From positions 372,001 through 436,000 of the forward strand of contig NZ_JAJJMM010000001.1 of the NCBI RefSeq assembly GCF_020905295.1: DNA of 64,000 nt, written 5' to 3'. The stretch comes from Flavobacterium piscisymbiosum (GTDB taxonomy: Bacteria; Bacteroidota; Bacteroidia; Flavobacteriales; Flavobacteriaceae). The notes under the pieces are model-generated. The model was not told the origin of the DNA, did not search any database, and saw only the letters and a list, made by a program, of their open reading frames with translations. Within the stretch, counting starts at the first letter, position 1; every line of letters begins with the position of its first letter. Shown piece after piece: positions 1 through 64,000 of this stretch. A program made the translations under genes and the position numbers.

Positions 1-470
1 ACAATGTCTGAACAGCAATAAGATAATATAATTTGTTCTATATTGTTGTGGCTTAACTGACGAATAATGTTATCAACGTCGTATACATACTCAAGAACAC
101 CGCTAAAAACCGCAACGTTGTAAGACTGTAGATTTAAAGAAATTGGTTCGTTGAGATCACAAACTACAGTTTCATCATATCTTTTTACAATATCTGTCGG
201 AGTATATAATTTGAAATCTTTCAATAATGTTTTCATGTGCATTACTCCGGCTCCAAATTCAATAATACTGGAATCTGGTTTGATAAAAGAGGCTAATATT
301 GCTGTTCTTTCGTTCCAATTAGAAAATAATTCATTGTTTTTTGCCCATCTTGCACTATCAGATTCTTTTTTTGATTTTAAAAGATTTGTAGCTTTTTGAA
401 TACCTCTTACTCTATTTTGGTCTTTTCTATTTTTAAATTTATTTAATATTTTAAAAAGGATTTTTTTCAT
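1..470 (-). CDS. class I SAM-dependent methyltransferase, partial (C-terminus beyond the window)
   Basis: Translating inward from the ATG at 470 gives 156 residues that run off the left edge with no stop. After a basic N-terminus the protein shows a class I methyltransferase core: the glycine-rich SAM loop EFGAG at residues 71-75, an acidic site TDI at 92-94, CDLNEPI at 104-110, and VFSGVLEYVYDV at 121-132, the usual strand-4 region. It sits downstream of seven glycosyltransferases on the same strand, so it probably methylates a sugar or glycolipid intermediate. The acceptor cannot be told from the sequence. The real gene is longer than what is visible. Confidence 0.75.
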   Translation of the reverse strand, partial: MKKILFKILNKFKNRKDQNRVRGIQKATNLLKSKKESDSARWAKNNELFSNWNERTAILASFIKPDSSIIEFGAGVMHMKTLLKDFKLYTPTDIVKRYDETVVCDLNEPISLNLQSYNVAVFSGVLEYVYDVDNIIRQLSHNNIEQIILSYCCSDI

Positions 471-511
471 TCGGTTAAGATTTTTTTAGGTTAAGATTTT
501 GAGCTTTATCT

Positions 512-1582
512 TTAAAATAGAATTTTCCAAGTAATTATATTCTTTTGTCTGTCAAAGGAATAAAAATAAAGTTGAGCTCTGTAATTAAATACTATTTCTT
601 CTAACAATCTATCATTGACATCATTCATGTTTAGATAGATCATATATTTTTTGCCTAGTATTTTTTTTAAGGTTTGTTTTATTTTATCACCAATAGAAAC
701 ATCTTTAATTTCAACTGAAATCAGTTTATTGCTACAGTCTTTAAACTGCGCAATAAAAGATTTAATTTGTGCGTCTACAGGTTCAAGTGTCGTACTGAAA
801 TCTGGTGAATCATTTAATTTCAAACAATCAGATTCGTTACTAATCTTTCCCCAAGACAAATTTACATTTGCTTTTGTTTTTGCCATCTCTACAGCTAATT
901 GGCTGTAACAATGATTTATTTTTTCTAATGTGGAATGAAAAGGTGCCTTACTTTTATTCGAACGATATTCTTTTGAATGCCATTGATGCAGCAATAAAGT
1001 CTTTTTTTCATAAAATTCTACTGCATATCCTGCGTTTTTAAAACGGATATGCACATCAGTATCTTCTGCACCCCAACCGTGATAAAACTCATCATATCCA
1101 TTAATACTTTTTAATAAGGAAGTTGGATAAAGCGTAATTCCAGTAGCTTCTATTGATGATAAGTGATTGATTTTATAATCAGCAAAAGATTTTTCATTAA
1201 GAGATTCTTCTCTGTTTAAAAAACCAACCTTAAAATATATTGCTTTTTGCTCTGACTTTAATTTGTCGAGATAATTAAAAAAATCCTGATGATAAATCAT
1301 ATCAATATCTCCTATTAAGAAATACGGATTTACTGCTTGTTTTAAGGCAATATTTATTGCTCTGGATTTGTTCCAAAGTTGTCCGTGAACTGAACATTTT
1401 ATAAATTTCACTTTTGGATATTCAATAAGTAGTTTTTCTAAATCTATAACATATTTTTCTTCAGAACCGTAATCTACCAAAATCAATTCGAAATCAGTAT
1501 TAGATTGTAACATTAAAGAATTCAGGCATTTTTTTATAATGCCAAAATTGCGATTACGATTAATTAAAACTAGTGTTATCAT
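512..1582 (-). CDS. family 2 glycosyltransferase with galactosyltransferase-like C-terminal motif
   Basis: This is a GT-A fold transferase of 356 residues. The N-terminal strand MITLVLINRNRN is followed by the metal/nucleotide site GDID at 91-94 and the motif GWGAEDTD at 169-176. The latter is the signature of the Glyco_transf_7C region of beta-1,4-galactosyltransferase-like enzymes. An HQWHS segment at 199-203 could contribute a metal-binding histidine. The last 100 residues do not resemble the catalytic domain and may be an accessory domain. It is a cytoplasmic enzyme adding one sugar of the polymer. Donor and linkage cannot be assigned. Confidence 0.85.
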   Translation of the reverse strand: MITLVLINRNRNFGIIKKCLNSLMLQSNTDFELILVDYGSEEKYVIDLEKLLIEYPKVKFIKCSVHGQLWNKSRAINIALKQAVNPYFLIGDIDMIYHQDFFNYLDKLKSEQKAIYFKVGFLNREESLNEKSFADYKINHLSSIEATGITLYPTSLLKSINGYDEFYHGWGAEDTDVHIRFKNAGYAVEFYEKKTLLLHQWHSKEYRSNKSKAPFHSTLEKINHCYSQLAVEMAKTKANVNLSWGKISNESDCLKLNDSPDFSTTLEPVDAQIKSFIAQFKDCSNKLISVEIKDVSIGDKIKQTLKKILGKKYMIYLNMNDVNDRLLEEIVFNYRAQLYFYSFDRQKNIITWKILF

Positions 1583-1617
1583 TTATACATTTTTACTTTT
1601 AAGACTAATAACAATAA

Positions 1618-2397
1618 TTAAAATTTATGTGGTTTATTGAATAAAAATTTTATTAAATAAAAAAGTTTCAATACCACATAATAAGCATCTATGATGAAAT
1701 TTTCAAATAATGTGTAAAAAGATTTAAAAAATGAATTAAAAACATTTGAGAAAGTAATATCCTGATGCCAAAGCTGATAGTTTCCAATTACATCATTTTT
1801 AAATCTAAAAAAAATCTGTTCTCGGCTTCTTTTAATTTCGTAATGAAAAATAGACGGTACAAATTCGATATCGTATCCTTCCTTCAACACTCTTTTAGTC
1901 CACTCCTTATCTTCAAATGTCGCTACATCTTCTCTAAAGGGATGTTTCTGCCAAACACTTTTATTAAAAGCTGATCCCGAAAATATAAGACCTGCTTTAT
2001 TTGGATCGTCTTGGGCTTCGATTTTATTTAAAAAACCTCTAAAATCGTTAGAACTATGCAAACATCTTAAACCTGCAAGATTTGAATTTTCTTCAAATTT
2101 TATCTTTATCAGTTTAAAAAAATCATGGCTAACTGGATATGAGTGCGCGCTAAATATCACAACTATCGGATGATTGGCTGACTTGGCAGCGAGATTTGCA
2201 CTGCCTCCGTAACTAAAATTGGTAATTGTTATAAATTTAGCACCATATTTTTCGCAGACTTCCTGGCTTTTATCAGTTGATAAATTATCAATTACAATTA
2301 TTTCATCGATATCACTATTATATCTTTCAGTTAAGTTTTTTAATAAAAACGTAAGTGCTGATTCCTGATTCTTAGTTCTAATTACTACTGATATCAT
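1618..2397 (-). CDS. family 2 glycosyltransferase, variant lacking a DxD motif
   Basis: The protein has 259 residues and a typical GT2 start (MISVVIRTKN) with IDNLSTDKS at 36-44. Where most GT2 enzymes carry DxD it has FSAHSYPVS at 82-90, the variant seen in a GT2 subgroup often annotated as rhamnosyltransferase-like. The acceptor-side motif FEDKEW is retained. The C-terminal third is rich in aromatic and hydrophobic residues and may bind the membrane surface. The gene overlaps the end of the upstream glycosyltransferase by 4 bases, so the two are probably translated together. Activity is likely; the sugar is unknown. Confidence 0.8.
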   Translation of the reverse strand: MISVVIRTKNQESALTFLLKNLTERYNSDIDEIIVIDNLSTDKSQEVCEKYGAKFITITNFSYGGSANLAAKSANHPIVVIFSAHSYPVSHDFFKLIKIKFEENSNLAGLRCLHSSNDFRGFLNKIEAQDDPNKAGLIFSGSAFNKSVWQKHPFREDVATFEDKEWTKRVLKEGYDIEFVPSIFHYEIKRSREQIFFRFKNDVIGNYQLWHQDITFSNVFNSFFKSFYTLFENFIIDAYYVVLKLFYLIKFLFNKPHKF

Positions 2398-3260
2398 TTT
2401 GAAATATTTTTTAAAAATATTTTTTCAAAAATCCTGAAAGGCTTCGTGATTATTTTTGCTATTTTAAATTCCCATGAATTTTTAATTTTAATTTCGGTCG
2501 CACGATGTCTTCTTATTAGAAAGAGAAAGTAAAAAATTGTCATATCATAATGTTCAATATAAATTTCTTTATGCTTTTTAAACACGTATTCTATATTGTC
2601 TTCTACATGATTTTTTAAAGTATCGATTAACATTGAGTTCTTTGACTTTCTGTAGTAAAATAAAAATTCCTCAACAAATTTATATTTCCATCCTCGTTTT
2701 GTGATTGAGATCCAAAATTCCCAATCTTCAAATCCAGATTTCATTTCTTCATCATAACCACCTACTTCTTCCCAACATGTTTTTAGATATAAGCAACTTG
2801 AAATCAAAATATTTTCATATATCAAATCTTGATATGTACTTCCTAAAGATTTTTCCTGATAAAAAACATTTTCTTTTTTGTCTCTAAAAAATTCTCTATA
2901 ACATGAAACAATCGCTAATGAACTATCCTGAATCAGCTCTGGAACGAGTTTGATTAAAAAATTAGAATGTAATAAATCATCTGAATCTAAGGGTAATATT
3001 AAAAGTCCCGTACTTATTTTTATACCTGCATTTCTGGCACTAGACAATCCTCCGTTTATTTTCTTTAAATACTTAAAACGGCTATCTTTTTCACACCATT
3101 TACCTGCGACTTCTTCTGTATTATCAGGACTGCCATCGTTTACAATAATGCATTCCCAATTATCATAGGTTTGATCTAGTACTGATTGCAATGTTTCTGG
3201 TAAAAAATGAGCTTGTTTATAGCAAGGAACAATAATTGAAACAAGTGGGTTTTCTAACAT
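2394..3260 (-). CDS. family 2 glycosyltransferase
   Basis: This 288-residue GT-A enzyme starts with VSIIVPCYKQ, has VNDGSPDN at 40-47, a DSDD metal site at 92-95 and GFEDWEFW near 176-183, which carries the probable catalytic base. A basic C-terminal tail suggests association with the inner face of the membrane. It resembles the neighbouring glycosyltransferase starting at 7193, with which it shares the EDWEFW block. The donor cannot be assigned. Confidence 0.87.
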   Translation of the reverse strand: MLENPLVSIIVPCYKQAHFLPETLQSVLDQTYDNWECIIVNDGSPDNTEEVAGKWCEKDSRFKYLKKINGGLSSARNAGIKISTGLLILPLDSDDLLHSNFLIKLVPELIQDSSLAIVSCYREFFRDKKENVFYQEKSLGSTYQDLIYENILISSCLYLKTCWEEVGGYDEEMKSGFEDWEFWISITKRGWKYKFVEEFLFYYRKSKNSMLIDTLKNHVEDNIEYVFKKHKEIYIEHYDMTIFYFLFLIRRHRATEIKIKNSWEFKIAKIITKPFRIFEKIFLKNISK

Positions 3261-3264
3261 CGTA

Positions 3265-4251
3265 TTATTGACTTAAAATTCTTTTAAATCTATTTCTAAA
3301 TTTATTCATTGCTATCTTTTTTACTTCAAACAATCTGGTGTTTAAAAAAATCATCATCAGTAGCAGAACTCTTTTTTGATTAATTGTGTAAAGTTTAGAA
3401 TTAACAGACCAAAAAAAGATTCTGTTGGATACTTTTTTATTTTGACTAAAATAAGGGATAACAAATTCCAGAATTATTTTACAGCTAAATTTTCGTAAAT
3501 CTGCTGCATAGTTCTTATCCTGAATTAAATTTACATGGATTTGATAGAACACAAGTAATGCATTTAGCATATTACTTACAAACCCTTCATTAAATACTTT
3601 ATTGTCATCTACTCTGTAATAAGTATCAATTTTGAAATCTCTTACTATCTTTAATTGTTTTGCCTGCGAAAGTAATTTTATATTAAAACTTACGTCCTGA
3701 AATCGATTTAAATTTTCATCAAATTTACAATTTTCAAGAGCACTTTTTTTATAAAAACACCCCATAATTGGCCAGGGAATTTCATAGCGCAAAAACATTC
3801 TTAAGTAATTCTCACTAGTATTTATCTCTGGATCTTTGTTAATAGAAAAAGTATATTTTTCATTCAAAATAAATAAAGATGTGTCTTTAATTAATAAGTC
3901 AGCCGAAGAATCATTTACTACTTTCTCTACACGCTCTTGTAAACAGAACGTTTCACAGATATCATCTGAATCCAAAAACATGATATACTCCCCTTTACTA
4001 TTTTCTATACCGAAATTTCTGCAGGCATTTGCTCCTTTTAAGCGATTTTCAGGACGACTATAAAATTGAAAACGAATGTCTTTTTCTAAATATTTATTTA
4101 CAATTTTATCCGTATCATCTGTTGAGCCATCATCTACCATTATACATTCCCAACTTTGATAGGTTTGTGCAGCAATACTATCTAACGTTTCGTTTATAAT
4201 ATGTGCTCGATTATAAGTTGGTATAATTATGGAGACTAGGGAATTAATCAT
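3265..4251 (-). CDS. family 2 glycosyltransferase
   Basis: The protein has 328 residues with the canonical GT2 order: VSIIIPTYNRAH at the start, VDDGSTDDT at 39-47 and LDSDD at 93-97. The region RFQDVSFNIKLL supplies the acidic residue in the acceptor half. The start codon lies 8 bases inside the preceding GT4 gene, pointing to coupled translation. The sugar added is unknown. Confidence 0.87.
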   Translation of the reverse strand: MINSLVSIIIPTYNRAHIINETLDSIAAQTYQSWECIMVDDGSTDDTDKIVNKYLEKDIRFQFYSRPENRLKGANACRNFGIENSKGEYIMFLDSDDICETFCLQERVEKVVNDSSADLLIKDTSLFILNEKYTFSINKDPEINTSENYLRMFLRYEIPWPIMGCFYKKSALENCKFDENLNRFQDVSFNIKLLSQAKQLKIVRDFKIDTYYRVDDNKVFNEGFVSNMLNALLVFYQIHVNLIQDKNYAADLRKFSCKIILEFVIPYFSQNKKVSNRIFFWSVNSKLYTINQKRVLLLMMIFLNTRLFEVKKIAMNKFRNRFKRILSQ

Positions 4252-5359
4252 TGCTTAATACTATTTTATCAATTAATTCATCAATAGTATTTAAATGCTT
4301 TTGCATAGTATATTCAGATTTCATTCTGTTTTTACCATTTTCGCCTAATTGTATAGCCAATTCCTTGTCTTCTAAAAGGATTAACATTTTTTGGGCCATT
4401 TCATCTACATTATGTTCTGAAACTAATAGCCCTGTTTGTCCGTTTAAAATTACATCGGGAATTCCGGCGTGTAAAGTAGCAATAACTGGTAAACCAGCAG
4501 CACTAGCTTCTAGTATTGCAACTGGTGTACCCTCCTGATCTCCATTAATAGCAGTTACTGAATGCTGAACAAAAGCAAGTGAGTTTTCTAAATATTCTGT
4601 AAATTCTTCTTTTAAAAGTATTCCTGGCAATAAAACATTTTTTTCAATTTTTAAATACTGAACTAAATTTTTACATACTTCATATAAATTACCATTTCCG
4701 CCAATAACAAGTTTTGCATCTGGATACTTTTTAAGTACCTGGCTAAAGGCCAAAATAGTATAATAAGGTGCTTTTTTTTCGACAAAACGGCCTAATCCAA
4801 TAAAAGTAGGTGCTGCAAATTTAGGTTTAATATCCAAAAATGAAGGAGAAGGGGCACATGTATTATAAATTAATTTTTCAGGAGGACAACCCAATAAAAT
4901 TAAGTTTTCTTTCATAGAAATTGAAACACAAATGACGTAAGTGCTATATTCAAATACATTCTTATAGTTATTACAATTTCTTATAACACTCTCTACAGAA
5001 GCATCATACCCATGAAAATGTGTAATTAAAGGGATCGTTAAATATTTACAAACTTCAACAATTCTATAAGCCGTTGTACCATATTGCGCTATAACAACTT
5101 GAATCTTGTTCTTCTTTAAAGAATGAATAAATCCAATTTCATTGGCATTAAAACCTGTGAGTTTTAATTGCTGCTTTATTTTATTAATTAAAATATCTTT
5201 TTGATTAAATAACTTCCCGAAATTTTCTAAATCCGTTGGTAATTCTCCTCCATAATAATAATAAACTTTTCCTTCAAGCCCTTCTTTTTGAGCCTGAATA
5301 AAAGTTTCTGAATAAGTGCTTTTATTTGGTGAGCAAATTGCTATATTTTTTTGTGCCAT
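4244..5359 (-). CDS. family 4 glycosyltransferase (GT-B)
   Basis: This 371-residue GT-B transferase starts with an N-terminal Rossmann half (IAICSPNKSTYSETFIQAQ, then HFHGYDAS). The C-terminal donor half carries GLGRFVEKK, VIGGNG, EGTPVAILEASAAGLPVIA (the EX7E motif) and GIPDVILNGQTGLLV. All family landmarks and the usual length are present. Nucleotide-sugar donors are likely, as for GlcNAc, mannosyl or galactosyl transferases of this family, but the sequence does not say which. It overlaps the following GT2 gene by 8 bases. Confidence 0.88.
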   Translation of the reverse strand: MAQKNIAICSPNKSTYSETFIQAQKEGLEGKVYYYYGGELPTDLENFGKLFNQKDILINKIKQQLKLTGFNANEIGFIHSLKKNKIQVVIAQYGTTAYRIVEVCKYLTIPLITHFHGYDASVESVIRNCNNYKNVFEYSTYVICVSISMKENLILLGCPPEKLIYNTCAPSPSFLDIKPKFAAPTFIGLGRFVEKKAPYYTILAFSQVLKKYPDAKLVIGGNGNLYEVCKNLVQYLKIEKNVLLPGILLKEEFTEYLENSLAFVQHSVTAINGDQEGTPVAILEASAAGLPVIATLHAGIPDVILNGQTGLLVSEHNVDEMAQKMLILLEDKELAIQLGENGKNRMKSEYTMQKHLNTIDELIDKIVLSND

Positions 5360-5362
5360 TTA

Positions 5363-6355
5363 CTATATCTTCATTAAAAAAGTTATGAAAAAACTATTTT
5401 TAATGATGCTAAAATAGCTTTTGGATTTAAATTTATACAGGAAAAAAAACCAATAAAATTTAATATAAGAAGTTTTTCGAAGTTTTATTTTATAAAATGC
5501 AGAAGAAAAAACAGCACTCATCTTAAAAAACTTAAACCAATTAATGTATAATAAATATTCTCTTTCAACATTTAATATATTATTTTCCTGCAAAAAAGTC
5601 CGAACCTGACTTTCTTCCATCAGTCTTTGTTTTTTTCTATCAGAAGTTTTATGATTTCTTGTAACGGTTGTATGATTGCGAAAATAATTTAGAGGCTCTG
5701 CCAGATATGTAATCTGAGTTTTTAATGATAACTGAATCCAAAAAAACCAATCTCCACACATTCTCATTTCAAGTAAAGATTCGCAAAACAAAGTTTCATC
5801 TACAAATGTTTTTTTAAAAACCACGGCACTTGCATTCGGTATAACATTATAAAAACTCAAATATTTTTTTACAAATAATCTTCCTTTCTTAAAAAAATTA
5901 AATTCCCAAATGTTAGGACAAAATTGATCCGTATATCCTGTTCTATTCGATAAAATTAGATCATGTTCATTAATATCAATCGTTTGGCAGTATGCAATTC
6001 CAAAATTTCTATCTACAGATAATTGTTGCATATTTTTATCTAAAAAACTTAAATCGCTATAATCATCACTTTCAGCAATCCAGATATATTCTCCTTTTGC
6101 CAAATTAATGCCTTTCTTCCACTGTTTAAAAGGACTTCCTGAATTAATATCATTAAAAACACAATGACTAACTTTAGGATTATTGGAATATTGTACAAGA
6201 ATTTCACGACTACTATCTGTACTGCAATCATCTAATAAAATGACCTCAAAGTTAATATAGGTCTGATTAAGAATACTATCTAAACGTTGTTTTATAAATT
6301 TCTCATGATTATAATTGGGAACAATCACAGAAACTAATGGTTTATTGCTTTCCAT
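5363..6355 (-). CDS. family 2 glycosyltransferase
   Basis: The gene encodes a GT2 enzyme of 330 residues. I chose the ATG at 6355 because it begins MESNKPLVSVIVPNYN, the usual GT2 start, and lies one base after the stop of the upstream gene. The longer in-frame extension would overlap that gene by 65 bases and adds unrelated sequence. LLDDCSTDSS and the metal site ESDDY are visible. Two conserved tryptophans in the acceptor half (CGDWFFWIQ) are typical. The donor is unknown. Confidence 0.86.
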   Translation of the reverse strand: MESNKPLVSVIVPNYNHEKFIKQRLDSILNQTYINFEVILLDDCSTDSSREILVQYSNNPKVSHCVFNDINSGSPFKQWKKGINLAKGEYIWIAESDDYSDLSFLDKNMQQLSVDRNFGIAYCQTIDINEHDLILSNRTGYTDQFCPNIWEFNFFKKGRLFVKKYLSFYNVIPNASAVVFKKTFVDETLFCESLLEMRMCGDWFFWIQLSLKTQITYLAEPLNYFRNHTTVTRNHKTSDRKKQRLMEESQVRTFLQENNILNVEREYLLYINWFKFFKMSAVFSSAFYKIKLRKTSYIKFYWFFFLYKFKSKSYFSIIKNSFFITFLMKI

Positions 6356-6356
6356 T

Positions 6357-7193
6357 TTACAACCTATCAAGTTTACTTTTAAAACAAGTAAAACCAAAAA
6401 ATGTTTTACAAAACAAATCAATTACAAACTTTTTACTTTTTAGCTTTTTAGAAAAAATTAAATTGGCGTTATTAGACTTAAAAAATGATTTACAAAAATA
6501 GTTATGATATAAAATTGAATATTTCTTTACGATGTAATCTTGGTTTAAAAGTGCCATTTCTTTTGTAAAAGATCGTATCATAGAGGTATTAGAAACAAAA
6601 TATTTAAATGTTACTTTATTTAAATGCTGAAATTGGACATTTATGTTTCCTAAAGCAACCCAAAATTCCCAATCTTCATGACCTTGATAGGGCATATTTT
6701 CATCATATCCGTTAACATCTTGCCATATTTTTTTTTTATAAATAGCACAAGCATCAATATAATTATGTACCAATATTTTGTCTAATTGATAATCATCTAC
6801 TTTCCAAATACCTGTTTTTTGACCAAAATACTCCGCATGACCATAAACAACACCAATCTCTGGGTTATTTCCGAAAGCTTTTATCGCATCTTTAGTAAAA
6901 TCCTTTTCAATAAGATTATCTGAGTCCAAGGGTAAGATATAAATACCTTTTGCTTTGTTAATTCCAAAATTCCTAGTTTTACCTAGTCCTTCATTTCCTT
7001 TAGAAAAATATTTGAATTTACTGTCCTTATTGACCCATTCTAAAGAGATTTTCTCTGTATCATCGGTTGAACCGTCATTAATTATTAGTGCTTCCCAATC
7101 TTGAAATTCTTGTTGCATAACCGAATTTAAAGTTGCTCCAAGTGTCGCTTCAGAATTGTAGCAGGGAATAATTATGCTTATTATTGGGTTCAT
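6357..7193 (-). CDS. family 2 glycosyltransferase
   Basis: A GT-A enzyme of 278 residues with ISIIIPCYNSE, INDGSTDDT, LDSDN at the metal site and HEDWEFWVAL in the acceptor half. An uninterrupted run of ten A in the coding strand (10 T at 6728-6737) encodes the lysines of YKKKIW. Slippage there would truncate the protein. It begins the glycosyltransferase series downstream of two methyltransferases and the ABC exporter. Confidence 0.86.
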   Translation of the reverse strand: MNPIISIIIPCYNSEATLGATLNSVMQQEFQDWEALIINDGSTDDTEKISLEWVNKDSKFKYFSKGNEGLGKTRNFGINKAKGIYILPLDSDNLIEKDFTKDAIKAFGNNPEIGVVYGHAEYFGQKTGIWKVDDYQLDKILVHNYIDACAIYKKKIWQDVNGYDENMPYQGHEDWEFWVALGNINVQFQHLNKVTFKYFVSNTSMIRSFTKEMALLNQDYIVKKYSILYHNYFCKSFFKSNNANLIFSKKLKSKKFVIDLFCKTFFGFTCFKSKLDRL

Positions 7194-7218
7194 GTATCCT
7201 ATCCTGTTTTAGAAACTC

Positions 7219-8034
7219 TTAAATAAATTTTTTATTTATGGCGATTGTTACTTCTCCTGATTCGATTAATAAAAAGTTATTGTTTTTTAAAATCTTATAA
7301 ATATCTTCTCTGATATTAAATTCATCGTGTATTTCAATAACAATTATTTTGGTCTTTTCGAGAAAAATCAAATTTGCTGATTCTTTAAAAATAAATCGTT
7401 CTGCTCCTTCAATATCAATTTTTAATAAAGTAATTTCTTGCAGATTATACTCTTTTATAATTTCATTGATGGTAATTCCTTCAACTTCGCCGTTTTCACT
7501 TTGGGTTGTTGCTATTGACCAATCTTTTCCATCTCTAAAATTATTGTCTATATTAAAACTTTCATTTTCTGTAGCAGCAAGAGCATTTTCTAATAACGTC
7601 ACATTAGCTGCAATGTTTAATGACGAGACATTTTTCTTTAAAATTTCAAAATTAGATTTTGAAGGTTCTATACAGAATATTTTATCAAAGGCTTTTTTTT
7701 GAGATAGATATATTGCGGCATATCCAACATTTGCACCCGCGTCAATTAATACACTTTGTTTTGAATCAAACTCTTCATTTATATTTAAAACAGAAGAAAC
7801 CGTACTATATTCTTCCAGACTAAACATTTGATTAAAAACATAATAATCACTATGGTTTTGATCTCTGCAATATAGTTTTTTACCATTTTGCAATACCAAA
7901 GTATAAAGGTTTTCTACTTTTTTGAAATCTATAATATGTTTATTTGTATTAAGATTATTTATAAAAATTTGATAACCAGAAAGCTTTATTGGAAATAAAG
8001 CACGGTAAATTTTTCTAAGTCTTTTTAATTTCAT
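7219..8034 (-). CDS. FkbM family methyltransferase
   Basis: This 271-residue protein has the FkbM hallmarks: the SAM loop LIDAGANVGYAAIYL, the acidic strand end IEPSKSNFEILKKNV, and LLKIDIEGAE followed by KIIVIEIHDE. FkbM enzymes O-methylate hydroxyl groups and are common in polysaccharide loci, where they methylate a sugar residue. It is the second of two methyltransferases directly after the ABC exporter genes. That makes modification or capping of the exported chain a reasonable guess, but the target is not shown. Confidence 0.87.
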   Translation of the reverse strand: MKLKRLRKIYRALFPIKLSGYQIFINNLNTNKHIIDFKKVENLYTLVLQNGKKLYCRDQNHSDYYVFNQMFSLEEYSTVSSVLNINEEFDSKQSVLIDAGANVGYAAIYLSQKKAFDKIFCIEPSKSNFEILKKNVSSLNIAANVTLLENALAATENESFNIDNNFRDGKDWSIATTQSENGEVEGITINEIIKEYNLQEITLLKIDIEGAERFIFKESANLIFLEKTKIIVIEIHDEFNIREDIYKILKNNNFLLIESGEVTIAINKKFI

Positions 8035-8055
8035 TTGGCAAATTATCTATTTATT

Positions 8056-8769
8056 TTAATAGTTCTTTCTAGCTACAATTACGTAATTAATTGTATTAAC
8101 GGTATTGTAATCAGCCTTATCTAGAAATTCAAAAAATCTATTAATTAAATTAATCCCTTTAAATCGTTTTATTATTTTAAACAAAAATCTGGTTTTCCTT
8201 CCTCTGCCGCTATGATCATTATTAATACTCATCAATAAATATTGTCCTACAACTGACCACATTCCTCCATTTTCTTTCAATTCAATCATTTCAAATCCTG
8301 ATTTTTTTAAAATCAATTCAAAACCATGTTTTGAAAATCTAAAAAAATCATACGGTTCTTCATGCAATTGCCAGTTAAATGGACCGGATAATATAAAGTG
8401 CCCTCCAGGTTTCAATAATCGAAATGCTTCATCAACTAAACCCTGATGATTTCCAACATGTTCAATTGTTTGTGTAGAAATGACAGTGTTAAAAGTATTG
8501 GATTCAAGTGGAATATTATCTGCCGGTGCAATAATATCAACTTTATTTAAACTTGACTGAACGATATCACAACCAATATATTTATTAACTAAACAAGAAA
8601 TTTTTTTTTCATATGGCTTATTTCCACATCCAATGTCCAAACTATCTCCAGAAGCATATTTATCAAACGCATTAAACAAATCGAAATGATATGATTTATA
8701 GTGCAAGTAATAGATATCGTTTTTTGCAATTTTTGTAGAACTTAATCTTCTAACATTTTCTTGTATCAT
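8056..8769 (-). CDS. class I SAM-dependent methyltransferase (Methyltransf_11 type)
   Basis: The SAM loop LDIGCGNKPYEK is followed by GCDIV, APADNIPLESNTFNTVI and STQTIEHVGNHQGLVDEAFR, then LLKPGGHFILSGPFNW. This is a complete Methyltransf_11 domain. I take the ATG at 8769, which overlaps the stop of the ABC ATPase gene in an ATGA arrangement and gives 237 residues. An ATG 12 bases upstream (8781) is also possible. Coupling to the exporter ATPase suggests it acts on the exported glycan, for instance as a terminal methyltransferase. This role is inferred. Confidence 0.85.
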   Translation of the reverse strand: MIQENVRRLSSTKIAKNDIYYLHYKSYHFDLFNAFDKYASGDSLDIGCGNKPYEKKISCLVNKYIGCDIVQSSLNKVDIIAPADNIPLESNTFNTVISTQTIEHVGNHQGLVDEAFRLLKPGGHFILSGPFNWQLHEEPYDFFRFSKHGFELILKKSGFEMIELKENGGMWSVVGQYLLMSINNDHSGRGRKTRFLFKIIKRFKGINLINRFFEFLDKADYNTVNTINYVIVARKNY

Positions 8770-10028
8770 ACTAATTCCCATTTACCCTTATCAATAAACT
8801 GACATACATTTTTTTGCCATCCCCATTCTGGTTCCTTAAAACCAATCATTTCAATTTCAAAAGAGCAACAATCAAATTCTTGAAACTTCTGCTTAGTTTT
8901 TGTCTCTGCTAAATGTACTCTAATACTATAATTTCCTTTATATAGAAGAAGTTCGTCATAAGTAAATGAAAAATAATTTTTGCCTTTACTCCTGCATATA
9001 TTAGTTTCAATATCAAATATATACTCAAAAAGAACGGGAACTTGAAGATTGTTTAAAATCTGAAAAGAAAGTGATAAATTTTCCGCATTTTCATAAGGCA
9101 TATTCACTTCAAAGTTTACTTTAAAAGGTTTTTTATTTCCTTGCAAAGTACCTCCTTCAGATGTTAAAACCTCAACCTTGGTTACAGTAGGAATATCTGT
9201 CACTGGTTGTTGCACAAATACTGCAGTATTATTTTCAAGAGAAGTATATATTGAAATTGCTTTATTAGTTTCTTCAATAGCTAATACTTTTCCATTTGCC
9301 AAAACAACAGTTCTTGTTGCCAAAGTACTGATTGCGCTTAAATCATGACTTACAAATAAAACAGTCCTACCGCCTTCACGAGAAATATCCTGCATCTTCC
9401 CAATAGCCTTTTTCTGAAATTCGGCATCACCAACAGCTAAAACCTCATCGATAACCAAAATTTCAGGTTCTAAAAAAGCTGCTACAGCAAATGCCAAACG
9501 AACCGTCATTCCGGAACTGTATCTTTTTACAGGAGTATCAATATAACGTTCACAACCTGAAAAGTCAATAATTTCGTCAAGCTTTGAGGCTATTTCTTTT
9601 TTAGTCATTCCTAGAATTGCTCCGTTCAGGAAAATATTTTCTCGTCCGGTCATTTCACCATTAAAACCCGTTCCTACTTCTAGAAGCGATGCAATACGTC
9701 CGCGAGACTTTATACTTCCTGTAGTTGGAGCTGTAACTTTTGAAAGTATTTTTAATAACGTCGATTTTCCTGCTCCATTTTTACCAATGATTCCTAAAAC
9801 TTCTCCTCGTTCAACCTCAAAATTTATATCTTGCAAAGCCCAAACATAATCTGAATTACCTTTAGTAGAACGATCATTTGTCTCACCTATTTTTAGATAC
9901 GGGTTTTCTTTTCCTCGAATCTTGTGCCACCAACGATTGATATCATGACTGAGAGTTCCTGTTCCTACTTGCCCTAAACGATATTGTTTAGAGATATTTT
10001 CGGCTTTTAATATTATATCTTTTTTCAA
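8766..10028 (-). CDS. wzt: polysaccharide ABC transporter ATP-binding protein with C-terminal Wzt-like domain
   Basis: The ATPase half shows Walker A GKNGAGKST at 82-90, signature YSSGM at 170-174, Walker B ILVIDE at 190-195 and the switch histidine in FVSHD near 228. This order and the insertion before Walker A match TagH/Wzt-type exporters. Residues from about 265 to 420 form a separate beta-rich domain similar in position and size to the Wzt carbohydrate-binding domain. In studied O-antigen systems that domain recognises the modified non-reducing end before export. With the permease just upstream it forms an inner-membrane exporter for a lipid-linked polymer. Methyltransferase genes follow directly. 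Confidence 0.9.
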   Translation of the reverse strand: MKKDIILKAENISKQYRLGQVGTGTLSHDINRWWHKIRGKENPYLKIGETNDRSTKGNSDYVWALQDINFEVERGEVLGIIGKNGAGKSTLLKILSKVTAPTTGSIKSRGRIASLLEVGTGFNGEMTGRENIFLNGAILGMTKKEIASKLDEIIDFSGCERYIDTPVKRYSSGMTVRLAFAVAAFLEPEILVIDEVLAVGDAEFQKKAIGKMQDISREGGRTVLFVSHDLSAISTLATRTVVLANGKVLAIEETNKAISIYTSLENNTAVFVQQPVTDIPTVTKVEVLTSEGGTLQGNKKPFKVNFEVNMPYENAENLSLSFQILNNLQVPVLFEYIFDIETNICRSKGKNYFSFTYDELLLYKGNYSIRVHLAETKTKQKFQEFDCCSFEIEMIGFKEPEWGWQKNVCQFIDKGKWELV

Positions 10029-10074
10029 TTGTAAATCTAAAATGAAGTGAAATATACAGTTATAATGTTCAATT

Positions 10075-10941
10075 TTAAACAGTATCTATAAAGCTCTTTT
10101 CGGTTTTGTTGAAAACTAAAAGTCCGATAAAAAATACTGCGATAGTAACAACAAGAGTATAGGATAATCCCAAAACTGAAATTTCTCCCACATCTAAAAG
10201 CATGTAACGAGCTGTTTCTATTATATATGCTAATGGATTATACTCTACTAGCCAACCATAACCTGGTAATTTATCTTTAATTAAACTCATAGGATACATA
10301 ACTGCAGACAGGTACATTAATAACTGTATTCCAAAACCTATTAAGTGACTAAAATCACGATATTTTGTAACCATTGCCGAAATAAGCATTCCTAATCCTA
10401 GTCCTAAAATTCCCATTATAATAATCAAAATTGGAAAAAATAAAATCAGGCCATTTAATCCCAAATTTGCTCCTTGAAAATAATAGAAAATGTAAAATCC
10501 GATAAAAATCAAAAATTGAATTCCGAATTTTACTAAATTAGAAATCACAACCGATAGAGGAGTAATAATACGAGGAAAATATACTTTCCCAAATATGGCA
10601 GCATTAGCTTTAAACGTATCTGAAGTGCCCGTTAAGCATGCTGTAAAATAATTCCAAACGGTTATTCCGGCCAAATTAAATAAAAATGGAGGAACAGTAC
10701 CTGTATCAATACCAGCGACGTTATTGAATATTATAGTAAATGTTACGGAAGTAAATAAAGGCTGAATTAAGTACCAAAGTGGTCCAAGAACCGTTTGCTT
10801 ATAAACGGTAATAACATCACGTTTTACAAAAAGCAATAGCAAATCTCTATATTGCCAAACTTCTTTCAGGTTTAGGGAGAAGAATTTATTTTTAGGTGTT
10901 ATTTCAAACAACCAATCATTTGGGGTATTGTTGTCGTTCAT
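10075..10941 (-). CDS. wzm: polysaccharide ABC transporter permease
   Basis: The protein has 288 residues, about six membrane segments and the ABC-2 permease pattern. An amphipathic start includes LKEVWQYRDLLLLFVKRDV and VTVYKQTVLGPLWYLIQPLF. The C-terminal part includes NPLAYIIETARYML, typical of the Wzm/TagG group. It pairs with the ATPase 46 bases downstream. It starts a transcription unit just after a hairpin terminator, so this exporter module may be expressed separately from the genes to its right. I see no clear promoter match in the 165-base gap. Confidence 0.9.
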   Translation of the reverse strand: MNDNNTPNDWLFEITPKNKFFSLNLKEVWQYRDLLLLFVKRDVITVYKQTVLGPLWYLIQPLFTSVTFTIIFNNVAGIDTGTVPPFLFNLAGITVWNYFTACLTGTSDTFKANAAIFGKVYFPRIITPLSVVISNLVKFGIQFLIFIGFYIFYYFQGANLGLNGLILFFPILIIIMGILGLGLGMLISAMVTKYRDFSHLIGFGIQLLMYLSAVMYPMSLIKDKLPGYGWLVEYNPLAYIIETARYMLLDVGEISVLGLSYTLVVTIAVFFIGLLVFNKTEKSFIDTV

Positions 10942-11036
10942 TTTTATTTTAAACTAATTAATCGAAATAGTTCTTAAAAAGCAAGATTTATTTAATTAAC
11001 AAGATTTTTATTCGCTTATAAAATTATTATAAAAGC

Positions 11037-11067
11037 AAAAAGGCGTTTTATAAAAAAACACCTTTTT
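11037..11067 (-). terminator. intrinsic terminator after the capD-like gene
   Basis: The minus strand can fold a long stem: AAAAAGGTGTTTT pairs with AAAACGCCTTTTT (one G-U pair) across a short AT loop, and the 3' arm ends in five T. It lies about 40 bases beyond the stop of the dehydratase gene and separates it from the ABC exporter genes. Because the arms are A- and T-rich at both ends it could work in either direction. Confidence 0.7.
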
Positions 11068-11106
11068 AATATCATTTGAATCCAAAATTCAACTTATCAT
11101 AAGAAA

Positions 11107-13074
11107 CTACTTATCTAAAACTTCAAAAGCAGAATTCATACTTTTAAATTCAGGAACAATTTTTTTCATTTTAGTTACAATATCATCATTATCATAAAAA
11201 TCTGCAATGCCTATAAGCTCGTCGATTTCAATGTGTAAATTTTCATACTCGTCTTGTATTTCCTGAGCAATCATGATTTTATTATGATATGTTGGTAAAG
11301 TCTTAGAAGTATCATTTAATAATTCTTCATACAATTTTTCGCCAGGCCTTAAACCAACAATTTTAATCTTAATCTCTTTATCCGGAATAAATCCTGCCAG
11401 CTTAATCATTTTTTTAGCAAGATCGATTATTTTCACGGGTTTACCCATATCAAAAATATAAATCTCACCTCCGTTACCCATAGCACCGGCTTCTAATACC
11501 AATTGGCATGCCTCGGGAATCGTCATAAAATAACGAATAATATCCTGATGCGTAATGGTAACTGGACCTCCCTCAGCAATTTGTTTTGTAAACAAAGGTA
11601 CAACAGATCCGTTTGAGCCTAAAACATTTCCAAAACGAGTTGTAATAAACTTCGTTGCTCCATCAATATTTTCTCTTTGATTTTTCAAAAATAAAGATTG
11701 AACATATTTCTCTGCTATTCGTTTACTGGCTCCCATAACATTACTAGGATTTACTGCTTTATCAGTAGATACCATAACAAACTTCTTCACACGATATTTA
11801 CAAGATAAATCGGCCAGATTCTTAGTTCCTTTAATATTCGTCTGAATAGCTTGGGATGGGTTTTCCTCCATCAAAGGAACATGTTTGTAAGCTGCCGCAT
11901 GAAAAACAACATGTGGACTATAATTTTTGAAAACTTTTTCTAAAGCTTTTTTACTTCTAACGTCTGCAATTACTGCTACAATTTTGGCCTGCGATCCTAA
12001 AGCAAGAGTTTCTAAACATAAATTATGAAGCGGTGTTTCAGCGTGATCTAAAATAATAACCACCTTAGGATTAAATCCTAAAACCTGCCTTACTATTTCA
12101 CTTCCAATTGATCCGGCAGCACCGCTAATAAGAATTGTTTTATCCTTTAATTGTTTTGAAATTGATTTACTATCCAAAACTATAGGTTTTCTTTCGAGTA
12201 AATCTTCAATCTGAATGTTTTTTACTTTTTGGGAAATTTCTTTTTGATTTTCCCAATCTGAAATCAATGGTACAGTATATACTCTATAATTGAATTCTAA
12301 GCATTGATCTACAATAATCAATTGTTCTTCTTTTGATAAACTTTTATCCGCTATAATAACACCTTCTGCAGCTACAGAACGCATTAAAGCTGGTAATTTT
12401 TTTCTTAAAATCAGAATTGGTAAATCTAACATTCGTTTAGATGCATTCTGATTGTTTTTATCTACAAAACCAACAATTTTAAATCTTGAAGGTGTTTCAA
12501 ATTTTAAGGCATTTGCTACCGAAATAGCATTAGCATCAGTTCCATAAATTACCGTTCTAATCAATTTAGAATTGGTTTTTTCAGAAAAATACAATTCGAA
12601 AGTTTGTTTTACAACAACACGGTATAGAAATAAACCACAAAATGATAAAACCAAATTTATGAAAAGTGCTGTATTTAAAAAAGCTTTATGTCCGGTATAC
12701 AATTCAAAAACTAAATTGAAAAATAAAAAGAAAACCAAAACTGACATTTGAGAAAATAGCAGTTTGATAGCATCTATATAAGATGAGTGTCTGATAATCC
12801 CAGAATACGTTCTAAACAGCCAAAAGAAAAATACATTGATAACAATTAAACTCGAGACAAAATAAAACTGATGTGAGGTAATAATATAGCCCAATGCCGT
12901 CCCTTCAAACAACATATAAGTAAATGTGAATGAAAAAATCAACACCATTACATCTATAGCAATAATGATCCATCTAGGCAAATAGCTAAGATTATTAATA
13001 CTGCTTCTTAGATTTCTTGGTGAGAGAAAATTATGCAATAAAGAGGCTATTTTGGTTTGTTTGTCTGTATCCAA
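11107..13074 (-). CDS. membrane-bound nucleotide-sugar 4,6-dehydratase (CapD/WbpM/PglF family)
   Basis: The N-terminal 155 residues hold four membrane helices. A nucleotide-binding-like domain follows (VIYGTDANAISVANAL near 175-190), then the catalytic SDR domain: GAAGSIGSE at 318-326, AAAYKHVPLMEENP at 393-406, STDKAVNP at 436-443 and MGASKR at 447-452. In WbpM/PglF-type enzymes the usual tyrosine is replaced by methionine in MxxxK, as here. Family members convert UDP-GlcNAc to UDP-4-keto-6-deoxy-GlcNAc at the membrane. The 655-residue length is normal for the long form. Likely partners in this locus are the PglE-type aminotransferase, the 4-keto reductase and the WecA-like transferase upstream. 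Confidence 0.9.
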   Translation of the reverse strand: MDTDKQTKIASLLHNFLSPRNLRSSINNLSYLPRWIIIAIDVMVLIFSFTFTYMLFEGTALGYIITSHQFYFVSSLIVINVFFFWLFRTYSGIIRHSSYIDAIKLLFSQMSVLVFFLFFNLVFELYTGHKAFLNTALFINLVLSFCGLFLYRVVVKQTFELYFSEKTNSKLIRTVIYGTDANAISVANALKFETPSRFKIVGFVDKNNQNASKRMLDLPILILRKKLPALMRSVAAEGVIIADKSLSKEEQLIIVDQCLEFNYRVYTVPLISDWENQKEISQKVKNIQIEDLLERKPIVLDSKSISKQLKDKTILISGAAGSIGSEIVRQVLGFNPKVVIILDHAETPLHNLCLETLALGSQAKIVAVIADVRSKKALEKVFKNYSPHVVFHAAAYKHVPLMEENPSQAIQTNIKGTKNLADLSCKYRVKKFVMVSTDKAVNPSNVMGASKRIAEKYVQSLFLKNQRENIDGATKFITTRFGNVLGSNGSVVPLFTKQIAEGGPVTITHQDIIRYFMTIPEACQLVLEAGAMGNGGEIYIFDMGKPVKIIDLAKKMIKLAGFIPDKEIKIKIVGLRPGEKLYEELLNDTSKTLPTYHNKIMIAQEIQDEYENLHIEIDELIGIADFYDNDDIVTKMKKIVPEFKSMNSAFEVLDK

Positions 13075-13112
13075 TTGGGTATAGTTTAATTTTGTAAACT
13101 TTGTCTGTCTTA

Positions 13113-13120
13113 CAAAAATA
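13113..13120 (-). promoter_or_regulatory. possible -7 element upstream of the capD-like gene
   Basis: The minus strand reads TATTTTTG, a full match to TAnnTTTG, about 40 bases before the dehydratase start and inside the 84-base gap after rmlA. No convincing TTG lies at the -33 distance, so this is weak support for an internal promoter. Confidence 0.3.
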
Positions 13121-13158
13121 CAAATTAAAGGTTTTAAAAAATTATTTCTTAATGCAAA

Positions 13159-14043
13159 TTAGATTTTAACACCTTTTTTCTTTTGTTTTAAAAATTCTAT
13201 CAAATAAGATCCGTATCCGGATTTAACTAAAGGTAAAGCTAATTCTTCGAGCTGAGCATCATTTATAAATCCTTGTCTCCAGGCAACTTCTTCAATACAG
13301 CCAACTTTTAATCCTTGTCTTTCTTCAAGAACCTGAACAAATTGTCCCGCTTGCATTAAACTATTAAATGTTCCGGTATCCAACCAGGCTGTTCCTCTGC
13401 TTAAAATACCTACTTTTAAAGCTTCTCTTTCTAAATAAACCTTATTAACATCTGTAATTTCATATTCGCCACGAGCACTTGGCCTTATATTTTTGGCAAT
13501 CTCTACAACCGAGTTATCGTAGAAATATAATCCCGGAACTGCAAAATTAGATTTTGGTTCTTCAGGTTTTTCTTCTATAGAAATAGCTTTAAAATTTTCA
13601 TCAAACTCAACTACTCCGTATCTTTCCGGATCTGAAACATGATAAGCAAAAACGACACCTCCATTTGGTTTTGTATTTGATTTTAAAAGTTCCTGCATAT
13701 TAGATCCAAAAAAGATATTATCTCCCAATATCAAAGCTACATCATCCTTACCAATAAATTCTTCTCCAATTACAAAAGCCTGAGCCAAACCGTTAGGAAT
13801 TGTCTGTTCTGCATAACTAAATTTACAACCTAAACTAGAGCCATCTCCTAACAGTTTTTTGAAATTTGGTAAATCATGTCGAGTAGAAATAATCAGAATT
13901 TCACTGATCCCTGACATCATTAAAGTAGACAACGGATAATAAATCATTGGTTTATCATATACTGGCATCATTTGTTTGCTCATCGCAAGTGTCAATGGAT
14001 GTAAACGTGTACCAGAACCTCCGGCTAAAATAATTCCTTTCAT
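13159..14043 (-). CDS. rmlA: glucose-1-phosphate thymidylyltransferase
   Basis: This enzyme makes dTDP-glucose from glucose-1-phosphate and dTTP, the first step of dTDP-sugar synthesis. The nucleotide-binding loop [11 protein letters not shown] begins at residue 8. [41 protein letters not shown] and [13 protein letters not shown] follow in the family order. Its 294 residues are the normal RmlA length. It lies with rmlD and rmlC; the missing rmlB is about 30 kb away in the same block. Confidence 0.96.
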
Positions 14044-14125
14044 AAAATTTTATTTTAGACTTTAGATTTTAGATTTCTTAATACTGAAATGCTGCAATCA
14101 CATCTTAAAATCATCTTTACTTATT

Positions 14126-14971
14126 TTATATAAACATTTTTTTCAAACTTTCTTTATAATTTGGAATATCCAGATTATAAATAGTTTTAATTTTTTTCTT
14201 ATCTAATAATGAAAATTCAGGGCGTTTTGCAGGAGTTGGATAGGATGCCGATGATATCCCGCCAACATTACAACTGTATCCTCCAAATTCCTTTATGCTC
14301 AACGCAAATTCATACCAACTTATTTCACCCTCATTAGAATAATTGTAAATCCCAGGAATCCATTCCGGAAATTCGAAAATATCAATCATGGCCTGAGCCA
14401 AATCAGCTGCATACGTTGGAGACCCTATTTGATCGTTTACCACGTTAACAGCCTCTCTTTCCTGCATTAATCGTTGCATCGTTTTTACAAAATTATTTCC
14501 AAATTTACTATAGACCCACGAAGTTCTTATAATAATTGAATTTGGATTTTCTTTCAAACAAGCAATTTCCCCGGCTCTTTTACTAGCTCCATAAACATTG
14601 ATAGGATTAGTTTTCTCATCTTCATTTAAGGCAATTGAAGAAGTCCCATTAAAAACATAATCTGTAGAAATATGGATTAGTTTCGCATTATTCTCTTGAG
14701 TATATTTTGCAATTAATTCTACCGCTCTATGATTTATGGTAAAAGCCAGTTCTTTTTCAGTTTCAGCCTTATCAACTGCTGTATAGCCACCACAATTAAA
14801 AATTACATCAGGTTGAATTTGATTTAGTTGAATTTCAAGAAGTTCTAAATCGTCTAAAGTGATTTGAGTTCTATCAGCAAAGATCCATTCATATTGAGAA
14901 TAATTTGCAGATAAAATAGCTAATTCAGAACCTAATTGTCCATTTGCCCCGGTTACAAGAATCTTCTTCAT
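14126..14971 (-). CDS. rmlD: dTDP-4-dehydrorhamnose reductase
   Basis: RmlD reduces dTDP-4-keto-L-rhamnose to dTDP-L-rhamnose with NAD(P)H. The sequence shows GANGQLGSEL at the nucleotide site, STDYVFNG, and NVYGASKRAGE with the YxxxK catalytic pair, then TSWVYSKFGNNFVKTM. The length of 281 is normal. Its start shares one base with the stop of rmlC (TAATG), so the two are translationally coupled. Confidence 0.95.
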   Translation of the reverse strand: MKKILVTGANGQLGSELAILSANYSQYEWIFADRTQITLDDLELLEIQLNQIQPDVIFNCGGYTAVDKAETEKELAFTINHRAVELIAKYTQENNAKLIHISTDYVFNGTSSIALNEDEKTNPINVYGASKRAGEIACLKENPNSIIIRTSWVYSKFGNNFVKTMQRLMQEREAVNVVNDQIGSPTYAADLAQAMIDIFEFPEWIPGIYNYSNEGEISWYEFALSIKEFGGYSCNVGGISSASYPTPAKRPEFSLLDKKKIKTIYNLDIPNYKESLKKMFI

Positions 14972-15519
14972 TAAAATAAACTATTACAATTTTCAATAAA
15001 AGGAAGTATTTGATCTTTTTCAGAAACAATAGCTTCCTCTAAATTCATTCCCCAATCAATATTCAAAGAAGGATCGTCAAATTTAATTCCGCCTTCAGAA
15101 GCTTTATTATAAAACTGATCACATTTATACATTACAGATGCTGTTTCGCTAATAACTGAAAAACCATGAGCGAATCCCTGAGGAACCAATAATTGCTTTT
15201 TATTTTCAGCTGATAATAGAACACTAAATGCTTTTCCGTAGGTAGGCGAATCTTTTCTTAAATCAACAGCGACATCGATAATTTCTCCTTCTAAAACACG
15301 AACTAATTTTATTTGTGCAAATGGTGGATTTTGGTAATGCAAACCTCTTAAAGTTCCTTTTTTAGAAAAAGATTGATTGTCCTGAACAAAATCAATAGTA
15401 ATACCTAAATCTTCAAATTTAGTTTTACTATAAGATTCAAAAAAATAACCTCTTTCATCTCCAAAAACAGTTGGTTCTACAACTACTAAATCTTTTATAA
15501 ACGTCTCTTCAATTTTCAT
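14971..15519 (-). CDS. rmlC: dTDP-4-dehydrorhamnose 3,5-epimerase
   Basis: This cupin epimerase shows FGDERGYFFESYSK, VQDNQSFSKKGTLRGLHYQ with the catalytic histidine, EGEIIDVAVDLRKDSPTYG and PQGFAHGFSV. The ATG at 15519 gives 182 residues beginning MKIEETFIKDLVV, which matches the family start and length. Another in-frame ATG at 15537 directly abuts the upstream stop and may be used instead. It acts between RmlB and RmlD in dTDP-L-rhamnose synthesis. Confidence 0.95.
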   Translation of the reverse strand: MKIEETFIKDLVVVEPTVFGDERGYFFESYSKTKFEDLGITIDFVQDNQSFSKKGTLRGLHYQNPPFAQIKLVRVLEGEIIDVAVDLRKDSPTYGKAFSVLLSAENKKQLLVPQGFAHGFSVISETASVMYKCDQFYNKASEGGIKFDDPSLNIDWGMNLEEAIVSEKDQILPFIENCNSLF

Positions 15520-15537
15520 ATTAAAATCAATTTTCAT

Positions 15538-16674
15538 TTATTTTTTAAAGAAGTTAACTATAACTTGTCTAATTCTCTTTTTATCTTCTATTGACAAATT
15601 TGATCCCGAAGGTAAACATAGTCCTTTTTCAAATAAATTTTCGGCAATTTTATTACCGTAATAGGGGTGTTTTTCGAAAATTGGCTGTAAATGCATCGGT
15701 TTCCAAAGTGGGCGACTTTCTATATTTGCATTTTCAAGTGCAAGTCTCAAACTTTCTTTATTTCTATTTTTATAAGGTTCAACCAGAATAGTACTTAACC
15801 AATAGTTTGAAAAATAATTTTCATCAATACTCTCAAAAACATCCACTCCTTCAATATTCCTAAATATCTCCTTATAAAAACTATTTATCTTTCTTCTGGA
15901 ATCTACATTTTTATCTAAAATTTTTATCTGCCCCAATCCAACTCCTGCACAAATATTACTCATTCGGTAATTATAGCCTATTTGGCTATGCTGGTAGTGT
16001 ACCGCTTCGTCTTTAGATTGTGTTGCATAAAAAATGGCTCTATTTTTTAATTCTTTTGAATTAATAATTAATGCCCCCCCACTTGAGGTGGTAATTATTT
16101 TATTTCCATTGAATGAAAATATTCCAAAATCTCCAAAGCTCCCGCATTTTTTTCCTTTATAAGAACTTCCTAAAGCTTCGGCACTATCTTCGATAACCTG
16201 AATAAAGTACTTATCGGCAATAGCATGAATTTCATCCACTTTATAAGGATTTCCGTAAAGATGCACTGCTATAATCGCTTTGGGCTTTTTTCCTTTTTTA
16301 ATTCTATCTTTAATTGCGATTTCTAACTGCTCAGGACAAATATTCCAAGTGCCCAATTCGCTATCTACAAAAATTGGGATGGCGCCCTGATACAGAATTG
16401 GATTGGCCGAAGCTGAAAAAGTCATACTTTGACAAATAATCTCATCTCCTTCCTTCACTCCTAACAAAACCAATGCTAAATGAATAGCTGATGTACCTGA
16501 ATTGAGTGCTGATACAAATGACTTCTCATCTAGATAATTTTCTAAAACACTTTCAAATTCATCAACATTTGGACCTCCGGAAGTGATCCAATTTGTTTGT
16601 AAAGCTTTTTGAATATACTCTTGTTCAAAACCGCTTTGTTCAGATAAGGATAAATAAATTCGTTTATTATCCAT
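15538..16674 (-). CDS. DegT/DnrJ/EryC1 sugar aminotransferase (PglE-like)
   Basis: The PLP-dependent fold is clear: TNWITSGGPNVDEFE near 28-42, ALNSGTSAIHLAL at 56-68, DSAEALGSSYKGKKCGSFGD near 163-182 and FNGNKIITTSSGGALI, where K192 is the PLP lysine. The start at 16674 (378 residues) overlaps the cupin gene by 8 bases and is preferred over an upstream in-frame ATG that adds unrelated residues. The WITSGGP...CQSMTFSASANP features match enzymes that aminate 4-keto-6-deoxy-HexNAc. The membrane dehydratase at 11107-13074 could supply that substrate. The gene contains a run of seven G (16074-16080 on the plus strand as C), unusual in this AT-rich DNA. Confidence 0.88.
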   Translation of the reverse strand: MDNKRIYLSLSEQSGFEQEYIQKALQTNWITSGGPNVDEFESVLENYLDEKSFVSALNSGTSAIHLALVLLGVKEGDEIICQSMTFSASANPILYQGAIPIFVDSELGTWNICPEQLEIAIKDRIKKGKKPKAIIAVHLYGNPYKVDEIHAIADKYFIQVIEDSAEALGSSYKGKKCGSFGDFGIFSFNGNKIITTSSGGALIINSKELKNRAIFYATQSKDEAVHYQHSQIGYNYRMSNICAGVGLGQIKILDKNVDSRRKINSFYKEIFRNIEGVDVFESIDENYFSNYWLSTILVEPYKNRNKESLRLALENANIESRPLWKPMHLQPIFEKHPYYGNKIAENLFEKGLCLPSGSNLSIEDKKRIRQVIVNFFKK

Positions 16675-17092
16675 TAATTTTCCAATAATCTGAAGGATAC
16701 CGAACATCATCATCTCCAACATTTACAAGGGGTAACGTTGAAAAAGAAATTAGTTTTGAATCTTTTTCTAAAGATTCTATAGCATTCGCATAACCCGCAG
16801 GAATATGCACTATCTTATTATCATCAGCAGAAACAAAAATAGTTTCTACTGTTAATTCTTTCGAAGGATTTTCCCAGTTTTCAATTTTTATAAAATGAAT
16901 ATTGAAAGAACCGGTTAAACAATAAAAGTTTTTGGTGTCTAATTTATGTCCTTGCCAGGCACGAATAGGATTTTCTTCAGAATTACTAATGATGTAGAAT
17001 CTCTCGATATCCGTGAACTTAAAATCATTAACATACGAAATAGTTCCGCGATGATCGGAGAAATTACCTCCCTGAATTATTTTTGGAATCAT
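16667..17092 (-). CDS. RmlC-like cupin sugar epimerase/ketoisomerase (WxcM/FdtA-like)
   Basis: A single-domain cupin of 141 residues. DHRGTISYVNDF at the start, PIRAWQGHK with the family histidine, and HIPAGYANAIESLEKDSKL correspond to the RmlC-like jelly roll found in WxcM C-terminal domains and sugar 3,4-ketoisomerases. It overlaps both its upstream neighbour (4 bases) and the aminotransferase downstream (8 bases). It therefore probably acts on the same nucleotide sugar as the aminotransferase. Whether it is a 3,5-epimerase or a 3,4-ketoisomerase cannot be decided from sequence. Confidence 0.75.
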   Translation of the reverse strand: MIPKIIQGGNFSDHRGTISYVNDFKFTDIERFYIISNSEENPIRAWQGHKLDTKNFYCLTGSFNIHFIKIENWENPSKELTVETIFVSADDNKIVHIPAGYANAIESLEKDSKLISFSTLPLVNVGDDDVRYPSDYWKING

Positions 17093-18054
17093 GCCTTTAA
17101 TTTTAAATCGCTTTTATTTAACAAATAAAACTTAATGGTATATAATAAAAGTAATGGTGATATCACAATTACAAATAGTATTATATCATTAATCTTTTGA
17201 TATAAAAAGATCACTAAAGCTGAAACTGCACTTTGAGCGATTGCGTAATATAAAGACACCAAACGGTGTTGTATTTTATATTCATTACTTAAAACCTGAT
17301 ACAAATGAAGACGATGCGCTTCAAAAATATTTTGTTTTAAGTACAATCGATGGATAATGGTACAAATGGCATCAACACCATAAATCGCTAAGAACAAAAG
17401 CCATACAAGAGAATTGGTTACTAATATCAATTTCAAAATCAAGTAAATGACCCAAAAAGCAATAGCGATACTGCCAATATCCCCGGCAAAACATTTTGCC
17501 TTTTTTCTATAGTTAAAAAACAAGAAAACTAAACTGGCAATCATGGCATACTTTATAAAAACAGCATCAAAAAAAAATTGAATATTTTTGTTAACGTACA
17601 ATAATGCTCCCATAACAACCAAAGTATACAATCCTGTAATACCATTAATCCCATCCATAAAGTTATAAGCATTTATCAATCCTATTGCCAGGATATATGC
17701 AATAGCAACTCCATAAAAAGGCATCAGGGTAAATACTCCTAAATCATAAAAAATCAAGGTAATCGCTAAAAAATGAATTGATATTCTAACTTTGTTAGAC
17801 AAACTCCTAATATCATCCCAAAAACTCACTAAACTTACCAAGGTAATCCCGGTAAAGAAAAAATAATTCGTCTGAATATTTTGCAAAAAATAAATTAGAG
17901 CAACAAACCAAAAAATGATTCCGCCGCCTCTTAAGGTAATTTCTGTATGTGAACTTCTTAAATTGGGTTTGTCAATAATATTATAACGATCAGCCACTTT
18001 AAAATAAAGTAACATCAAAATCATTAAAATTATTCCTAGTATTGTGTATTGCAT
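17089..18054 (-). CDS. WecA/WbpL-like polyprenyl-phosphate sugar-1-phosphate transferase
   Basis: This is a polytopic GT4-superfamily (MraY/WecA) enzyme of 321 residues and about ten membrane helices. Signature sites are LRSSHTEITLRGGGI (32-46), WDD at 79-81, NFMDGINGI at 131-139, AGDIGS at 190-195 and HRLHLYQ at 247-253. It transfers a HexNAc-1-phosphate to undecaprenyl phosphate and so starts repeat-unit assembly on the cytoplasmic face. It is the only recognisable initiating transferase in the window. The 4-keto reductase about 2 kb upstream suggests a WbpL-like use of a 6-deoxy-HexNAc substrate. Confidence 0.9.
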   Translation of the reverse strand: MQYTILGIILMILMLLYFKVADRYNIIDKPNLRSSHTEITLRGGGIIFWFVALIYFLQNIQTNYFFFTGITLVSLVSFWDDIRSLSNKVRISIHFLAITLIFYDLGVFTLMPFYGVAIAYILAIGLINAYNFMDGINGITGLYTLVVMGALLYVNKNIQFFFDAVFIKYAMIASLVFLFFNYRKKAKCFAGDIGSIAIAFWVIYLILKLILVTNSLVWLLFLAIYGVDAICTIIHRLYLKQNIFEAHRLHLYQVLSNEYKIQHRLVSLYYAIAQSAVSALVIFLYQKINDIILFVIVISPLLLLYTIKFYLLNKSDLKLKA

Positions 18055-18065
18055 TATTTATGAGG

Positions 18066-18998
18066 TTACTCCCAATTAGTATCTTTTATTTCGTTGTAAA
18101 CTTTCTGAACACCTTCTTCCAAGCTAGTTTTAGCCTTCCAACCGAAACTGCTTAGCTTAGAGACGTCCATTAATTTACGTGGAGTACCATCTGGTTTGGT
18201 TGTATCCGTTAGAATTTCACCTTCGAAACCAACGACTTTTTTAACTAAAATTGCCAGATCTAAAATTGAAATATCTTCACCAACTCCAATATTAACTAAT
18301 CCAGATTCATTATAATTTTCCATTAAAAATACACACGCTTCAGCAAGATCATCAGCATATAAAAATTCTCTTTTAGGGCTCCCAGTTCCCCATATAGTAA
18401 CTGAGATATCATTATTACGCTTAGCTGTAATAAATTTCCTAAGCATAGCAGGCAATACATGTGAGTTTTTTAAATCATAATTATCATTTGGTCCATACAA
18501 ATTAGTAGGCATAACCGAAATAAAATTGCACCCAAACTGATCTCTATAGGCATCGCACATTTTAATACCTGCAATTTTTGCAATTGCATACGGTTCGTTT
18601 GTAGGTTCAAGTTCTCCTGTAAGCATATATTCTTCTTTTAACGGCTGGGGAGCCATCTTAGGATAAATGCAGGAAGATCCTAAAAACATTAATTTTTTTA
18701 CATTATTTACATAAGCCTGATGAATAACATTGTTCTGTATCATCAAATTTTCATAAATAAAATCGCCTCTATAAGTATTATTTGCAATAATCCCCCCTAC
18801 TTTTGCCGCAGCTAAAAATACATAATCTGGCTTTTCTGTTGCAAAGAAATCAGTAACAGCTTGCTGATTTCTTAGATCCAACTCTGATGAAGTTTTTAAA
18901 ACAAAATTGGTATATCCTTCAGATTTGAGTTGACGTAATATAGCGGAACCCACCATTCCGCGATGTCCAGCTATGTATATTTTATCTTTTAAATTCAT
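18066..18998 (-). CDS. fcl: GDP-L-fucose synthase
   Basis: The enzyme epimerises and reduces GDP-4-keto-6-deoxy-mannose to GDP-L-fucose. [11 protein letters not shown] forms the NADP site, [17 protein letters not shown] carries the catalytic serine region, and [10 protein letters not shown] the YxxxK pair. [13 protein letters not shown] and [11 protein letters not shown] are further family marks. The 310-residue length is normal. It follows gmd at a 48-base interval containing an inverted repeat (AGAATAA/TTATTCT). Confidence 0.96.
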
Positions 18999-19046
18999 AA
19001 TGTTAAATTCTAATTCAAGAATAAGGTTATTCTAAATTTTTCCAAA

Positions 19047-20165
19047 TTAATATTTAATAGCAGATCTTACTTCTTTTAACATTTTTTCTTTTAAAACATA
19101 TTGAAGATCAGACGCCATCATTTCTTTCACTAATCCTGCTAAATCATATTTAGGAACCCATCCTAATTGTGTTTTCGATTTTGTAGGATCTCCAATAAGT
19201 AAGTCCACTTCTGTAGGACGAAAATATTGTGGATCAACAGAAATAACTTGTTTCCCGATTTCAATTTGATAAGCCGGATTGCTACAAGAAGCAACATATC
19301 CTTTTTCATGTACTCCTTCTCCTCTAAATTCAACATCTATTCCTACTTCGGCAAATGACATCTTAACAAAATCACGTACGTAAGTAGTTTCACCCATAGC
19401 GATAACATAATCTTCTGCAACATCTTGTTGTAAAATACGCCACATAGCTTCTACGTAGTCTTTGGCATGTCCCCAATCACGCTGGGCATCTAGATTTCCT
19501 AAATATAAACAGTCTTGCTCTCCTAAAGCAATTGCAGCCGTAGCCATAGTTATTTTACGAGTTACAAAAGTTTCTCCTCTGCGAGGTGATTCGTGATTAA
19601 ACAAGATTCCGTTACAAGCAAACATATTATAAGCCTCACGATAATTTTTAGTAATCCAGAAACCGTAAATTTTTGCTACTCCATAAGGTGAACGTGGATA
19701 AAAAGGAGAATACTCATCATAAAATCCTTTTTCATTTTTATTTTCTGCCAAGCCGCCGTACAATTCAGATGTCGATGCTTGATAAATTCGGGTTTTCTTT
19801 TCCAATCCTAAAATACGCACTGCTTCAAGTATTCTTAGTGTACCAATACCATCTACATTCGCAACATATTCTGGTGAGTCAAAAGATACTTTCACATGAC
19901 TCATTGCTCCTAGATTATAGATTTCATCAGGTTGTACTTCTTGAATAATTCGGATAATATTGGTAGAATCTGTTAAATCTCCATAATGCATCTTAAAATT
20001 CACATTGGTTTCGTGTTGATCCTGATAGATGTGGTCAATACGTTGCGTATTAAATGAAGAGGCTCTCCTTTTAACTCCATGAACCATATAACCCTTTTCT
20101 AATAATAATTCTGCCAAGTAGGAACCATCTTGTCCTGTAATACCTGTTATAAGTGCAATTTTCAT
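19047..20165 (-). CDS. gmd: GDP-mannose 4,6-dehydratase
   Basis: Gmd makes GDP-4-keto-6-deoxy-D-mannose, the precursor of GDP-fucose and related sugars. [15 protein letters not shown] is the NADP site. STSELYGG carries the active-site residues and [10 protein letters not shown] the tyrosine-lysine pair. [17 protein letters not shown] and [11 protein letters not shown] are diagnostic for Gmd. The 372-residue length is normal. Together with ManC (45594-46601) and Fcl it provides most of a GDP-L-fucose pathway; a phosphomannomutase is not in the window. Confidence 0.97.
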
Positions 20166-20176
20166 TTTTTATAGTT

Positions 20177-21076
20177 TTATATTTTATTCTTATTTATATA
20201 ATCAATCACCGATTGAGGATTCCAATCCAATATAGTTCTTGCTTTAGTGTCATCAAAAGTTAGATCGGAAGTCATTTTTTTTATTTTTAATGAATCAATT
20301 GGTGCTTTCCCTCTTAGTAGATCTCCAACTTTACCTATAATAAAAGCTACTTTCATTGGCAAATTTATAGGTTTTTTTTTGTTTTTATTTTTGGAAATAG
20401 CCAAACTTAACTCATCAAAATTTGGATGATGTCCATCTGTAAGATTATAAATTCCACCAATTGAAGCAACCTTTATAATTACAGAGGCTACATCTTTACC
20501 TAAAACCATACTTTTTTTTGCTTTTCCTCCACCTATATTAAAATAGTATCCTTTAATTATAGCTTTTATCATTGCTCCCAAGTTTCCAGGAGGCTCTTTG
20601 CCTACAAGTAACGGCAGACGTAAAATTGTACAAATAATATTATTTTCTTCACACCAGTTTATTATAATTTTTTCAGCCTCAAATTTACTTTTCCCATATG
20701 CGTCTATAGCTTGTAAAGGATGATTTTCCTGAATATAACTTCCCGTATCTTTTCCATATACGGATACAGAACTTATAAAAATAAACTTTTTAGGCAACTT
20801 AGATTTATCTAATCCCTTTAGTAAATTTTGAGTTCCCAATACATTAACATCGTAAAAATCTTTCTTTTGAACTTCAGTTTTAGGAATGCTGTGTGCTTTT
20901 CCTGCACAATGGATTACGAGATCAAAATGATCAATAAATACTGGAACACTTTTTTCTAATAAAACCTTGTAGTTTCCCGAATTTCTAGATAATCCAAAAA
21001 TTTGATTTTCTTTTTCTAATTCTAAAGAAATTAATTTTCCAAGAAAACCGTTTGAACCAGTTAATAATATTTTCAT
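20177..21076 (-). CDS. NAD-dependent epimerase/reductase (WbpV-like 4-keto sugar reductase)
   Basis: An extended SDR of 299 residues: GSNGFLGKLI at the NAD site, IHCAGKAHSIPK near 60, FISSVSVYGKDTG with the catalytic serine, and YGKSKFEAEKI with the YxxxK pair. The AGKAH motif and shortened C-terminus are typical of WbpV/Gne-like proteins next to WecA-type transferases. A 4-keto reductase acting after the CapD/WbpM-type dehydratase, to give a UDP-6-deoxy-HexNAc for the initiating transferase, fits the context. A 4-epimerase role is the alternative. Confidence 0.8.
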   Translation of the reverse strand: MKILLTGSNGFLGKLISLELEKENQIFGLSRNSGNYKVLLEKSVPVFIDHFDLVIHCAGKAHSIPKTEVQKKDFYDVNVLGTQNLLKGLDKSKLPKKFIFISSVSVYGKDTGSYIQENHPLQAIDAYGKSKFEAEKIIINWCEENNIICTILRLPLLVGKEPPGNLGAMIKAIIKGYYFNIGGGKAKKSMVLGKDVASVIIKVASIGGIYNLTDGHHPNFDELSLAISKNKNKKKPINLPMKVAFIIGKVGDLLRGKAPIDSLKIKKMTSDLTFDDTKARTILDWNPQSVIDYINKNKI

Positions 21077-21116
21077 TGATTTTTTTTAACTCTATTGAAA
21101 TAGATTATTTTTAATT

Positions 21117-21863
21117 TTAAATAAATTGGATAAGACGTTTAAATATTCTAACTGGCATTAAATAAAAAGGAGCTTTTAATGAATTATTTTTCCAAGATCT
21201 AACAATCTCTTTATTTTGATTAACTATATTAGTAAAACTTTGATTTGTTGCACCTCCCAGCCTCATCTTTACAATTAATCTATCAACATATTTAATTTTA
21301 AAATCATATTTTTTTAACATCCTAAGCATTAAGTCATAATCGGCAGCTAATTTATAATCTAAATTAAATAATCCTACTTTATCGTATACAGCTCTTTTTA
21401 CAAACAGTGCTGGATGAGGTGGTACATTGCCATTTTCGAAAAAACGATCATAATAAGGCTTACATTTCCAGTTTCTAACTATTTTGTTAGTGTCATCACT
21501 TTTTACATATACAAGGTTTCCGTATAATATATCTAAATGCGAATCACTACTAAAATATTCCATAACGTCTTTAATAACATTTAAATCCTGATATAAATCA
21601 TCCGAATTTAATATTCCAACTATATCCCCTGTTGCCGATCGAATTCCTTTATTCATAGCATCATATAAACCATTATCTTTTTCTGAAACAAAATAACCAA
21701 GTTTGTCTTCGTACTTTTTAATAATTGATACTGTATTATCTTTAGATTTTCCATCTATAATTATATATTCTATATTTTTATATGTTTGTCCAAGTACCGA
21801 TTCTAAAGCATCCTTGATTGTTTTTTCGTTGTTATAGACAACTGTAATTATGGAAATTTTCAT
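21117..21863 (-). CDS. family 2 glycosyltransferase (WcaA-like)
   Basis: The protein has 248 residues beginning KISIITVVYNNEKTI, with IDGKSKDNT near 36-44, DNGLYDAMNKGI, the LNSDD metal site and AADYDLMLRM in the acceptor half. This arrangement is the compact GT2 type common in capsule loci. It resembles the gene at 26398-27177 closely in layout. It overlaps the upstream GT4 gene by 4 bases. Confidence 0.88.
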   Translation of the reverse strand: MKISIITVVYNNEKTIKDALESVLGQTYKNIEYIIIDGKSKDNTVSIIKKYEDKLGYFVSEKDNGLYDAMNKGIRSATGDIVGILNSDDLYQDLNVIKDVMEYFSSDSHLDILYGNLVYVKSDDTNKIVRNWKCKPYYDRFFENGNVPPHPALFVKRAVYDKVGLFNLDYKLAADYDLMLRMLKKYDFKIKYVDRLIVKMRLGGATNQSFTNIVNQNKEIVRSWKNNSLKAPFYLMPVRIFKRLIQFI

Positions 21864-22948
21864 GACTTATATAATTCTTTATAAAATTCTGATGTTTGAT
21901 TGTACGAATTTTCCCAACTAAAAGTAGACGCCTTTTCAAGACCAAGTTCAATAGCTTCTTTTCTTAAATTGCTATTTAAGACCAATTCTTGTATTCTTTT
22001 AGCTATTTTTTGTGGTGTAGGGTCTTTTATCGCTAAATATTGATTTCCTATAATTTCTGGAATAGATGAAGAATCTGAAGCTATAACGGGACAACCTGTT
22101 CGTTGAGCTTCAACAACTGGTATTCCGAAACCCTCATATAGAGAAGGATATAGCAGACAAAAGGCTTTGTTATAGTAATAATTTAAATCGTCAACTTTTA
22201 CCCCCAACAAAGCAAAAAAATTACCATCTCCTAATTTCTTCTGTAAATTGAATAATTCCTCCGTTGACAATTCCCCTCCTCCTACAATTAAAAGAGGGAT
22301 ATTTGCCAATGCACAAGCGTCTACCGCCATATAAAAATTCTTGTATTTTGCTCGCCGATCTCCGATATACAGGGCGTAACTAAAATCTTCAAAATTATGC
22401 TTCTTATCAAAAAAAACATCCTCTTTTAATAAATGAAAACTGTTATCAACACCATTGTAAATAACTTTAATCTTATTCTCTTTTATATGGGGTAGATAAT
22501 TTAATAAATCTCTTTTAGTGCTATTTGAAACACAAATAATTCCTTCTGAATTATTTATTGCATTATTTTTTTGCCAAGAATGAATCTTTTGACTTATTCC
22601 TTTTACAAAGTGTTCATACGTAAAATCATGTACTGTCGTAACATTTATGGCATTTTTATTATTTTCCGTTCTATAATATGAAGAGTGGAATATGTGTCTC
22701 CCTTTTTCCTTTGAATTAATGTTCAAATAACGATTTAAAAATAGTAATCTAGATGTTTTTAAATCAATCAAATCACTATTTATAGAAATTTGCTGTCTAA
22801 AAAAATTTGAATTTGCACTATCATATTCTAAAACATTACATTGAAAATCTTGATCAACTAATATCCTTTTTAAATGTTGCTCCCAAACTACAGAGACTCC
22901 GCCACTTTTTTGCAATGAGAAAATTATATTATCTAAAAATACCTCCAT
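21860..22948 (-). CDS. family 4 glycosyltransferase (mannosyltransferase-like)
   Basis: A GT-B enzyme of 362 residues. The N-terminal half has the glycine loop of FSLQKSGGVSVVWEQ and HDFTYEHFVKG. The donor half has YIGDRRAKYKNF, LLGVKVDDLNYYY, and the EX7E-type block YPSLYEGFGIPVVEAQRTG. The YEGFGIPVVEA signature is common to mannosyl and related transferases, but donor specificity is not fixed by it. Confidence 0.87.
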   Translation of the reverse strand: MEVFLDNIIFSLQKSGGVSVVWEQHLKRILVDQDFQCNVLEYDSANSNFFRQQISINSDLIDLKTSRLLFLNRYLNINSKEKGRHIFHSSYYRTENNKNAINVTTVHDFTYEHFVKGISQKIHSWQKNNAINNSEGIICVSNSTKRDLLNYLPHIKENKIKVIYNGVDNSFHLLKEDVFFDKKHNFEDFSYALYIGDRRAKYKNFYMAVDACALANIPLLIVGGGELSTEELFNLQKKLGDGNFFALLGVKVDDLNYYYNKAFCLLYPSLYEGFGIPVVEAQRTGCPVIASDSSSIPEIIGNQYLAIKDPTPQKIAKRIQELVLNSNLRKEAIELGLEKASTFSWENSYNQTSEFYKELYKS

Positions 22949-22949
22949 A

Positions 22950-24026
22950 CTATTTTAATTCATCAAATAAAAACATCCATTTTTTTATAATCCTTTCTTC
23001 AGTAAAATTTAATGAATTTGATTTTGCGTTTTTTCCTATTTTTTTTCGCAATTCTTCATCTTCTATCAACATAAAAAGTTTATCGCTAAAATCAGTAACG
23101 TTATCATTTTCTATTAAATATCCATTTTCACCATTATTAATAATCTGTCCTGGACCTTCAGGGCAGTCATAAGCTATTACTGGTAGTCCAAAAGATTGAG
23201 CTTCTAATAATACCATGGGAAAAGCTTCGAAATGTGATGTCATTATATAAATAGAACTTTCCAAATAAAAATTCTCAACATTATTTGAAATACCATTTAA
23301 TTTTAAAACATCTCTAAGATTCGCTTCTGAAATTAACGTTGAAAGCTTTTCTTTTTCGGGTCCTTCCCCAACTATAGTGATGTGCCAATCTGGAAATTTC
23401 TCTTTTAATTTATTTGAAACAGGTATCAATCTTTCAAGACCCTTTTCAGCGCTTAATCTTCCAACTACCAAAATTTGTTTACTAGTAAGTTCCGATTCCA
23501 TACTAACTTTAAAAGGTAAAGAATTAGGGATGACAAAAATCATAGAATATTTTTTAAAACTTTCTTTAGCTTTATCTGATAAAACAACAATTCCATCCAA
23601 AAAACTATAAGTAGAGGACATAAATATTCTTGAAACTTTAGGAATACTTTTATAAACAATATGCTCGCACGCAATTATTTTTACTTTCTTTCTAATCTTT
23701 ATAAAAGGCAACAACCAATTGTAATTATGTCCTGTAGAAATAATTAAGTTGCTATTATTTTCATTAAAGTACTTCCGTAACAAAACTACTGTCGAAACAC
23801 TCCACTTTATTTTACTTAACAAACTTGAAGCCAGAGGTATTTGACCCAAAAATTTAACCGAAACTCTAGAATCAATATCGTAATAACTTTTCTTAGTGTT
23901 GGTTTTTATAACACTTATAATCTCTACTTTTTCATATTTTTTACAAAGCATGTTAGCTAAAGTCGATACAGATCTTTCTGTTCCTCCAGATTTAGAGATG
24001 TCAGATATTATTAATGAAATTTTCAT
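22950..24026 (-). CDS. family 4 glycosyltransferase
   Basis: A GT-B enzyme of 358 residues: ISKSGGTERSVSTLANML near the N-terminus, VVGRLSAEKGLERLIP, IVGEGPEKEKL, and SHFEAFPMVLLEAQSFGLP with the EX7E catalytic pair. These are the standard GT4 landmarks, close to the GalNAc/galactosyltransferase branch (PglJ/PglH-like). It sits between the polymerase and another GT4 with only 1-4 bases of spacing or overlap. Confidence 0.88.
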   Translation of the reverse strand: MKISLIISDISKSGGTERSVSTLANMLCKKYEKVEIISVIKTNTKKSYYDIDSRVSVKFLGQIPLASSLLSKIKWSVSTVVLLRKYFNENNSNLIISTGHNYNWLLPFIKIRKKVKIIACEHIVYKSIPKVSRIFMSSTYSFLDGIVVLSDKAKESFKKYSMIFVIPNSLPFKVSMESELTSKQILVVGRLSAEKGLERLIPVSNKLKEKFPDWHITIVGEGPEKEKLSTLISEANLRDVLKLNGISNNVENFYLESSIYIMTSHFEAFPMVLLEAQSFGLPVIAYDCPEGPGQIINNGENGYLIENDNVTDFSDKLFMLIEDEELRKKIGKNAKSNSLNFTEERIIKKWMFLFDELK

Positions 24027-25375
24027 TGTTTAAGGTTATTTCTTTTTATTGAATTATTATAAACATCCAAACAAAATACAAAAAATAAACCCCATAAAAG
24101 AAACCTACTAAAAAAGAAGAACTCTGCACGAACAATAAAGACAGAATAAGAAATCATTACTGAATAGCCAACAAGAGCGTAAATGTTATTTTTTGCGAAA
24201 TATAATAGTTTGGCAATATATTTACCTAATAAAAACATAAAAAACACGACGCCTAAAAGTCCAAAAGACATATAAAGATCTGCAATGATGTTGGTGCCAA
24301 AACCTAATGATCCTTTGTCTCCTAATGAAATTCTTGAAATAATTAATGCAGAAGAAGTGTCCCATGAATCGATATTAAAAATACTAAAAATTATCGATTG
24401 CATCATTGGTATTGGTGCAAGAAGAACTGATAACATAGATTTCCCAAAAGTTAAACCGTGCACATCAACGTAATCAATAGAAACATATGTATTTCTATTA
24501 CAAATTACAAGATCCATTACTGAGTCTACTAATTCCAAAGTGGTATCTCCACCTCTCAATAAATTTATTCCAAACATAGCCAGAACGCCAATTATTATCA
24601 AAGGAATAAACTTGAAAAAGCTTATAGGCTTATAGAATAAAGTAAATAAAGAACAACATATTAGAATTATTTGTAGAGGATAAGTTCGACTTCCTGCCAC
24701 AAGAATCATTCCTACAAAAAAAAACAAATAAAGTATCAAAAATTTATTTAAATACTTTAATCGAAATTTATTTTGATCAATGATGTACAAATTATTAAAT
24801 TGAAAAGCTATTGCACAGAACAAAAACGCAGGGGAAAATACCCAAAAATAAGATGCGGCTCCAGAAGCCTCAACCGCTTCTCCCGAATATTCTCCAGCTA
24901 ATCTAGCGTATCCACCCGATATAATGAAAAGAAAAAAGGAAACAAAGGAAATAATTGAAAATGTAGTTATGCTATTATATTTTTTTTGAGGAAGCATCTT
25001 CTTAAATTGTTTATTACTAAAACTTAAGCTTCCTGAAAAGTAGGCTTGCATTCCTAATAATGAAAGTGCTGTAGCTCTTGAGATTACATTTTCATTAAAT
25101 TCATATTGAAATGCAAAATATTTTGTGGGATCGCTTTGAAACATAAAGACAGGATAAAAAAACATTACAAAAAAATATGTAAACATAAAAATCATGTCAA
25201 AATCAAAATAATTTTGCTTTTTTTTTGCTTTTAAAAACAAAAAAGAACTTACAAAGTATTGGATCATACAAAATAAGTTGAAATTATAATCATAATGCCT
25301 AGGCGCTAAAAGAAACAACAGAATTGATTCGACTAATAAAACAGAAAAAAATAAACTATATTTTGTGAATTTCAT
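24023..25375 (-). CDS. wzy: O-antigen/oligosaccharide repeat unit polymerase (Wzy-like)
   Basis: A very hydrophobic protein of 450 residues with roughly eleven membrane segments and a longer periplasmic stretch (about 290-340, containing DYVDVHGLTFGKSMLS). The pattern around LVAGSRTYPLQII resembles the arginine-containing loop of oligosaccharide repeat unit polymerases. Wzy enzymes join repeat units on the outer face of the inner membrane. Assignment rests on topology, that motif and its position among glycosyltransferases and a flippase, because the family has little sequence identity. Confidence 0.78.
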   Translation of the reverse strand: MKFTKYSLFFSVLLVESILLFLLAPRHYDYNFNLFCMIQYFVSSFLFLKAKKKQNYFDFDMIFMFTYFFVMFFYPVFMFQSDPTKYFAFQYEFNENVISRATALSLLGMQAYFSGSLSFSNKQFKKMLPQKKYNSITTFSIISFVSFFLFIISGGYARLAGEYSGEAVEASGAASYFWVFSPAFLFCAIAFQFNNLYIIDQNKFRLKYLNKFLILYLFFFVGMILVAGSRTYPLQIILICCSLFTLFYKPISFFKFIPLIIIGVLAMFGINLLRGGDTTLELVDSVMDLVICNRNTYVSIDYVDVHGLTFGKSMLSVLLAPIPMMQSIIFSIFNIDSWDTSSALIISRISLGDKGSLGFGTNIIADLYMSFGLLGVVFFMFLLGKYIAKLLYFAKNNIYALVGYSVMISYSVFIVRAEFFFFSRFLLWGLFFVFCLDVYNNSIKRNNLKQ

Positions 25376-25388
25376 GTGTTTTTAAATA

Positions 25389-26387
25389 CTAACATAAATA
25401 TTTCAATATCAGAAAGCAAATAGATTTCACGATACTATTCATTTTTGATGCTGATACTGGAATATCTTTAAGACTAAAATATTTTATATTTGATGATACT
25501 CTATCATCTTTTAGTATAGCCAAAAATTCAGAAATTTTACCTTTTATTGATCTATTATAAACTAATGCATTTAAACAAAAAGAAAATGTGATCTCAAACA
25601 GGCTTCGTCTAAATCTCCACTGTAATTCATTATTTAAATAATTACCTTCAAATAAAATAGTTTTCAACTTTTCATCCATTACAAAATAACGTTTTAAGAA
25701 ATTTTTCCTATGTGAAGTCATTGTACTTCCATGTCTTACTACGTAGTGATAAAATATTTCAGGAATAAAAGTATATGTTGGATTTGCAACTAAAAAATTT
25801 ATATTAAAAAATTTATCTTCATATAGAAATATTCTCTCACTCTCGAATCTTAAATTTAAATCTTCTATAAATTGACGTTTATAAATCTTATCACATGGAG
25901 AATTAGGAGAAAATAATTTTAAGGAAGGGGCGATAGCTTCATTCAATAAAAATTGTATTGTTGGTAATTCTGGATTAATAGATGGTAATTCAGGAGTTGC
26001 AGATTTTCCATCTGAAAAATCATAAATTAAACCACAATAAACTAAATCATAATTATTCGTAATTGCCTGGTTATAAACAACCTCATACATGTTAGATTCA
26101 ATCCAGTCATCACTATCTACAAAAGCTATATATTCTCCAGTGGCTAAATCTAGCCCTCTATTTCTTGTTAAACCTTGGCCTAAATTTTCATCGTTTTTAA
26201 AAATTTTAAATCTTTTATCTTTTACTGAAAAATTTTCTAAAATTTTAAAGGAATTATCTTCCGAATAATCGTCAATACAAATTATTTCAATATCACTGAG
26301 AGTTTGTGCTAAAACACTATTCAGACATCTTGTTAAAAAATTCTCCGCATTATAAACTGGAATTATAACTGATATTTTGGGAATCAC
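25389..26387 (-). CDS. family 2 glycosyltransferase
   Basis: A GT2 enzyme of 332 residues: ISVIIPVYNAENFL, IDDYSEDNS, FVDSDDWIE at the metal site and FLYEDKFFN in the acceptor half. The YNAE...CLNSVLAQT start is typical of capsule glycosyltransferases of the EpsJ/WaaB-like GT2 group. The sugar is unknown. Confidence 0.88.
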   Translation of the reverse strand: MIPKISVIIPVYNAENFLTRCLNSVLAQTLSDIEIICIDDYSEDNSFKILENFSVKDKRFKIFKNDENLGQGLTRNRGLDLATGEYIAFVDSDDWIESNMYEVVYNQAITNNYDLVYCGLIYDFSDGKSATPELPSINPELPTIQFLLNEAIAPSLKLFSPNSPCDKIYKRQFIEDLNLRFESERIFLYEDKFFNINFLVANPTYTFIPEIFYHYVVRHGSTMTSHRKNFLKRYFVMDEKLKTILFEGNYLNNELQWRFRRSLFEITFSFCLNALVYNRSIKGKISEFLAILKDDRVSSNIKYFSLKDIPVSASKMNSIVKSICFLILKYLC

Positions 26388-26397
26388 TATTATTATT

Positions 26398-27177
26398 TTA
26401 TTTTTTAATAATTTTATTTCTAATAAATATTCTAAAATTTAAAGGCACGGCATTTCGCAAAAAATTACTTCCAGTCTGAATATTAGTTTTTAATAATACT
26501 TTAATTTTAACAAAAACATTATTCCAATTCCCTCTTACTATAGCATATTCACGCCCCATTTGATAAAAACTATTCGACGATATTCCGTCTTCTGATTCAT
26601 AATTAGAAACAATAATATCTAATTCTTTAAATTTTGCATTGTTTCTAAAGAATGTAAAAAACATTTTATAATCAGCTGCAATCTTGAGAGATATATCAAA
26701 ATTATTATTTATTAAAAGTCTACGTTTTGTAAATACCGCCTGATGGCAAAAAATCATTGACTTTAATATTTTGTCAACTGATTTTGGTTTTAATATAAAA
26801 GAATTCGACTTAGTAATACAATTAATTGAACCATATACCACGTCAAAATTTGAAAGACTGGAAAAACTAAATTTAGACAAGACTTCTGGAGAATAAAAAC
26901 TATCACCGGAATTCATGAAATTTACCCATTCACCAGTTGCTGCTTCGATTCCTTTATTCATAGCATCATATATTCCATTATCAGGTTCTGAAACCCAATA
27001 ATCAATGTTTTTACTATACTTTTTTATAATCTCTTGCGTTCCATCTGTAGAGCCCCCATCAATAATAATTAATTCTAAATTATCATACTGCTGATTTATT
27101 ATGCTTAAAATCGTATTTTCAATATCTTTTGAGCCATTATATACAACAGTAATAATAGTAATCTTGACATTCTTCAT
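26398..27177 (-). CDS. family 2 glycosyltransferase (WcaA-like)
   Basis: The enzyme has 259 residues: ITIITVVYNGSKDI, IDGGSTDGT, DNGIYDAMNKGI and MNSGD at the position of the metal motif, with AADYKMFF in the acceptor half. The first metal-site acid is replaced by asparagine (NSGD). This variant also occurs in active relatives, so loss of function should not be assumed. It has the same layout as the gene at 21117-21863. Confidence 0.86.
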   Translation of the reverse strand: MKNVKITIITVVYNGSKDIENTILSIINQQYDNLELIIIDGGSTDGTQEIIKKYSKNIDYWVSEPDNGIYDAMNKGIEAATGEWVNFMNSGDSFYSPEVLSKFSFSSLSNFDVVYGSINCITKSNSFILKPKSVDKILKSMIFCHQAVFTKRRLLINNNFDISLKIAADYKMFFTFFRNNAKFKELDIIVSNYESEDGISSNSFYQMGREYAIVRGNWNNVFVKIKVLLKTNIQTGSNFLRNAVPLNFRIFIRNKIIKK

Positions 27178-27180
27178 ATG

Positions 27181-28197
27181 CTAACTAATGCTTTTTATAA
27201 CATTTTCAAAATTTTCAAAATTTTCAAAATATTTAATCTTATTGTTTGTTAAGCCATTCAAATAGTTTTTATATTTATCTGCAAGACCTATTTCTTTAAA
27301 TTGAAATAAATTAATTAGTGAATAGGTAGGTATTTGATTTTCTTTTACAAAATGCGATAATGATGAAGTAATAATTCCTATGTACATTGAAGAATTTGAA
27401 AATTCAAGAAATTCGGCAGGGATATAAGATGGAATTTCAATATCTACTAGGTGCATCACATTCTCAGGAATTCCTATACGCGGGTGGCCTTTTACTACTA
27501 CAGTCCAATTATGTTTCTTAAAGGACTCTATAATTTTTAACTGTATAGAATCATGACTTACTGGTTCATATATAGAATCTTCACAAGGCGAAATAAAAAA
27601 GATGACAATTGGATTTACATCTTGAATGTTTTTTATTTGATATTTATATAGATCGAAAACAGATTGAGTCAAATCTGGTGCTATTTTCCTAATATTATAT
27701 CTTTTAAAATGAAATTCAGGTATTTTTTCTAAAATTTCCAATTTAAAATTTGCCCCTGTAATAATGAATAAAATAAATTTTAAAATAATTCTTTTGAAGT
27801 TCATTTTTTTTCTATCAAACAAATCAGCTGAAAAATCATAATGATCGACATAATACAACGAATTATTATCAGATAATTTAACTAAGAAAGCAGAAGTAAG
27901 CCAATCTTCAAATCTAGAAAAGAAATAAACATCATTATTAACTACACCTTTAAAATACTTCTTCGCAAAAAAATTAATTCTTTTTCTTTCCTTAAATACT
28001 AACGCAAAATTCTTAATTGATAAATGACCGTAGGGTATAAAAACTAGAGAGTTCAAATTTAAATTTAAGCTTTCTATAAATTTAAAAACATTCTCAACAT
28101 TTACTACATAAACATTAATGATCTTTTTTCCTTTATATTTTTCGTATAAACTTAAGAAGTAAGGAATATCAGCAGGTGCTTGACAAAAAACAATCAT
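27181..28197 (-). CDS. putative GT-B transferase, sialyltransferase/polysialyltransferase-like
   Basis: The protein has 338 residues from the ATG at 28197 (an in-frame ATG at 28227 would overlap the upstream gene by 17 bases). The first strand MIVFCQAPADIPYF and the later VVVKGHPR (234-240), IPSYIPAEFL (255-264) and IGIITSSLSHF suggest a GT-B fold with an HP motif and a serine pair. These are features shared by bacterial sialyltransferase families such as GT52. The classical D/E-D/E-G motif is not obvious. The cell makes a nonulosonic acid from genes just upstream, so this is the best candidate for its transferase. The assignment is an inference. The C-terminus carries three FEN repeats. Confidence 0.5.
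   Translation of the reverse strand: MIVFCQAPADIPYFLSLYEKYKGKKIINVYVVNVENVFKFIESLNLNLNSLVFIPYGHLSIKNFALVFKERKRINFFAKKYFKGVVNNDVYFFSRFEDWLTSAFLVKLSDNNSLYYVDHYDFSADLFDRKKMNFKRIILKFILFIITGANFKLEILEKIPEFHFKRYNIRKIAPDLTQSVFDLYKYQIKNIQDVNPIVIFFISPCEDSIYEPVSHDSIQLKIIESFKKHNWTVVVKGHPRIGIPENVMHLVDIEIPSYIPAEFLEFSNSSMYIGIITSSLSHFVKENQIPTYSLINLFQFKEIGLADKYKNYLNGLTNNKIKYFENFENFENVIKSIS
27202..27228 (-). repeat. tandem 9-base repeat, three perfect copies
   Basis: The plus strand repeats ATTTTCAAA three times without interruption. On the coding strand this reads TTTGAAAAT, encoding FEN three times near the C-terminus of the sialyltransferase-like protein. A change in copy number would keep the reading frame. 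Confidence 0.9.
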
Positions 28198-28210
28198 TTC
28201 AAATCTTTCT

Positions 28211-28780
28211 TCAATAGAATTGACCATTCTCTTTTAAGTATTTAAAGGTTTCTATATCTCTATATTTTATAATTCTATGAGGATTTCCTCCTATCACCGC
28301 ATAATCTGGCACATCTTTTGTCACTACAGTTCCTGAACCTATAACTACACCTTCACCGATTGTTACTCCTGGCACAATGGTAACATTTGTCCCACACCAT
28401 ACAAAATCTTTTATTTCAACAGGCTCAATTAAATCAATATTGTCGTAAGGAATAGAAAATTTGCTCTGATAGTTATGATTTGTGGAAAATATAGTTAATC
28501 CTCTTCCGGTATGAAAAAATTTTCCTATATAAACTCCTCCTGAACATTCAATAATTGTGTCTGATTTTAAATGACTTGTAATATCTATTTTGAATTTAGT
28601 AAAATCACCAGTTGCACTCATTATTTTTAAACCGCCAAAGCCTTGATTAACATAATTGATTTTACATCCACACTTAATTTCTATTCTCTTAATATCTAAC
28701 AATTGTTTATAAATAATAATATTGTTTATAAACAAATCAATTTTTAATCCCAGAATTAATTTTAAAATTAGCTTAACCAT
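28211..28780 (-). CDS. acyltransferase, left-handed beta-helix (WcaF-like)
   Basis: The protein has 189 residues. The C-terminal half shows hexapeptide turns and the block [19 protein letters not shown] followed by [12 protein letters not shown], typical of sugar O-acetyltransferases. FSTNHNY around 100 carries the probable catalytic histidine. The N-terminal 20 residues are hydrophobic. It probably O-acetylates a sugar of the repeat unit using acetyl-CoA. It lies 2 bases after the flippase gene. It could alternatively be an N-acetyltransferase for the amino sugar made by the PglE-like enzyme. Confidence 0.82.
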
Positions 28781-28782
28781 TT

Positions 28783-30036
28783 TTAAATAACATTATACTT
28801 TTTAAATAAACTTAAGGATATTATCAATGATAATATAGACAGAAATAAAAAAGATAGTAGTGAGGCTATTGCAGGTCCATAAATCCCAACAATTGGAATT
28901 AAAATAAACGATAAGACAATAACTAGCACTGCACTTAGCAGAACTAAGATAGTTTTTAGCTTAGTCATTTTAAAATAGTCAATAACTAATCCAGTCGTTG
29001 TGTAGATACCAAAAAAAGCTTGGGCTATACACATAATGTAAATTATAGGCATTGCTGACAGATATTTTTTACCTAAAAAAAAAGGTCCAAAAAAAGACAA
29101 TGCAACACAAAAGAAAATAGAAATTACTAATATTATGACAGAATATATACCTGAAACTTTTAAAATAAAATTCTTACCCTCTCTTTCACTTAATTTTTTA
29201 TATACTAAAGGATAAATTACTTTTATCATATTTGAATTTATCATTACTACAAAAGAAGCAACTCCTGCAGCAGCTGCATACAATCCTACTTCTTTTAATC
29301 CAAAAGAATTTAGTAAAAAATACCTGTCGGACTGATTTAAAACCCATCCAGCTAAAACAGAAATAATTAGAGGTGCTCCATATTTAATAATATATTTAAA
29401 ATGAACTTTATCAAATATAAAATAGAAAGAAGATCCAATTGTACTTAGAAAAAAAAATCTAATAATTAAAACGATAAATTCTGCAAGTACAATAGCTACT
29501 ATCCTAAACTTCCAATCCAAATCAAAAAAAGAAAGGAATATAACTGTTAAGCCAAATCCCAACAAAACAGTAACCGTAGAAATTAATCCAAAACGCGTTG
29601 CTTGAGAATATTGAAAAAGTTCAGTATTATGTATGGAACTAAAAGTTGTTATGAATCCCATAATTGTTGCCATAACAATTACAAAACTATATTGTTCAAA
29701 CATTAAAGAAGCCAATATTGTAAAAATAAAACAAACCGAAAATGAAATTAAAACAAATGAAATTAAACTATTTCTAAACTCTAGATATTTATCTTTTTCA
29801 AGATCTACGATCTCAATTGCTTGTAATCCGTTTGCTGAAAAAGACATTAATGTTGGTAAAAAAAATAGGATACTTGCGTATATACCAATCATTCCATAAT
29901 CTTCAGGGAGTATATGCTTAGTTAAATAAGAGATTGAAAATATTCCAATCGCGGCATTTATAATTGTAAAAATATAATAATTTATAAAATTACGTATTTC
30001 CCTATGATTTATTAAAAATTTTATTTTATTGAACAT
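28783..30036 (-). CDS. wzx: polysaccharide flippase (Wzx, MOP superfamily)
   Basis: About twelve hydrophobic segments over 417 residues, with the N-terminal [30 protein letters not shown]. The motif L..EDYG at the end of the first helix pair is typical for Wzx-type exporters (GxxxxxxLxPxxYG-like). It moves undecaprenyl-linked repeat units across the inner membrane for Wzy polymerisation. The 161-base gap upstream separates it from the nonulosonate genes and shows no convincing promoter or hairpin. Confidence 0.88.
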
Positions 30037-30197
30037 CTATATTTTTGTATACTTAAAACTATTATTTTAAAAATTTATTAAATCACTGGCTTTTTAATCA
30101 TTATAAACAAAAATTTCTAACATTAAACACCCGATTTCATGTACAAAAACCTAATCTATCCAGCACGCTTATGTAGTTTAATTTTTTACAAATTCAG

Positions 30198-30935
30198 TTA
30201 AATGATACTCCATCCACCATCCACCACCAAATTATGTCCCGTTACATAAGATGAATCATCTGTAAGTAAAAAACAGACTGCTGAAACAATATCTCTTGGA
30301 CTTCCCATTCGTTTCAACGGTACTTTTTTATTGTAATTCTCTACAAATGATTCCGGTTGGTTATCAAAAATTCCTCCAGGAGAAACTGTATTTACACGAA
30401 TTTGATATGCTCCATAGTAAGATGCCAAATAACGTGTAAAATTATTTAGTGCACCTTTAATTGCCGAATAAGCAGCTGGCATGGTCATTTCTGTACCTTC
30501 ATAAACTGTAAAATCAGGCCCAACTAATCCGTAGATAGATGACATGTTAATAAGCGACCCAAATCCTTGCTTTTTCATTTGTTCCATTACCACTTGGCAA
30601 CATAGAAAATATCCATTTAAATGCATATCCACATTTTTACGCCATGATTCAAGTGGTATATCCTCAAATTTAGTCCCCCAATCTTTTGTTCTGGGGTAAG
30701 CATTGTTTACCCAGCCATCAATACGATCGTATTTCTCGACTATACTCACTATTCCGTTCTTTATTGAATCTTCATTAGTAATATCAATTACAAAATCATA
30801 ACTATCTTGGTCTTCAAAAAAAATATCAGCTGATATAACTACTGCTCCTTGTTCACGAAAAGTAGAAACCATCTGCTTTCCTAATAATCCATTACCTCCT
30901 GTTACAACTATTACTTTATCTTTTATTGAAAACAT
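30198..30935 (-). CDS. short-chain dehydrogenase/reductase, PtmA-like
   Basis: A classical SDR of 245 residues: VTGGNGLLGKQM at 11-22, NNAYP at 77-81, NMSSIYG with S133, and the catalytic Y156-x3-K160 in AAYSAIKGALNN, then VNTVSPGGIF and YVTGHNLVVDGGW. All catalytic residues are present. It resembles the SDR known as PtmA, which accompanies legionaminic acid genes in Campylobacter. Its substrate there is not firmly known to me. It is the last gene of the nonulosonate cassette, 25 bases after the carbon-nitrogen hydrolase. Confidence 0.85.
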   Translation of the reverse strand: MFSIKDKVIVVTGGNGLLGKQMVSTFREQGAVVISADIFFEDQDSYDFVIDITNEDSIKNGIVSIVEKYDRIDGWVNNAYPRTKDWGTKFEDIPLESWRKNVDMHLNGYFLCCQVVMEQMKKQGFGSLINMSSIYGLVGPDFTVYEGTEMTMPAAYSAIKGALNNFTRYLASYYGAYQIRVNTVSPGGIFDNQPESFVENYNKKVPLKRMGSPRDIVSAVCFLLTDDSSYVTGHNLVVDGGWSII

Positions 30936-30960
30936 CGTTATTATATACTTGTTTAATTAT

Positions 30961-31743
30961 TTAATTATAGAACTCTCTATAAATGCTATTCTTCCTGTCT
31001 TTTTTAATTGGAAAGTTTTTTCGATATTCTATCGCATTTTCTAAATTCAAATCAAAGATTTTTATTTCTTCAAAGATTTCCAAAGGTTCTAACTTTTCTC
31101 CTGTAGGCGAAAAAACACAAGAACTTTCCTCATATTCCAAACCGTTCCCATCAATACCAGTTCGATTAACACCAATCATAAAACTTTGATTTTCTATAGC
31201 TCGTGCATTCAGTAAAGCTCTCCAATGACTCACTCTTCCTTTTGGCCAATTAGCTATATTAAGCAAGATTAAATTCTCCTTCGACAATTCTTGATAAAGC
31301 TCTGGAAATCTTAAATCAAAACAAATACTCAATCCCCAACCACCATTCCAAGGAAGGCTCTTAATCTGATTACCTCCTACAATTAATTCATCTTCTCCAG
31401 CATAAGAAAATAGATGTATTTTTTCATAAGTCCCAGCTATTTCTCCCTTATTATTTACAGCAATGCAACTATTATATTTTTTTTTATCTTTAGAAATCAT
31501 CAATCCAAATACAATATTCATTTGATACTCTTTAGCCATTTTTTGGATAGCTTGAAGAGAACTTGAACTTTCAAAATCTTCTGCCAAAGCCAAATTAGAA
31601 ATAGAAAAACCAGTCAAAGACATCTCAGGAAAAACCACATACTCTACCTTTGGGCTTAAAGACGCAACTATACGTTCAACCTCTTTCAAATTGGCTTGTT
31701 TATCCTCCCAAACTGAATCTAAAGAAACTATAGCTAACTTCAT
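30961..31743 (-). CDS. carbon-nitrogen hydrolase (nitrilase superfamily)
   Basis: The catalytic triad of the nitrilase superfamily is complete: E40 in VVFPEMSLTGF, K108 in TYEKIHLFSY and C141 in LSICFDLRFPELYQ. The 260-residue length fits omega-amidase-like members. The start codon overlaps the stop of the aminotransferase upstream. Such enzymes hydrolyse amides, for example alpha-ketoglutaramate or a side-chain amide, or can act as acyltransferases. An amidohydrolase inside a nonulosonate cassette is unusual, and its substrate is unknown. Confidence 0.88.
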   Translation of the reverse strand: MKLAIVSLDSVWEDKQANLKEVERIVASLSPKVEYVVFPEMSLTGFSISNLALAEDFESSSSLQAIQKMAKEYQMNIVFGLMISKDKKKYNSCIAVNNKGEIAGTYEKIHLFSYAGEDELIVGGNQIKSLPWNGGWGLSICFDLRFPELYQELSKENLILLNIANWPKGRVSHWRALLNARAIENQSFMIGVNRTGIDGNGLEYEESSCVFSPTGEKLEPLEIFEEIKIFDLNLENAIEYRKNFPIKKDRKNSIYREFYN

Positions 31744-33041
31744 TAATTATATTTTCTGAATACTGGTTTAATGACTGGAGATTTTAGATATACTTCCAAT
31801 CCACTTTCTAATGCTTTTTTATAAATTGTCAAAGCATGTTTCACGGCCGATAATGTCATATCCAATTCTATCTCCTGATGCGAATAAGAAACTGCTATAT
31901 ATGGCATCATTATCTTTTTTTCTAACATTTCCTGAGCAAACAAAGTACGCATTGCCAACGACACATTATGATCCTTATCTTTTGCAACATAGTTTGGAGA
32001 ACAAGGATATCCTTCTACATAAAATTGCTCATGAATTCCCAATTCCTTAGAAATATTATTTATTCCGGTAACTAATTTATTACCATAATTCCAAAAATGA
32101 TCTACTACGAGGTCTCTTTTTAATATTTCCATCGTTTTAATAAAAGCTCCTAATGCACTCATTTCTGCACCATGAGTTGTCGATGTCAAAAATATTCTCT
32201 CGGCTCCTTCATCCAATATTCCTCCAATCTGCATAATTTCTCTTTTCCCTGCCAAAGCTGCAACAGCAAAACCATTAGCCATAGCTTTTCCAAATGTACA
32301 CAAATCAGGTTCTATTCCATAATAAGTTTGAGCACCTTGCAAGTCCCATCTGAAACCAGTAATCATTTCATCAATTATAAAAACTGTTCCATTTGCTTTG
32401 CATAAAGTCTGAACTTCGCGAAGGAAATTGGCTGTTGGCTCTAACGTCGTTGCCGCTTCAAGCATTACTGCCGCAATTTGATTTGGATATTCATCAAAAA
32501 GTGCTTTTAACGAATCTATATTATTATAATTAAATTTAAGAGTAAGTTGACTCGCTTCTTCAACCGTACCTCTAGTAAGAACTGTTGAACCTATGAACCA
32601 ATCATCATATGAGAAAAAAGGCTGTTCTACAGGAACTGCGACCATCTTTCTACCAGTATAGGCTCTCGCTAATTTCATAGCTGCTGTTGTAACGGCAGAA
32701 CCATGTTTAGCAAATTTGACCATATCTACAGACGGGATTAACTCGCACAATAATTCAGCTGCTTTCAACTCTGTCACAGAAGCCCTTGTAAGATTATTAC
32801 CTTTTAAAATCTCTTCATAACACGCATCGGCTATTTCCTTATTTCCATAACCAATATTAACCGATCGTAATCCCATTCCATAATCCAAGTACTTATTCCC
32901 TTCTGGCGAAAAAACGTAAGCTCCTTCTCCTCTTTCTAAAATAGAAGGTGCATTTGATGGAAATTGATCATCTCCTCTTGAATAGGTATGTGCTCCTCCT
33001 GGTATTACATTATGCAGTCTTTGTGAATATGATTTTTCCAT
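31743..33041 (-). CDS. class III aminotransferase, glutamate-1-semialdehyde aminomutase-like
   Basis: The protein has 432 residues from the ATG at 33041, chosen because MEKSYSQRLHNVIPGGAHTY is the family start and the longer frame runs into the preceding gene. FIIDEMITGFRW supplies the PLP-ring aspartate region and CTFGKAMANGF the PLP lysine. GGAHTYSRGDDQFP matches the sugar-cluster branch of the aminomutase-like family rather than the haem enzyme HemL. It follows the SpsF-like gene by 10 bases. It probably transfers an amino group on a sugar or acyl precursor, but the substrate is unknown. Confidence 0.85.
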   Translation of the reverse strand: MEKSYSQRLHNVIPGGAHTYSRGDDQFPSNAPSILERGEGAYVFSPEGNKYLDYGMGLRSVNIGYGNKEIADACYEEILKGNNLTRASVTELKAAELLCELIPSVDMVKFAKHGSAVTTAAMKLARAYTGRKMVAVPVEQPFFSYDDWFIGSTVLTRGTVEEASQLTLKFNYNNIDSLKALFDEYPNQIAAVMLEAATTLEPTANFLREVQTLCKANGTVFIIDEMITGFRWDLQGAQTYYGIEPDLCTFGKAMANGFAVAALAGKREIMQIGGILDEGAERIFLTSTTHGAEMSALGAFIKTMEILKRDLVVDHFWNYGNKLVTGINNISKELGIHEQFYVEGYPCSPNYVAKDKDHNVSLAMRTLFAQEMLEKKIMMPYIAVSYSHQEIELDMTLSAVKHALTIYKKALESGLEVYLKSPVIKPVFRKYN

Positions 33042-33051
33042 ATCAAAAAAA

Positions 33052-33804
33052 TTAGTTTTCTTCTTGTTTTTGTTTGTTAAAATTTGACCAATAAATATCA
33101 TCTAGATGCTTATTTAATTGATCCCACTCGTTTTTAATTATCGAATCAATCAAGACTTTGTCAGAAACATTTAAAACATCAATATTTGATATCACCTTTT
33201 TAAAAAAGTCAGCATCTGGTTCATAATCTAAAGTCATTCTGATTTTTGCTACTTCATCTGCAAATTTTAATTGAATAATATCAATCTCATCTTTATTAAA
33301 AATTTTCCCCCATCCGGTTTCTAATTTATTAGATTCAATTCCTTTTAAAGAATTCTCTAAAAAGTCCTTGCTATAACCAGTACTATTCATACCTAAAGGC
33401 AGTCCAGAAGTATATACCATTTTTGAACCGTTCATCAAGCTATCTATTACTAATTTTGATGCTTCAGTAGAACATAAGATATCATCCCCATCTATGGAAA
33501 CTATAAAATCTACATCAAATTTACGAGCACATTGCAAATGACGAAAAGGAATATTTTCGTCAGAGCCATAAAATACTTCTACTTCTACATCATGTTCGTC
33601 AAATATTGTTTCAAATTTTTTGTTTTCAGGCTTTATCGAAGTTGTAATAAATATTTTCAATTCATTTTTCTCAATAACTTCTTTAAAGGCAAAGGAAAAG
33701 CGCTCTACAAGATGTTTTATCAACGGTTTTGAATTTACTTCTATCAAATGCTTCTCACTTAATCTGGTTGAACCTAATCTCGCGGTAATAAAAATTCCTA
33801 TCAT
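33052..33804 (-). CDS. SpsF-like cytidylyltransferase family protein
   Basis: The N-terminus IFITARLGSTRLSEKHL (5-21) is the nucleotide loop of the SpsF/KdsB-like group, and FIVSIDGDDIL near 116-126 carries the metal-binding acids. MTLDYEPDADF is the family C-terminal motif. Canonical NeuA/LegF enzymes instead have ARGGSKG. This is the only CMP-type nucleotidyltransferase in the cassette, so it may activate the nonulosonate. It may equally serve a separate product of the aminomutase-like enzyme next to it. Its 250-residue length is normal. Confidence 0.78.
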   Translation of the reverse strand: MIGIFITARLGSTRLSEKHLIEVNSKPLIKHLVERFSFAFKEVIEKNELKIFITTSIKPENKKFETIFDEHDVEVEVFYGSDENIPFRHLQCARKFDVDFIVSIDGDDILCSTEASKLVIDSLMNGSKMVYTSGLPLGMNSTGYSKDFLENSLKGIESNKLETGWGKIFNKDEIDIIQLKFADEVAKIRMTLDYEPDADFFKKVISNIDVLNVSDKVLIDSIIKNEWDQLNKHLDDIYWSNFNKQKQEEN

Positions 33805-34823
33805 TACAATTTTTCAATGACATTATTATCATCCGAACTTTCAACAGCATATAAAACTTTCAACACCTGATGATCATGTTCTAATGTATTTGGAAAGTCA
33901 CCTTCTCTTTTGGCCGCCTTTAAAAAAGCTGCCATCTCATCTATATACATCTGCTCTGTTATATTTTTATTATATCCAGTTTGAGCAGATATAGTTTCAT
34001 ACTTTATTTCATCCCAATTACTTGTTTCCGGGTCATAAATTTTAATCATATTATCATCCCAATTCCAATATAACTGTTTTTTGTCTCCATTGATAGTTAA
34101 TCGTCTGGTTGCATATCTAGAAACAACATCAACTGATAAATTAAATATTGAATTACCATAATCCATTAATAAATTGTATGTTTCATCGATATGCTCTGCC
34201 CCTTTTATTTGAATTGCATTTTTATAGAGACCAACAACTCTCTTTGGAAATCCTAAAACTAAAGTAATCCATGTTAATTCAAAAGGAACAATCTCTCTTC
34301 CTCCACCTGTTTCTTTATTAGAAACATAATATTCATTAACCTCTTCATACGTATGCCAATCAGGAAGATATTGTCCTGAATGATATAAAAAGTTAGATAT
34401 TATACCAAGATCCCCATTTTTTACAATTTCAGCTATTTTTTTTATTGCCGGATGAAAAAATAAAGTACATGATGGTGCTAAACATATACCTTTTTCTCTA
34501 GACTCTATAATCATTTCTTCAAAATCAGTATTAACTACACTCGCTTCAATAAAAGCTGGTATATTTAATTCTAAAGCCTTCTTCATATAAATATGATGAA
34601 TATCTGGTGGTAAGGAAATAACAAAAGCATCAATTTTAAAATTTGATAGAGCATCTTCTAAACTACTCACAACTTCTATTTGATACTTCTCCACAGATTC
34701 GCTTCTCCTGTCATCTCTTTTATCAAATCCGATTATATTTTTTATTCCTAGAGCTTGTAAATTCCTCACCCTTCTTTTACCCATGGAACCTAATCCAATT
34801 ATGAGTATAAAATTTTTCATCAC
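33804..34823 (-). CDS. Gfo/Idh/MocA family oxidoreductase, atypical active site
   Basis: The N-terminal Rossmann fold is clear: ILIIGLGSMGKRRVRNLQAL at 6-25, and VISLPPDIHHIYMKKALEL at 68-86. The family's EKP motif, which carries the catalytic lysine, is replaced by EAS at 93-95. The usual GGGxxxDxxxH-type segment reads GGGREIVPFELTW. It may therefore bind a dinucleotide without the standard dehydrogenase chemistry, or use other residues. It overlaps the PtmE-like gene by 4 bases and the SpsF-like gene by one. Its place in the cassette implies a role in making or modifying the nonulosonate. Confidence 0.82.
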   Translation of the reverse strand: MMKNFILIIGLGSMGKRRVRNLQALGIKNIIGFDKRDDRRSESVEKYQIEVVSSLEDALSNFKIDAFVISLPPDIHHIYMKKALELNIPAFIEASVVNTDFEEMIIESREKGICLAPSCTLFFHPAIKKIAEIVKNGDLGIISNFLYHSGQYLPDWHTYEEVNEYYVSNKETGGGREIVPFELTWITLVLGFPKRVVGLYKNAIQIKGAEHIDETYNLLMDYGNSIFNLSVDVVSRYATRRLTINGDKKQLYWNWDDNMIKIYDPETSNWDEIKYETISAQTGYNKNITEQMYIDEMAAFLKAAKREGDFPNTLEHDHQVLKVLYAVESSDDNNVIEKL

Positions 34824-35869
34824 TTAAATTTTATATAGTTTATATCTTTTTGTGCCTTCTCAAAATCCTCATGTTTACCAACATCTAACCAATACCCAAC
34901 AAATGGATAGGAAATCACTTTTAAATTATTTTTAATTAGTTCTTCCATCAAATCAGTGGCATTAAAGAAAATATCCTTCGGAATATATTTAAGCATTTCT
35001 TTTTTCATTAAATAAATCCCTCCATTGGAATAGTAAGTATATGTTGGCTTTTCTTTAAAACTTTTAACCAGACCATTATTAGTTTCTAAAACGGCATATG
35101 GAATACTAACCTGATATGGAATAGTCAAAACTGCCAAATCAGCATCTTGTTTTATAAATTCTAAAAAAAATTGTTCGTAATCTATATTTGTTAATAAATC
35201 AGAATTAGTAACTAAAATATAATCATGTTCGAAATTATTAATTTTAGAAACAGCGCCAATTGTACCTAAAGGCTCACTTTCCCAAACATATTCTATTTTA
35301 ATGTTTTTATCATTTCCTTTTCCAAAATGGGTTTCGATTTGTTCTCCTAAATATTTTACAGATACCCAAAAATCATCGATTCCAAATAATGTTAAACGGT
35401 CGAGGTTATGTTCCATAATTGCCTTATCACCAACTTTTAACAATGGTTTTGGTTTAGAATCAGTTAGAGGCTGTAAACGTTGTCCTCTACCACCTGCCAT
35501 AATTACAGCATCAATAGGCAAATAAGACCTAATATTTCTAAAATTAATAACATTTACAACTTTATGGTTTTCGTCAACTACGGGTACAATTCTGAAATCC
35601 CCTTCACGATACTCAATAATTTTTGCTAAATTATTTTCCCCCTTAGTTATATATCGTGGATTATCCTGAATAATTTCATCAATATAACTATCAATGGTGA
35701 AACCTTTAATCAATCCTCTTCTTACATCTCCATCAGTAAGTGCACCAATTAATTTATCCTCTTGATTAACTACAAAAAGAATGGCATCTTGCGACAATTC
35801 ATTTAATAAAAGTAGTGCTTCTTTTACTTTACTTCCAGAAAGAATTAGATGGTCTTTGTAAATTCTCAT
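34820..35869 (-). CDS. CBS-domain nucleotidyltransferase (PtmE-like)
   Basis: Residues 1-115 form a CBS pair (ALTDGDVRRGLIKG and RIVPVVDE are recognisable). Residues 120-349 form a sugar nucleotidyltransferase with GGRGQRLQPLT at 126-136, NSDLL near the metal site, and KEKPTYTYYSNGGIYLM. The domain order matches PtmE, reported in Campylobacter to make GDP-GlcN(Ac) at the start of the GDP-linked legionaminic pathway. It overlaps neuC by 4 bases. The GDP preference is inferred from the family. Confidence 0.87.
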   Translation of the reverse strand: MRIYKDHLILSGSKVKEALLLLNELSQDAILFVVNQEDKLIGALTDGDVRRGLIKGFTIDSYIDEIIQDNPRYITKGENNLAKIIEYREGDFRIVPVVDENHKVVNVINFRNIRSYLPIDAVIMAGGRGQRLQPLTDSKPKPLLKVGDKAIMEHNLDRLTLFGIDDFWVSVKYLGEQIETHFGKGNDKNIKIEYVWESEPLGTIGAVSKINNFEHDYILVTNSDLLTNIDYEQFFLEFIKQDADLAVLTIPYQVSIPYAVLETNNGLVKSFKEKPTYTYYSNGGIYLMKKEMLKYIPKDIFFNATDLMEELIKNNLKVISYPFVGYWLDVGKHEDFEKAQKDINYIKFK

Positions 35870-36969
35870 AAAAATTCCTTTATAATATTAATTATATTAT
35901 TGGCTGCATGATCTCTAAAATATATATTATCACCGTCGTATTTTTCCAAGTTTAATGCTTTATCAAAAGCTAAAACAATACCTGATTCTTCAAACTTGCA
36001 GTCTATAATATTATTACTTTGAGCTCTTCCTTTCTGTCTATCTCCAACATTTATAACATATTTACCAAATGAAGCTGCTTCTAAAATACCACTTGATGTA
36101 TTGCCAATTAGAATTTTAGAATAATGCATTGCGGAAAAATAATTAATCTTACCAAAATTTTCAATTAATAGGATTTTTTCAGGTTTTTCTGTCTTTAGTT
36201 TTTGAATTTCCTCCCTATATATTGATCCTTGTGTATCTGCATTTGGCATTGTAATAACTACAAATATTTTCTCAGAAATAGTAGCCAAAGCATTTTTCAT
36301 TTCCTGTGCGTATTGAATATTATCATTGGACGAGATAGTTTCCGGATGAAAGGTAACTAATGCAAATTCTTCATTAGGGATAATAAACTTTTCATAAAAA
36401 GCTTGTTTTTCTACAGGAGTAAAACTCATAATGTCGCTCAAACTTAACGATCCAACAGTAAAAATGTTGTTATCTGAATTTGTTAAACACCTAACTTTAT
36501 CACTAAACGTTTCTGTAGCAGTAAAATGTAAGAATGATGCTAAAGTAATTTGATGGCGATAAATATTATCTATTGCTCCTAATGTAGTTTCTCCTCCATG
36601 CAAATGAGCAAATTTTACTTCAAAAGGAATTCCTGCCTGTACGGCCGCACTCATTTCAAAACGATCTCCTAAACATAGTACTAAATCGTATTGATGCATT
36701 TTCCAAAAATCTGCAAATTTTAATACCGTTAATCCATAAGAAGAAGCAATCGATTGCTCGTCATCATTTGAAATGAGAGAAGAAATTTGATGAATACAAT
36801 TGTATTTGTCTTTTTCTATATCTGTTACTGTATATCCATGCAATCTTGACAAATGAGTTCCAAAAGCTACAATCTCTATTTCAAAAAAAGAATCATTTTT
36901 CATTTTATGAAGCAAAGGAAGATATATTCCGTAATCAGCTCTTGAACTAGTTAATACCCCTATTTTCAT
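35866..36969 (-). CDS. neuC: hydrolysing NDP-sugar 2-epimerase (NeuC/LegG)
   Basis: The enzyme releases the nucleotide and inverts C2 of a UDP- or GDP-HexNAc derivative, giving the ManNAc-type sugar used by NeuB. GVLTSSRADYGIYLPLL at 4-20, GDRFEMSAA at 101-109, HLHGGETTLGAIDN at 122-135 and GNTSSGILEAASFGKYVI with INVGDRQKGR are characteristic. The 367-residue length is normal. With LegB and LegC upstream the substrate is more likely the 4-acetamido-6-deoxy sugar (LegG role) than plain UDP-GlcNAc. The stop and start overlap those of its neighbours. Confidence 0.93.
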   Translation of the reverse strand: MKIGVLTSSRADYGIYLPLLHKMKNDSFFEIEIVAFGTHLSRLHGYTVTDIEKDKYNCIHQISSLISNDDEQSIASSYGLTVLKFADFWKMHQYDLVLCLGDRFEMSAAVQAGIPFEVKFAHLHGGETTLGAIDNIYRHQITLASFLHFTATETFSDKVRCLTNSDNNIFTVGSLSLSDIMSFTPVEKQAFYEKFIIPNEEFALVTFHPETISSNDNIQYAQEMKNALATISEKIFVVITMPNADTQGSIYREEIQKLKTEKPEKILLIENFGKINYFSAMHYSKILIGNTSSGILEAASFGKYVINVGDRQKGRAQSNNIIDCKFEESGIVLAFDKALNLEKYDGDNIYFRDHAANNIINIIKEFL

Positions 36970-37988
36970 CCTATATCAGAAAATAAAAGTTTATCAAACT
37001 CATTTTTATCAACGACCAATTTTTTTCCAACTATATTTTCCCACTCCATCGGAGATATTCCATCTCCAGGTCTCAATGAAACTATATCACTATCAGTGAT
37101 TGTATGTCCTTTTTCTAATCTCTTATTTATAAAAATGCTTTTCCTGGCAATAGCAATATTTTTAGTTTCACTTTCACTTGGTTTTTTGTCTCCATCTCCA
37201 CTGATAGCCAATTCTATATTACGAATTGCCTTCACCATATTTTTCAATTCATCAGGCTCTAAAGAGGCCACATGATCAGGCCCAGGTAATGTTCTGTCTA
37301 ATGTAAAGTGTTTTTCTATTATTCTGGCTCCTATTGCAACTGCTGCTATTGGTACTTCAATACCAAGTGTATGATCTGAATATCCTATTTCTACATCAAA
37401 AGTCTTTTGAATAGCTAACATTGCTTTTAGATTTACATCCTTCATTGGAGTTGGATATTCTGTATTACAATGCAGAATTGAAATTTTTTCTTTACTAATA
37501 CCAAATTTCATTAATACCTCTAAAGCATTCTTTATTTCTATTTCTGAGCACATACCTGTCGACATAATAACGGGTTTCCCACATAAAGCAACCGCTTTTA
37601 AATAAGGATAATTTGTTATTTCTCCACTAGGAATTTTAAAAAAAGAAAGTCCTAAATCATTTAAATAATTCACTCCTTCCACATCAAAGGCTGTTGAGAA
37701 AAATTTAATATTTCTTTCAGAGCAATAAGACATTAGCTGCAAATGATCTTCATGACTCAACTCTAAATTTTTCAACATAGCATATTGAGAATCATCGCCG
37801 TCATTAACATTAACGCTCTGGTATTCTGCTTTTTTAGCCAATTTACTAACTAAACTATCTGCTTTAAAAGTTTGAAACTTTACATAATCTACACCCGCAT
37901 CTACTGCAGCATCAATTAGTTTCATTGCTACATTAATATCACCATTATGATTTACCCCAGCTTCAGCTATAATAACTACTTTATTCAT
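36966..37988 (-). CDS. neuB: nonulosonate (N-acetylneuraminate/legionaminate) synthase
   Basis: NeuB-type enzymes condense phosphoenolpyruvate with a ManNAc-like sugar to make a nine-carbon keto acid. The barrel shows EAGVNHNGD at 9-17, VKFQTFKADSLV near 36-47, KIPSGEITNYPYL, LHCNTEYPTP and GYSDHTLG. Residues from about 280 form the SAF/antifreeze-like domain (LRPGDGISPMEW). The 340-residue length is normal. Given the neighbours, legionaminic acid or an isomer is the likely product; the sequence alone does not exclude N-acetylneuraminate. Confidence 0.94.
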   Translation of the reverse strand: MNKVVIIAEAGVNHNGDINVAMKLIDAAVDAGVDYVKFQTFKADSLVSKLAKKAEYQSVNVNDGDDSQYAMLKNLELSHEDHLQLMSYCSERNIKFFSTAFDVEGVNYLNDLGLSFFKIPSGEITNYPYLKAVALCGKPVIMSTGMCSEIEIKNALEVLMKFGISKEKISILHCNTEYPTPMKDVNLKAMLAIQKTFDVEIGYSDHTLGIEVPIAAVAIGARIIEKHFTLDRTLPGPDHVASLEPDELKNMVKAIRNIELAISGDGDKKPSESETKNIAIARKSIFINKRLEKGHTITDSDIVSLRPGDGISPMEWENIVGKKLVVDKNEFDKLLFSDIG

Positions 37989-37991
37989 ATT

Positions 37992-38633
37992 TTAAATTAT
38001 TCGACCAGGATTTCCAACTACTTTCTTACCGTCAGGCACATCATTGATTATGACACTGCCTGCGCCTATTATAACATCTTTACCAATTACAATACCTTGC
38101 TTAATTACAGAATTAGCTCCTACAAAAGTCCTTTCTCCAACTGTGACATTACCTGCTAAAACAGCTCCGGGTGCTATATGTACTGCATCATACAAAACAC
38201 ATTCATGCTCAATTATACAACCCGTATTTAAAATTACATTTTTCCCTATTGATGCAAATGCATTAACGACTACATTTTTATTAATAAAGGTCCCACTATC
38301 TATTGAAGCATACTTTGACAAATTAGACGTTTTATGAATAATTGTTTGAGTTGTTTTTCCTTTGGCCTCGATTAAACTGGCAACATTTTGTCTTATCTTA
38401 TTATTTCCTATACCAATTGCGAAAGAAACGTAACTTCTCCAGCCTACAAAACTTTCTTCATTTTCAAATCCTAAATACGATAAATTGTAAGGATTGCTGG
38501 CTGATTCTTCTTTTTCTGAATATCCAATCAATTCATATCCATTTTCTAAAATGGTTTCTGCCACAACATAAGCATGTCCTGAATACCCAATAAGAATTAT
38601 CTTTTTATCTGACACTGCTTGGTATATTGACAA
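37992..38633 (-). CDS. sugar O/N-acetyltransferase (NeuD/LegH/PglD-like)
   Basis: The N-terminal nucleotide-sugar binding fold (KIILIGYSGHAYVVAETIL) is followed by a left-handed beta-helix of hexapeptides. HECVLYDAVHIAPGA carries the catalytic histidine, and GNPGRII ends the protein at residue 213. This matches PglD/LegH enzymes that N-acetylate a UDP- or GDP-4-amino sugar with acetyl-CoA. It overlaps the LegC gene by 29 bases, the largest overlap in the cassette, and no later ATG suits the family start. Confidence 0.88.
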   Translation of the reverse strand: MSIYQAVSDKKIILIGYSGHAYVVAETILENGYELIGYSEKEESASNPYNLSYLGFENEESFVGWRSYVSFAIGIGNNKIRQNVASLIEAKGKTTQTIIHKTSNLSKYASIDSGTFINKNVVVNAFASIGKNVILNTGCIIEHECVLYDAVHIAPGAVLAGNVTVGERTFVGANSVIKQGIVIGKDVIIGAGSVIINDVPDGKKVVGNPGRII

Positions 38634-39747
38634 TTCTTTCTTCTAAAAATTCAGCATTAATTTGTAAATCTTTTTGACAATTCGCATACATAGGTAAGCG
38701 ATACATTAATTGCCAAATAGGTCGTGTCATTACATTATTTGCATTTGTTGTTTCCAAAAACAAATCTCTTTCAAACTTATCCTCTAACTCTACACACATC
38801 AACCAATAATTTGCTTTAGTTTCTGGTGTCTCCGTTCTAAATTTTATACCTTTAGTTGCAAAAAAAGATTCATATTCTTTTGCTAATTGCCTTTTATTTA
38901 CTAAAAAACTATCCAATTGTTCCAATTGAGCACATGCTAATGCTGCATTCAAATTAGGCATTCTGAAATTATACCCCATCTCATCATGAACATATTCATA
39001 AGGGTGCGGGATTTTAGCTGTAGTCGTTAAGTATTTTGCTTTTTCACCTAATTTAAGATCATTACTTACTATAGCTCCACCTCCGCCAGAGGTTACTATT
39101 TTATTTCCATTAAATGAAAAACTACCAACTTTACCAAAACTCCCTGTTGGTTTACCCTTATACTCACTTCCTAATGACTCAGCTGCATCTTCAACTACTG
39201 GAATTTTCCAAATATTGCAAATTGTCATCAATTCTTCTAAATGTACTGGAAAACCGAAAGTATGCATTGGCAAACATGCGCCAATTTTTTTTCCAGTTTT
39301 TTTATTATAACAAGCATCCTCACGTAAATCGCCAAATTCCTCTAAAAAAGAAACAACAGCTTTAGGAGATAATCCCATAGTATCTATATCTACATCTAAA
39401 AAAACTGGAGTAGCATTTTGATATGCAATTGCATTCGCAGTTGCAACAAAAGTTAATGCTTGAGTTAGCACTTCATCACCTGATTCTACTCCTACTAGAC
39501 GCAAAGCTACTTGAATTGCTGCAGTACCATTAACAACAGCAACAGCCTTTTGTGTATCTGTTATAGCTTGCATCATTACTTCAAACTGATTAACATATGC
39601 ACCTACAGACGAAACAAATGTTGAATCTATTGTTTCTAATAAGTATTTTTTTTCATTACCTGCAAAGTGAGGAACATGAAGAGGTATAAAATCATCTGTT
39701 TTATACTGTTGTTTTATAAAAGATACAACTGTATTAATACTACTCAT
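38605..39747 (-). CDS. legC: LegC-type sugar 4-aminotransferase
   Basis: A DegT-family PLP enzyme of 380 residues. PLHVPHFAGNEKKYL and STFVSSVGAYVNQFE near 42-56 are the LegC signature. VNGTAAIQVALRL, EDAAESLGSEYKG at 186-198 and FNGNKIVTSGGGG with K216 form the PLP site. It aminates the 4-keto sugar made by LegB. It lies 2 bases after LegB and overlaps LegH, as expected for consecutive steps. Confidence 0.93.
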   Translation of the reverse strand: MSSINTVVSFIKQQYKTDDFIPLHVPHFAGNEKKYLLETIDSTFVSSVGAYVNQFEVMMQAITDTQKAVAVVNGTAAIQVALRLVGVESGDEVLTQALTFVATANAIAYQNATPVFLDVDIDTMGLSPKAVVSFLEEFGDLREDACYNKKTGKKIGACLPMHTFGFPVHLEELMTICNIWKIPVVEDAAESLGSEYKGKPTGSFGKVGSFSFNGNKIVTSGGGGAIVSNDLKLGEKAKYLTTTAKIPHPYEYVHDEMGYNFRMPNLNAALACAQLEQLDSFLVNKRQLAKEYESFFATKGIKFRTETPETKANYWLMCVELEDKFERDLFLETTNANNVMTRPIWQLMYRLPMYANCQKDLQINAEFLEERIVNIPSSVR

Positions 39748-39749
39748 AA

Positions 39750-40937
39750 TTACATTTTTGAATCTAAATATTTACCTGTTTCCTTATGTCCAAAATCTGG
39801 TATCATTTTATGAAACAAATTTACTATTTCTTCTTTTTTCCAACTTCTATTTGACTTCATAAGTCCTATTTCGGTAGTAAATTCTTCTAACTTTTGAGCA
39901 GAGAAGTTTGGTTCATTTTTGATTACTCCCAAATTTTCAAATCTATCCATGTCTAAAATTTCATTATGGGTAAAAAACTCCTCAAAATCTTTTTCGCCAG
40001 TAGTATCACTGCCTGTAAATAAACATGGCCATTTTTTTTGATTTATAAGCTCTTCTACACTATTTCTAGCTTCTTCTTCGGATTTACATAAATAAGCTTC
40101 ATAACCAATTTCAGCTAAATATTTAACTGCTATATCTGCAAAAGAAATTAAATGTAAATTTTCATTTAACTTAGGAAAAAAGATATCTCTATTTTCTCCA
40201 AAAATGCATGACATTAAACAAAGTTCACCTGATTCTTTTGGAGTAACAAAGTATCGTTTAATATCATTAGGTGCAACAATTGGTTGTTTTTTAATAATAC
40301 GCTGATTAAACCCGTGCAACAAAGAACCATCTGAAAATGCAACATTTGCAAAACGTGCTGTAGAAATTTTAATATGATGACTTTTTCGCATTAAATACAT
40401 TTCCATTATTCTTTTTGAAGCACCCATCATATTAACCGGATTAGCAGCTTTATCTGTTGAGACACAAAAGTATTTTTTGGTTCCATTATCAATTGACTGT
40501 TGTAATGTTTTATCAGTATTAAAAATATTTACATCTATCATTCGCATTAAGGTAAATGCATCTTTTTCGCTACGAACATGTTTTAAAGCAGATAGATTTA
40601 AGACGTAATCATATTTACCATCTGCCTTAATGAAGGCATCATACTCAATTGATCCTATATCTAATGCAAAAGTTTGAAAATCTCCATCAATATAACCGTA
40701 AGAACTTCTTAAATCTCTAACAAGTTCCACCATATTGTTTTCACTAATATCTACTACGTGCAACTTAAGCGGTTTACGCTTAAATATTTCTTTTGTAACA
40801 GCTTGACCAATCGAACCTGCACCGCCTATAACTAAAAAAGAAGAATTATTAATGATTTTGAATAACTGATCTTCATAAGCAAAAATATCTTTCTCAAATA
40901 TTTCTTCGTTTCTACCTATTAATTTTAAAATGTTCAT
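39750..40937 (-). CDS. legB: NDP-GlcNAc 4,6-dehydratase (LegB-like)
   Basis: A soluble CapD-family enzyme of 395 residues: GGAGSIGQ at 38-45, ALKHVRSEKD near 117-126, CVSTDKAANP at 158-167 and MMGASKR at 170-176. The C-terminal extension of about 100 residues and the sequence SALKHVRSEKD set it apart from the membrane WbpM type at 11107-13074. It takes the first committed step of legionaminic-type sugar synthesis, giving a 4-keto-6-deoxy HexNAc. It starts the cassette 33 bases after the Wzz-like gene. Confidence 0.9.
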   Translation of the reverse strand: MNILKLIGRNEEIFEKDIFAYEDQLFKIINNSSFLVIGGAGSIGQAVTKEIFKRKPLKLHVVDISENNMVELVRDLRSSYGYIDGDFQTFALDIGSIEYDAFIKADGKYDYVLNLSALKHVRSEKDAFTLMRMIDVNIFNTDKTLQQSIDNGTKKYFCVSTDKAANPVNMMGASKRIMEMYLMRKSHHIKISTARFANVAFSDGSLLHGFNQRIIKKQPIVAPNDIKRYFVTPKESGELCLMSCIFGENRDIFFPKLNENLHLISFADIAVKYLAEIGYEAYLCKSEEEARNSVEELINQKKWPCLFTGSDTTGEKDFEEFFTHNEILDMDRFENLGVIKNEPNFSAQKLEEFTTEIGLMKSNRSWKKEEIVNLFHKMIPDFGHKETGKYLDSKM

Positions 40938-40970
40938 TTATATCAATTTAATTATATTTTTATTTTAAAA

Positions 40971-42044
40971 TTATTGTGTAAGTAATTTCAACAATCTTCT
41001 AAAGATCAAAATAAAAACGGCACAAAGACCAGCACAAAAACCTCCAATTAATAATCCTTTTAACCTACCAAAACCTTCTTTATTTAAAGGCAATATCGGT
41101 CTATCAATTACTTGAATTAATGGAGTTTCTTTTCTCAGAGTAACTTTAGCCAACTCAGCTTGTTTAACTAATTCTGTTAATATCGCACTATTAGCCTGAA
41201 CATCGACTTGCCTTCTAGCCGAAGGAGCCCGACGAATATTAAGAGCTGGGTTCAAATTAAAAGTATTATCATTTGCAATAGCTACTCCAGTAATAGCTCC
41301 ATTAAGTTCTCCGCGAACCGAGTCAACTTGACGTTCTAAGATAGCCATATTCATCCTTGCTTTTTTACTTTTTGTCTCAATATAAAACTGGCCAACTTGT
41401 TTAGCTAAAGCTTCACAGAAATACTTTGCAAAAAGCTCATCTGTTGAAGAAACATCAATATTAATTATAGAAATTTTCTTATCTTTTTGTCCTACATACA
41501 AACTTGTAGCAGACAAATTTTGATATATTTTACCAATAATACTATCTTGTATTCTAGTAAAACTTTTACGACTACTATTTGGTGAAAATTGTATTTTCTC
41601 AAATTTTGTTTTTTTTGCCCAACCCTTTCTCCATTCATTATTTCTGATGTACATCTCAGCTAAAGAAATTTCTTTACCATTAATATTTACAGGAGATAAT
41701 AATGTTTTCTCTACCATTGACCTCGATTTAAATAATTCAGTTAGATTAGATCCTGTAAAGATACTTCCACCTCCTCCTCCTAAATCTAGGCCAAAGGAAC
41801 TGGCAAATCCCAAAGCGCCACCTAAACCAACACCAGCCTTATCATCTTCTAATGCAAAAGACAATGTAGCTGTGTAAACAGGTTTTTTACTAATTGCATA
41901 CAAGATCCCAAATACACTACCAATTAAACCCGCAATTACTATAATTTTCCATCGTTTAATTAAATATGAATACCAATCACTTATCTTTTGAATTAATTCT
42001 TTTAATGTAATTTCATCACCTTGATTCACTCTATTTTCCATCAA
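40971..42044 (-). CDS. chain-length determinant (Wzz/PCP) without kinase domain
   Basis: The protein has 357 residues, a membrane helix near 38-58 (IIVIAGLIGSVFGILYAI), a long periplasmic region and a second helix near 330-350 (GLLIGGFCAGLCAVFILIF). PXXP-like residues precede the second helix (IDRPILPLNK). No Walker motif is present. A low-complexity glycine run (LGGGGGSIF) occurs near residue 93. It follows the SLBB protein by 3 bases, making a second export pair in addition to Wza/Wzc at the start of the locus. Confidence 0.88.
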   Translation of the reverse strand: MMENRVNQGDEITLKELIQKISDWYSYLIKRWKIIVIAGLIGSVFGILYAISKKPVYTATLSFALEDDKAGVGLGGALGFASSFGLDLGGGGGSIFTGSNLTELFKSRSMVEKTLLSPVNINGKEISLAEMYIRNNEWRKGWAKKTKFEKIQFSPNSSRKSFTRIQDSIIGKIYQNLSATSLYVGQKDKKISIINIDVSSTDELFAKYFCEALAKQVGQFYIETKSKKARMNMAILERQVDSVRGELNGAITGVAIANDNTFNLNPALNIRRAPSARRQVDVQANSAILTELVKQAELAKVTLRKETPLIQVIDRPILPLNKEGFGRLKGLLIGGFCAGLCAVFILIFRRLLKLLTQ

Positions 42045-42047
42045 ATA

Positions 42048-44486
42048 CTATTTAAAAGCAGTAACAATTAACAATGCTAAACTAGTAAGCACACTTCCAA
42101 TACCTACCCATTCTCCTGTACTCATTTTCTTCGTTTCTGGTTTTTCCGGAACGACAATTTGAGAATCTGGGGTCACTGTTGGGTATGATCTAAAAAACAA
42201 GAATGAACCCGTCACGGAAGCTTTACCATTGGGATAAATTATATAAGCTTTTTTCTTCCATCCTTTACTATCTACACCACCTACAGCATTGATATAATAT
42301 TTAAATCCTTTTCCGCTTCTATAGGGAATCTCAGATGTTAGCAAAACATTGCCTGTGACTTTAACTCCTTCATTATAAACAGCAACTTCAATCTCATCAC
42401 CAGGAAATAATGTTACATTAGAATAATGATTTTTATCTTTTACAATTTTCTCCCAATTAACAGGAATGGTAGCAAATTTTAGATTTTCCTTTAATTTTTT
42501 AGTTAGTTTATCTTTTACCGAATCATTTTTAGTCAGATTCAAATCAATACTTTGCAGTTTATCTATTTGCTCCTGTTTGATAGGTCTTCTAATCTTCATA
42601 CCATCTAAATTGGCAATAGAAGTGAGTCCACCAGCCCTCATTACAACATTATATACGGTCTCTTTTTTATTTGCCAGTACATATTTCCCAGGATAACTTA
42701 CTGCTCCACTTACGGATACCATTTCCGGTTTCTCATAAACAGCCATTTTCCTAACATTTATAACATCAAAAGGTTTTAAAACAAAGTTTTTAATCTGCTC
42801 GTTGTTGTTAGCTGTAATTTCAAGTTCCACTAATTCGATGCGTTTAGGATCGGCATCGTCAATCTCATCAGATTTAACCATCCTTGCAATCTCAACTCTT
42901 TTAGATGCAGAGCCAGTTAAACCACCTACCTGAACTACCAAATCATTTAGCGTTAAATTATCAAAATACTCGTATATACCAGGGTTTTTAACTTCACCAT
43001 CAATAGTAACTTTATATTCTTCTCTAAAATCCAAAATAGAATATACGGTTACAATATCTTCTCTTTTTAATGCTATATCTGAATTTAAGTCTCCTGATAA
43101 GGCCGTCGCTAAATCAACATTAACAATTTCTGTAGTTAAATCCGTTTTTAAACGAATAATCCTTGCTCTTTTTGTATAGGCATCTTCTTTAAGACCTTCT
43201 GCTCTTGTAATAAGATCCGAAATTCGCATTCCTTCATTATAAGAGTAATAATCCGGTCTAAAAACTGCACCCTCGATTTTAATACGGTTTTCAAATCGGT
43301 TTAAAATTTTAGTAACTCTAAAAACATCTCCAGACTGTGGTAAATATGTATTATACTCACTTTCATTTATATCATGCACTTTAAATTCTTTTCCTGTTTT
43401 CTGCATTACATTTACTGATGCAGTATAGGCAAATTCATTAAAACCAGATGCGAAATTCAATAGGTCAGAAAACTTTTCTCCTTTTTTCATCTCGAAAATC
43501 CCGGGACGTTTTACTTCTCCTTCAACTGTAACTCTTTGGCTATATGCCGGAATTCGAATAACATCGTTATCTTTCAAACTTACATTATCAGATTGATCAC
43601 CCTTAACTAAAAACTTATAGATGTCTACATTTTTGTAAACTTTATTATTTCTAATTAATTCTATATTTCTATAACTTCCATTTTTTCCAGGCCCTCCAGC
43701 CAAATGCAAAGCATTATAGACTGTCGCCAAAGAAGAAATAGAATAATTTCCCGGCTGTTTCCCACCTACAATAGTGATTTTAATAGTACGAATTCGACTT
43801 AAACTTACACTAACTTGAGATTGTCCAGAACTTACTGTACTATAAACCCTTGCTATAGCTGCTTTAATTTTTTGAGTAGCTGCTTCAATTGACATTCCCG
43901 AAACCGAAATTTGACCAACGTAATCTATCGTTATCTTTCCTTCTACGCTAACTGGAATACTGGCATTGTATTCCTGAACACCATATACACTTATCTGCAA
44001 TTCATCTCCTGGTCCCAAAACATAATTCATAGGAGTGGCTAATTTTAAATCAGGTTCAAAATTTAAAGTAGGATTATCAAATAATTCAGAACCAAAGATT
44101 AAGGCATTTACAGAATCTTTTACTTTATCATTTTTAGTTTTTTCCTGTTTTCTTCCAAACTCAGAATCCTTATCTACTATTTTTGGCTTACTATTTTTAT
44201 CATTTACATCTCCTTTAGCATTTTTCTTGTCAAATTCGTTAAGTTTGATTCTCAATTTATTGAATTCAGTTTGACTCATCCCTTTCGACAAAGCCATTGA
44301 CTCTACACTATCAATCGTTGCATTATTACTTTTTAATTGAGCACTAATTTTAGCTAAATCATCATCAGACAAATAATCTACTTTTACTGTGCTTAAATCT
44401 TTTGATTTAAGGATGTCCTGTGCATTTGCATTAAATGAAAGCAATAAAATAAAAAACAGTGTAAGAACGTATGTTATCTTTTTCAT
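42048..44486 (-). CDS. large SLBB-domain polysaccharide export protein
   Basis: A signal peptide (MKKITYVLTLFFILLLSFNANAQ without lipobox cysteine) begins this 812-residue protein. After a charged, lysine-rich stretch comes the polysaccharide-export domain (YVLGPGDELQISVYG), then several SLBB repeats (such as VTVEGEVKRPGIFEM, VTIDGEVKNPGIYEY, VSVSGAVSYPGKYVL). It ends in a membrane helix (GSVLTSLALLIVTAF). It is about three times the length of the Wza at 53642-54433 and belongs to the long OPX type common in Bacteroidota. It presumably forms the outer-membrane channel for one of the polymers. Confidence 0.9.
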   Translation of the reverse strand: MKKITYVLTLFFILLLSFNANAQDILKSKDLSTVKVDYLSDDDLAKISAQLKSNNATIDSVESMALSKGMSQTEFNKLRIKLNEFDKKNAKGDVNDKNSKPKIVDKDSEFGRKQEKTKNDKVKDSVNALIFGSELFDNPTLNFEPDLKLATPMNYVLGPGDELQISVYGVQEYNASIPVSVEGKITIDYVGQISVSGMSIEAATQKIKAAIARVYSTVSSGQSQVSVSLSRIRTIKITIVGGKQPGNYSISSLATVYNALHLAGGPGKNGSYRNIELIRNNKVYKNVDIYKFLVKGDQSDNVSLKDNDVIRIPAYSQRVTVEGEVKRPGIFEMKKGEKFSDLLNFASGFNEFAYTASVNVMQKTGKEFKVHDINESEYNTYLPQSGDVFRVTKILNRFENRIKIEGAVFRPDYYSYNEGMRISDLITRAEGLKEDAYTKRARIIRLKTDLTTEIVNVDLATALSGDLNSDIALKREDIVTVYSILDFREEYKVTIDGEVKNPGIYEYFDNLTLNDLVVQVGGLTGSASKRVEIARMVKSDEIDDADPKRIELVELEITANNNEQIKNFVLKPFDVINVRKMAVYEKPEMVSVSGAVSYPGKYVLANKKETVYNVVMRAGGLTSIANLDGMKIRRPIKQEQIDKLQSIDLNLTKNDSVKDKLTKKLKENLKFATIPVNWEKIVKDKNHYSNVTLFPGDEIEVAVYNEGVKVTGNVLLTSEIPYRSGKGFKYYINAVGGVDSKGWKKKAYIIYPNGKASVTGSFLFFRSYPTVTPDSQIVVPEKPETKKMSTGEWVGIGSVLTSLALLIVTAFK

Positions 44487-44535
44487 ATGAAACTATAATT
44501 CAACCTAAGTTGGTTTAAATAAAATTGTTTATTGT

Positions 44536-45582
44536 TTATGAATATTGTTTTTGATAATACTCTTTATAAGATCCAGAGGTTACATTTTGTAACCATACTT
44601 CATTATTAAGGTACCAATTAATTGTTTTTTCTAAACCTTCCTCAAAAGTAACAGAAGGTCTCCATCCCAATTCCTTATTAATTTTCGAAGCATCTATCGC
44701 ATAACGCAAATCATGTCCAGGTCTATCTTTTACATAAGTAATCAATCTCTGGGAAGTTCCTTCAGACCTTCCTAATTTTTGATCCATGATTTGGCATAAT
44801 AATTTTACCAAATCAATATTTTTCCATTCATTAAAACCACCAATATTATAGGTTTCATGATTTTTTCCTTCATGAAAAACTAAGTCTATAGCAATAGCAT
44901 GATCTTCAACAAAAAGCCAGTCACGGGTATAATTCCCATCTCCATAAACTGGTAATGGTTTGTTATTAATAATATTATTTATAAAAAGTGGAATTAATTT
45001 TTCAGGAAAATGATAGGAACCATAATTATTGGAACAATTGGTCAGAACGTAGGGTAAACCGTAAGTTTCACCATACGCTCTTACAAAATGATCTGAACTT
45101 GCCTTAGAAGCAGAATACGGCGAATTAGGATCATAAGAAGTAGTTTCTGTAAAAAGTCCCTCTGCTCCAAGAGAACCATAGACTTCATCGGTACTAATAT
45201 GGTAGAAACGTTTATCCTCAAAATTATTCTTCCATTGATTCTTGGCTGCGTTTAATAAATTCATCGTACCAATGACATTCGTCCTAACAAATGCTAATGG
45301 ATCTTCAATAGAACGATCGACGTGAGATTCTGCTGCTAAATGCAAAACACCATCAAAATTATGTAATGAAAAAAGCTCATTTATAAAAGATTCATCAACA
45401 ATATCTCCTTTTACAAAGGTATAGTTAGGCTGGTTTTCAATATCCTTAATATTTTCTAAATTACCTGCATAAGTTAATGCATCTAAATTAAAGATTTGGC
45501 ATTCAGGATATTTATTTACAAAACGTCTTACTACGTGTGAACCAATAAAACCAGCACCACCAGTTATAAGAATTTTTTTCAT
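44536..45582 (-). CDS. rmlB: dTDP-glucose 4,6-dehydratase
   Basis: An extended SDR of 348 residues: TGGAGFIGSHVVRRF at the NAD site, LAAESHVDRSIEDP, HISTDEVYGSLG with the catalytic threonine-aspartate-glutamate, and YSASKASSDH with the YxxxK pair. NCSNNYGSYHFPEKLIP is diagnostic for RmlB. It makes dTDP-4-keto-6-deoxyglucose for RmlC/RmlD, about 30 kb away. It follows manC by 11 bases. Confidence 0.96.
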   Translation of the reverse strand: MKKILITGGAGFIGSHVVRRFVNKYPECQIFNLDALTYAGNLENIKDIENQPNYTFVKGDIVDESFINELFSLHNFDGVLHLAAESHVDRSIEDPLAFVRTNVIGTMNLLNAAKNQWKNNFEDKRFYHISTDEVYGSLGAEGLFTETTSYDPNSPYSASKASSDHFVRAYGETYGLPYVLTNCSNNYGSYHFPEKLIPLFINNIINNKPLPVYGDGNYTRDWLFVEDHAIAIDLVFHEGKNHETYNIGGFNEWKNIDLVKLLCQIMDQKLGRSEGTSQRLITYVKDRPGHDLRYAIDASKINKELGWRPSVTFEEGLEKTINWYLNNEVWLQNVTSGSYKEYYQKQYS

Positions 45583-45593
45583 TTAAATTTCAA

Positions 45594-46601
45594 TTAATTT
45601 AATAAATCTGAATTTATTTTTTCCAACTCACTATAAATATCCTTTACATCTTGTGAGTTTTCTTTTTGCAAAATTAAATTTGCTGTATCGGTATACACGA
45701 AAATAGTGTTTTTTAATCCCAGAAAAGTAGTATGCTTACCAGAACCAATCACCATATTTCCATTTTTATCTGTAGGATGTCCTTTTGAAACTAAATAATC
45801 ATAAACCGACTCAAATGATCCTAAATCAGACCATGAAAATGATGCAGGTACGACTTTTATTTTTTTACTGCGTTCCATAACAGCATAATCAATACTGATT
45901 GATGGAATTTCTAATGACAAATTCAAATCTAAAAATCCATTTTCGCTGGCTTCCCAAACTGCTTTTGATTTCTCATAAACATCCGGCTGGAATTGTTTTA
46001 GCTCCTCTAAAAGAACACTCGCTTTGAAACAGAACATCCCACTATTCCAAAGAAAATTTCCTTTTGCAATGAATTCTTTTGCTGTAGTTTGATTGGGTTT
46101 TTCACGAAACGAAATTACATTATCCCCTTTTGACTCAATATAACCATATCCTGTTTCTGGCTTGGTTGGGATAATCCCAAAAGTCACAATAAATCCTTCT
46201 TTTGCCTTCAGAACTGCCTCATCTATAGCTTTATTATAATCCTCTATTTTATCAATAATGTGATCTGAAGGCGTTACAATTAGTATATCATCAGGATCTG
46301 AAGCAAATGCAGCAAAAGCAATTGCAGCTGCAGTATTGCGAGGTGTAGCTTCAACAATGTTTACATAAGAAGTTTTGGTTTTATCCATAACCTTACCACT
46401 TAGGTGATGATTATCTACATTCCCCACCACCATGACCTTATTTGCTAAATGACTGTTACGATCCACAGTTATTTCAAATAAAGATTTATTTTCAAATATT
46501 TCTAAATATTGTTTTGGCTGACTTTTTCGAGATAGCGGCCATAATCTACTACCAACTCCACCAGTTAAAATGACATGTATAATTGAATTCTTTGTTTCCA
46601 T
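45594..46601 (-). CDS. manC: mannose-1-phosphate guanylyltransferase
   Basis: The nucleotidyltransferase domain starts with LTGGVGSRLWPLSRKSQPKQ, and has EATPRNTAAAIAFAA, VTPSDHII, FREKPN and WNSGMFCFKAS. The 335-residue length shows the single-domain form without the C-terminal isomerase. It makes GDP-mannose, the precursor for Gmd/Fcl and possibly for mannosyl donors. It could also supply GDP-linked sugars more widely, but GDP-mannose is the family reaction. Confidence 0.93.
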   Translation of the reverse strand: METKNSIIHVILTGGVGSRLWPLSRKSQPKQYLEIFENKSLFEITVDRNSHLANKVMVVGNVDNHHLSGKVMDKTKTSYVNIVEATPRNTAAAIAFAAFASDPDDILIVTPSDHIIDKIEDYNKAIDEAVLKAKEGFIVTFGIIPTKPETGYGYIESKGDNVISFREKPNQTTAKEFIAKGNFLWNSGMFCFKASVLLEELKQFQPDVYEKSKAVWEASENGFLDLNLSLEIPSISIDYAVMERSKKIKVVPASFSWSDLGSFESVYDYLVSKGHPTDKNGNMVIGSGKHTTFLGLKNTIFVYTDTANLILQKENSQDVKDIYSELEKINSDLLN

Positions 46602-46632
46602 TTTTCTTAAAATAAAAAAAGACCTTTAGTTA

Positions 46633-47946
46633 CTATAATCTATTATCAGCTATAGCTCCTAAAACTCCTTTTACATCGTATAATAAACTATTTTCTTTTT
46701 GCAACTCTGAAAAATTTAATTCTAAAAATTCCTTGTGAGAAACTCCCAGAACAATGGCATCAAATTTATCATTTGGCAAAGTGTTAATTGTTACTAAATT
46801 ATATTCTTTTTTTACATCATTCGCATTAGCCAAGGGATCAAATATTGTTACTAAAATACCATATTCTTTTAATGCTTTTACAACATCAACAATTTTTGTA
46901 TTACGTACATCAGGACAATTTTCTTTGAAAGTAATTCCAAGCATTAAAAGATTTGCACCATTAACAGAAATTCCTTTTTTAATCATCAACTTCACTATTT
47001 GAGAAGCAACGTATTCTCCCATGCTGTCATTCAAACGTCGACCTGCTAAAATTATTTCGGGATGATATCCAAATTCTTGAGCTCTTTGTGCTAAATAATA
47101 AGGATCGACACCAATACAGTGTCCTCCTACTAATCCTGGTTTAAATGGTAAAAAATTCCATTTTGTTGAGGCTGCTGCTAATACTTCCTGCGTATCAATA
47201 TTCATTAAATTGAATATTTTAGCCAGTTCATTTACAAAAGCAATATTAATGTCTCTTTGTGAGTTTTCTATCACTTTAGCCGCTTCTGCCACTTTTATGG
47301 AAGGTGCCAAATGAGTTCCAGCAGTAATTACTGACTTGTACAAAGCATCAACTTTTAAACCAATTTCAGGTGTTGAACCTGAAGTGACTTTTAAGATCTT
47401 TTCGACTGTATGCTCTTTGTCTCCCGGATTTATTCTTTCCGGTGAATATCCTGCATAAAAATCTTCATTAAATTTTAATCCTGAAACTCTTTCTAAAACT
47501 GGCACACACTGTTCTTCAGTAACACCTGGATAAACCGTTGACTCATATATAACAATATCTCCTTTTTTCAATATTTCACCAACAGACTCGCTCGATTTAT
47601 ATAACGGAGTCAAATCAGGACGATTATTTTTATCTACCGGAGTAGGAACCGTAACTATAAAATAATTACAATCTGCAATATCGTTTAAAGAAGTTGTGCA
47701 ATACAATCCCGCGTCAGAAGTGGAATTATCTACTAAAACATTCTGCAATGTAGCATCATCAACTTCTAATGTTGTATCTGTACCTGATTTTAAAGAAGCT
47801 ACTCTTGCTTCATTAATATCAAAACCTATAACTGAATATTTAGTAGCAAATAATCGAGCCAAAGGCAGGCCAACATAACCTAAACCAATAATGGCGATTT
47901 TTATGTTTTCGTTCAATTTGTAATCTTTTTTATCTATTTCAGTCAT
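46633..47946 (-). CDS. tviB: UDP-N-acetylhexosamine 6-dehydrogenase (TviB/WbpO-like)
   Basis: A UDP-sugar dehydrogenase of 437 residues: IGLGYVGLPLA at 20-30, TVPTPVDKNNRPDLTPL near 99-115, ESTVYPGVTEE and GGHCIGVDPYYL with catalytic C277. The sequence is of the TviB/WbpO type, which oxidises UDP-GlcNAc or UDP-GalNAc to the uronate, rather than the Ugd type at 48767-50158. The UDP-sugar epimerase at 50187-51170 is the natural partner (TviC). It is the first gene after the promoter at 48014-48044, with a leader of about 60 bases. Confidence 0.9.
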   Translation of the reverse strand: MTEIDKKDYKLNENIKIAIIGLGYVGLPLARLFATKYSVIGFDINEARVASLKSGTDTTLEVDDATLQNVLVDNSTSDAGLYCTTSLNDIADCNYFIVTVPTPVDKNNRPDLTPLYKSSESVGEILKKGDIVIYESTVYPGVTEEQCVPVLERVSGLKFNEDFYAGYSPERINPGDKEHTVEKILKVTSGSTPEIGLKVDALYKSVITAGTHLAPSIKVAEAAKVIENSQRDINIAFVNELAKIFNLMNIDTQEVLAAASTKWNFLPFKPGLVGGHCIGVDPYYLAQRAQEFGYHPEIILAGRRLNDSMGEYVASQIVKLMIKKGISVNGANLLMLGITFKENCPDVRNTKIVDVVKALKEYGILVTIFDPLANANDVKKEYNLVTINTLPNDKFDAIVLGVSHKEFLELNFSELQKENSLLYDVKGVLGAIADNRL

Positions 47947-48013
47947 AACAATTCACGGCTTCGCCACTCTGAGTCACAAAATTTTGACACAGATACTCTA
48001 AAATCATTTTCGG

Positions 48014-48044
48014 CAAATATAGCACATTAAGTCAATTTATTCAA
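48014..48044 (-). promoter_or_regulatory. Bacteroidota-type promoter for the main polysaccharide block
   Basis: On the minus strand TTG (complement of 48042-48044) is followed after 20 bases by TATATTTG (complement of 48014-48021), a full match to the TTG...TAnnTTTG consensus. Transcription would start near 48006, about 60 bases before the tviB start. It lies downstream of the terminator of the upxY unit, so it can drive the following genes independently. No operator or leader hairpin is obvious between it and tviB. Confidence 0.72.
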
Positions 48045-48136
48045 TACGGTTTCCCGTAATACAGAAAAAACTAACAAATAAATAGCAACACTAAGCACCA
48101 ACACTCTATCTATCAGTATGTAAAAATTTACCTTAT

Positions 48137-48187
48137 AAAAAAAACAGAAAATAAAATCTCTATTTGGAGAAATTTTACCTTCTGTTT
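48137..48187 (-). terminator. intrinsic terminator after upxY
   Basis: The minus strand reads AAACAGAA, two G, TAAAATTTCTC, a loop, then GAGATTTTA, two T, TTCTGTTT. The arms pair over about 19 bases with two G-U pairs and a two-base bulge, and are followed by a run of eight T. It lies 30 bases after the upxY stop and before the next promoter. As NusG paralogues of this family promote read-through, the hairpin may be a conditional stop. Confidence 0.75.
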
Positions 48188-48216
48188 ATTACCAATAGCT
48201 ACACAATATAACTATA

Positions 48217-48684
48217 TTATTTATATTTTATTTTAAGGACACACCCTAAAGATTCTAAAACTAACGTATAATAAGTATTTGAGATTTCCTGAACTATTGC
48301 GTCTTGATTACTAAAAGCTCCTGATTCTAATTTTATACGATCACCAACCTGAATCGAAGACACTGAAACATCACTTAAGTTAGGAGACGCCAAACTTGTT
48401 TTTATGATATTAATTTCTTCATCACGAACAATCGCAGGTTTTCCTAACCAAAACAAATACCGGACTACACCTGAGATCTGAAAAACGGAATTTCGATCAC
48501 CATCTTCTAATTGGACAAAAACATAGGAGTTAAAAAGCGGCACCTCAATCTTCTTCTTTCTATCTGTCCATTGTTTGATTTGGATTATTAATGGACAGTA
48601 ACATTCAATTCCGATTTCATTGAGTTTTTCCGCAACTTTTTTCTCCCATTTGGGTTTTGTATACACTACATACCAATTCTTCAT
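48217..48684 (-). CDS. NusG-like transcription antiterminator (UpxY family)
   Basis: A 155-residue NusG paralogue. The NGN domain starts MKNWYVVYTKPKWEKKVAEKL, with CYCPLIIQIKQW and PLFNSYVFV, then a KOW domain at about 107-140 (IQVGDRIKLESGAF, VQEI). The WYVVYTKP...EKKVAEKL...PLFNSYVF pattern is that of Bacteroides UpxY proteins, encoded at the start of capsule loci to promote transcription through them. Its position next to a terminator and a promoter agrees with that role. It follows ugd by 82 bases, with no promoter match between them, so it is probably expressed from the wza unit. Confidence 0.88.
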   Translation of the reverse strand: MKNWYVVYTKPKWEKKVAEKLNEIGIECYCPLIIQIKQWTDRKKKIEVPLFNSYVFVQLEDGDRNSVFQISGVVRYLFWLGKPAIVRDEEINIIKTSLASPNLSDVSVSSIQVGDRIKLESGAFSNQDAIVQEISNTYYTLVLESLGCVLKIKYK

Positions 48685-48766
48685 TTTTCTTTTTATTGAA
48701 ATAAAACCTTAAACCAATCTTGCCTTATTCATTTCATATTAAATTTTACCTCAATATCTTTTGCAA

Positions 48767-50158
48767 TTAAGAACCTATTCCTTTATAAATGAAGCCTATT
48801 GATTCCAATTCTTTTGCATTTAAGATATTTCTTCCGTCAAAAAGAAATGCCGGTTTATGCATCGAATCGTAAATTTTTTGCCAGTCATAAGTTGTAAACT
48901 CATCCCATTCTGTTAGAATCGCAATAGCATGAGCGCCTTTACATGCTTCATAAGCATTATCAAATATTGATAAGGCTTTGCTATTTGCTTCCTCACTTCT
49001 GGTTTGTAAATAATCTAAATCGTTAAGCATTTTATTTCTCGAAACTTTAGGATCATAAACAGAGATTTTAGCCTGCTCGTTGATAAGATCATCAGCTACA
49101 TAAATTGCAGCAGATTCTCTGGTGTCATTGGTATCTTTTTTGAAAGCCCATCCCAAAAATGTAATTTTCTTATCAGCAACTGTATTATATAAAGTTTGCA
49201 CAATTTTGTTCGAAAATCTTCTTTTTTGATGATCATTCATTATAATTACCTGCTCCCAATAATCAGCCACCTCATTTAATCCGTAAGATTTTGCAATGTA
49301 AACTAAATTCAAAATGTCTTTTTGAAAACAAGAACCTCCAAAGCCAACCGATGCTTTTAGAAATTTCGGCCCAATTCTGCTATCCATCCCAATTGCTTTT
49401 GCCACTTCACTAACATCAGCTCCTGTTTTTTCACATAGTTCAGACATTGCATTTATAGATGAAATACGTTGTGCTAAAAATGCATTAGCCGTTAGCTTTG
49501 AAAGTTCAGATGACCAAACATTTGTTGTCAGGATTTTATCTTTGCTTACCCAATTTGCATAAACATCAACTAAAGCATTAATTGCTTCTTCACCTTCCGG
49601 CGTTGTATCTCCACCAATTAAAATTCTATCCGGGTTTAATAAATCAGTTACAGCAGTTCCTTCAGCCAAAAATTCAGGATTTGATAAGATTTGGAACTGA
49701 ACTCCATTTCCGGTATTGTCCAGAATACTTTTTATCGCTTCGGCTGTACGTACTGGTAAAGTTGATTTTTCGACAACAATTTTATTCTGCTTTGCTACTT
49801 TAGCAATTTGTCTCGCACAAAGTTCGATATATTTTAAATCGGCAGCCATGCCTTTTCCTTTTCCGTAGGTTTTTGTTGGCGTATTTACAGATATAAAAAT
49901 AACCTGAGCTTCATCAATAGCTTTTTCTACTTCAGTCGAAAAGAAAAGATTTCTTCCTCTTGCTTCACCAACTATTTCTGAAAGTCCCGGTTCGTAAATT
50001 GGAATATTATCTGTATTTGGATCGTTCCAGTCTTTAATTCTTTGTTCATTCAAATCAACAACTGTGACTTGAATATTCGGGCATTTTTGAGCAATTACTG
50101 CCATTGTCGGACCTCCAACATAACCTGCACCAATGCAACAAATTTTTGTAATTTTCAT
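48767..50158 (-). CDS. ugd: UDP-glucose 6-dehydrogenase (eukaryote-like type)
   Basis: The enzyme oxidises UDP-glucose to UDP-glucuronate with two [21 protein letters not shown] at 10-27, [20 protein letters not shown] near 91-110, [20 protein letters not shown] and [10 protein letters not shown] with C277 are visible. The GGPTMAVIA start and the 463-residue length fit the longer branch that includes animal UGDH, more than the short bacterial form. It lies 28 bases downstream of the epimerase gene. Confidence 0.95.
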
Positions 50159-50186
50159 TTAATTTACTATTATCTTGATCCTTATT

Positions 50187-51170
50187 TTATTTTAAATTAT
50201 TCCAATACCAGCTTACAGCCTCTTTTAATCCATCTTGCAATGAATATTTAGGATCATATCCTAAAACTGTTTTTGCTTTATCGATACTTGCCAGTGAATG
50301 CGGAATATCTCCTGCTCTATTTTCTCCATAAACAATTTCTACATCAGCAATTTTAGCATCAAATTCAGACAGATACTTTTTTAAGTATCCTACGAGATCG
50401 TTTAATGTATTGCGATCTCCAAATGCGGTATTATAAACTGTATTTATAGCTTCCGGATTTTGACTTGTCATTGCCAATTCATTCATCTGAATTACATTGT
50501 CGATATAAGTAAAATCGCGAGAATAATTTCCATCTCCATTAATAACGGGACTATCATAATTCATTAACTGATTAACAAACTTTGGAATCACAGCGGCATA
50601 TGCTCCATTTGGATCTTGCTTTCTTCCAAAAACATTAAAATAACGCAAACCTATCGTTTCTAAACCGTAAGTTCTACTGAAAATTTCAGCATACAATTCG
50701 TTTACATATTTTGTAATTGCATATGGTGATAAAGGTTTACCAATAACATCTTCTACTTTTGGCAATCCCTGAGAATCTCCATACGTCGAAGAACTTGCTG
50801 CGTATACGAATCTTTTAACCTTTGCATCACGAGCAGCCACTAACATATTTAGAAAACCGGAAACATTAACATCATTTGTCGTAATGGGGTCATTTATAGA
50901 TCTTGGAACAGAACCTAAAGCGGCCTGGTGCAAAACATAATCGACTCCATCTACTACTAAATTACAATCGGCAATATTTCGAATATCTCCTTCGATTAAT
51001 TTATAATTCGGATTCTCTATAAAATCTTTCAAATTATGACGATGCCCTGTAGAAAAATTATCCAGACAAACTACTTTATGACCCAATCCTAAAAAATACT
51101 CGGACAAATTGGAACCAATAAAGCCCGCTCCGCCCGTAATTAAAATTGTACGTTGAGTTGATGTTTTCAT
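50187..51170 (-). CDS. tviC: UDP-N-acetylhexosamine (or uronate) 4-epimerase, TviC/WbpP-like
   Basis: An extended SDR of 327 residues: TGGAGFIGSNLSEYFL, LDNFSTGHRHNL, LHQAALGSVPRSINDP, ASSSTYGDSQ and SPYAITKYVNELY with the YxxxK pair. ALGSVPRS with YFNVFGRKQDPNGAYAAV is typical of WbpP/TviC/WbgU, which act on N-acetylated sugars, rather than GalE. With TviB it would give UDP-GalNAc uronate. It lies 8 bases after wzc. Confidence 0.9.
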   Translation of the reverse strand: MKTSTQRTILITGGAGFIGSNLSEYFLGLGHKVVCLDNFSTGHRHNLKDFIENPNYKLIEGDIRNIADCNLVVDGVDYVLHQAALGSVPRSINDPITTNDVNVSGFLNMLVAARDAKVKRFVYAASSSTYGDSQGLPKVEDVIGKPLSPYAITKYVNELYAEIFSRTYGLETIGLRYFNVFGRKQDPNGAYAAVIPKFVNQLMNYDSPVINGDGNYSRDFTYIDNVIQMNELAMTSQNPEAINTVYNTAFGDRNTLNDLVGYLKKYLSEFDAKIADVEIVYGENRAGDIPHSLASIDKAKTVLGYDPKYSLQDGLKEAVSWYWNNLK

Positions 51171-51178
51171 ATGACCAA

Positions 51179-53626
51179 TTATTTTTTCCTGAATTTATTC
51201 AAAATTTCTTTCCAGAAACTTAATTTATTTACTTCATCATGATAACCGTTTGAGTAAGCTCCATAGCCGTACCCATATCCATAAGCCGTGCCATATTTCG
51301 CTTTATTTTCATAACCATTCAAAATAATACTCGCATTTGCAAGCTCGCCACGCTGCACCCTGGTATTTAGCAACGTTATCATGTCTTTTTTAGTATAATT
51401 TTGTCTTACTATATAAAGCGTAACATCTGCAAATTGTGCTAACTCTAATGCATCTGACACTAACCCAACCGGAGGCGTGTCCAGAATAATATAATCGTAT
51501 TGCTGTTTCAGCTCCAAAATCAAGTCCCGCATTGCATCGCTCAAAATTAACTCTGACGGATTAGGCGGAATTGGACCTGAAAGAATAACATCAAGATTCG
51601 GAATTTGTGTAGGGTTTATAATCTCAGCTAAACTATTTTGTTTTATTAAATAATTTACAACCCCTATTTGATTTTTCAAATTAAACTCATCTGCCAATCT
51701 TGGTTTTCTTAAATCCAAACCAATGATTACCGTTTTCTTTTCGCTTAAAGCGAAAACTGTAGCGATATTTATCGAACAAAATGTTTTTCCTTCACCACTT
51801 ATAGACGAAGTAATCATCAATGTTTTTGAACCGCTTACTTGTTGTTTTTTATACAAAAACTGCAACGAAGAACGAATCGTCCTAAAGGCTTCTGAAAGTG
51901 CCGATTTTGGCTTATCGAAAACCGCTAAATTCAAAGAATCTTTATTAACTCCAATCACTCCAATTAATGGTATTTGAGTTAATTTGCTAATATCTTCAGT
52001 ATTCTGGATTGAATTATTAACAAAGAAAATTCCGAAAATGAATAATAAAGGTATTAAGGTCCCTAAGAATAAAGCTAAAATATAATTTACAGAAGTTTTA
52101 GGGCCAATTAATCCTCCGCCAATATCTTTTGCGGGATCGATAAAATGCAGATCTGATAAATTTGATGCTTTTACAATCTCGGCCTCATTTCTTTTCTTCA
52201 AAAATTCATTATAAATATTATCACTTAAATCATATTTTCTCTGGATCTTCAATAATTCCTGCTGTTGTTCCGGAAGTCTTTTTACAGTACTTTCGGCCTG
52301 ACCAATTTTAGAATTTACCATTGCTAAATCTGTCAATAAAGATCCTTTTGCAGAAGCTATATTTTCCAGCAAAACATTTTTCACAGCCTGCATTTGATTA
52401 TCAAAATCTTTAAAAATCTTGTCGCTTTTTACCGCATAAGCCATTTCTGACCTTTGTGTAGAAAGGGCAATAAGTTTTGATACGTTTACAACAACATTAG
52501 GATCTTCTATTCCTGCAACAGATGGCGCAGGCAATCTCGAATAATCAACGCTATTATTTAAATATGATTTTAAAGAATTGTAATAGGCAATTTTTCTTGT
52601 AACCTGGTCTCTTTCGACATCAAAATCCATAATTTTATCCGAAACCTTTTCTCCTCCTCCTTCAATTTCATAGATATTTTTGTCTTTCCTGAAAGATTTA
52701 AGCTCACTTCCTGTTTCTTTCAATTGCGACTCCATTGCAACCAGCGTACTATCAATAAATCGTATGGTATTGGTTGCAAATTGGTTTTTTCCGTCAAGCT
52801 GAAGTTTGATTAACATTTTTACCGTAGCGTTCAAATACTCCACCATTCGGGCTTTGTTTGTTCCCTGCATTGATAATGTAAGTATTGAACCGCCTTTATC
52901 GTCAGAACTAACATTTACCCCTCTGTAACCTGATACAGTACCATCAAAATCATTGAATTTTACAAAATACTCGTTCCCTGTATACATACCGGGATTATCA
53001 TTGATTTGAAGTTTCCAGTTTAAAAAAGGTAACGAAACTTGTTCTCCAACCTTATATTTTTTTACAAATTCTGTTGGCTGAACAGCAGTATTGCTATAAG
53101 TGTTATTAGAATAGGTTATTAATGAAACAGAACTATTCTCGAAAGGGATGCGAATTTCATATTCATTGGCACTTAAAAACTTAACACTGATCAAGGTGTT
53201 CGCTAATTGCCCTTTTGATTTGTCTATATTGACATAAAAGGGAACTGCGCCATAAGAATCTACTAAATTGTATTTTCCTTGTGTAAGGTAATCGATATAA
53301 AATTGCAATTTATCTACAACCAATTCATTATGAGATCGTGATTGTATTATAGTCGAAATTCCGTTTACCTGATCAGAAACTCCTCCCCAATTAAAAACTA
53401 AACTGGTATTTGATGTAAAAAATGGGTTTCTTTCTTCTTTAATAGAAACCATGGTTTGCATGGCGTAAATTTTCTCTTTTCGAATATTTACCTGATATGC
53501 AATTGTAAAAGCAATGATCAAACTAGCTAAAAACCATTTCCAATAACTTAAAATCTTCAACAGGAATCCTTTAAAATCAAAATTTGAATGATTCTCAAAA
53601 ATGGAAAAATCTTTTATATCTAACAT
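51179..53626 (-). CDS. wzc: polysaccharide co-polymerase with tyrosine autokinase (Wzc)
   Basis: An inner-membrane protein of 815 residues with helices near 31-47 and 515-537 and a periplasmic part with coiled-coil character around 285-490. The cytoplasmic BY-kinase has Walker A SSISGEGKTF at 607-616, Walker A' IIGLDLRKPRL at 634-644 and Walker B IILDTPP at 713-719. The C-terminal tail has an alternating tyrosine-glycine cluster (772-795), the likely autophosphorylation site. Together with Wza, 15 bases upstream, it controls chain length and export. Confidence 0.95.
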   Translation of the reverse strand: MLDIKDFSIFENHSNFDFKGFLLKILSYWKWFLASLIIAFTIAYQVNIRKEKIYAMQTMVSIKEERNPFFTSNTSLVFNWGGVSDQVNGISTIIQSRSHNELVVDKLQFYIDYLTQGKYNLVDSYGAVPFYVNIDKSKGQLANTLISVKFLSANEYEIRIPFENSSVSLITYSNNTYSNTAVQPTEFVKKYKVGEQVSLPFLNWKLQINDNPGMYTGNEYFVKFNDFDGTVSGYRGVNVSSDDKGGSILTLSMQGTNKARMVEYLNATVKMLIKLQLDGKNQFATNTIRFIDSTLVAMESQLKETGSELKSFRKDKNIYEIEGGGEKVSDKIMDFDVERDQVTRKIAYYNSLKSYLNNSVDYSRLPAPSVAGIEDPNVVVNVSKLIALSTQRSEMAYAVKSDKIFKDFDNQMQAVKNVLLENIASAKGSLLTDLAMVNSKIGQAESTVKRLPEQQQELLKIQRKYDLSDNIYNEFLKKRNEAEIVKASNLSDLHFIDPAKDIGGGLIGPKTSVNYILALFLGTLIPLLFIFGIFFVNNSIQNTEDISKLTQIPLIGVIGVNKDSLNLAVFDKPKSALSEAFRTIRSSLQFLYKKQQVSGSKTLMITSSISGEGKTFCSINIATVFALSEKKTVIIGLDLRKPRLADEFNLKNQIGVVNYLIKQNSLAEIINPTQIPNLDVILSGPIPPNPSELILSDAMRDLILELKQQYDYIILDTPPVGLVSDALELAQFADVTLYIVRQNYTKKDMITLLNTRVQRGELANASIILNGYENKAKYGTAYGYGYGYGAYSNGYHDEVNKLSFWKEILNKFRKK

Positions 53627-53641
53627 TTTTTGAATTTAAGT

Positions 53642-54433
53642 TTAGTTTTTAAGCAATAGAAAAACTGTCGTGGCCAATGACAAAACAGTAATAATTGTAG
53701 TTATGGATTCTATACCTGTTTTTCCTGTTCCCCAACTTTTTTGTTTAAGTGGTTTTACGTAAACGTAATCATTTGGCTGTAAATAAAAATAAGGCGATTT
53801 TATTACATTAACATCTGTTAAATCAATATCATGCATTTGTACGCCTGTTGGAGTCTGACGAATGATCGTTACTGCTTTTCTATTTCCTGTTATGGTTATA
53901 TCACCCGCATTTGCTATGGCTTCCATAATATTTACATGTTCCTGAAATAATGTTTTAGTACCGGTACTTTCTACTTCGCCATTTATTGTATACCTAAAAC
54001 CTGCTAATTTTACAGTAACAAAAATATTAGCTTCTTTTTTAAAATATTCTTCCAGTAATTTTTTTTCAATTGTAACCCGAACTTCTTCAAGAGTATATCC
54101 TATAACATTAATTTCTCCTAAAATAGGCATTCTAATATTACCGTGATCATCAACTGTAAATCCGTTAAAATATAACGTCGATTCAGATTTCCCTGCTCCA
54201 GAAGAAACTTCTGTTGTATTAAAAATTGAAACTAACTTAGGATCTATCGCTTTTATATCGACACTTAAAATGTCATTTACTTGTAACCTATAAGGTTTAG
54301 ACTCTACTGCAGCTATATTATTTTGCTCTGCTGAAGTATTTTTATCCTGCAAATAGGTCAAGTCTTTTACTGGAATACAGGATGTAAACAACACGCTAAT
54401 TAGCAGTAATATATAAAAGCCGTTTTTTGTCAT
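53642..54433 (-). CDS. wza: polysaccharide export outer-membrane lipoprotein (Wza family)
   Basis: The start MTKNGFYILLLISVLFTSC is a lipoprotein signal with lipobox cysteine C19. YRLQVNDILSVDIKAIDP begins the polysaccharide-export domain, and an SLBB domain follows (ITIEGEV-like FRYTINGEVESTGTK). The last 20 residues form a membrane helix (TTIITVLSLATTVFLLL), a feature of Bacteroidota Wza. The length of 263 is normal for that type. It is the first gene of the polysaccharide block and is preceded by a -7 element. Confidence 0.93.
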   Translation of the reverse strand: MTKNGFYILLLISVLFTSCIPVKDLTYLQDKNTSAEQNNIAAVESKPYRLQVNDILSVDIKAIDPKLVSIFNTTEVSSGAGKSESTLYFNGFTVDDHGNIRMPILGEINVIGYTLEEVRVTIEKKLLEEYFKKEANIFVTVKLAGFRYTINGEVESTGTKTLFQEHVNIMEAIANAGDITITGNRKAVTIIRQTPTGVQMHDIDLTDVNVIKSPYFYLQPNDYVYVKPLKQKSWGTGKTGIESITTIITVLSLATTVFLLLKN

Positions 54434-54449
54434 TATTGAAATTTTATCG

Positions 54450-54457
54450 CAAATATA
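54450..54457 (-). promoter_or_regulatory. -7 promoter element for the wza-wzc unit
   Basis: The minus strand reads TATATTTG, identical to the -7 element of the promoter at 48014-48044, 16 bases before the wza start codon. The -33 region has only a weak match (CTG at a 17-base interval). Its position right after recR and before the first polysaccharide gene supports it. Confidence 0.5.
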
Positions 54458-54503
54458 GCTTTTCCTTTAATTTTCAGAAAATCTAACCTTTATTTGAGTT
54501 TAT

Positions 54504-55124
54504 TTAATTGTTTTTGAAAGTTTTTTCGAACGGAACGCGATGTAAAATACTTCTTCCGAGGGTAATTTCGTCTGCATATTCTAATTCATCGCCTACTGAT
54601 ATACCTCTGGCTATTGTAGAAATTATAATTTCTGATTCTGCAATTTGTTTATAGATATAAAAATTGGTTGTATCTCCTTCCATAGTTGAGCTAAGGGCAA
54701 AAATAATTTCGATTACTTTTCCTGCTTTTACTTTTTCGACCAAACTCGAAATGTTTAACTGACTTGGGCCAACACCTTCTATGGGAGAAATTTTGCCGCC
54801 TAAAACATGATAAATTCCTTTGTACTGACCGGTATTTTCAATCGCCATAACATCACGAATATCTTCGACTACGCAAATAGTCTGATGATTTCGCGCGAGA
54901 TTTGCACAAATTTCGCAAACTTTTGTGTCTGAAATATTATGACAGCTTTCGCAAAATTTAATATCCTCACGCATATTTAATAATGCCTGAGATAAAAAGC
55001 CCGTTTGCTCTTTTGGCTGTTTTAATAAATGAAGCACCAAACGCAATGCCGTACGCTTACCAATTCCTGGCAATTGTGACATTTCGTTGACCGCTTTTTC
55101 TATTAATTTTGATGAAAATTCCAT
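54504..55124 (-). CDS. recR: recombination mediator RecR
   Basis: RecR works with RecF/RecO to load RecA at gaps. A helix-hairpin-helix ([17 protein letters not shown]) is followed by a C4 zinc finger with C58, C61, C70 and C73, and a Toprim domain from about 86 ([13 protein letters not shown]). The 206-residue length is normal. It is the last housekeeping gene before the polysaccharide block; the downstream gap to wza holds the wza -7 element. Confidence 0.97.
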
Positions 55125-55215
55125 GACGACAAAAGTAATATTTTTAATGGTTTAGTAGACTTGGAGACAACTAAATTCAATATGATCAAGAATACTAATT
55201 ATAAATACAAAAGTT

Positions 55216-55306
55216 CTTTCTAGCCCAGATGGTAACGGCATCCTTTTGTGGTGGGGTTCACCACAAAAGATATAGTGGATCCCGAAACTTCGGGAGAAAT
55301 AGCTCC
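55216..55306 (+). repeat. structured intergenic element with two hairpins
   Basis: Two perfect inverted repeats lie 11 bases apart: TTTTGTGGTG/CACCACAAAA (55244-55253 and 55259-55268, 5-base loop) and TCCCGAA/TTCGGGA (55280-55286 and 55289-55295). They are framed by TAGCCC on the left and TAGCTCC on the right. The stretch is more GC-rich than its surroundings. From memory, near-identical elements recur between genes in Flavobacterium genomes; this is a recollection, not a search result. No protein-coding gene is supported here. Confidence 0.55.
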
Positions 55307-55315
55307 TAAAAAAAA

Positions 55316-55681
55316 TTAATATTGATTCGTAGCTAATAAAACCAAAGTACAAGCAACTTCTGCCTTAATATTATTCAATTCTAATAATTGATATAATTCC
55401 GGATTTTCGGTTCCCGGATTAAAAACTACACGCTTTGGCTGTGCTTCGATTATATAATTATAGTAATCACGCTGACGCGCAGGATTTAGATACAAAGTCA
55501 CTGTGTCTATGTTTTTTACCGGAATTGCTTTGGTTTGAATTTTTACACCTGCAACTTCTCCTGTGTTTTGACCAATTGCTAATACAGTATGTCCTTTTTC
55601 TACTAACATATTTATGGCTCTAAAAGCGTAACGATCTGGCTTAGTGGTTGCACCCAGAACTAAAGTTTTTTTATTTTTCAT
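55316..55681 (-). CDS. CoA-binding domain protein
   Basis: A small Rossmann-fold protein: KTLVLGATTKPDRYAFRAINMLVEKGHTVLAIG at the start, VKNIDTVTLYLNPARQRDY in the middle and FNPGTENPELYQLLE near the end. This matches the single-domain CoA_binding_2 family (YccU-like). The ATG at 55681 gives 121 residues and the family start MKNKKTLVLG; an upstream in-frame ATG adds unrelated residues. The cellular role is unknown. It is separated from recR by the intergenic repeat. Confidence 0.9.
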   Translation of the reverse strand: MKNKKTLVLGATTKPDRYAFRAINMLVEKGHTVLAIGQNTGEVAGVKIQTKAIPVKNIDTVTLYLNPARQRDYYNYIIEAQPKRVVFNPGTENPELYQLLELNNIKAEVACTLVLLATNQY

Positions 55682-55779
55682 CATTTTTAAATATTTTACA
55701 AAAGTAATCAAAAAGAATGAGCTTATTTTAGGTTATTGATTTAGAAATAATAACATTCGCGACAATATCCTAACAAGAA

Positions 55780-55813
55780 TTTGCTTTCAGATATCAAAAA
55801 ATAACTATTTTTA
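55780..55813 (+). promoter_or_regulatory. possible promoter for marC
   Basis: TTTG at 55780-55783 is followed after 22 bases by TATTTTTA at 55806-55813, one mismatch from TAnnTTTG, about 20 bases before the marC start. It is the only gene read rightward in the window, so it needs its own promoter. The match is moderate. Confidence 0.35.
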
Positions 55814-55832
55814 CTTCATTAACTCAAACTAC

Positions 55833-56462
55833 ATGGATTTATTCATTTATTTATTTGCGGCACTTTTTTCGGTCTTAAACCCAATTGGTACCGTGCCAAT
55901 TTTTGTTGGACTTACGCAGCATGATTCTCAGGAAGAACGTTCCCGCATTTCGCTTTGGACTGCCATAAACGTTTTTATCATTTTGATCGTTTCGTTTTTT
56001 ATTGGTCAATATGTTCTGAGCTTTTTTGGAATTAGCATTGACGCGCTTCGAATTGCAGGCGGAATTGTAATTGTAAACTCTGGGTTTTCGTTACTTTCCG
56101 GAAAAATCAATAAAAAACGAGGAATCAATAAAAAGGTTGAAACGGATGCGCAACAGCGTAATGACATTGCACTAACGCCATTAGCAATACCAATGTTAGC
56201 CGGACCGGGATCAATTTCGTTACTTATTGCTTTTTATCAGGAACATCACGGAATAGAAGAAATCATTATATCTTCTCTAGCCATTTTGGCTATTGCAGTT
56301 GCCATTTTCGCCATTTTGAAAAGTGCGCATTATTTAGCCCGAATATTAGGTGCATCAGGAATTGTGGCTATTTCCAGAATTGTTGGTTTTATAGTAATTT
56401 CTATCGGAATTCAATATATCGTAAGTTCGATTATCAATATTGTCAAAGGGAATTTGATGTAA
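55833..56462 (+). CDS. marC: MarC family membrane protein
   Basis: A six-helix inner-membrane protein of 209 residues: LFAALFSVLNPIGTVPIFVGLT at the start, LRIAGGIVIVNSGFSLLSG in the middle and LTPLAIPMLAGPGSISLLI after the charged loop. The two NP-containing repeats (LNPIG, MLAGPG) are the family marks. It is the sole plus-strand gene of the window. The older link of MarC to multiple antibiotic resistance is not supported for the family, and the transported compound is unknown. Confidence 0.93.
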   Translation: MDLFIYLFAALFSVLNPIGTVPIFVGLTQHDSQEERSRISLWTAINVFIILIVSFFIGQYVLSFFGISIDALRIAGGIVIVNSGFSLLSGKINKKRGINKKVETDAQQRNDIALTPLAIPMLAGPGSISLLIAFYQEHHGIEEIIISSLAILAIAVAIFAILKSAHYLARILGASGIVAISRIVGFIVISIGIQYIVSSIINIVKGNLM

Positions 56463-56481
56463 CTTGTTCAATATTTCAAAT

Positions 56482-56535
56482 AAAAAAAACCAAATTCCAA
56501 AGCTGAATATTTCAGTATAGAATTTGGATTTTTTT
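56482..56535. terminator. bidirectional terminator between marC and ctlX
   Basis: A stem CCAAATTC/GAATTTGG (56490-56497 and 56520-56527) encloses a smaller CTGAA/TTCAG stem. It is flanked by eight A on the left and seven T on the right, so a T run follows the hairpin on either strand. It sits between the convergent ends of marC and ctlX and should stop both. Confidence 0.85.
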
Positions 56536-56553
56536 ATTTAAAGTTGCTAAAAC

Positions 56554-57489
56554 TTAATTTCTTGGCAAAAACACTTCAGCCATCATACATCTTGCACTTC
56601 CGCCACCACAAGCTTCAATCGTATCCAGGCTTGAACTTAAAATTTCAGCATGATTTTCTAATTGAGCAATTTGCTTTGGGGTTAAACTTTGATGTGCCGA
56701 TGCACTCATAACGATATATTTCTTATCGTTTGCACCTCTAACTTCGAGCATATTACCTGCAAAATTATTTACCTGAGCCTCGGTGATCAAAATAATTTCT
56801 TTTTTATCCGCTTTTAGGTTTTCAAGAACCATTTTGCGTTCTTTTTTATCATCGATGCAATCAGCACAGATAACAGCAAAAGTTTCTCCTAAACACATCA
56901 TTACATTAGTATGATAGATTAGTTTACGTTCTCCGTCAACTGTCTGAAAAGCTTCAAAAATAACCGGAGCATAATCAAAATCTTCACAAAATTCTATAAA
57001 CAATTCTTCATCAGCACGAGGAGACAGTGCACAATATGCTTTTGCATTTGCTCGGTCTAAAAGTAAACTTCCTGTTCCTTCCAAGAAAAAGCCATCTTCT
57101 TCTGCAGATGTATAATCCATTATATTAGCAATTTCGAATCCTTTGTCTTCAAGAGTATCTAGAATATCCTCACGACGTTCCTGACGACGATTTTCTGCAA
57201 ACATGGGATAAAGTGCTACATCACCATTTTCGTGAAAAGAAACCCAATTGTTTGGAAAAATACTATCCGGTGTATCTGTTTCCAAATTATCATCAATAAC
57301 TGTAACATCAACCCCAACTGCTCTTAATTTTTCTACAAAAACATCAAATTCCTGTTGCGCTTTAGCATTTACCGTACTTGGTAAAAGTCCGTCTAATACT
57401 TTTTGATAATAATTATTTACAGCTGTTTGCTCATTCATTCTGAAAGCAACTGGCCGAATCATTACAATTGCATTTGTCGTTTGTTTCAT
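56554..57489 (-). CDS. ctlX: CtlX-type guanidino-modifying hydrolase (pentein fold)
   Basis: The protein has 311 residues from the ATG at 57489, which gives MKQTTNAIVMIRPVAFRMN; an upstream ATG only adds a lysine-rich stretch. DSIFPNNWVSFH, FLEGTGSLLLDR, YHTNVMMCLG and the C-terminal GGGSARCM with C301 mark the arginine-deiminase-like pentein fold, of the group annotated as citrulline-utilisation hydrolase. The exact reaction is unsettled. Its neighbour 69 bases upstream is another pentein enzyme, so both probably act on arginine or citrulline. Confidence 0.88.
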   Translation of the reverse strand: MKQTTNAIVMIRPVAFRMNEQTAVNNYYQKVLDGLLPSTVNAKAQQEFDVFVEKLRAVGVDVTVIDDNLETDTPDSIFPNNWVSFHENGDVALYPMFAENRRQERREDILDTLEDKGFEIANIMDYTSAEEDGFFLEGTGSLLLDRANAKAYCALSPRADEELFIEFCEDFDYAPVIFEAFQTVDGERKLIYHTNVMMCLGETFAVICADCIDDKKERKMVLENLKADKKEIILITEAQVNNFAGNMLEVRGANDKKYIVMSASAHQSLTPKQIAQLENHAEILSSSLDTIEACGGGSARCMMAEVFLPRN

Positions 57490-57506
57490 TTTCTTTATAT
57501 TTTTTT

Positions 57507-57550
57507 GTTTCAAGTTTGCTTTGCTCGAACAGGCGAAGCAAACTTGAAAC
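57507..57550 (-). repeat. perfect 15-base inverted repeat between the two deiminase-like genes
   Basis: GTTTCAAGTTTGCTT (57507-57521) pairs exactly with AAGCAAACTTGAAAC (57536-57550) around a 14-base loop. On the gene strand the hairpin is not followed by a T run, so it is not a standard terminator in that direction. It might stabilise or process the joint mRNA, or attenuate ctlX. Confidence 0.6.
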
Positions 57551-57558
57551 TTTATTTT

Positions 57559-58473
57559 TTAGTCTCTAATTAAAGGTAATGTCGAACATCTTAACAAACC
57601 TTCCTGCTTTGCAATTTCAGCATACGGAATTTCTTCTACTGTAAAACCTTTAGCACGAAGCCAATTGTTCAATCTTGTGAAATTTTTCTCTGAAACAACT
57701 ACATTTTCGTCGATAGAAAATACATTTGAAAACATATTATACATTTCGTTTCTTTCGATATGAAATAAGTTTTCTTTTCCAAAAAGATTCACTAAATACA
57801 TATAATCAGCTTCTTCACGGAAACCTCTTTTATAAATAATTCCTTTATCTTTTCCAACAGGCTGAAAACAACAGTCAAGGTGCAACGCATTATCGCGCGC
57901 TTCGATTTTAGATTTCACCAAATCAAACTCTTTTACGATTTTATTTGGGAATAATTCTTTAATAAAATTTACACCGTGCATATTGGTTCTTGCCGTAATG
58001 TAATCTTTATAATCACTTCCTTTATAAGTTCCTATAAAAATGTGATGATTCCAAAGCATAACATCTCCACCTTCTATATGAACTTCTTCTGGCGGACGAA
58101 CTACTTTTAGAGGATCTATCTGATCAATTATATATTGAATAGCATCTAATTCACGCTCTCTATCAGGAAGAATATTTGATTTTACAAAAGTATCATCTAT
58201 TACAAAACCTATATCTCTTGCAAAAATCTGATTGTAGTTTTCAATCATTTCAGGACGATAAACTTTTACATCATATTTTTGAAAAACGGCATTAAAAGTA
58301 TCCATTTCAGCAACCATATCTTTTTCGATAGGATATGTCCCTGCTTTAATATGTTCCAATGATTTAGGATCATAGGCATCATCTAAAGATGGAGTCGGCC
58401 CATTATGAACAGCAGAACCCAAGACTACAGCACGCAATCTTGACGTTTCGTTCTTTATATTTAATTGCAACAT
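57559..58473 (-). CDS. arginine deiminase/dimethylarginine dimethylaminohydrolase family protein
   Basis: A 304-residue pentein enzyme: RDIGFVIDDTFVKSNI, HIEGGDVMLWNHHIFIGT with the catalytic glutamate region, LHLDCCFQPVG with the histidine, and the nucleophile C296 in LLRCSTLPLIRD at the C-terminus. It is shorter than classical ArcA and most like DDAH/arginine deiminase-type enzymes. It would release ammonia or a methylamine from arginine derivatives. A -7 element and the citrate synthase terminator lie just upstream. Confidence 0.86.
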   Translation of the reverse strand: MLQLNIKNETSRLRAVVLGSAVHNGPTPSLDDAYDPKSLEHIKAGTYPIEKDMVAEMDTFNAVFQKYDVKVYRPEMIENYNQIFARDIGFVIDDTFVKSNILPDRERELDAIQYIIDQIDPLKVVRPPEEVHIEGGDVMLWNHHIFIGTYKGSDYKDYITARTNMHGVNFIKELFPNKIVKEFDLVKSKIEARDNALHLDCCFQPVGKDKGIIYKRGFREEADYMYLVNLFGKENLFHIERNEMYNMFSNVFSIDENVVVSEKNFTRLNNWLRAKGFTVEEIPYAEIAKQEGLLRCSTLPLIRD

Positions 58474-58492
58474 AACTTTATTATATTTTGGC

Positions 58493-58500
58493 CAAAGATA
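58493..58500 (-). promoter_or_regulatory. -7 element for the arginine deiminase-like gene
   Basis: The minus strand reads TATCTTTG, a full TAnnTTTG match, 20 bases before the start codon. The -33 position falls inside the citrate synthase terminator and lacks TTG. If used, the leader would be only about a dozen bases. Confidence 0.4.
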
Positions 58501-58529
58501 AAAAAAGCTTCACAGTTAAGTGAAGCTTT
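58500..58529 (-). terminator. intrinsic terminator of citrate synthase
   Basis: On the minus strand AAAGCTTCAC (complement of 58520-58529) pairs with GTGAAGCTTT (complement of 58504-58513) around TTAACT. The 3' arm runs into seven T. It begins 10 bases after the gltA stop, a clear rho-independent terminator. Confidence 0.9.
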
Positions 58530-58538
58530 AAAATATTT

Positions 58539-59816
58539 TTATTTGTTCGACTTAAAGTCTCTCAACGGGTGCCCAGTATAAATTTGTCTTGGTCGGCCAA
58601 TTGGTTCTTTATTCTCACGCATTTCTTTCCATTGTGCAATCCACCCTGGTAATCTACCTATAGCAAACATTACTGTAAACATATCTGTAGGAATACCTAA
58701 TGCTCTATAAATAATTCCAGAATAGAAATCTACGTTTGGATATAAGTTTCTTGATTTGAAGTATTCATCTTCTAAAGCTGCTGTTTCTAATTTTTTAGCG
58801 ATCTCTAAAATAGGATCTTCAACTCCTAAAGTTTCCAAAACTTCTTTAGCTGCTTTTTTGATTATTTTAGCTCGTGGATCAAAGTTTTTGTAAACTCTGT
58901 GACCAAATCCCATTAAACGGAAAGGATCGTTTTTATCTTTCGCTTTCGCTAAAAATTTATCAGTATCACCACCGTCTTTATTAATTTCTTCCAGCATTTC
59001 AAGTACTGCCTGATTTGCACCTCCGTGAAGTGGTCCCCAAAGTGCAGAAACTCCTGCAGAGATAGAAGCAAATAAACCAGCATGAGATGACCCTACCATT
59101 CTTACTGTAGAAGTAGAACAGTTTTGTTCGTGATCTGCATGAAGAATAAATAATTTATCTAATGCTGCTACAATAACCGGATTAGCAGAGTAAGGGCTTG
59201 TAGGCAATTTAAACATTAATTGCATAAAATTATCTACATAACCTTGCGTATTGTCATAATAATTTAATGGATAACCCATAGTTTTTCTATAAGTCCACGT
59301 TGCAATTACAAGAAATTTACCCATTGTTTTGCAAATGGCTTCGTACATCTCTTTTTCATTTTCAACGTTTACCGCTTTTGGATTAAATGCTGTTAAAGCA
59401 CTTGTCAAAGCTGATAACACTCCCATTGGGTGCGCTGTTTTAGGGAATCCGTCAATGATATTTTTCATCTCTTCGTTTACCAAAGTATGTTTTCTAATAC
59501 CATTTTCAAACTGCTCTAATTGTTGAGCTGTTGGTAATTCACCAAAAATTAAAAGATAAGATACTTCTAAGAAATTAGCTTTTTCAGCTAAATCTTCGAT
59601 TGAATATCCTCTGTAACGTAAAATTCCTAATTCTCCGTCTAAGAAGGTGATTTCACTTTTGCAAGAACCAGAATTTTTATATCCAGGATCCAAAGTAATA
59701 ATACCAGTTAAATCACGTAATTTGTTAATATCGATAGCTGATTCATTTTCGCTCCCTGTAATTACCGGAAGTTCAATTTTTTGACCATCTACTTCTAATG
59801 TAGCTATTTTTGACAT
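58539..59816 (-). CDS. gltA: citrate synthase
   Basis: The enzyme condenses acetyl-CoA and oxaloacetate in the TCA cycle. HADHEQNCSTSTVRM, WGPLHGGANQAVLEML, GFGHRVYKNFDPRAK and the C-terminal RLPGWIAQWKEM are the conserved blocks, with the active-site histidines and aspartate. The N-terminal beta domain (MSKIATLEVDGQKIELPVI) and the 425-residue length show the type II, NADH-sensitive form. It is a single-gene unit with terminators on both sides. Confidence 0.97.
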   Translation of the reverse strand: MSKIATLEVDGQKIELPVITGSENESAIDINKLRDLTGIITLDPGYKNSGSCKSEITFLDGELGILRYRGYSIEDLAEKANFLEVSYLLIFGELPTAQQLEQFENGIRKHTLVNEEMKNIIDGFPKTAHPMGVLSALTSALTAFNPKAVNVENEKEMYEAICKTMGKFLVIATWTYRKTMGYPLNYYDNTQGYVDNFMQLMFKLPTSPYSANPVIVAALDKLFILHADHEQNCSTSTVRMVGSSHAGLFASISAGVSALWGPLHGGANQAVLEMLEEINKDGGDTDKFLAKAKDKNDPFRLMGFGHRVYKNFDPRAKIIKKAAKEVLETLGVEDPILEIAKKLETAALEDEYFKSRNLYPNVDFYSGIIYRALGIPTDMFTVMFAIGRLPGWIAQWKEMRENKEPIGRPRQIYTGHPLRDFKSNK

Positions 59817-59853
59817 AATATATCGGAAATAAATCTTTAAAATAATAATTTAT

Positions 59854-59861
59854 CAAATCTA
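59854..59861 (-). promoter_or_regulatory. -7 element for citrate synthase
   Basis: The minus strand reads TAGATTTG, a full match to TAnnTTTG, 37 bases before the gltA start. The -33 position is a T run rather than TTG. It lies between the enolase terminator and gltA, where a promoter is required. Confidence 0.5.
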
Positions 59862-59915
59862 AGGAATTTAAGACTAATTAAAAAAAGAATCCTGCTATGA
59901 ATTTGTTAAAACTCC

Positions 59916-59947
59916 AAAAAAAAACCATTCGCGTAAACGAATGGTTT
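59916..59947 (-). terminator. intrinsic terminator of enolase
   Basis: AAACCATTCG pairs with CGAATGGTTT over ten bases around a six-base loop, and on the minus strand the 3' arm continues into nine T. It lies 24 bases after the enolase stop. Confidence 0.92.
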
Positions 59948-59971
59948 AAATTTAATATATAACTCTTACAA

Positions 59972-61276
<1,305 letters not shown>

Positions 61277-61365
61277 TTATTAATAAATTATAAATATTTT
61301 CCGAAATTATAAAAATATTCAATATTAAATACCACATTTAACAATTAAATATCTTTATTTATTAA

Positions 61366-62484
61366 CTACATCGTTTTAGCAGAAGCTCCTTTTATATTCT
61401 CAACAAACTGATCGAATAAATAAGAAGAATCATGTGGCCCAGGACTTGCTTCTGGATGGTATTGTACTGAAAAACAATTCTTATTTCTCATACGCATACC
61501 AGCAACAGTTCCGTCATTTAAATGTAAATGTGTAATTTCTAAATCAGGATGATTATCCAATGCTTCTTTGTTTACAGCAAAACCGTGGTTTTGAGAAGTG
61601 ACCTCACCTTTACCCGTAATAATATTTTTTACCGGATGATTTATTCCGCGGTGACCATTAAACATTTTATAAGTCTGAACACCATTTGCTAAGGCAATTA
61701 CCTGATGTCCCAAACAAATTCCGAATAACGGATTATCATTAGCCAAAATTTCCTTTGCTACTTCAATAGCTCCAAAAAGAGGATCCGGATCTCCAGGTCC
61801 ATTTGACAAGAAGTATCCATCCGGATTAAATTCGGCCAGATCTTTATAAGTAGAGTTGTATGGAAACACTTTGATATAACAATCTCTTTTCGCAAGGTTT
61901 CTTAGGATATTCTTTTTAATTCCTAAATCTAAAGCTGAAATCTTATAAGTAGCGTTTTCATCTCCAAAAAAATAAGGCTCAGTAGTTGAAACTTTTGACG
62001 CCAACTCTAAACCTTCCATATTTGGCACATTAGCCAATTCTTTTTTCAAATCTTCAATCGAAGTACCATCTGTACAAATAACAGCATTCATCGCACCATT
62101 ATCACGAATGTAGCTTACTAGTGCTCTGGTATCAACATCAGAAATACAGATTAGATTTTGCTTAATAAAATAATCTTCTAAACTTCCTGAAGCATCTTCT
62201 CTTGAATAATTAAAACTAAAGTTTTTACAAACCAAACCAGCAATTTTGATACTATCAGATTCAACTTCTAAATCATTAACACCATAGTTACCAATATGTG
62301 TATTAGTTGCTACCATTATTTGACCAAAATAAGAAGGATCTGTAAAAATCTCCTGATATCCTGTCATTCCAGTATTAAAACAAACTTCACCAAAAGTTTT
62401 ACCGCTAATTCCGATAGATTTCCCGTGAAAAATTGTTCCATCACTTAGTAATAAAATGGCGCTTTGTCGTGTAGTGTATTTCAT
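61366..62484 (-). CDS. carA: carbamoyl-phosphate synthase small (glutaminase) subunit
   Basis: CarA hydrolyses glutamine and passes ammonia to CarB for pyrimidine and arginine synthesis. The N-terminal domain (LLLSDGTIFHGKSIG, NTGMTGYQEIFTDPSY) is followed by a class I amidotransferase with GICLGHQVIALANG carrying the nucleophilic cysteine, and VQYHPEASPGPHDS with the histidine-glutamate pair. The 372-residue length is normal. The large subunit gene is not in the window. Confidence 0.97.
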   Translation of the reverse strand: MKYTTRQSAILLLSDGTIFHGKSIGISGKTFGEVCFNTGMTGYQEIFTDPSYFGQIMVATNTHIGNYGVNDLEVESDSIKIAGLVCKNFSFNYSREDASGSLEDYFIKQNLICISDVDTRALVSYIRDNGAMNAVICTDGTSIEDLKKELANVPNMEGLELASKVSTTEPYFFGDENATYKISALDLGIKKNILRNLAKRDCYIKVFPYNSTYKDLAEFNPDGYFLSNGPGDPDPLFGAIEVAKEILANDNPLFGICLGHQVIALANGVQTYKMFNGHRGINHPVKNIITGKGEVTSQNHGFAVNKEALDNHPDLEITHLHLNDGTVAGMRMRNKNCFSVQYHPEASPGPHDSSYLFDQFVENIKGASAKTM

Positions 62485-62561
62485 TATTTACTTTGTATTG
62501 TTTTTTTTAAGCGTCTTATAAAAACCGCGAAGCTTGTTTTTATTTGTAATTAGATATTTTG

Positions 62562-62592
62562 CAAATTTACTTCTTTAAAACAGTGCTTCCAA
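62562..62592 (-). promoter_or_regulatory. promoter of carA
   Basis: On the minus strand TTG (complement of 62590-62592) is followed after 20 bases by TAAATTTG (complement of 62562-62569). Both elements and the spacing fit the Bacteroidota consensus. The transcript would start near 62555, giving a leader of about 70 bases that shows no clear attenuator hairpin. Confidence 0.7.
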
Positions 62593-62672
62593 GATTTTTT
62601 AAAAATTTCATTGATAAAATTAAAACCTAAGTTTTAAAATAAGTTATATTTCAAACTATTTTAAAAAAAATC

Positions 62673-62709
62673 AAAAAAAAAAGGATAAACTAAAAATTAG
62701 CTTATCCTT
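62673..62709 (-). terminator. intrinsic terminator of the rplQ operon
   Basis: AAGGATAA pairs with TTATCCTT, with an inner CTAA/TTAG pairing, and on the minus strand ten T follow. It lies about 28 bases after the rplQ stop and closes the ribosomal-protein operon. Confidence 0.9.
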
Positions 62710-62737
62710 GATTTCTATAGAATCATTACTTTCATAA

Positions 62738-63229
62738 TTATTCAGAAGCTTCAGTAGTCGATTCTGATTCAGCAGCTGGAGCTTCAGGAGTAGTCTCCTC
62801 AGCTTTTTTTGCTTTACCACCACGACGGCTTTTAGCTTTTTTAACTTCTTTTTTACCACCATTGTAAAGTTCATTGAAATCTACAAGTTCGATCATTGCC
62901 ATATCAGCATTATCTCCCAAACGATTTCCAACTTTAATGATACGAGTGTATCCACCTGGACGGTCTCCAACTTTAGCAGCTACGTCTCTGAACAAGTCAG
63001 TTACCGCATATTTACTACGTAAGTAAGCAAAAACAATACGACGGTTGTGAGTCGTATCTTCTTTTGATTTTGTGATTAAAGGCTCAACGAATTGTTTAAG
63101 CGCTTTAGCCTTAGCAACAGTAGTGTTAATACGTTTGTGCTCAATAAGAGAACAAGCCATATTAGCTAACATAGCTTTTCTATGTCCAGTCTGTCTGCTT
63201 AAGTGATTGAATTTTTTTCCGTGTCTCAT
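62738..63229 (-). CDS. rplQ: 50S ribosomal protein L17
   Basis: [20 protein letters not shown] is the conserved L17 start, and [21 protein letters not shown] and [22 protein letters not shown] segments complete the domain by about residue 125. The last 35 residues form a lysine-rich then acidic low-complexity tail ([11 protein letters not shown]), a common extension in Bacteroidota L17. The gene follows rpoA, separated by a 36-base gap with a strong palindrome. Confidence 0.97.
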
Positions 63230-63244
63230 TGCTATTTTAAATTT

Positions 63245-63262
63245 AATCCGCCGCGGCGGATT
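63245..63262. repeat. perfect 18-base GC-rich palindrome between rpoA and rplQ
   Basis: AATCCGCCGCGGCGGATT is identical on both strands. One further G-U-compatible position extends the symmetry to about 28 bases. All twelve central bases are G or C, in contrast to the AT-rich surroundings. It lies within the operon and has no T run, so it is not a usual terminator. Confidence 0.8.
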
Positions 63263-63265
63263 GAA

Positions 63266-64000
63266 TTATTCTTTATCTAATTTGTATTTAGCTAAGTCCA
63301 TTCCGAAAGTTAAATTCTTAACAGCTACAAGTTCATCTAGCTCAGTTAAAGATTTTTTACCAAAATTACGGAATTTCATTAGGTCATTTTTATTGAACGA
63401 TACTAAATCACCAAGTGTATCAACTTCAGCCGCTTTCAAGCAATTTAATGCTCTCACAGATAAATCCATATCAACAAGCTTAGTTTTAAGCAATTGTCTC
63501 ATATGCAATGACTCTTCATCATACGATTCTGTTTGTGCAATTTCGTCAGCCTCGAGTGTAATTCTTTCGTCAGAAAATAACATGAAGTGGTGAATTAAAA
63601 CTTTAGCAGCTTCAGTAAGAGCATCTTTTGGATTAATAGAACCATCAGTTTTAATTTCAAAAACTAATTTTTCATAATCTGTTTTTTGCTCAACACGGAA
63701 GTTTTCAATTGCGTATTTTACATTTTTTACCGGAGTAAAAATAGAGTCTGTAAAAATAGTACCAATTGCAGCGTTCTGTTTTTTGTTCTCCTCAGCAGGA
63801 ACATATCCTCTACCTTTTTCGATTGTTAAATCGAAGTTCAATTTGATTTTAGAATCTAAATTACAGATAACAAGGTCTGGATTCAGCACTTGGAAACCTG
63901 AAATAAATTTTTGAAAATCACCTGCTGTTAGTTGATCTTTACCAGAAACAGAAATTGTAACTGCTTCATTATCGATATCTTCAATTTGACGTTTGAAACG
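63266..64000 (-). CDS. rpoA: RNA polymerase alpha subunit, partial (N-terminus beyond the window)
   Basis: The frame is open to the right edge and gives about 244 C-terminal residues. They begin [14 protein letters not shown] and include the end of the N-terminal assembly domain ([22 protein letters not shown]) and the alpha CTD with its helix-hairpin-helix pair ([20 protein letters not shown] and [15 protein letters not shown]). The CTD contacts DNA and activators. About 85 residues of the N-terminus lie outside the window. Confidence 0.97.

What the first reader, a model, noticed from the sequence alone, without database searches (positions are those of the whole stretch)
30198..40937. Extended nonulosonic acid cassette without a canonical CMP-nonulosonate synthetase
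LegB, LegC, LegH, NeuB, NeuC and a PtmE-like protein form a full route to a legionaminic-type acid, in one tightly overlapping series. No NeuA/LegF with the ARGGSKG motif is present. The only candidate for CMP activation is an SpsF-like protein with ARLGSTRL. Five further genes then follow with no settled role in this pathway. The set may make an unusual nonulosonate or use a different activating enzyme.
Basis: partly seen in the sequence, partly recalled or inferred. Interest (0 to 1): 0.82.

Follow-up and report, generated by a model that had tools for sequence, protein, structure and literature searches.

The report
Legionaminic-acid operon with swapped activating enzyme
A Flavobacterium-like genome carries a full gene set for a legionaminic-type surface sugar in which the usual activating enzyme is replaced by one from a different subfamily, with extra genes that probably add a further amino group to the sugar.

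Summary
In detail: window 30198-40937 is an eleven-gene, same-strand legionaminic-type operon (LegB, LegC, LegH, LegI, LegG, PtmE, PtmF-like, SpsF-like cytidylyltransferase, class III aminotransferase, CN hydrolase, PtmA-like SDR). The "missing" CMP-nonulosonate synthetase is most likely the SpsF-like protein. It sits in the LegF slot; among 80 named loci with the same aminotransferase, 58 have a NeuA nearby, 18 an SpsF-like protein, 4 neither, none both. In a second, partly overlapping sample, 2 of 22 scored, Pse-like loci do have both. Eight of 18 SpsF-type genomes show only this enzyme and KdsB. A NeuA-type enzyme exists about 31 kb away in this genome, but fused to a KdsC-like phosphatase and beside its own NeuB. 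SpsF as last enzyme of a legionaminic pathway is already in print for Bacillus subtilis. PtmF and PtmA are ordinary leg-cluster members; the aminotransferase and CN hydrolase are extras that recur in nonulosonate clusters of several phyla. Best reading: a dehydrogenase plus a glutamine-driven transaminase, pulled forward by an omega-amidase, add a third amine, most likely at C8. That step is inferred. Unexplained: SpsF-like and NeuA have swapped repeatedly, and SpsF-like comes with PtmF in 17 of 18 loci.

The parts
39750..40937 (-). LegB, NDP-GlcNAc 4,6-dehydratase
   Evidence: 3pvz E 1.6e-209; FnlA and PseB models far below cut-off
38605..39747 (-). LegC, PLP aminotransferase (DegT family)
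   Evidence: TIGR04181 526 bits, cut-off 420
37992..38633 (-). LegH/NeuD, hexapeptide acetyltransferase
   Evidence: TIGR03570 199 bits, cut-off 160.8
36966..37988 (-). LegI/NeuB, nonulosonate synthase
   Evidence: TIGR03569 472 bits, cut-off 399.65
35866..36969 (-). LegG/NeuC, hydrolysing 2-epimerase
   Evidence: TIGR03568 365 bits, cut-off 235.9
34820..35869 (-). PtmE-like sugar-1-phosphate nucleotidyltransferase with CBS domain
   Evidence: PF00483 138 bits plus CBS; PtmE by position in leg clusters
33804..34823 (-). PtmF-like Gfo/Idh/MocA oxidoreductase
   Evidence: PF01408 42 bits; a PtmF-like protein next to the SpsF-like gene in 17 of 18 SpsF-type loci
33052..33804 (-). SpsF-like cytidylyltransferase in the LegF position; proposed CMP-nonulosonate synthetase
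31743..33101 (-). Class III PLP aminotransferase (PRK06209 family; start perhaps at 33041, as many homologues are 432 aa)
   Evidence: NF004856 641 bits, cut-off 486; GSAM/class III transaminase fold
30961..31743 (-). CN hydrolase (Nit/YafV type), proposed omega-amidase
   Evidence: PF00795 125 bits; PRK10438 149 bits, below its cut-off 249; candidate Glu40, Lys108, Cys141 read from the sequence (triad recalled)
30198..30935 (-). PtmA-like short-chain dehydrogenase
   Evidence: NF006619 269 bits, cut-off 255; PtmA model NF050062 187 bits, below its cut-off 350; a PtmA-like protein within 6 genes of the aminotransferase at 66 of 79 loci
28783..30036 (-). Flippase-like protein directly downstream (context, not part of the sugar pathway)
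   Evidence: PF01943 55 bits

Best explanation
The cassette makes a CMP-activated legionaminic-type nonulosonic acid carrying an extra amine, for the surface polysaccharide encoded around it. PtmE, LegB, LegC, LegH, LegG and LegI build the free legionaminic acid (assigned by family). The SpsF-like protein replaces LegF and makes the CMP sugar (strong indirect evidence). Between LegI and activation a dehydrogenase (PtmA-like, perhaps with PtmF) oxidises a hydroxyl, most likely C8 (next to the C9 methyl, so a methyl ketone). The class III aminotransferase turns the ketone into an amine with glutamine as donor, and the CN hydrolase destroys the by-product 2-oxoglutaramate so that the step cannot run back. 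Predicted product: CMP-8-amino-8-deoxy-legionaminic acid or an N-acyl derivative. The transaminase step, its position C8 and the donor are inference.
For: Activator: the position is that of LegF (order ptmA-legF-ptmF-ptmE in Plesiomonas). Of 80 named aminotransferase loci, 58 have NeuA, 18 SpsF-like, 4 neither, 0 both within 6 same-strand genes (L126 added by eye). F. segetis has the same operon (nine shared proteins 69-89% identical) with NeuA where F. limi and the window have PtmF + SpsF-like. Eight of 18 SpsF-type genomes show exactly two CTP_transf_3 proteins, KdsB and this one (coordinates). Invariant A8, R9, S12, R14, L15, the GDD at 106-108 and D193, D197 align for the most part with 6oew and, in the first half, with KdsB. 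B. subtilis spsF mutants still make Leg but do not bring it to the spore surface (PMC7439481 passages). Transaminase: a CMP synthetase lies within 6 genes in 76 of 80 named loci; in the class sample it is beside (13) or fused to (3) an SpsF-like domain in 16 of 17 loci L045-L061, none with a PtmE label, and P0152 is another fusion; so it should act on the nonulosonate, not on the GDP-sugar supply. PtmA-like SDR near it in 66 of 79 loci; CN hydrolase in 25 of 79, in 24 as the next gene. A 2-oxoglutaramate ratchet by omega-amidases is described (PMC6302742 passages). An 8-amino-3,5,7,8,9-pentadeoxynonulosonate is known from Flexibacter maritimus O-polysaccharide (PMC3210612 passages).
Against: No biochemistry. 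In the class sample 2 of 22 scored loci (L051, L057, Pse-like) hold both an SpsF-like domain and a NeuA-like protein (31-33% to the reference) within six ORFs, so there the SpsF-like domain need not be the only activator. In B. subtilis the spsF deletion could not be complemented. L107's SpsF-like protein is divergent (31%). PtmA and PtmF also occur in a leg cluster without this aminotransferase (Plesiomonas), so they do not prove a keto step for amination. L. pneumophila Sg6/12 O-antigen clusters hold a gene annotated as GSA aminomutase beside a cytidylyltransferase, while a title in the same paper's references gives non-1 serogroup LPS as a 5,7-diamino sugar with no 8-amino; whether that gene is of this family was not tested. 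The F. maritimus gene cluster was not inspected and its sugar is manno (Pse-like). CN hydrolase is not near in 54 of 79 loci. PRK10438 and PtmA models are below cut-off.
Confidence: 0.55

Rival explanations
1. The SpsF-like protein is the CMP-legionaminate synthetase, but the aminotransferase, CN hydrolase, PtmF and PtmA work at the front end, supplying the amino-sugar phosphate that PtmE turns into a GDP sugar.
For: The Plesiomonas authors place PtmA in the first step, the GDP-GlcNAc segment, citing Schoenhofen 2009 (passage; that paper itself was not seen). GSA aminomutase chemistry formally resembles fructosamine/glucosamine interconversion (inference).
Against: The aminotransferase also sits in 17 class-sample loci without a PtmE label within the stretch fetched, one of them with a PseG over its cut-off, and is fused to the cytidylyltransferase in three. 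The position of the recalled catalytic Glu406 of GSA aminomutase is not kept in the alignment with the genome's own HemL.
Confidence: 0.15
2. The NeuA-KdsC-type fusion about 31 kb away activates the legionaminic acid; the SpsF-like protein does something else.
For: It lies in the same polysaccharide region on the same strand; F. limi and P. hartonius also have a NeuA, 39 and 12 kb away. In L051 and L057 an SpsF-like domain and a NeuA-like protein lie in one cluster.
Against: It is fused to a KdsC-type phosphatase (TIGR01670 128.5 over 107) and beside its own NeuB, as expected for a 9-phosphate route; in F. limi the far NeuA also lies with its own NeuB and NeuC. In 16 of 18 SpsF-type genomes no NeuA was recognised.
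Confidence: 0.08
3. PtmF and PtmA invert C8 (8-epilegionaminic acid) and the aminotransferase acts elsewhere, for example at C4 or on a substituent.
For: Oxidation-reduction pairs suit epimerisation; 4- and 8-epimers of Leg exist (PMC9912281 passage).
Against: PtmF is absent near 42 of 57 NeuA-type aminotransferase loci, so the pair is not a general partner of the enzyme. Natural 4-amino nonulosonates were not searched for.
Confidence: 0.15

Closest known systems
Plesiomonas (and Campylobacter, Vibrio) legionaminic ptm/leg clusters
   Same: LegB, LegC, LegH, LegI, LegG, PtmE, PtmF, PtmA and much of their order (Plesiomonas table)
   Different: LegF is a NeuA-type enzyme there; no class III aminotransferase or CN hydrolase in that table
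Bacillus subtilis Sps legionaminic pathway
   Same: SpsF-type cytidylyltransferase proposed as last enzyme, from mutants and in silico work (PMC7439481 passages)
   Different: UDP-linked route of six named enzymes; no class III aminotransferase named in the passages read; spsF complementation failed there
Vibrio B9-25K2 Pse cluster
   Same: SpsF-like domain proposed to replace an absent NeuA (PMC7371886, section 8)
   Different: fused to an aldo-keto reductase, Pse pathway; not tested biochemically
Kdo8N pathway of Shewanella (KdnA/KdnB recalled; the sugar itself)
   Same: oxidation then transamination of a free ulosonic acid before CMP activation (recalled)
   Different: eight-carbon sugar, other enzyme families (recalled)
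Leptospira cytidylyltransferase 6oew
   Different: 24% identity; the entry title names no substrate

Membership tests
Legionaminic acid biosynthesis cluster | LegB, LegC, LegH, LegG, LegI together | tested here: met
Legionaminic acid biosynthesis cluster | product is legionaminic acid | not testable with these tools
   needs mass spectrometry and NMR
NeuA/LegF CMP-nonulosonate synthetase | kinship with the NeuA clade, ARGGSKG-type motif | tested here: not met
   motif ARLGSTRL; tree puts it apart from 15 NeuA rows (99*) and together with SpsF-type rows (98*) (quick tree, two long NeuA rows)
SpsF-type cytidylyltransferase | kinship with SpsF-like proteins of nonulosonate clusters | tested here: met
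   B. subtilis SpsF itself was not compared
SpsF-type cytidylyltransferase | CTP-dependent activation of a nonulosonate | not testable with these tools
   enzyme assay needed
KdsB (CMP-Kdo synthetase) | over the KdsB model cut-offs | tested here: not met
   best 31.8 bits against 193; the genome has a separate KdsB
GSA aminomutase (HemL) | over the hemL model cut-off | tested here: not met
   TIGR00713 194 bits against 527; a HemL-like 428-aa protein lies at C1:2394088
PRK06209 class III aminotransferase | NF004856 cut-off and PLP lysine | tested here: met
   641 against 486; K252 invariant in 24 rows (its role as PLP lysine by family knowledge)
omega-amidase (YafV/Nit2) | over the PRK10438 cut-off | tested here: not met
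   149 against 249: best match but below cut-off, so the function is inferred
PtmA | over the NF050062 cut-off | tested here: not met
   187 against 350; over NF006619 instead

The most novel reading that the evidence does not exclude
A widespread, undescribed route makes 8-amino nonulosonic acids (SDR + class III transaminase + omega-amidase) in legionaminic and pseudaminic-like clusters of several phyla, and PtmF plus the SpsF-like protein form one exchangeable activating unit that has repeatedly traded places with NeuA, so that the two proteins act together, perhaps on a differently oxidised or epimeric sugar.
Probability: 0.3. Interest if true: 0.68.

Novelty: new variant of a known kind. 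Interest (0 to 1): 0.5.

Why it matters
It gives candidate genes for amino-nonulosonic acids, a class known chemically; no paper assigning such genes turned up (open-licence PMC papers only). It points to a likely annotation trap: the transaminase is labelled glutamate-1-semialdehyde aminomutase and the activator a spore-coat protein. It also warns that searching genomes for NeuA alone can miss nonulosonate producers.

Tried and rejected
Ideas dropped: KdsB identity; HemL identity; 'the SpsF-like protein is tied to the aminotransferase' (L041/L093 has one PtmF/SpsF-like/PtmA set with it and one without, and 58 of 80 aminotransferase loci use NeuA). The Tenacibaculum (Flexibacter) maritimum O-antigen gene paper PMC9796276 is not held, and no locus of that species is among the 80 named. 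Literature searches without a paper. Pfam and PDB gave nothing for the 348-aa protein at 27181-28227.
Full report
What is there. The window lies at C1:372001-436000 of a 6.49 Mb genome. A genome of its genus (G065) has a contig of the same length as the named Flavobacterium limi contig, so the host is very likely Flavobacterium. Eleven minus-strand genes from 40937 down to 30198 follow each other closely: LegB, LegC, LegH, LegI, LegG, PtmE, a PtmF-like Gfo/Idh protein, an SpsF-like cytidylyltransferase, a class III aminotransferase, a CN hydrolase and a PtmA-like SDR. Around them is a large polysaccharide region; by reading the translations it holds many glycosyltransferase-like and export genes, and a flippase-like and a Wzz-like protein match Pfam.

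Search for a canonical activator. The genome has three CTP_transf_3 proteins: KdsB, the cassette's own, and a 388-aa NeuA-type protein 1.3 kb outside the window and about 31 kb from the cassette's edge. The last has motif RKNSKGIPGKN, is fused to a KdsC-type phosphatase and adjoins a second NeuB. A phosphatase fusion suits a 9-phosphate route such as KDN, not legionaminic acid (inference from known pathways).

The LegF position. In Plesiomonas the order is ptmA-legF-ptmF-ptmE (PMC4481668, section 24 read). One genome-contig scan with an alignment of the aminotransferase gave 80 named loci, the best of 579 confirmed. Within six same-strand ORFs of the aminotransferase, 57 of 79 scored loci have a NeuA, 18 an SpsF-like protein, 4 neither, none both. 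L126, lost by ORF overlap, is a NeuA locus, which gives 58, 18 and 4 of 80. In F. segetis the same operon, its nine shared proteins 69-89% identical to the window's, has NeuA where F. limi and the window have PtmF plus SpsF-like. A result against: in the second sample below, 2 of 22 scored loci (L051, L057, both Pse-like) have an SpsF-like domain and a NeuA-like protein within six ORFs. For the legionaminic cassettes I read the SpsF-like protein as the CMP-nonulosonate synthetase.

Genomes that depend on it. PF02348 was searched in the 18 genomes with the SpsF-type cassette: 51 matches, classified by BLAST or by coordinates. A canonical NeuA was recognised in 2 of 18: F. limi, with its own NeuB and NeuC alongside, and Pedobacter hartonius. 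Eight of 18 have exactly two matches, KdsB and the cassette protein, among them the isolates Chryseobacterium taiwanense and Pedobacter montanisoli. Four matches stay unclassified.

Repeated exchange. On a quick tree of 80 aminotransferases (79 loci and the window) the NeuA/SpsF label needs at least 13 changes. A PtmF-like protein is next to the SpsF-like gene in 17 of 18 loci (the other, L079, is cut by a contig end) and near the aminotransferase in 15 of 57 NeuA loci. In 10 independent pairs on starred branches PtmF goes with the SpsF label in 8.2 on average, against it in none, and does not differ in 1.8 (median p 0.008, range 0.002-0.031). This linkage is not explained.

The aminotransferase. 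It belongs to NF004856 (641 bits, cut-off 486), not to the hemL model, and the genome has a separate HemL. Its model (mean pLDDT 85) has the fold of GSA aminomutases and class III transaminases. At E 1e-120 the family is in 24 of 247 genomes of the class and 2 of 199 of the family, the window's own included. Of 24 loci fetched from the class sample, 17 (L045-L061) are Pse-like or unclassified: in 13 the aminotransferase lies beside, and in 3 it is fused to, an SpsF-like domain; L052 is cut by the contig end. One 690-aa fusion is also in the protein database (P0152). One neighbour passed the PseG model (L046, 182.5 over 153.6), another tested did not (L048). As no PtmE label appears in these 17 stretches, the aminotransferase should act on the nonulosonate rather than on the GDP-sugar supply.

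Oxidoreductase and amidase partners. A PtmA-like SDR is within six genes in 66 of 79 named loci; a CN hydrolase in 25 of 79, in 24 as the next gene. In the class sample 20 of 22 scored loci have a PtmA-like SDR or an aldo-keto reductase within six ORFs; the two without (L052, L061) are cut by contig ends. Omega-amidases that remove 2-oxoglutaramate make glutamine transamination irreversible (PMC6302742, passages); YafV is listed with an omega-amidase family in PMC3223725 (passages). The cassette's CN hydrolase is most like the YafV-type model PRK10438 but below its cut-off (149 against 249).

Why C8. The free hydroxyls on the chain of legionaminic acid are at C4 and C8; oxidation at C8 gives a methyl ketone, a common class III transaminase substrate (established chemistry, recalled). 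An 8-amino-3,5,7,8,9-pentadeoxynonulosonic acid is known from Flexibacter maritimus (PMC3210612, passages). Against this, L. pneumophila Sg6/12 clusters carry an annotated GSA aminomutase beside a cytidylyltransferase (PMC3694923, section 10 part 1 read), whereas a title in its references gives a sugar without 8-amino; the family of that gene was not tested. The step is inferred.

What is known and new. SpsF as last enzyme of a legionaminic pathway is in print for B. subtilis, from mutants and in silico work, with spsF complementation not achieved (PMC7439481, passages), and proposed for Vibrio B9-25K2 (PMC7371886, section 8 read). The same Vibrio paper mentions a 'second aminotransferase' in Aliivibrio Leg clusters and an unidentified nonulosonate (passages); whether that enzyme is of this family was not checked. 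I found no paper that gives this aminotransferase/CN hydrolase set a role in nonulosonate clusters, which cover open-licence PMC only. Verdict: a real operon, a gap that is probably filled, and a new variant of a known kind with a testable amination proposal.

Noticed in passing
window 27181-28227 (-): 348-aa protein without Pfam or PDB match, with a KGHPR and two SS motifs as in bacterial sialyltransferases (motif recalled); candidate nonulosonate transferase. A 28% identical protein follows a relative of the same acetyltransferase in Capnocytophaga felis L084.
   Followed up: partly
L012:8693-10721 (C1:368692-370720), left of the window: Second nonulosonate set: NeuB-like synthase plus NeuA fused to a KdsC-type phosphatase, beside a pyruvyl-transferase-like gene.
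   Followed up: partly
L041/L093: Two PtmF/SpsF-like/PtmA sets in one cluster, one with and one without the aminotransferase.
   Followed up: no
L051, L057: Pse-like clusters with both an SpsF-like domain and a NeuA-like protein within six ORFs of the aminotransferase; which one activates the sugar is open.
   Followed up: no
L138:12142-14689 (Legionella feeleii): WbuX, HisH and WbuZ/HisF-type amidation genes follow the aminotransferase and PtmA; ORFs of matching lengths recur at several other loci (by length only).
   Followed up: partly
L050, L051, L061, P0152: Aminotransferase fused to a cytidylyltransferase domain.
   Followed up: partly
window 15538-17092 (-): DegT aminotransferase beside a weak FdtA-like protein (below its cut-off), suggesting a dTDP-3-amino sugar in the same region.
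   Followed up: no
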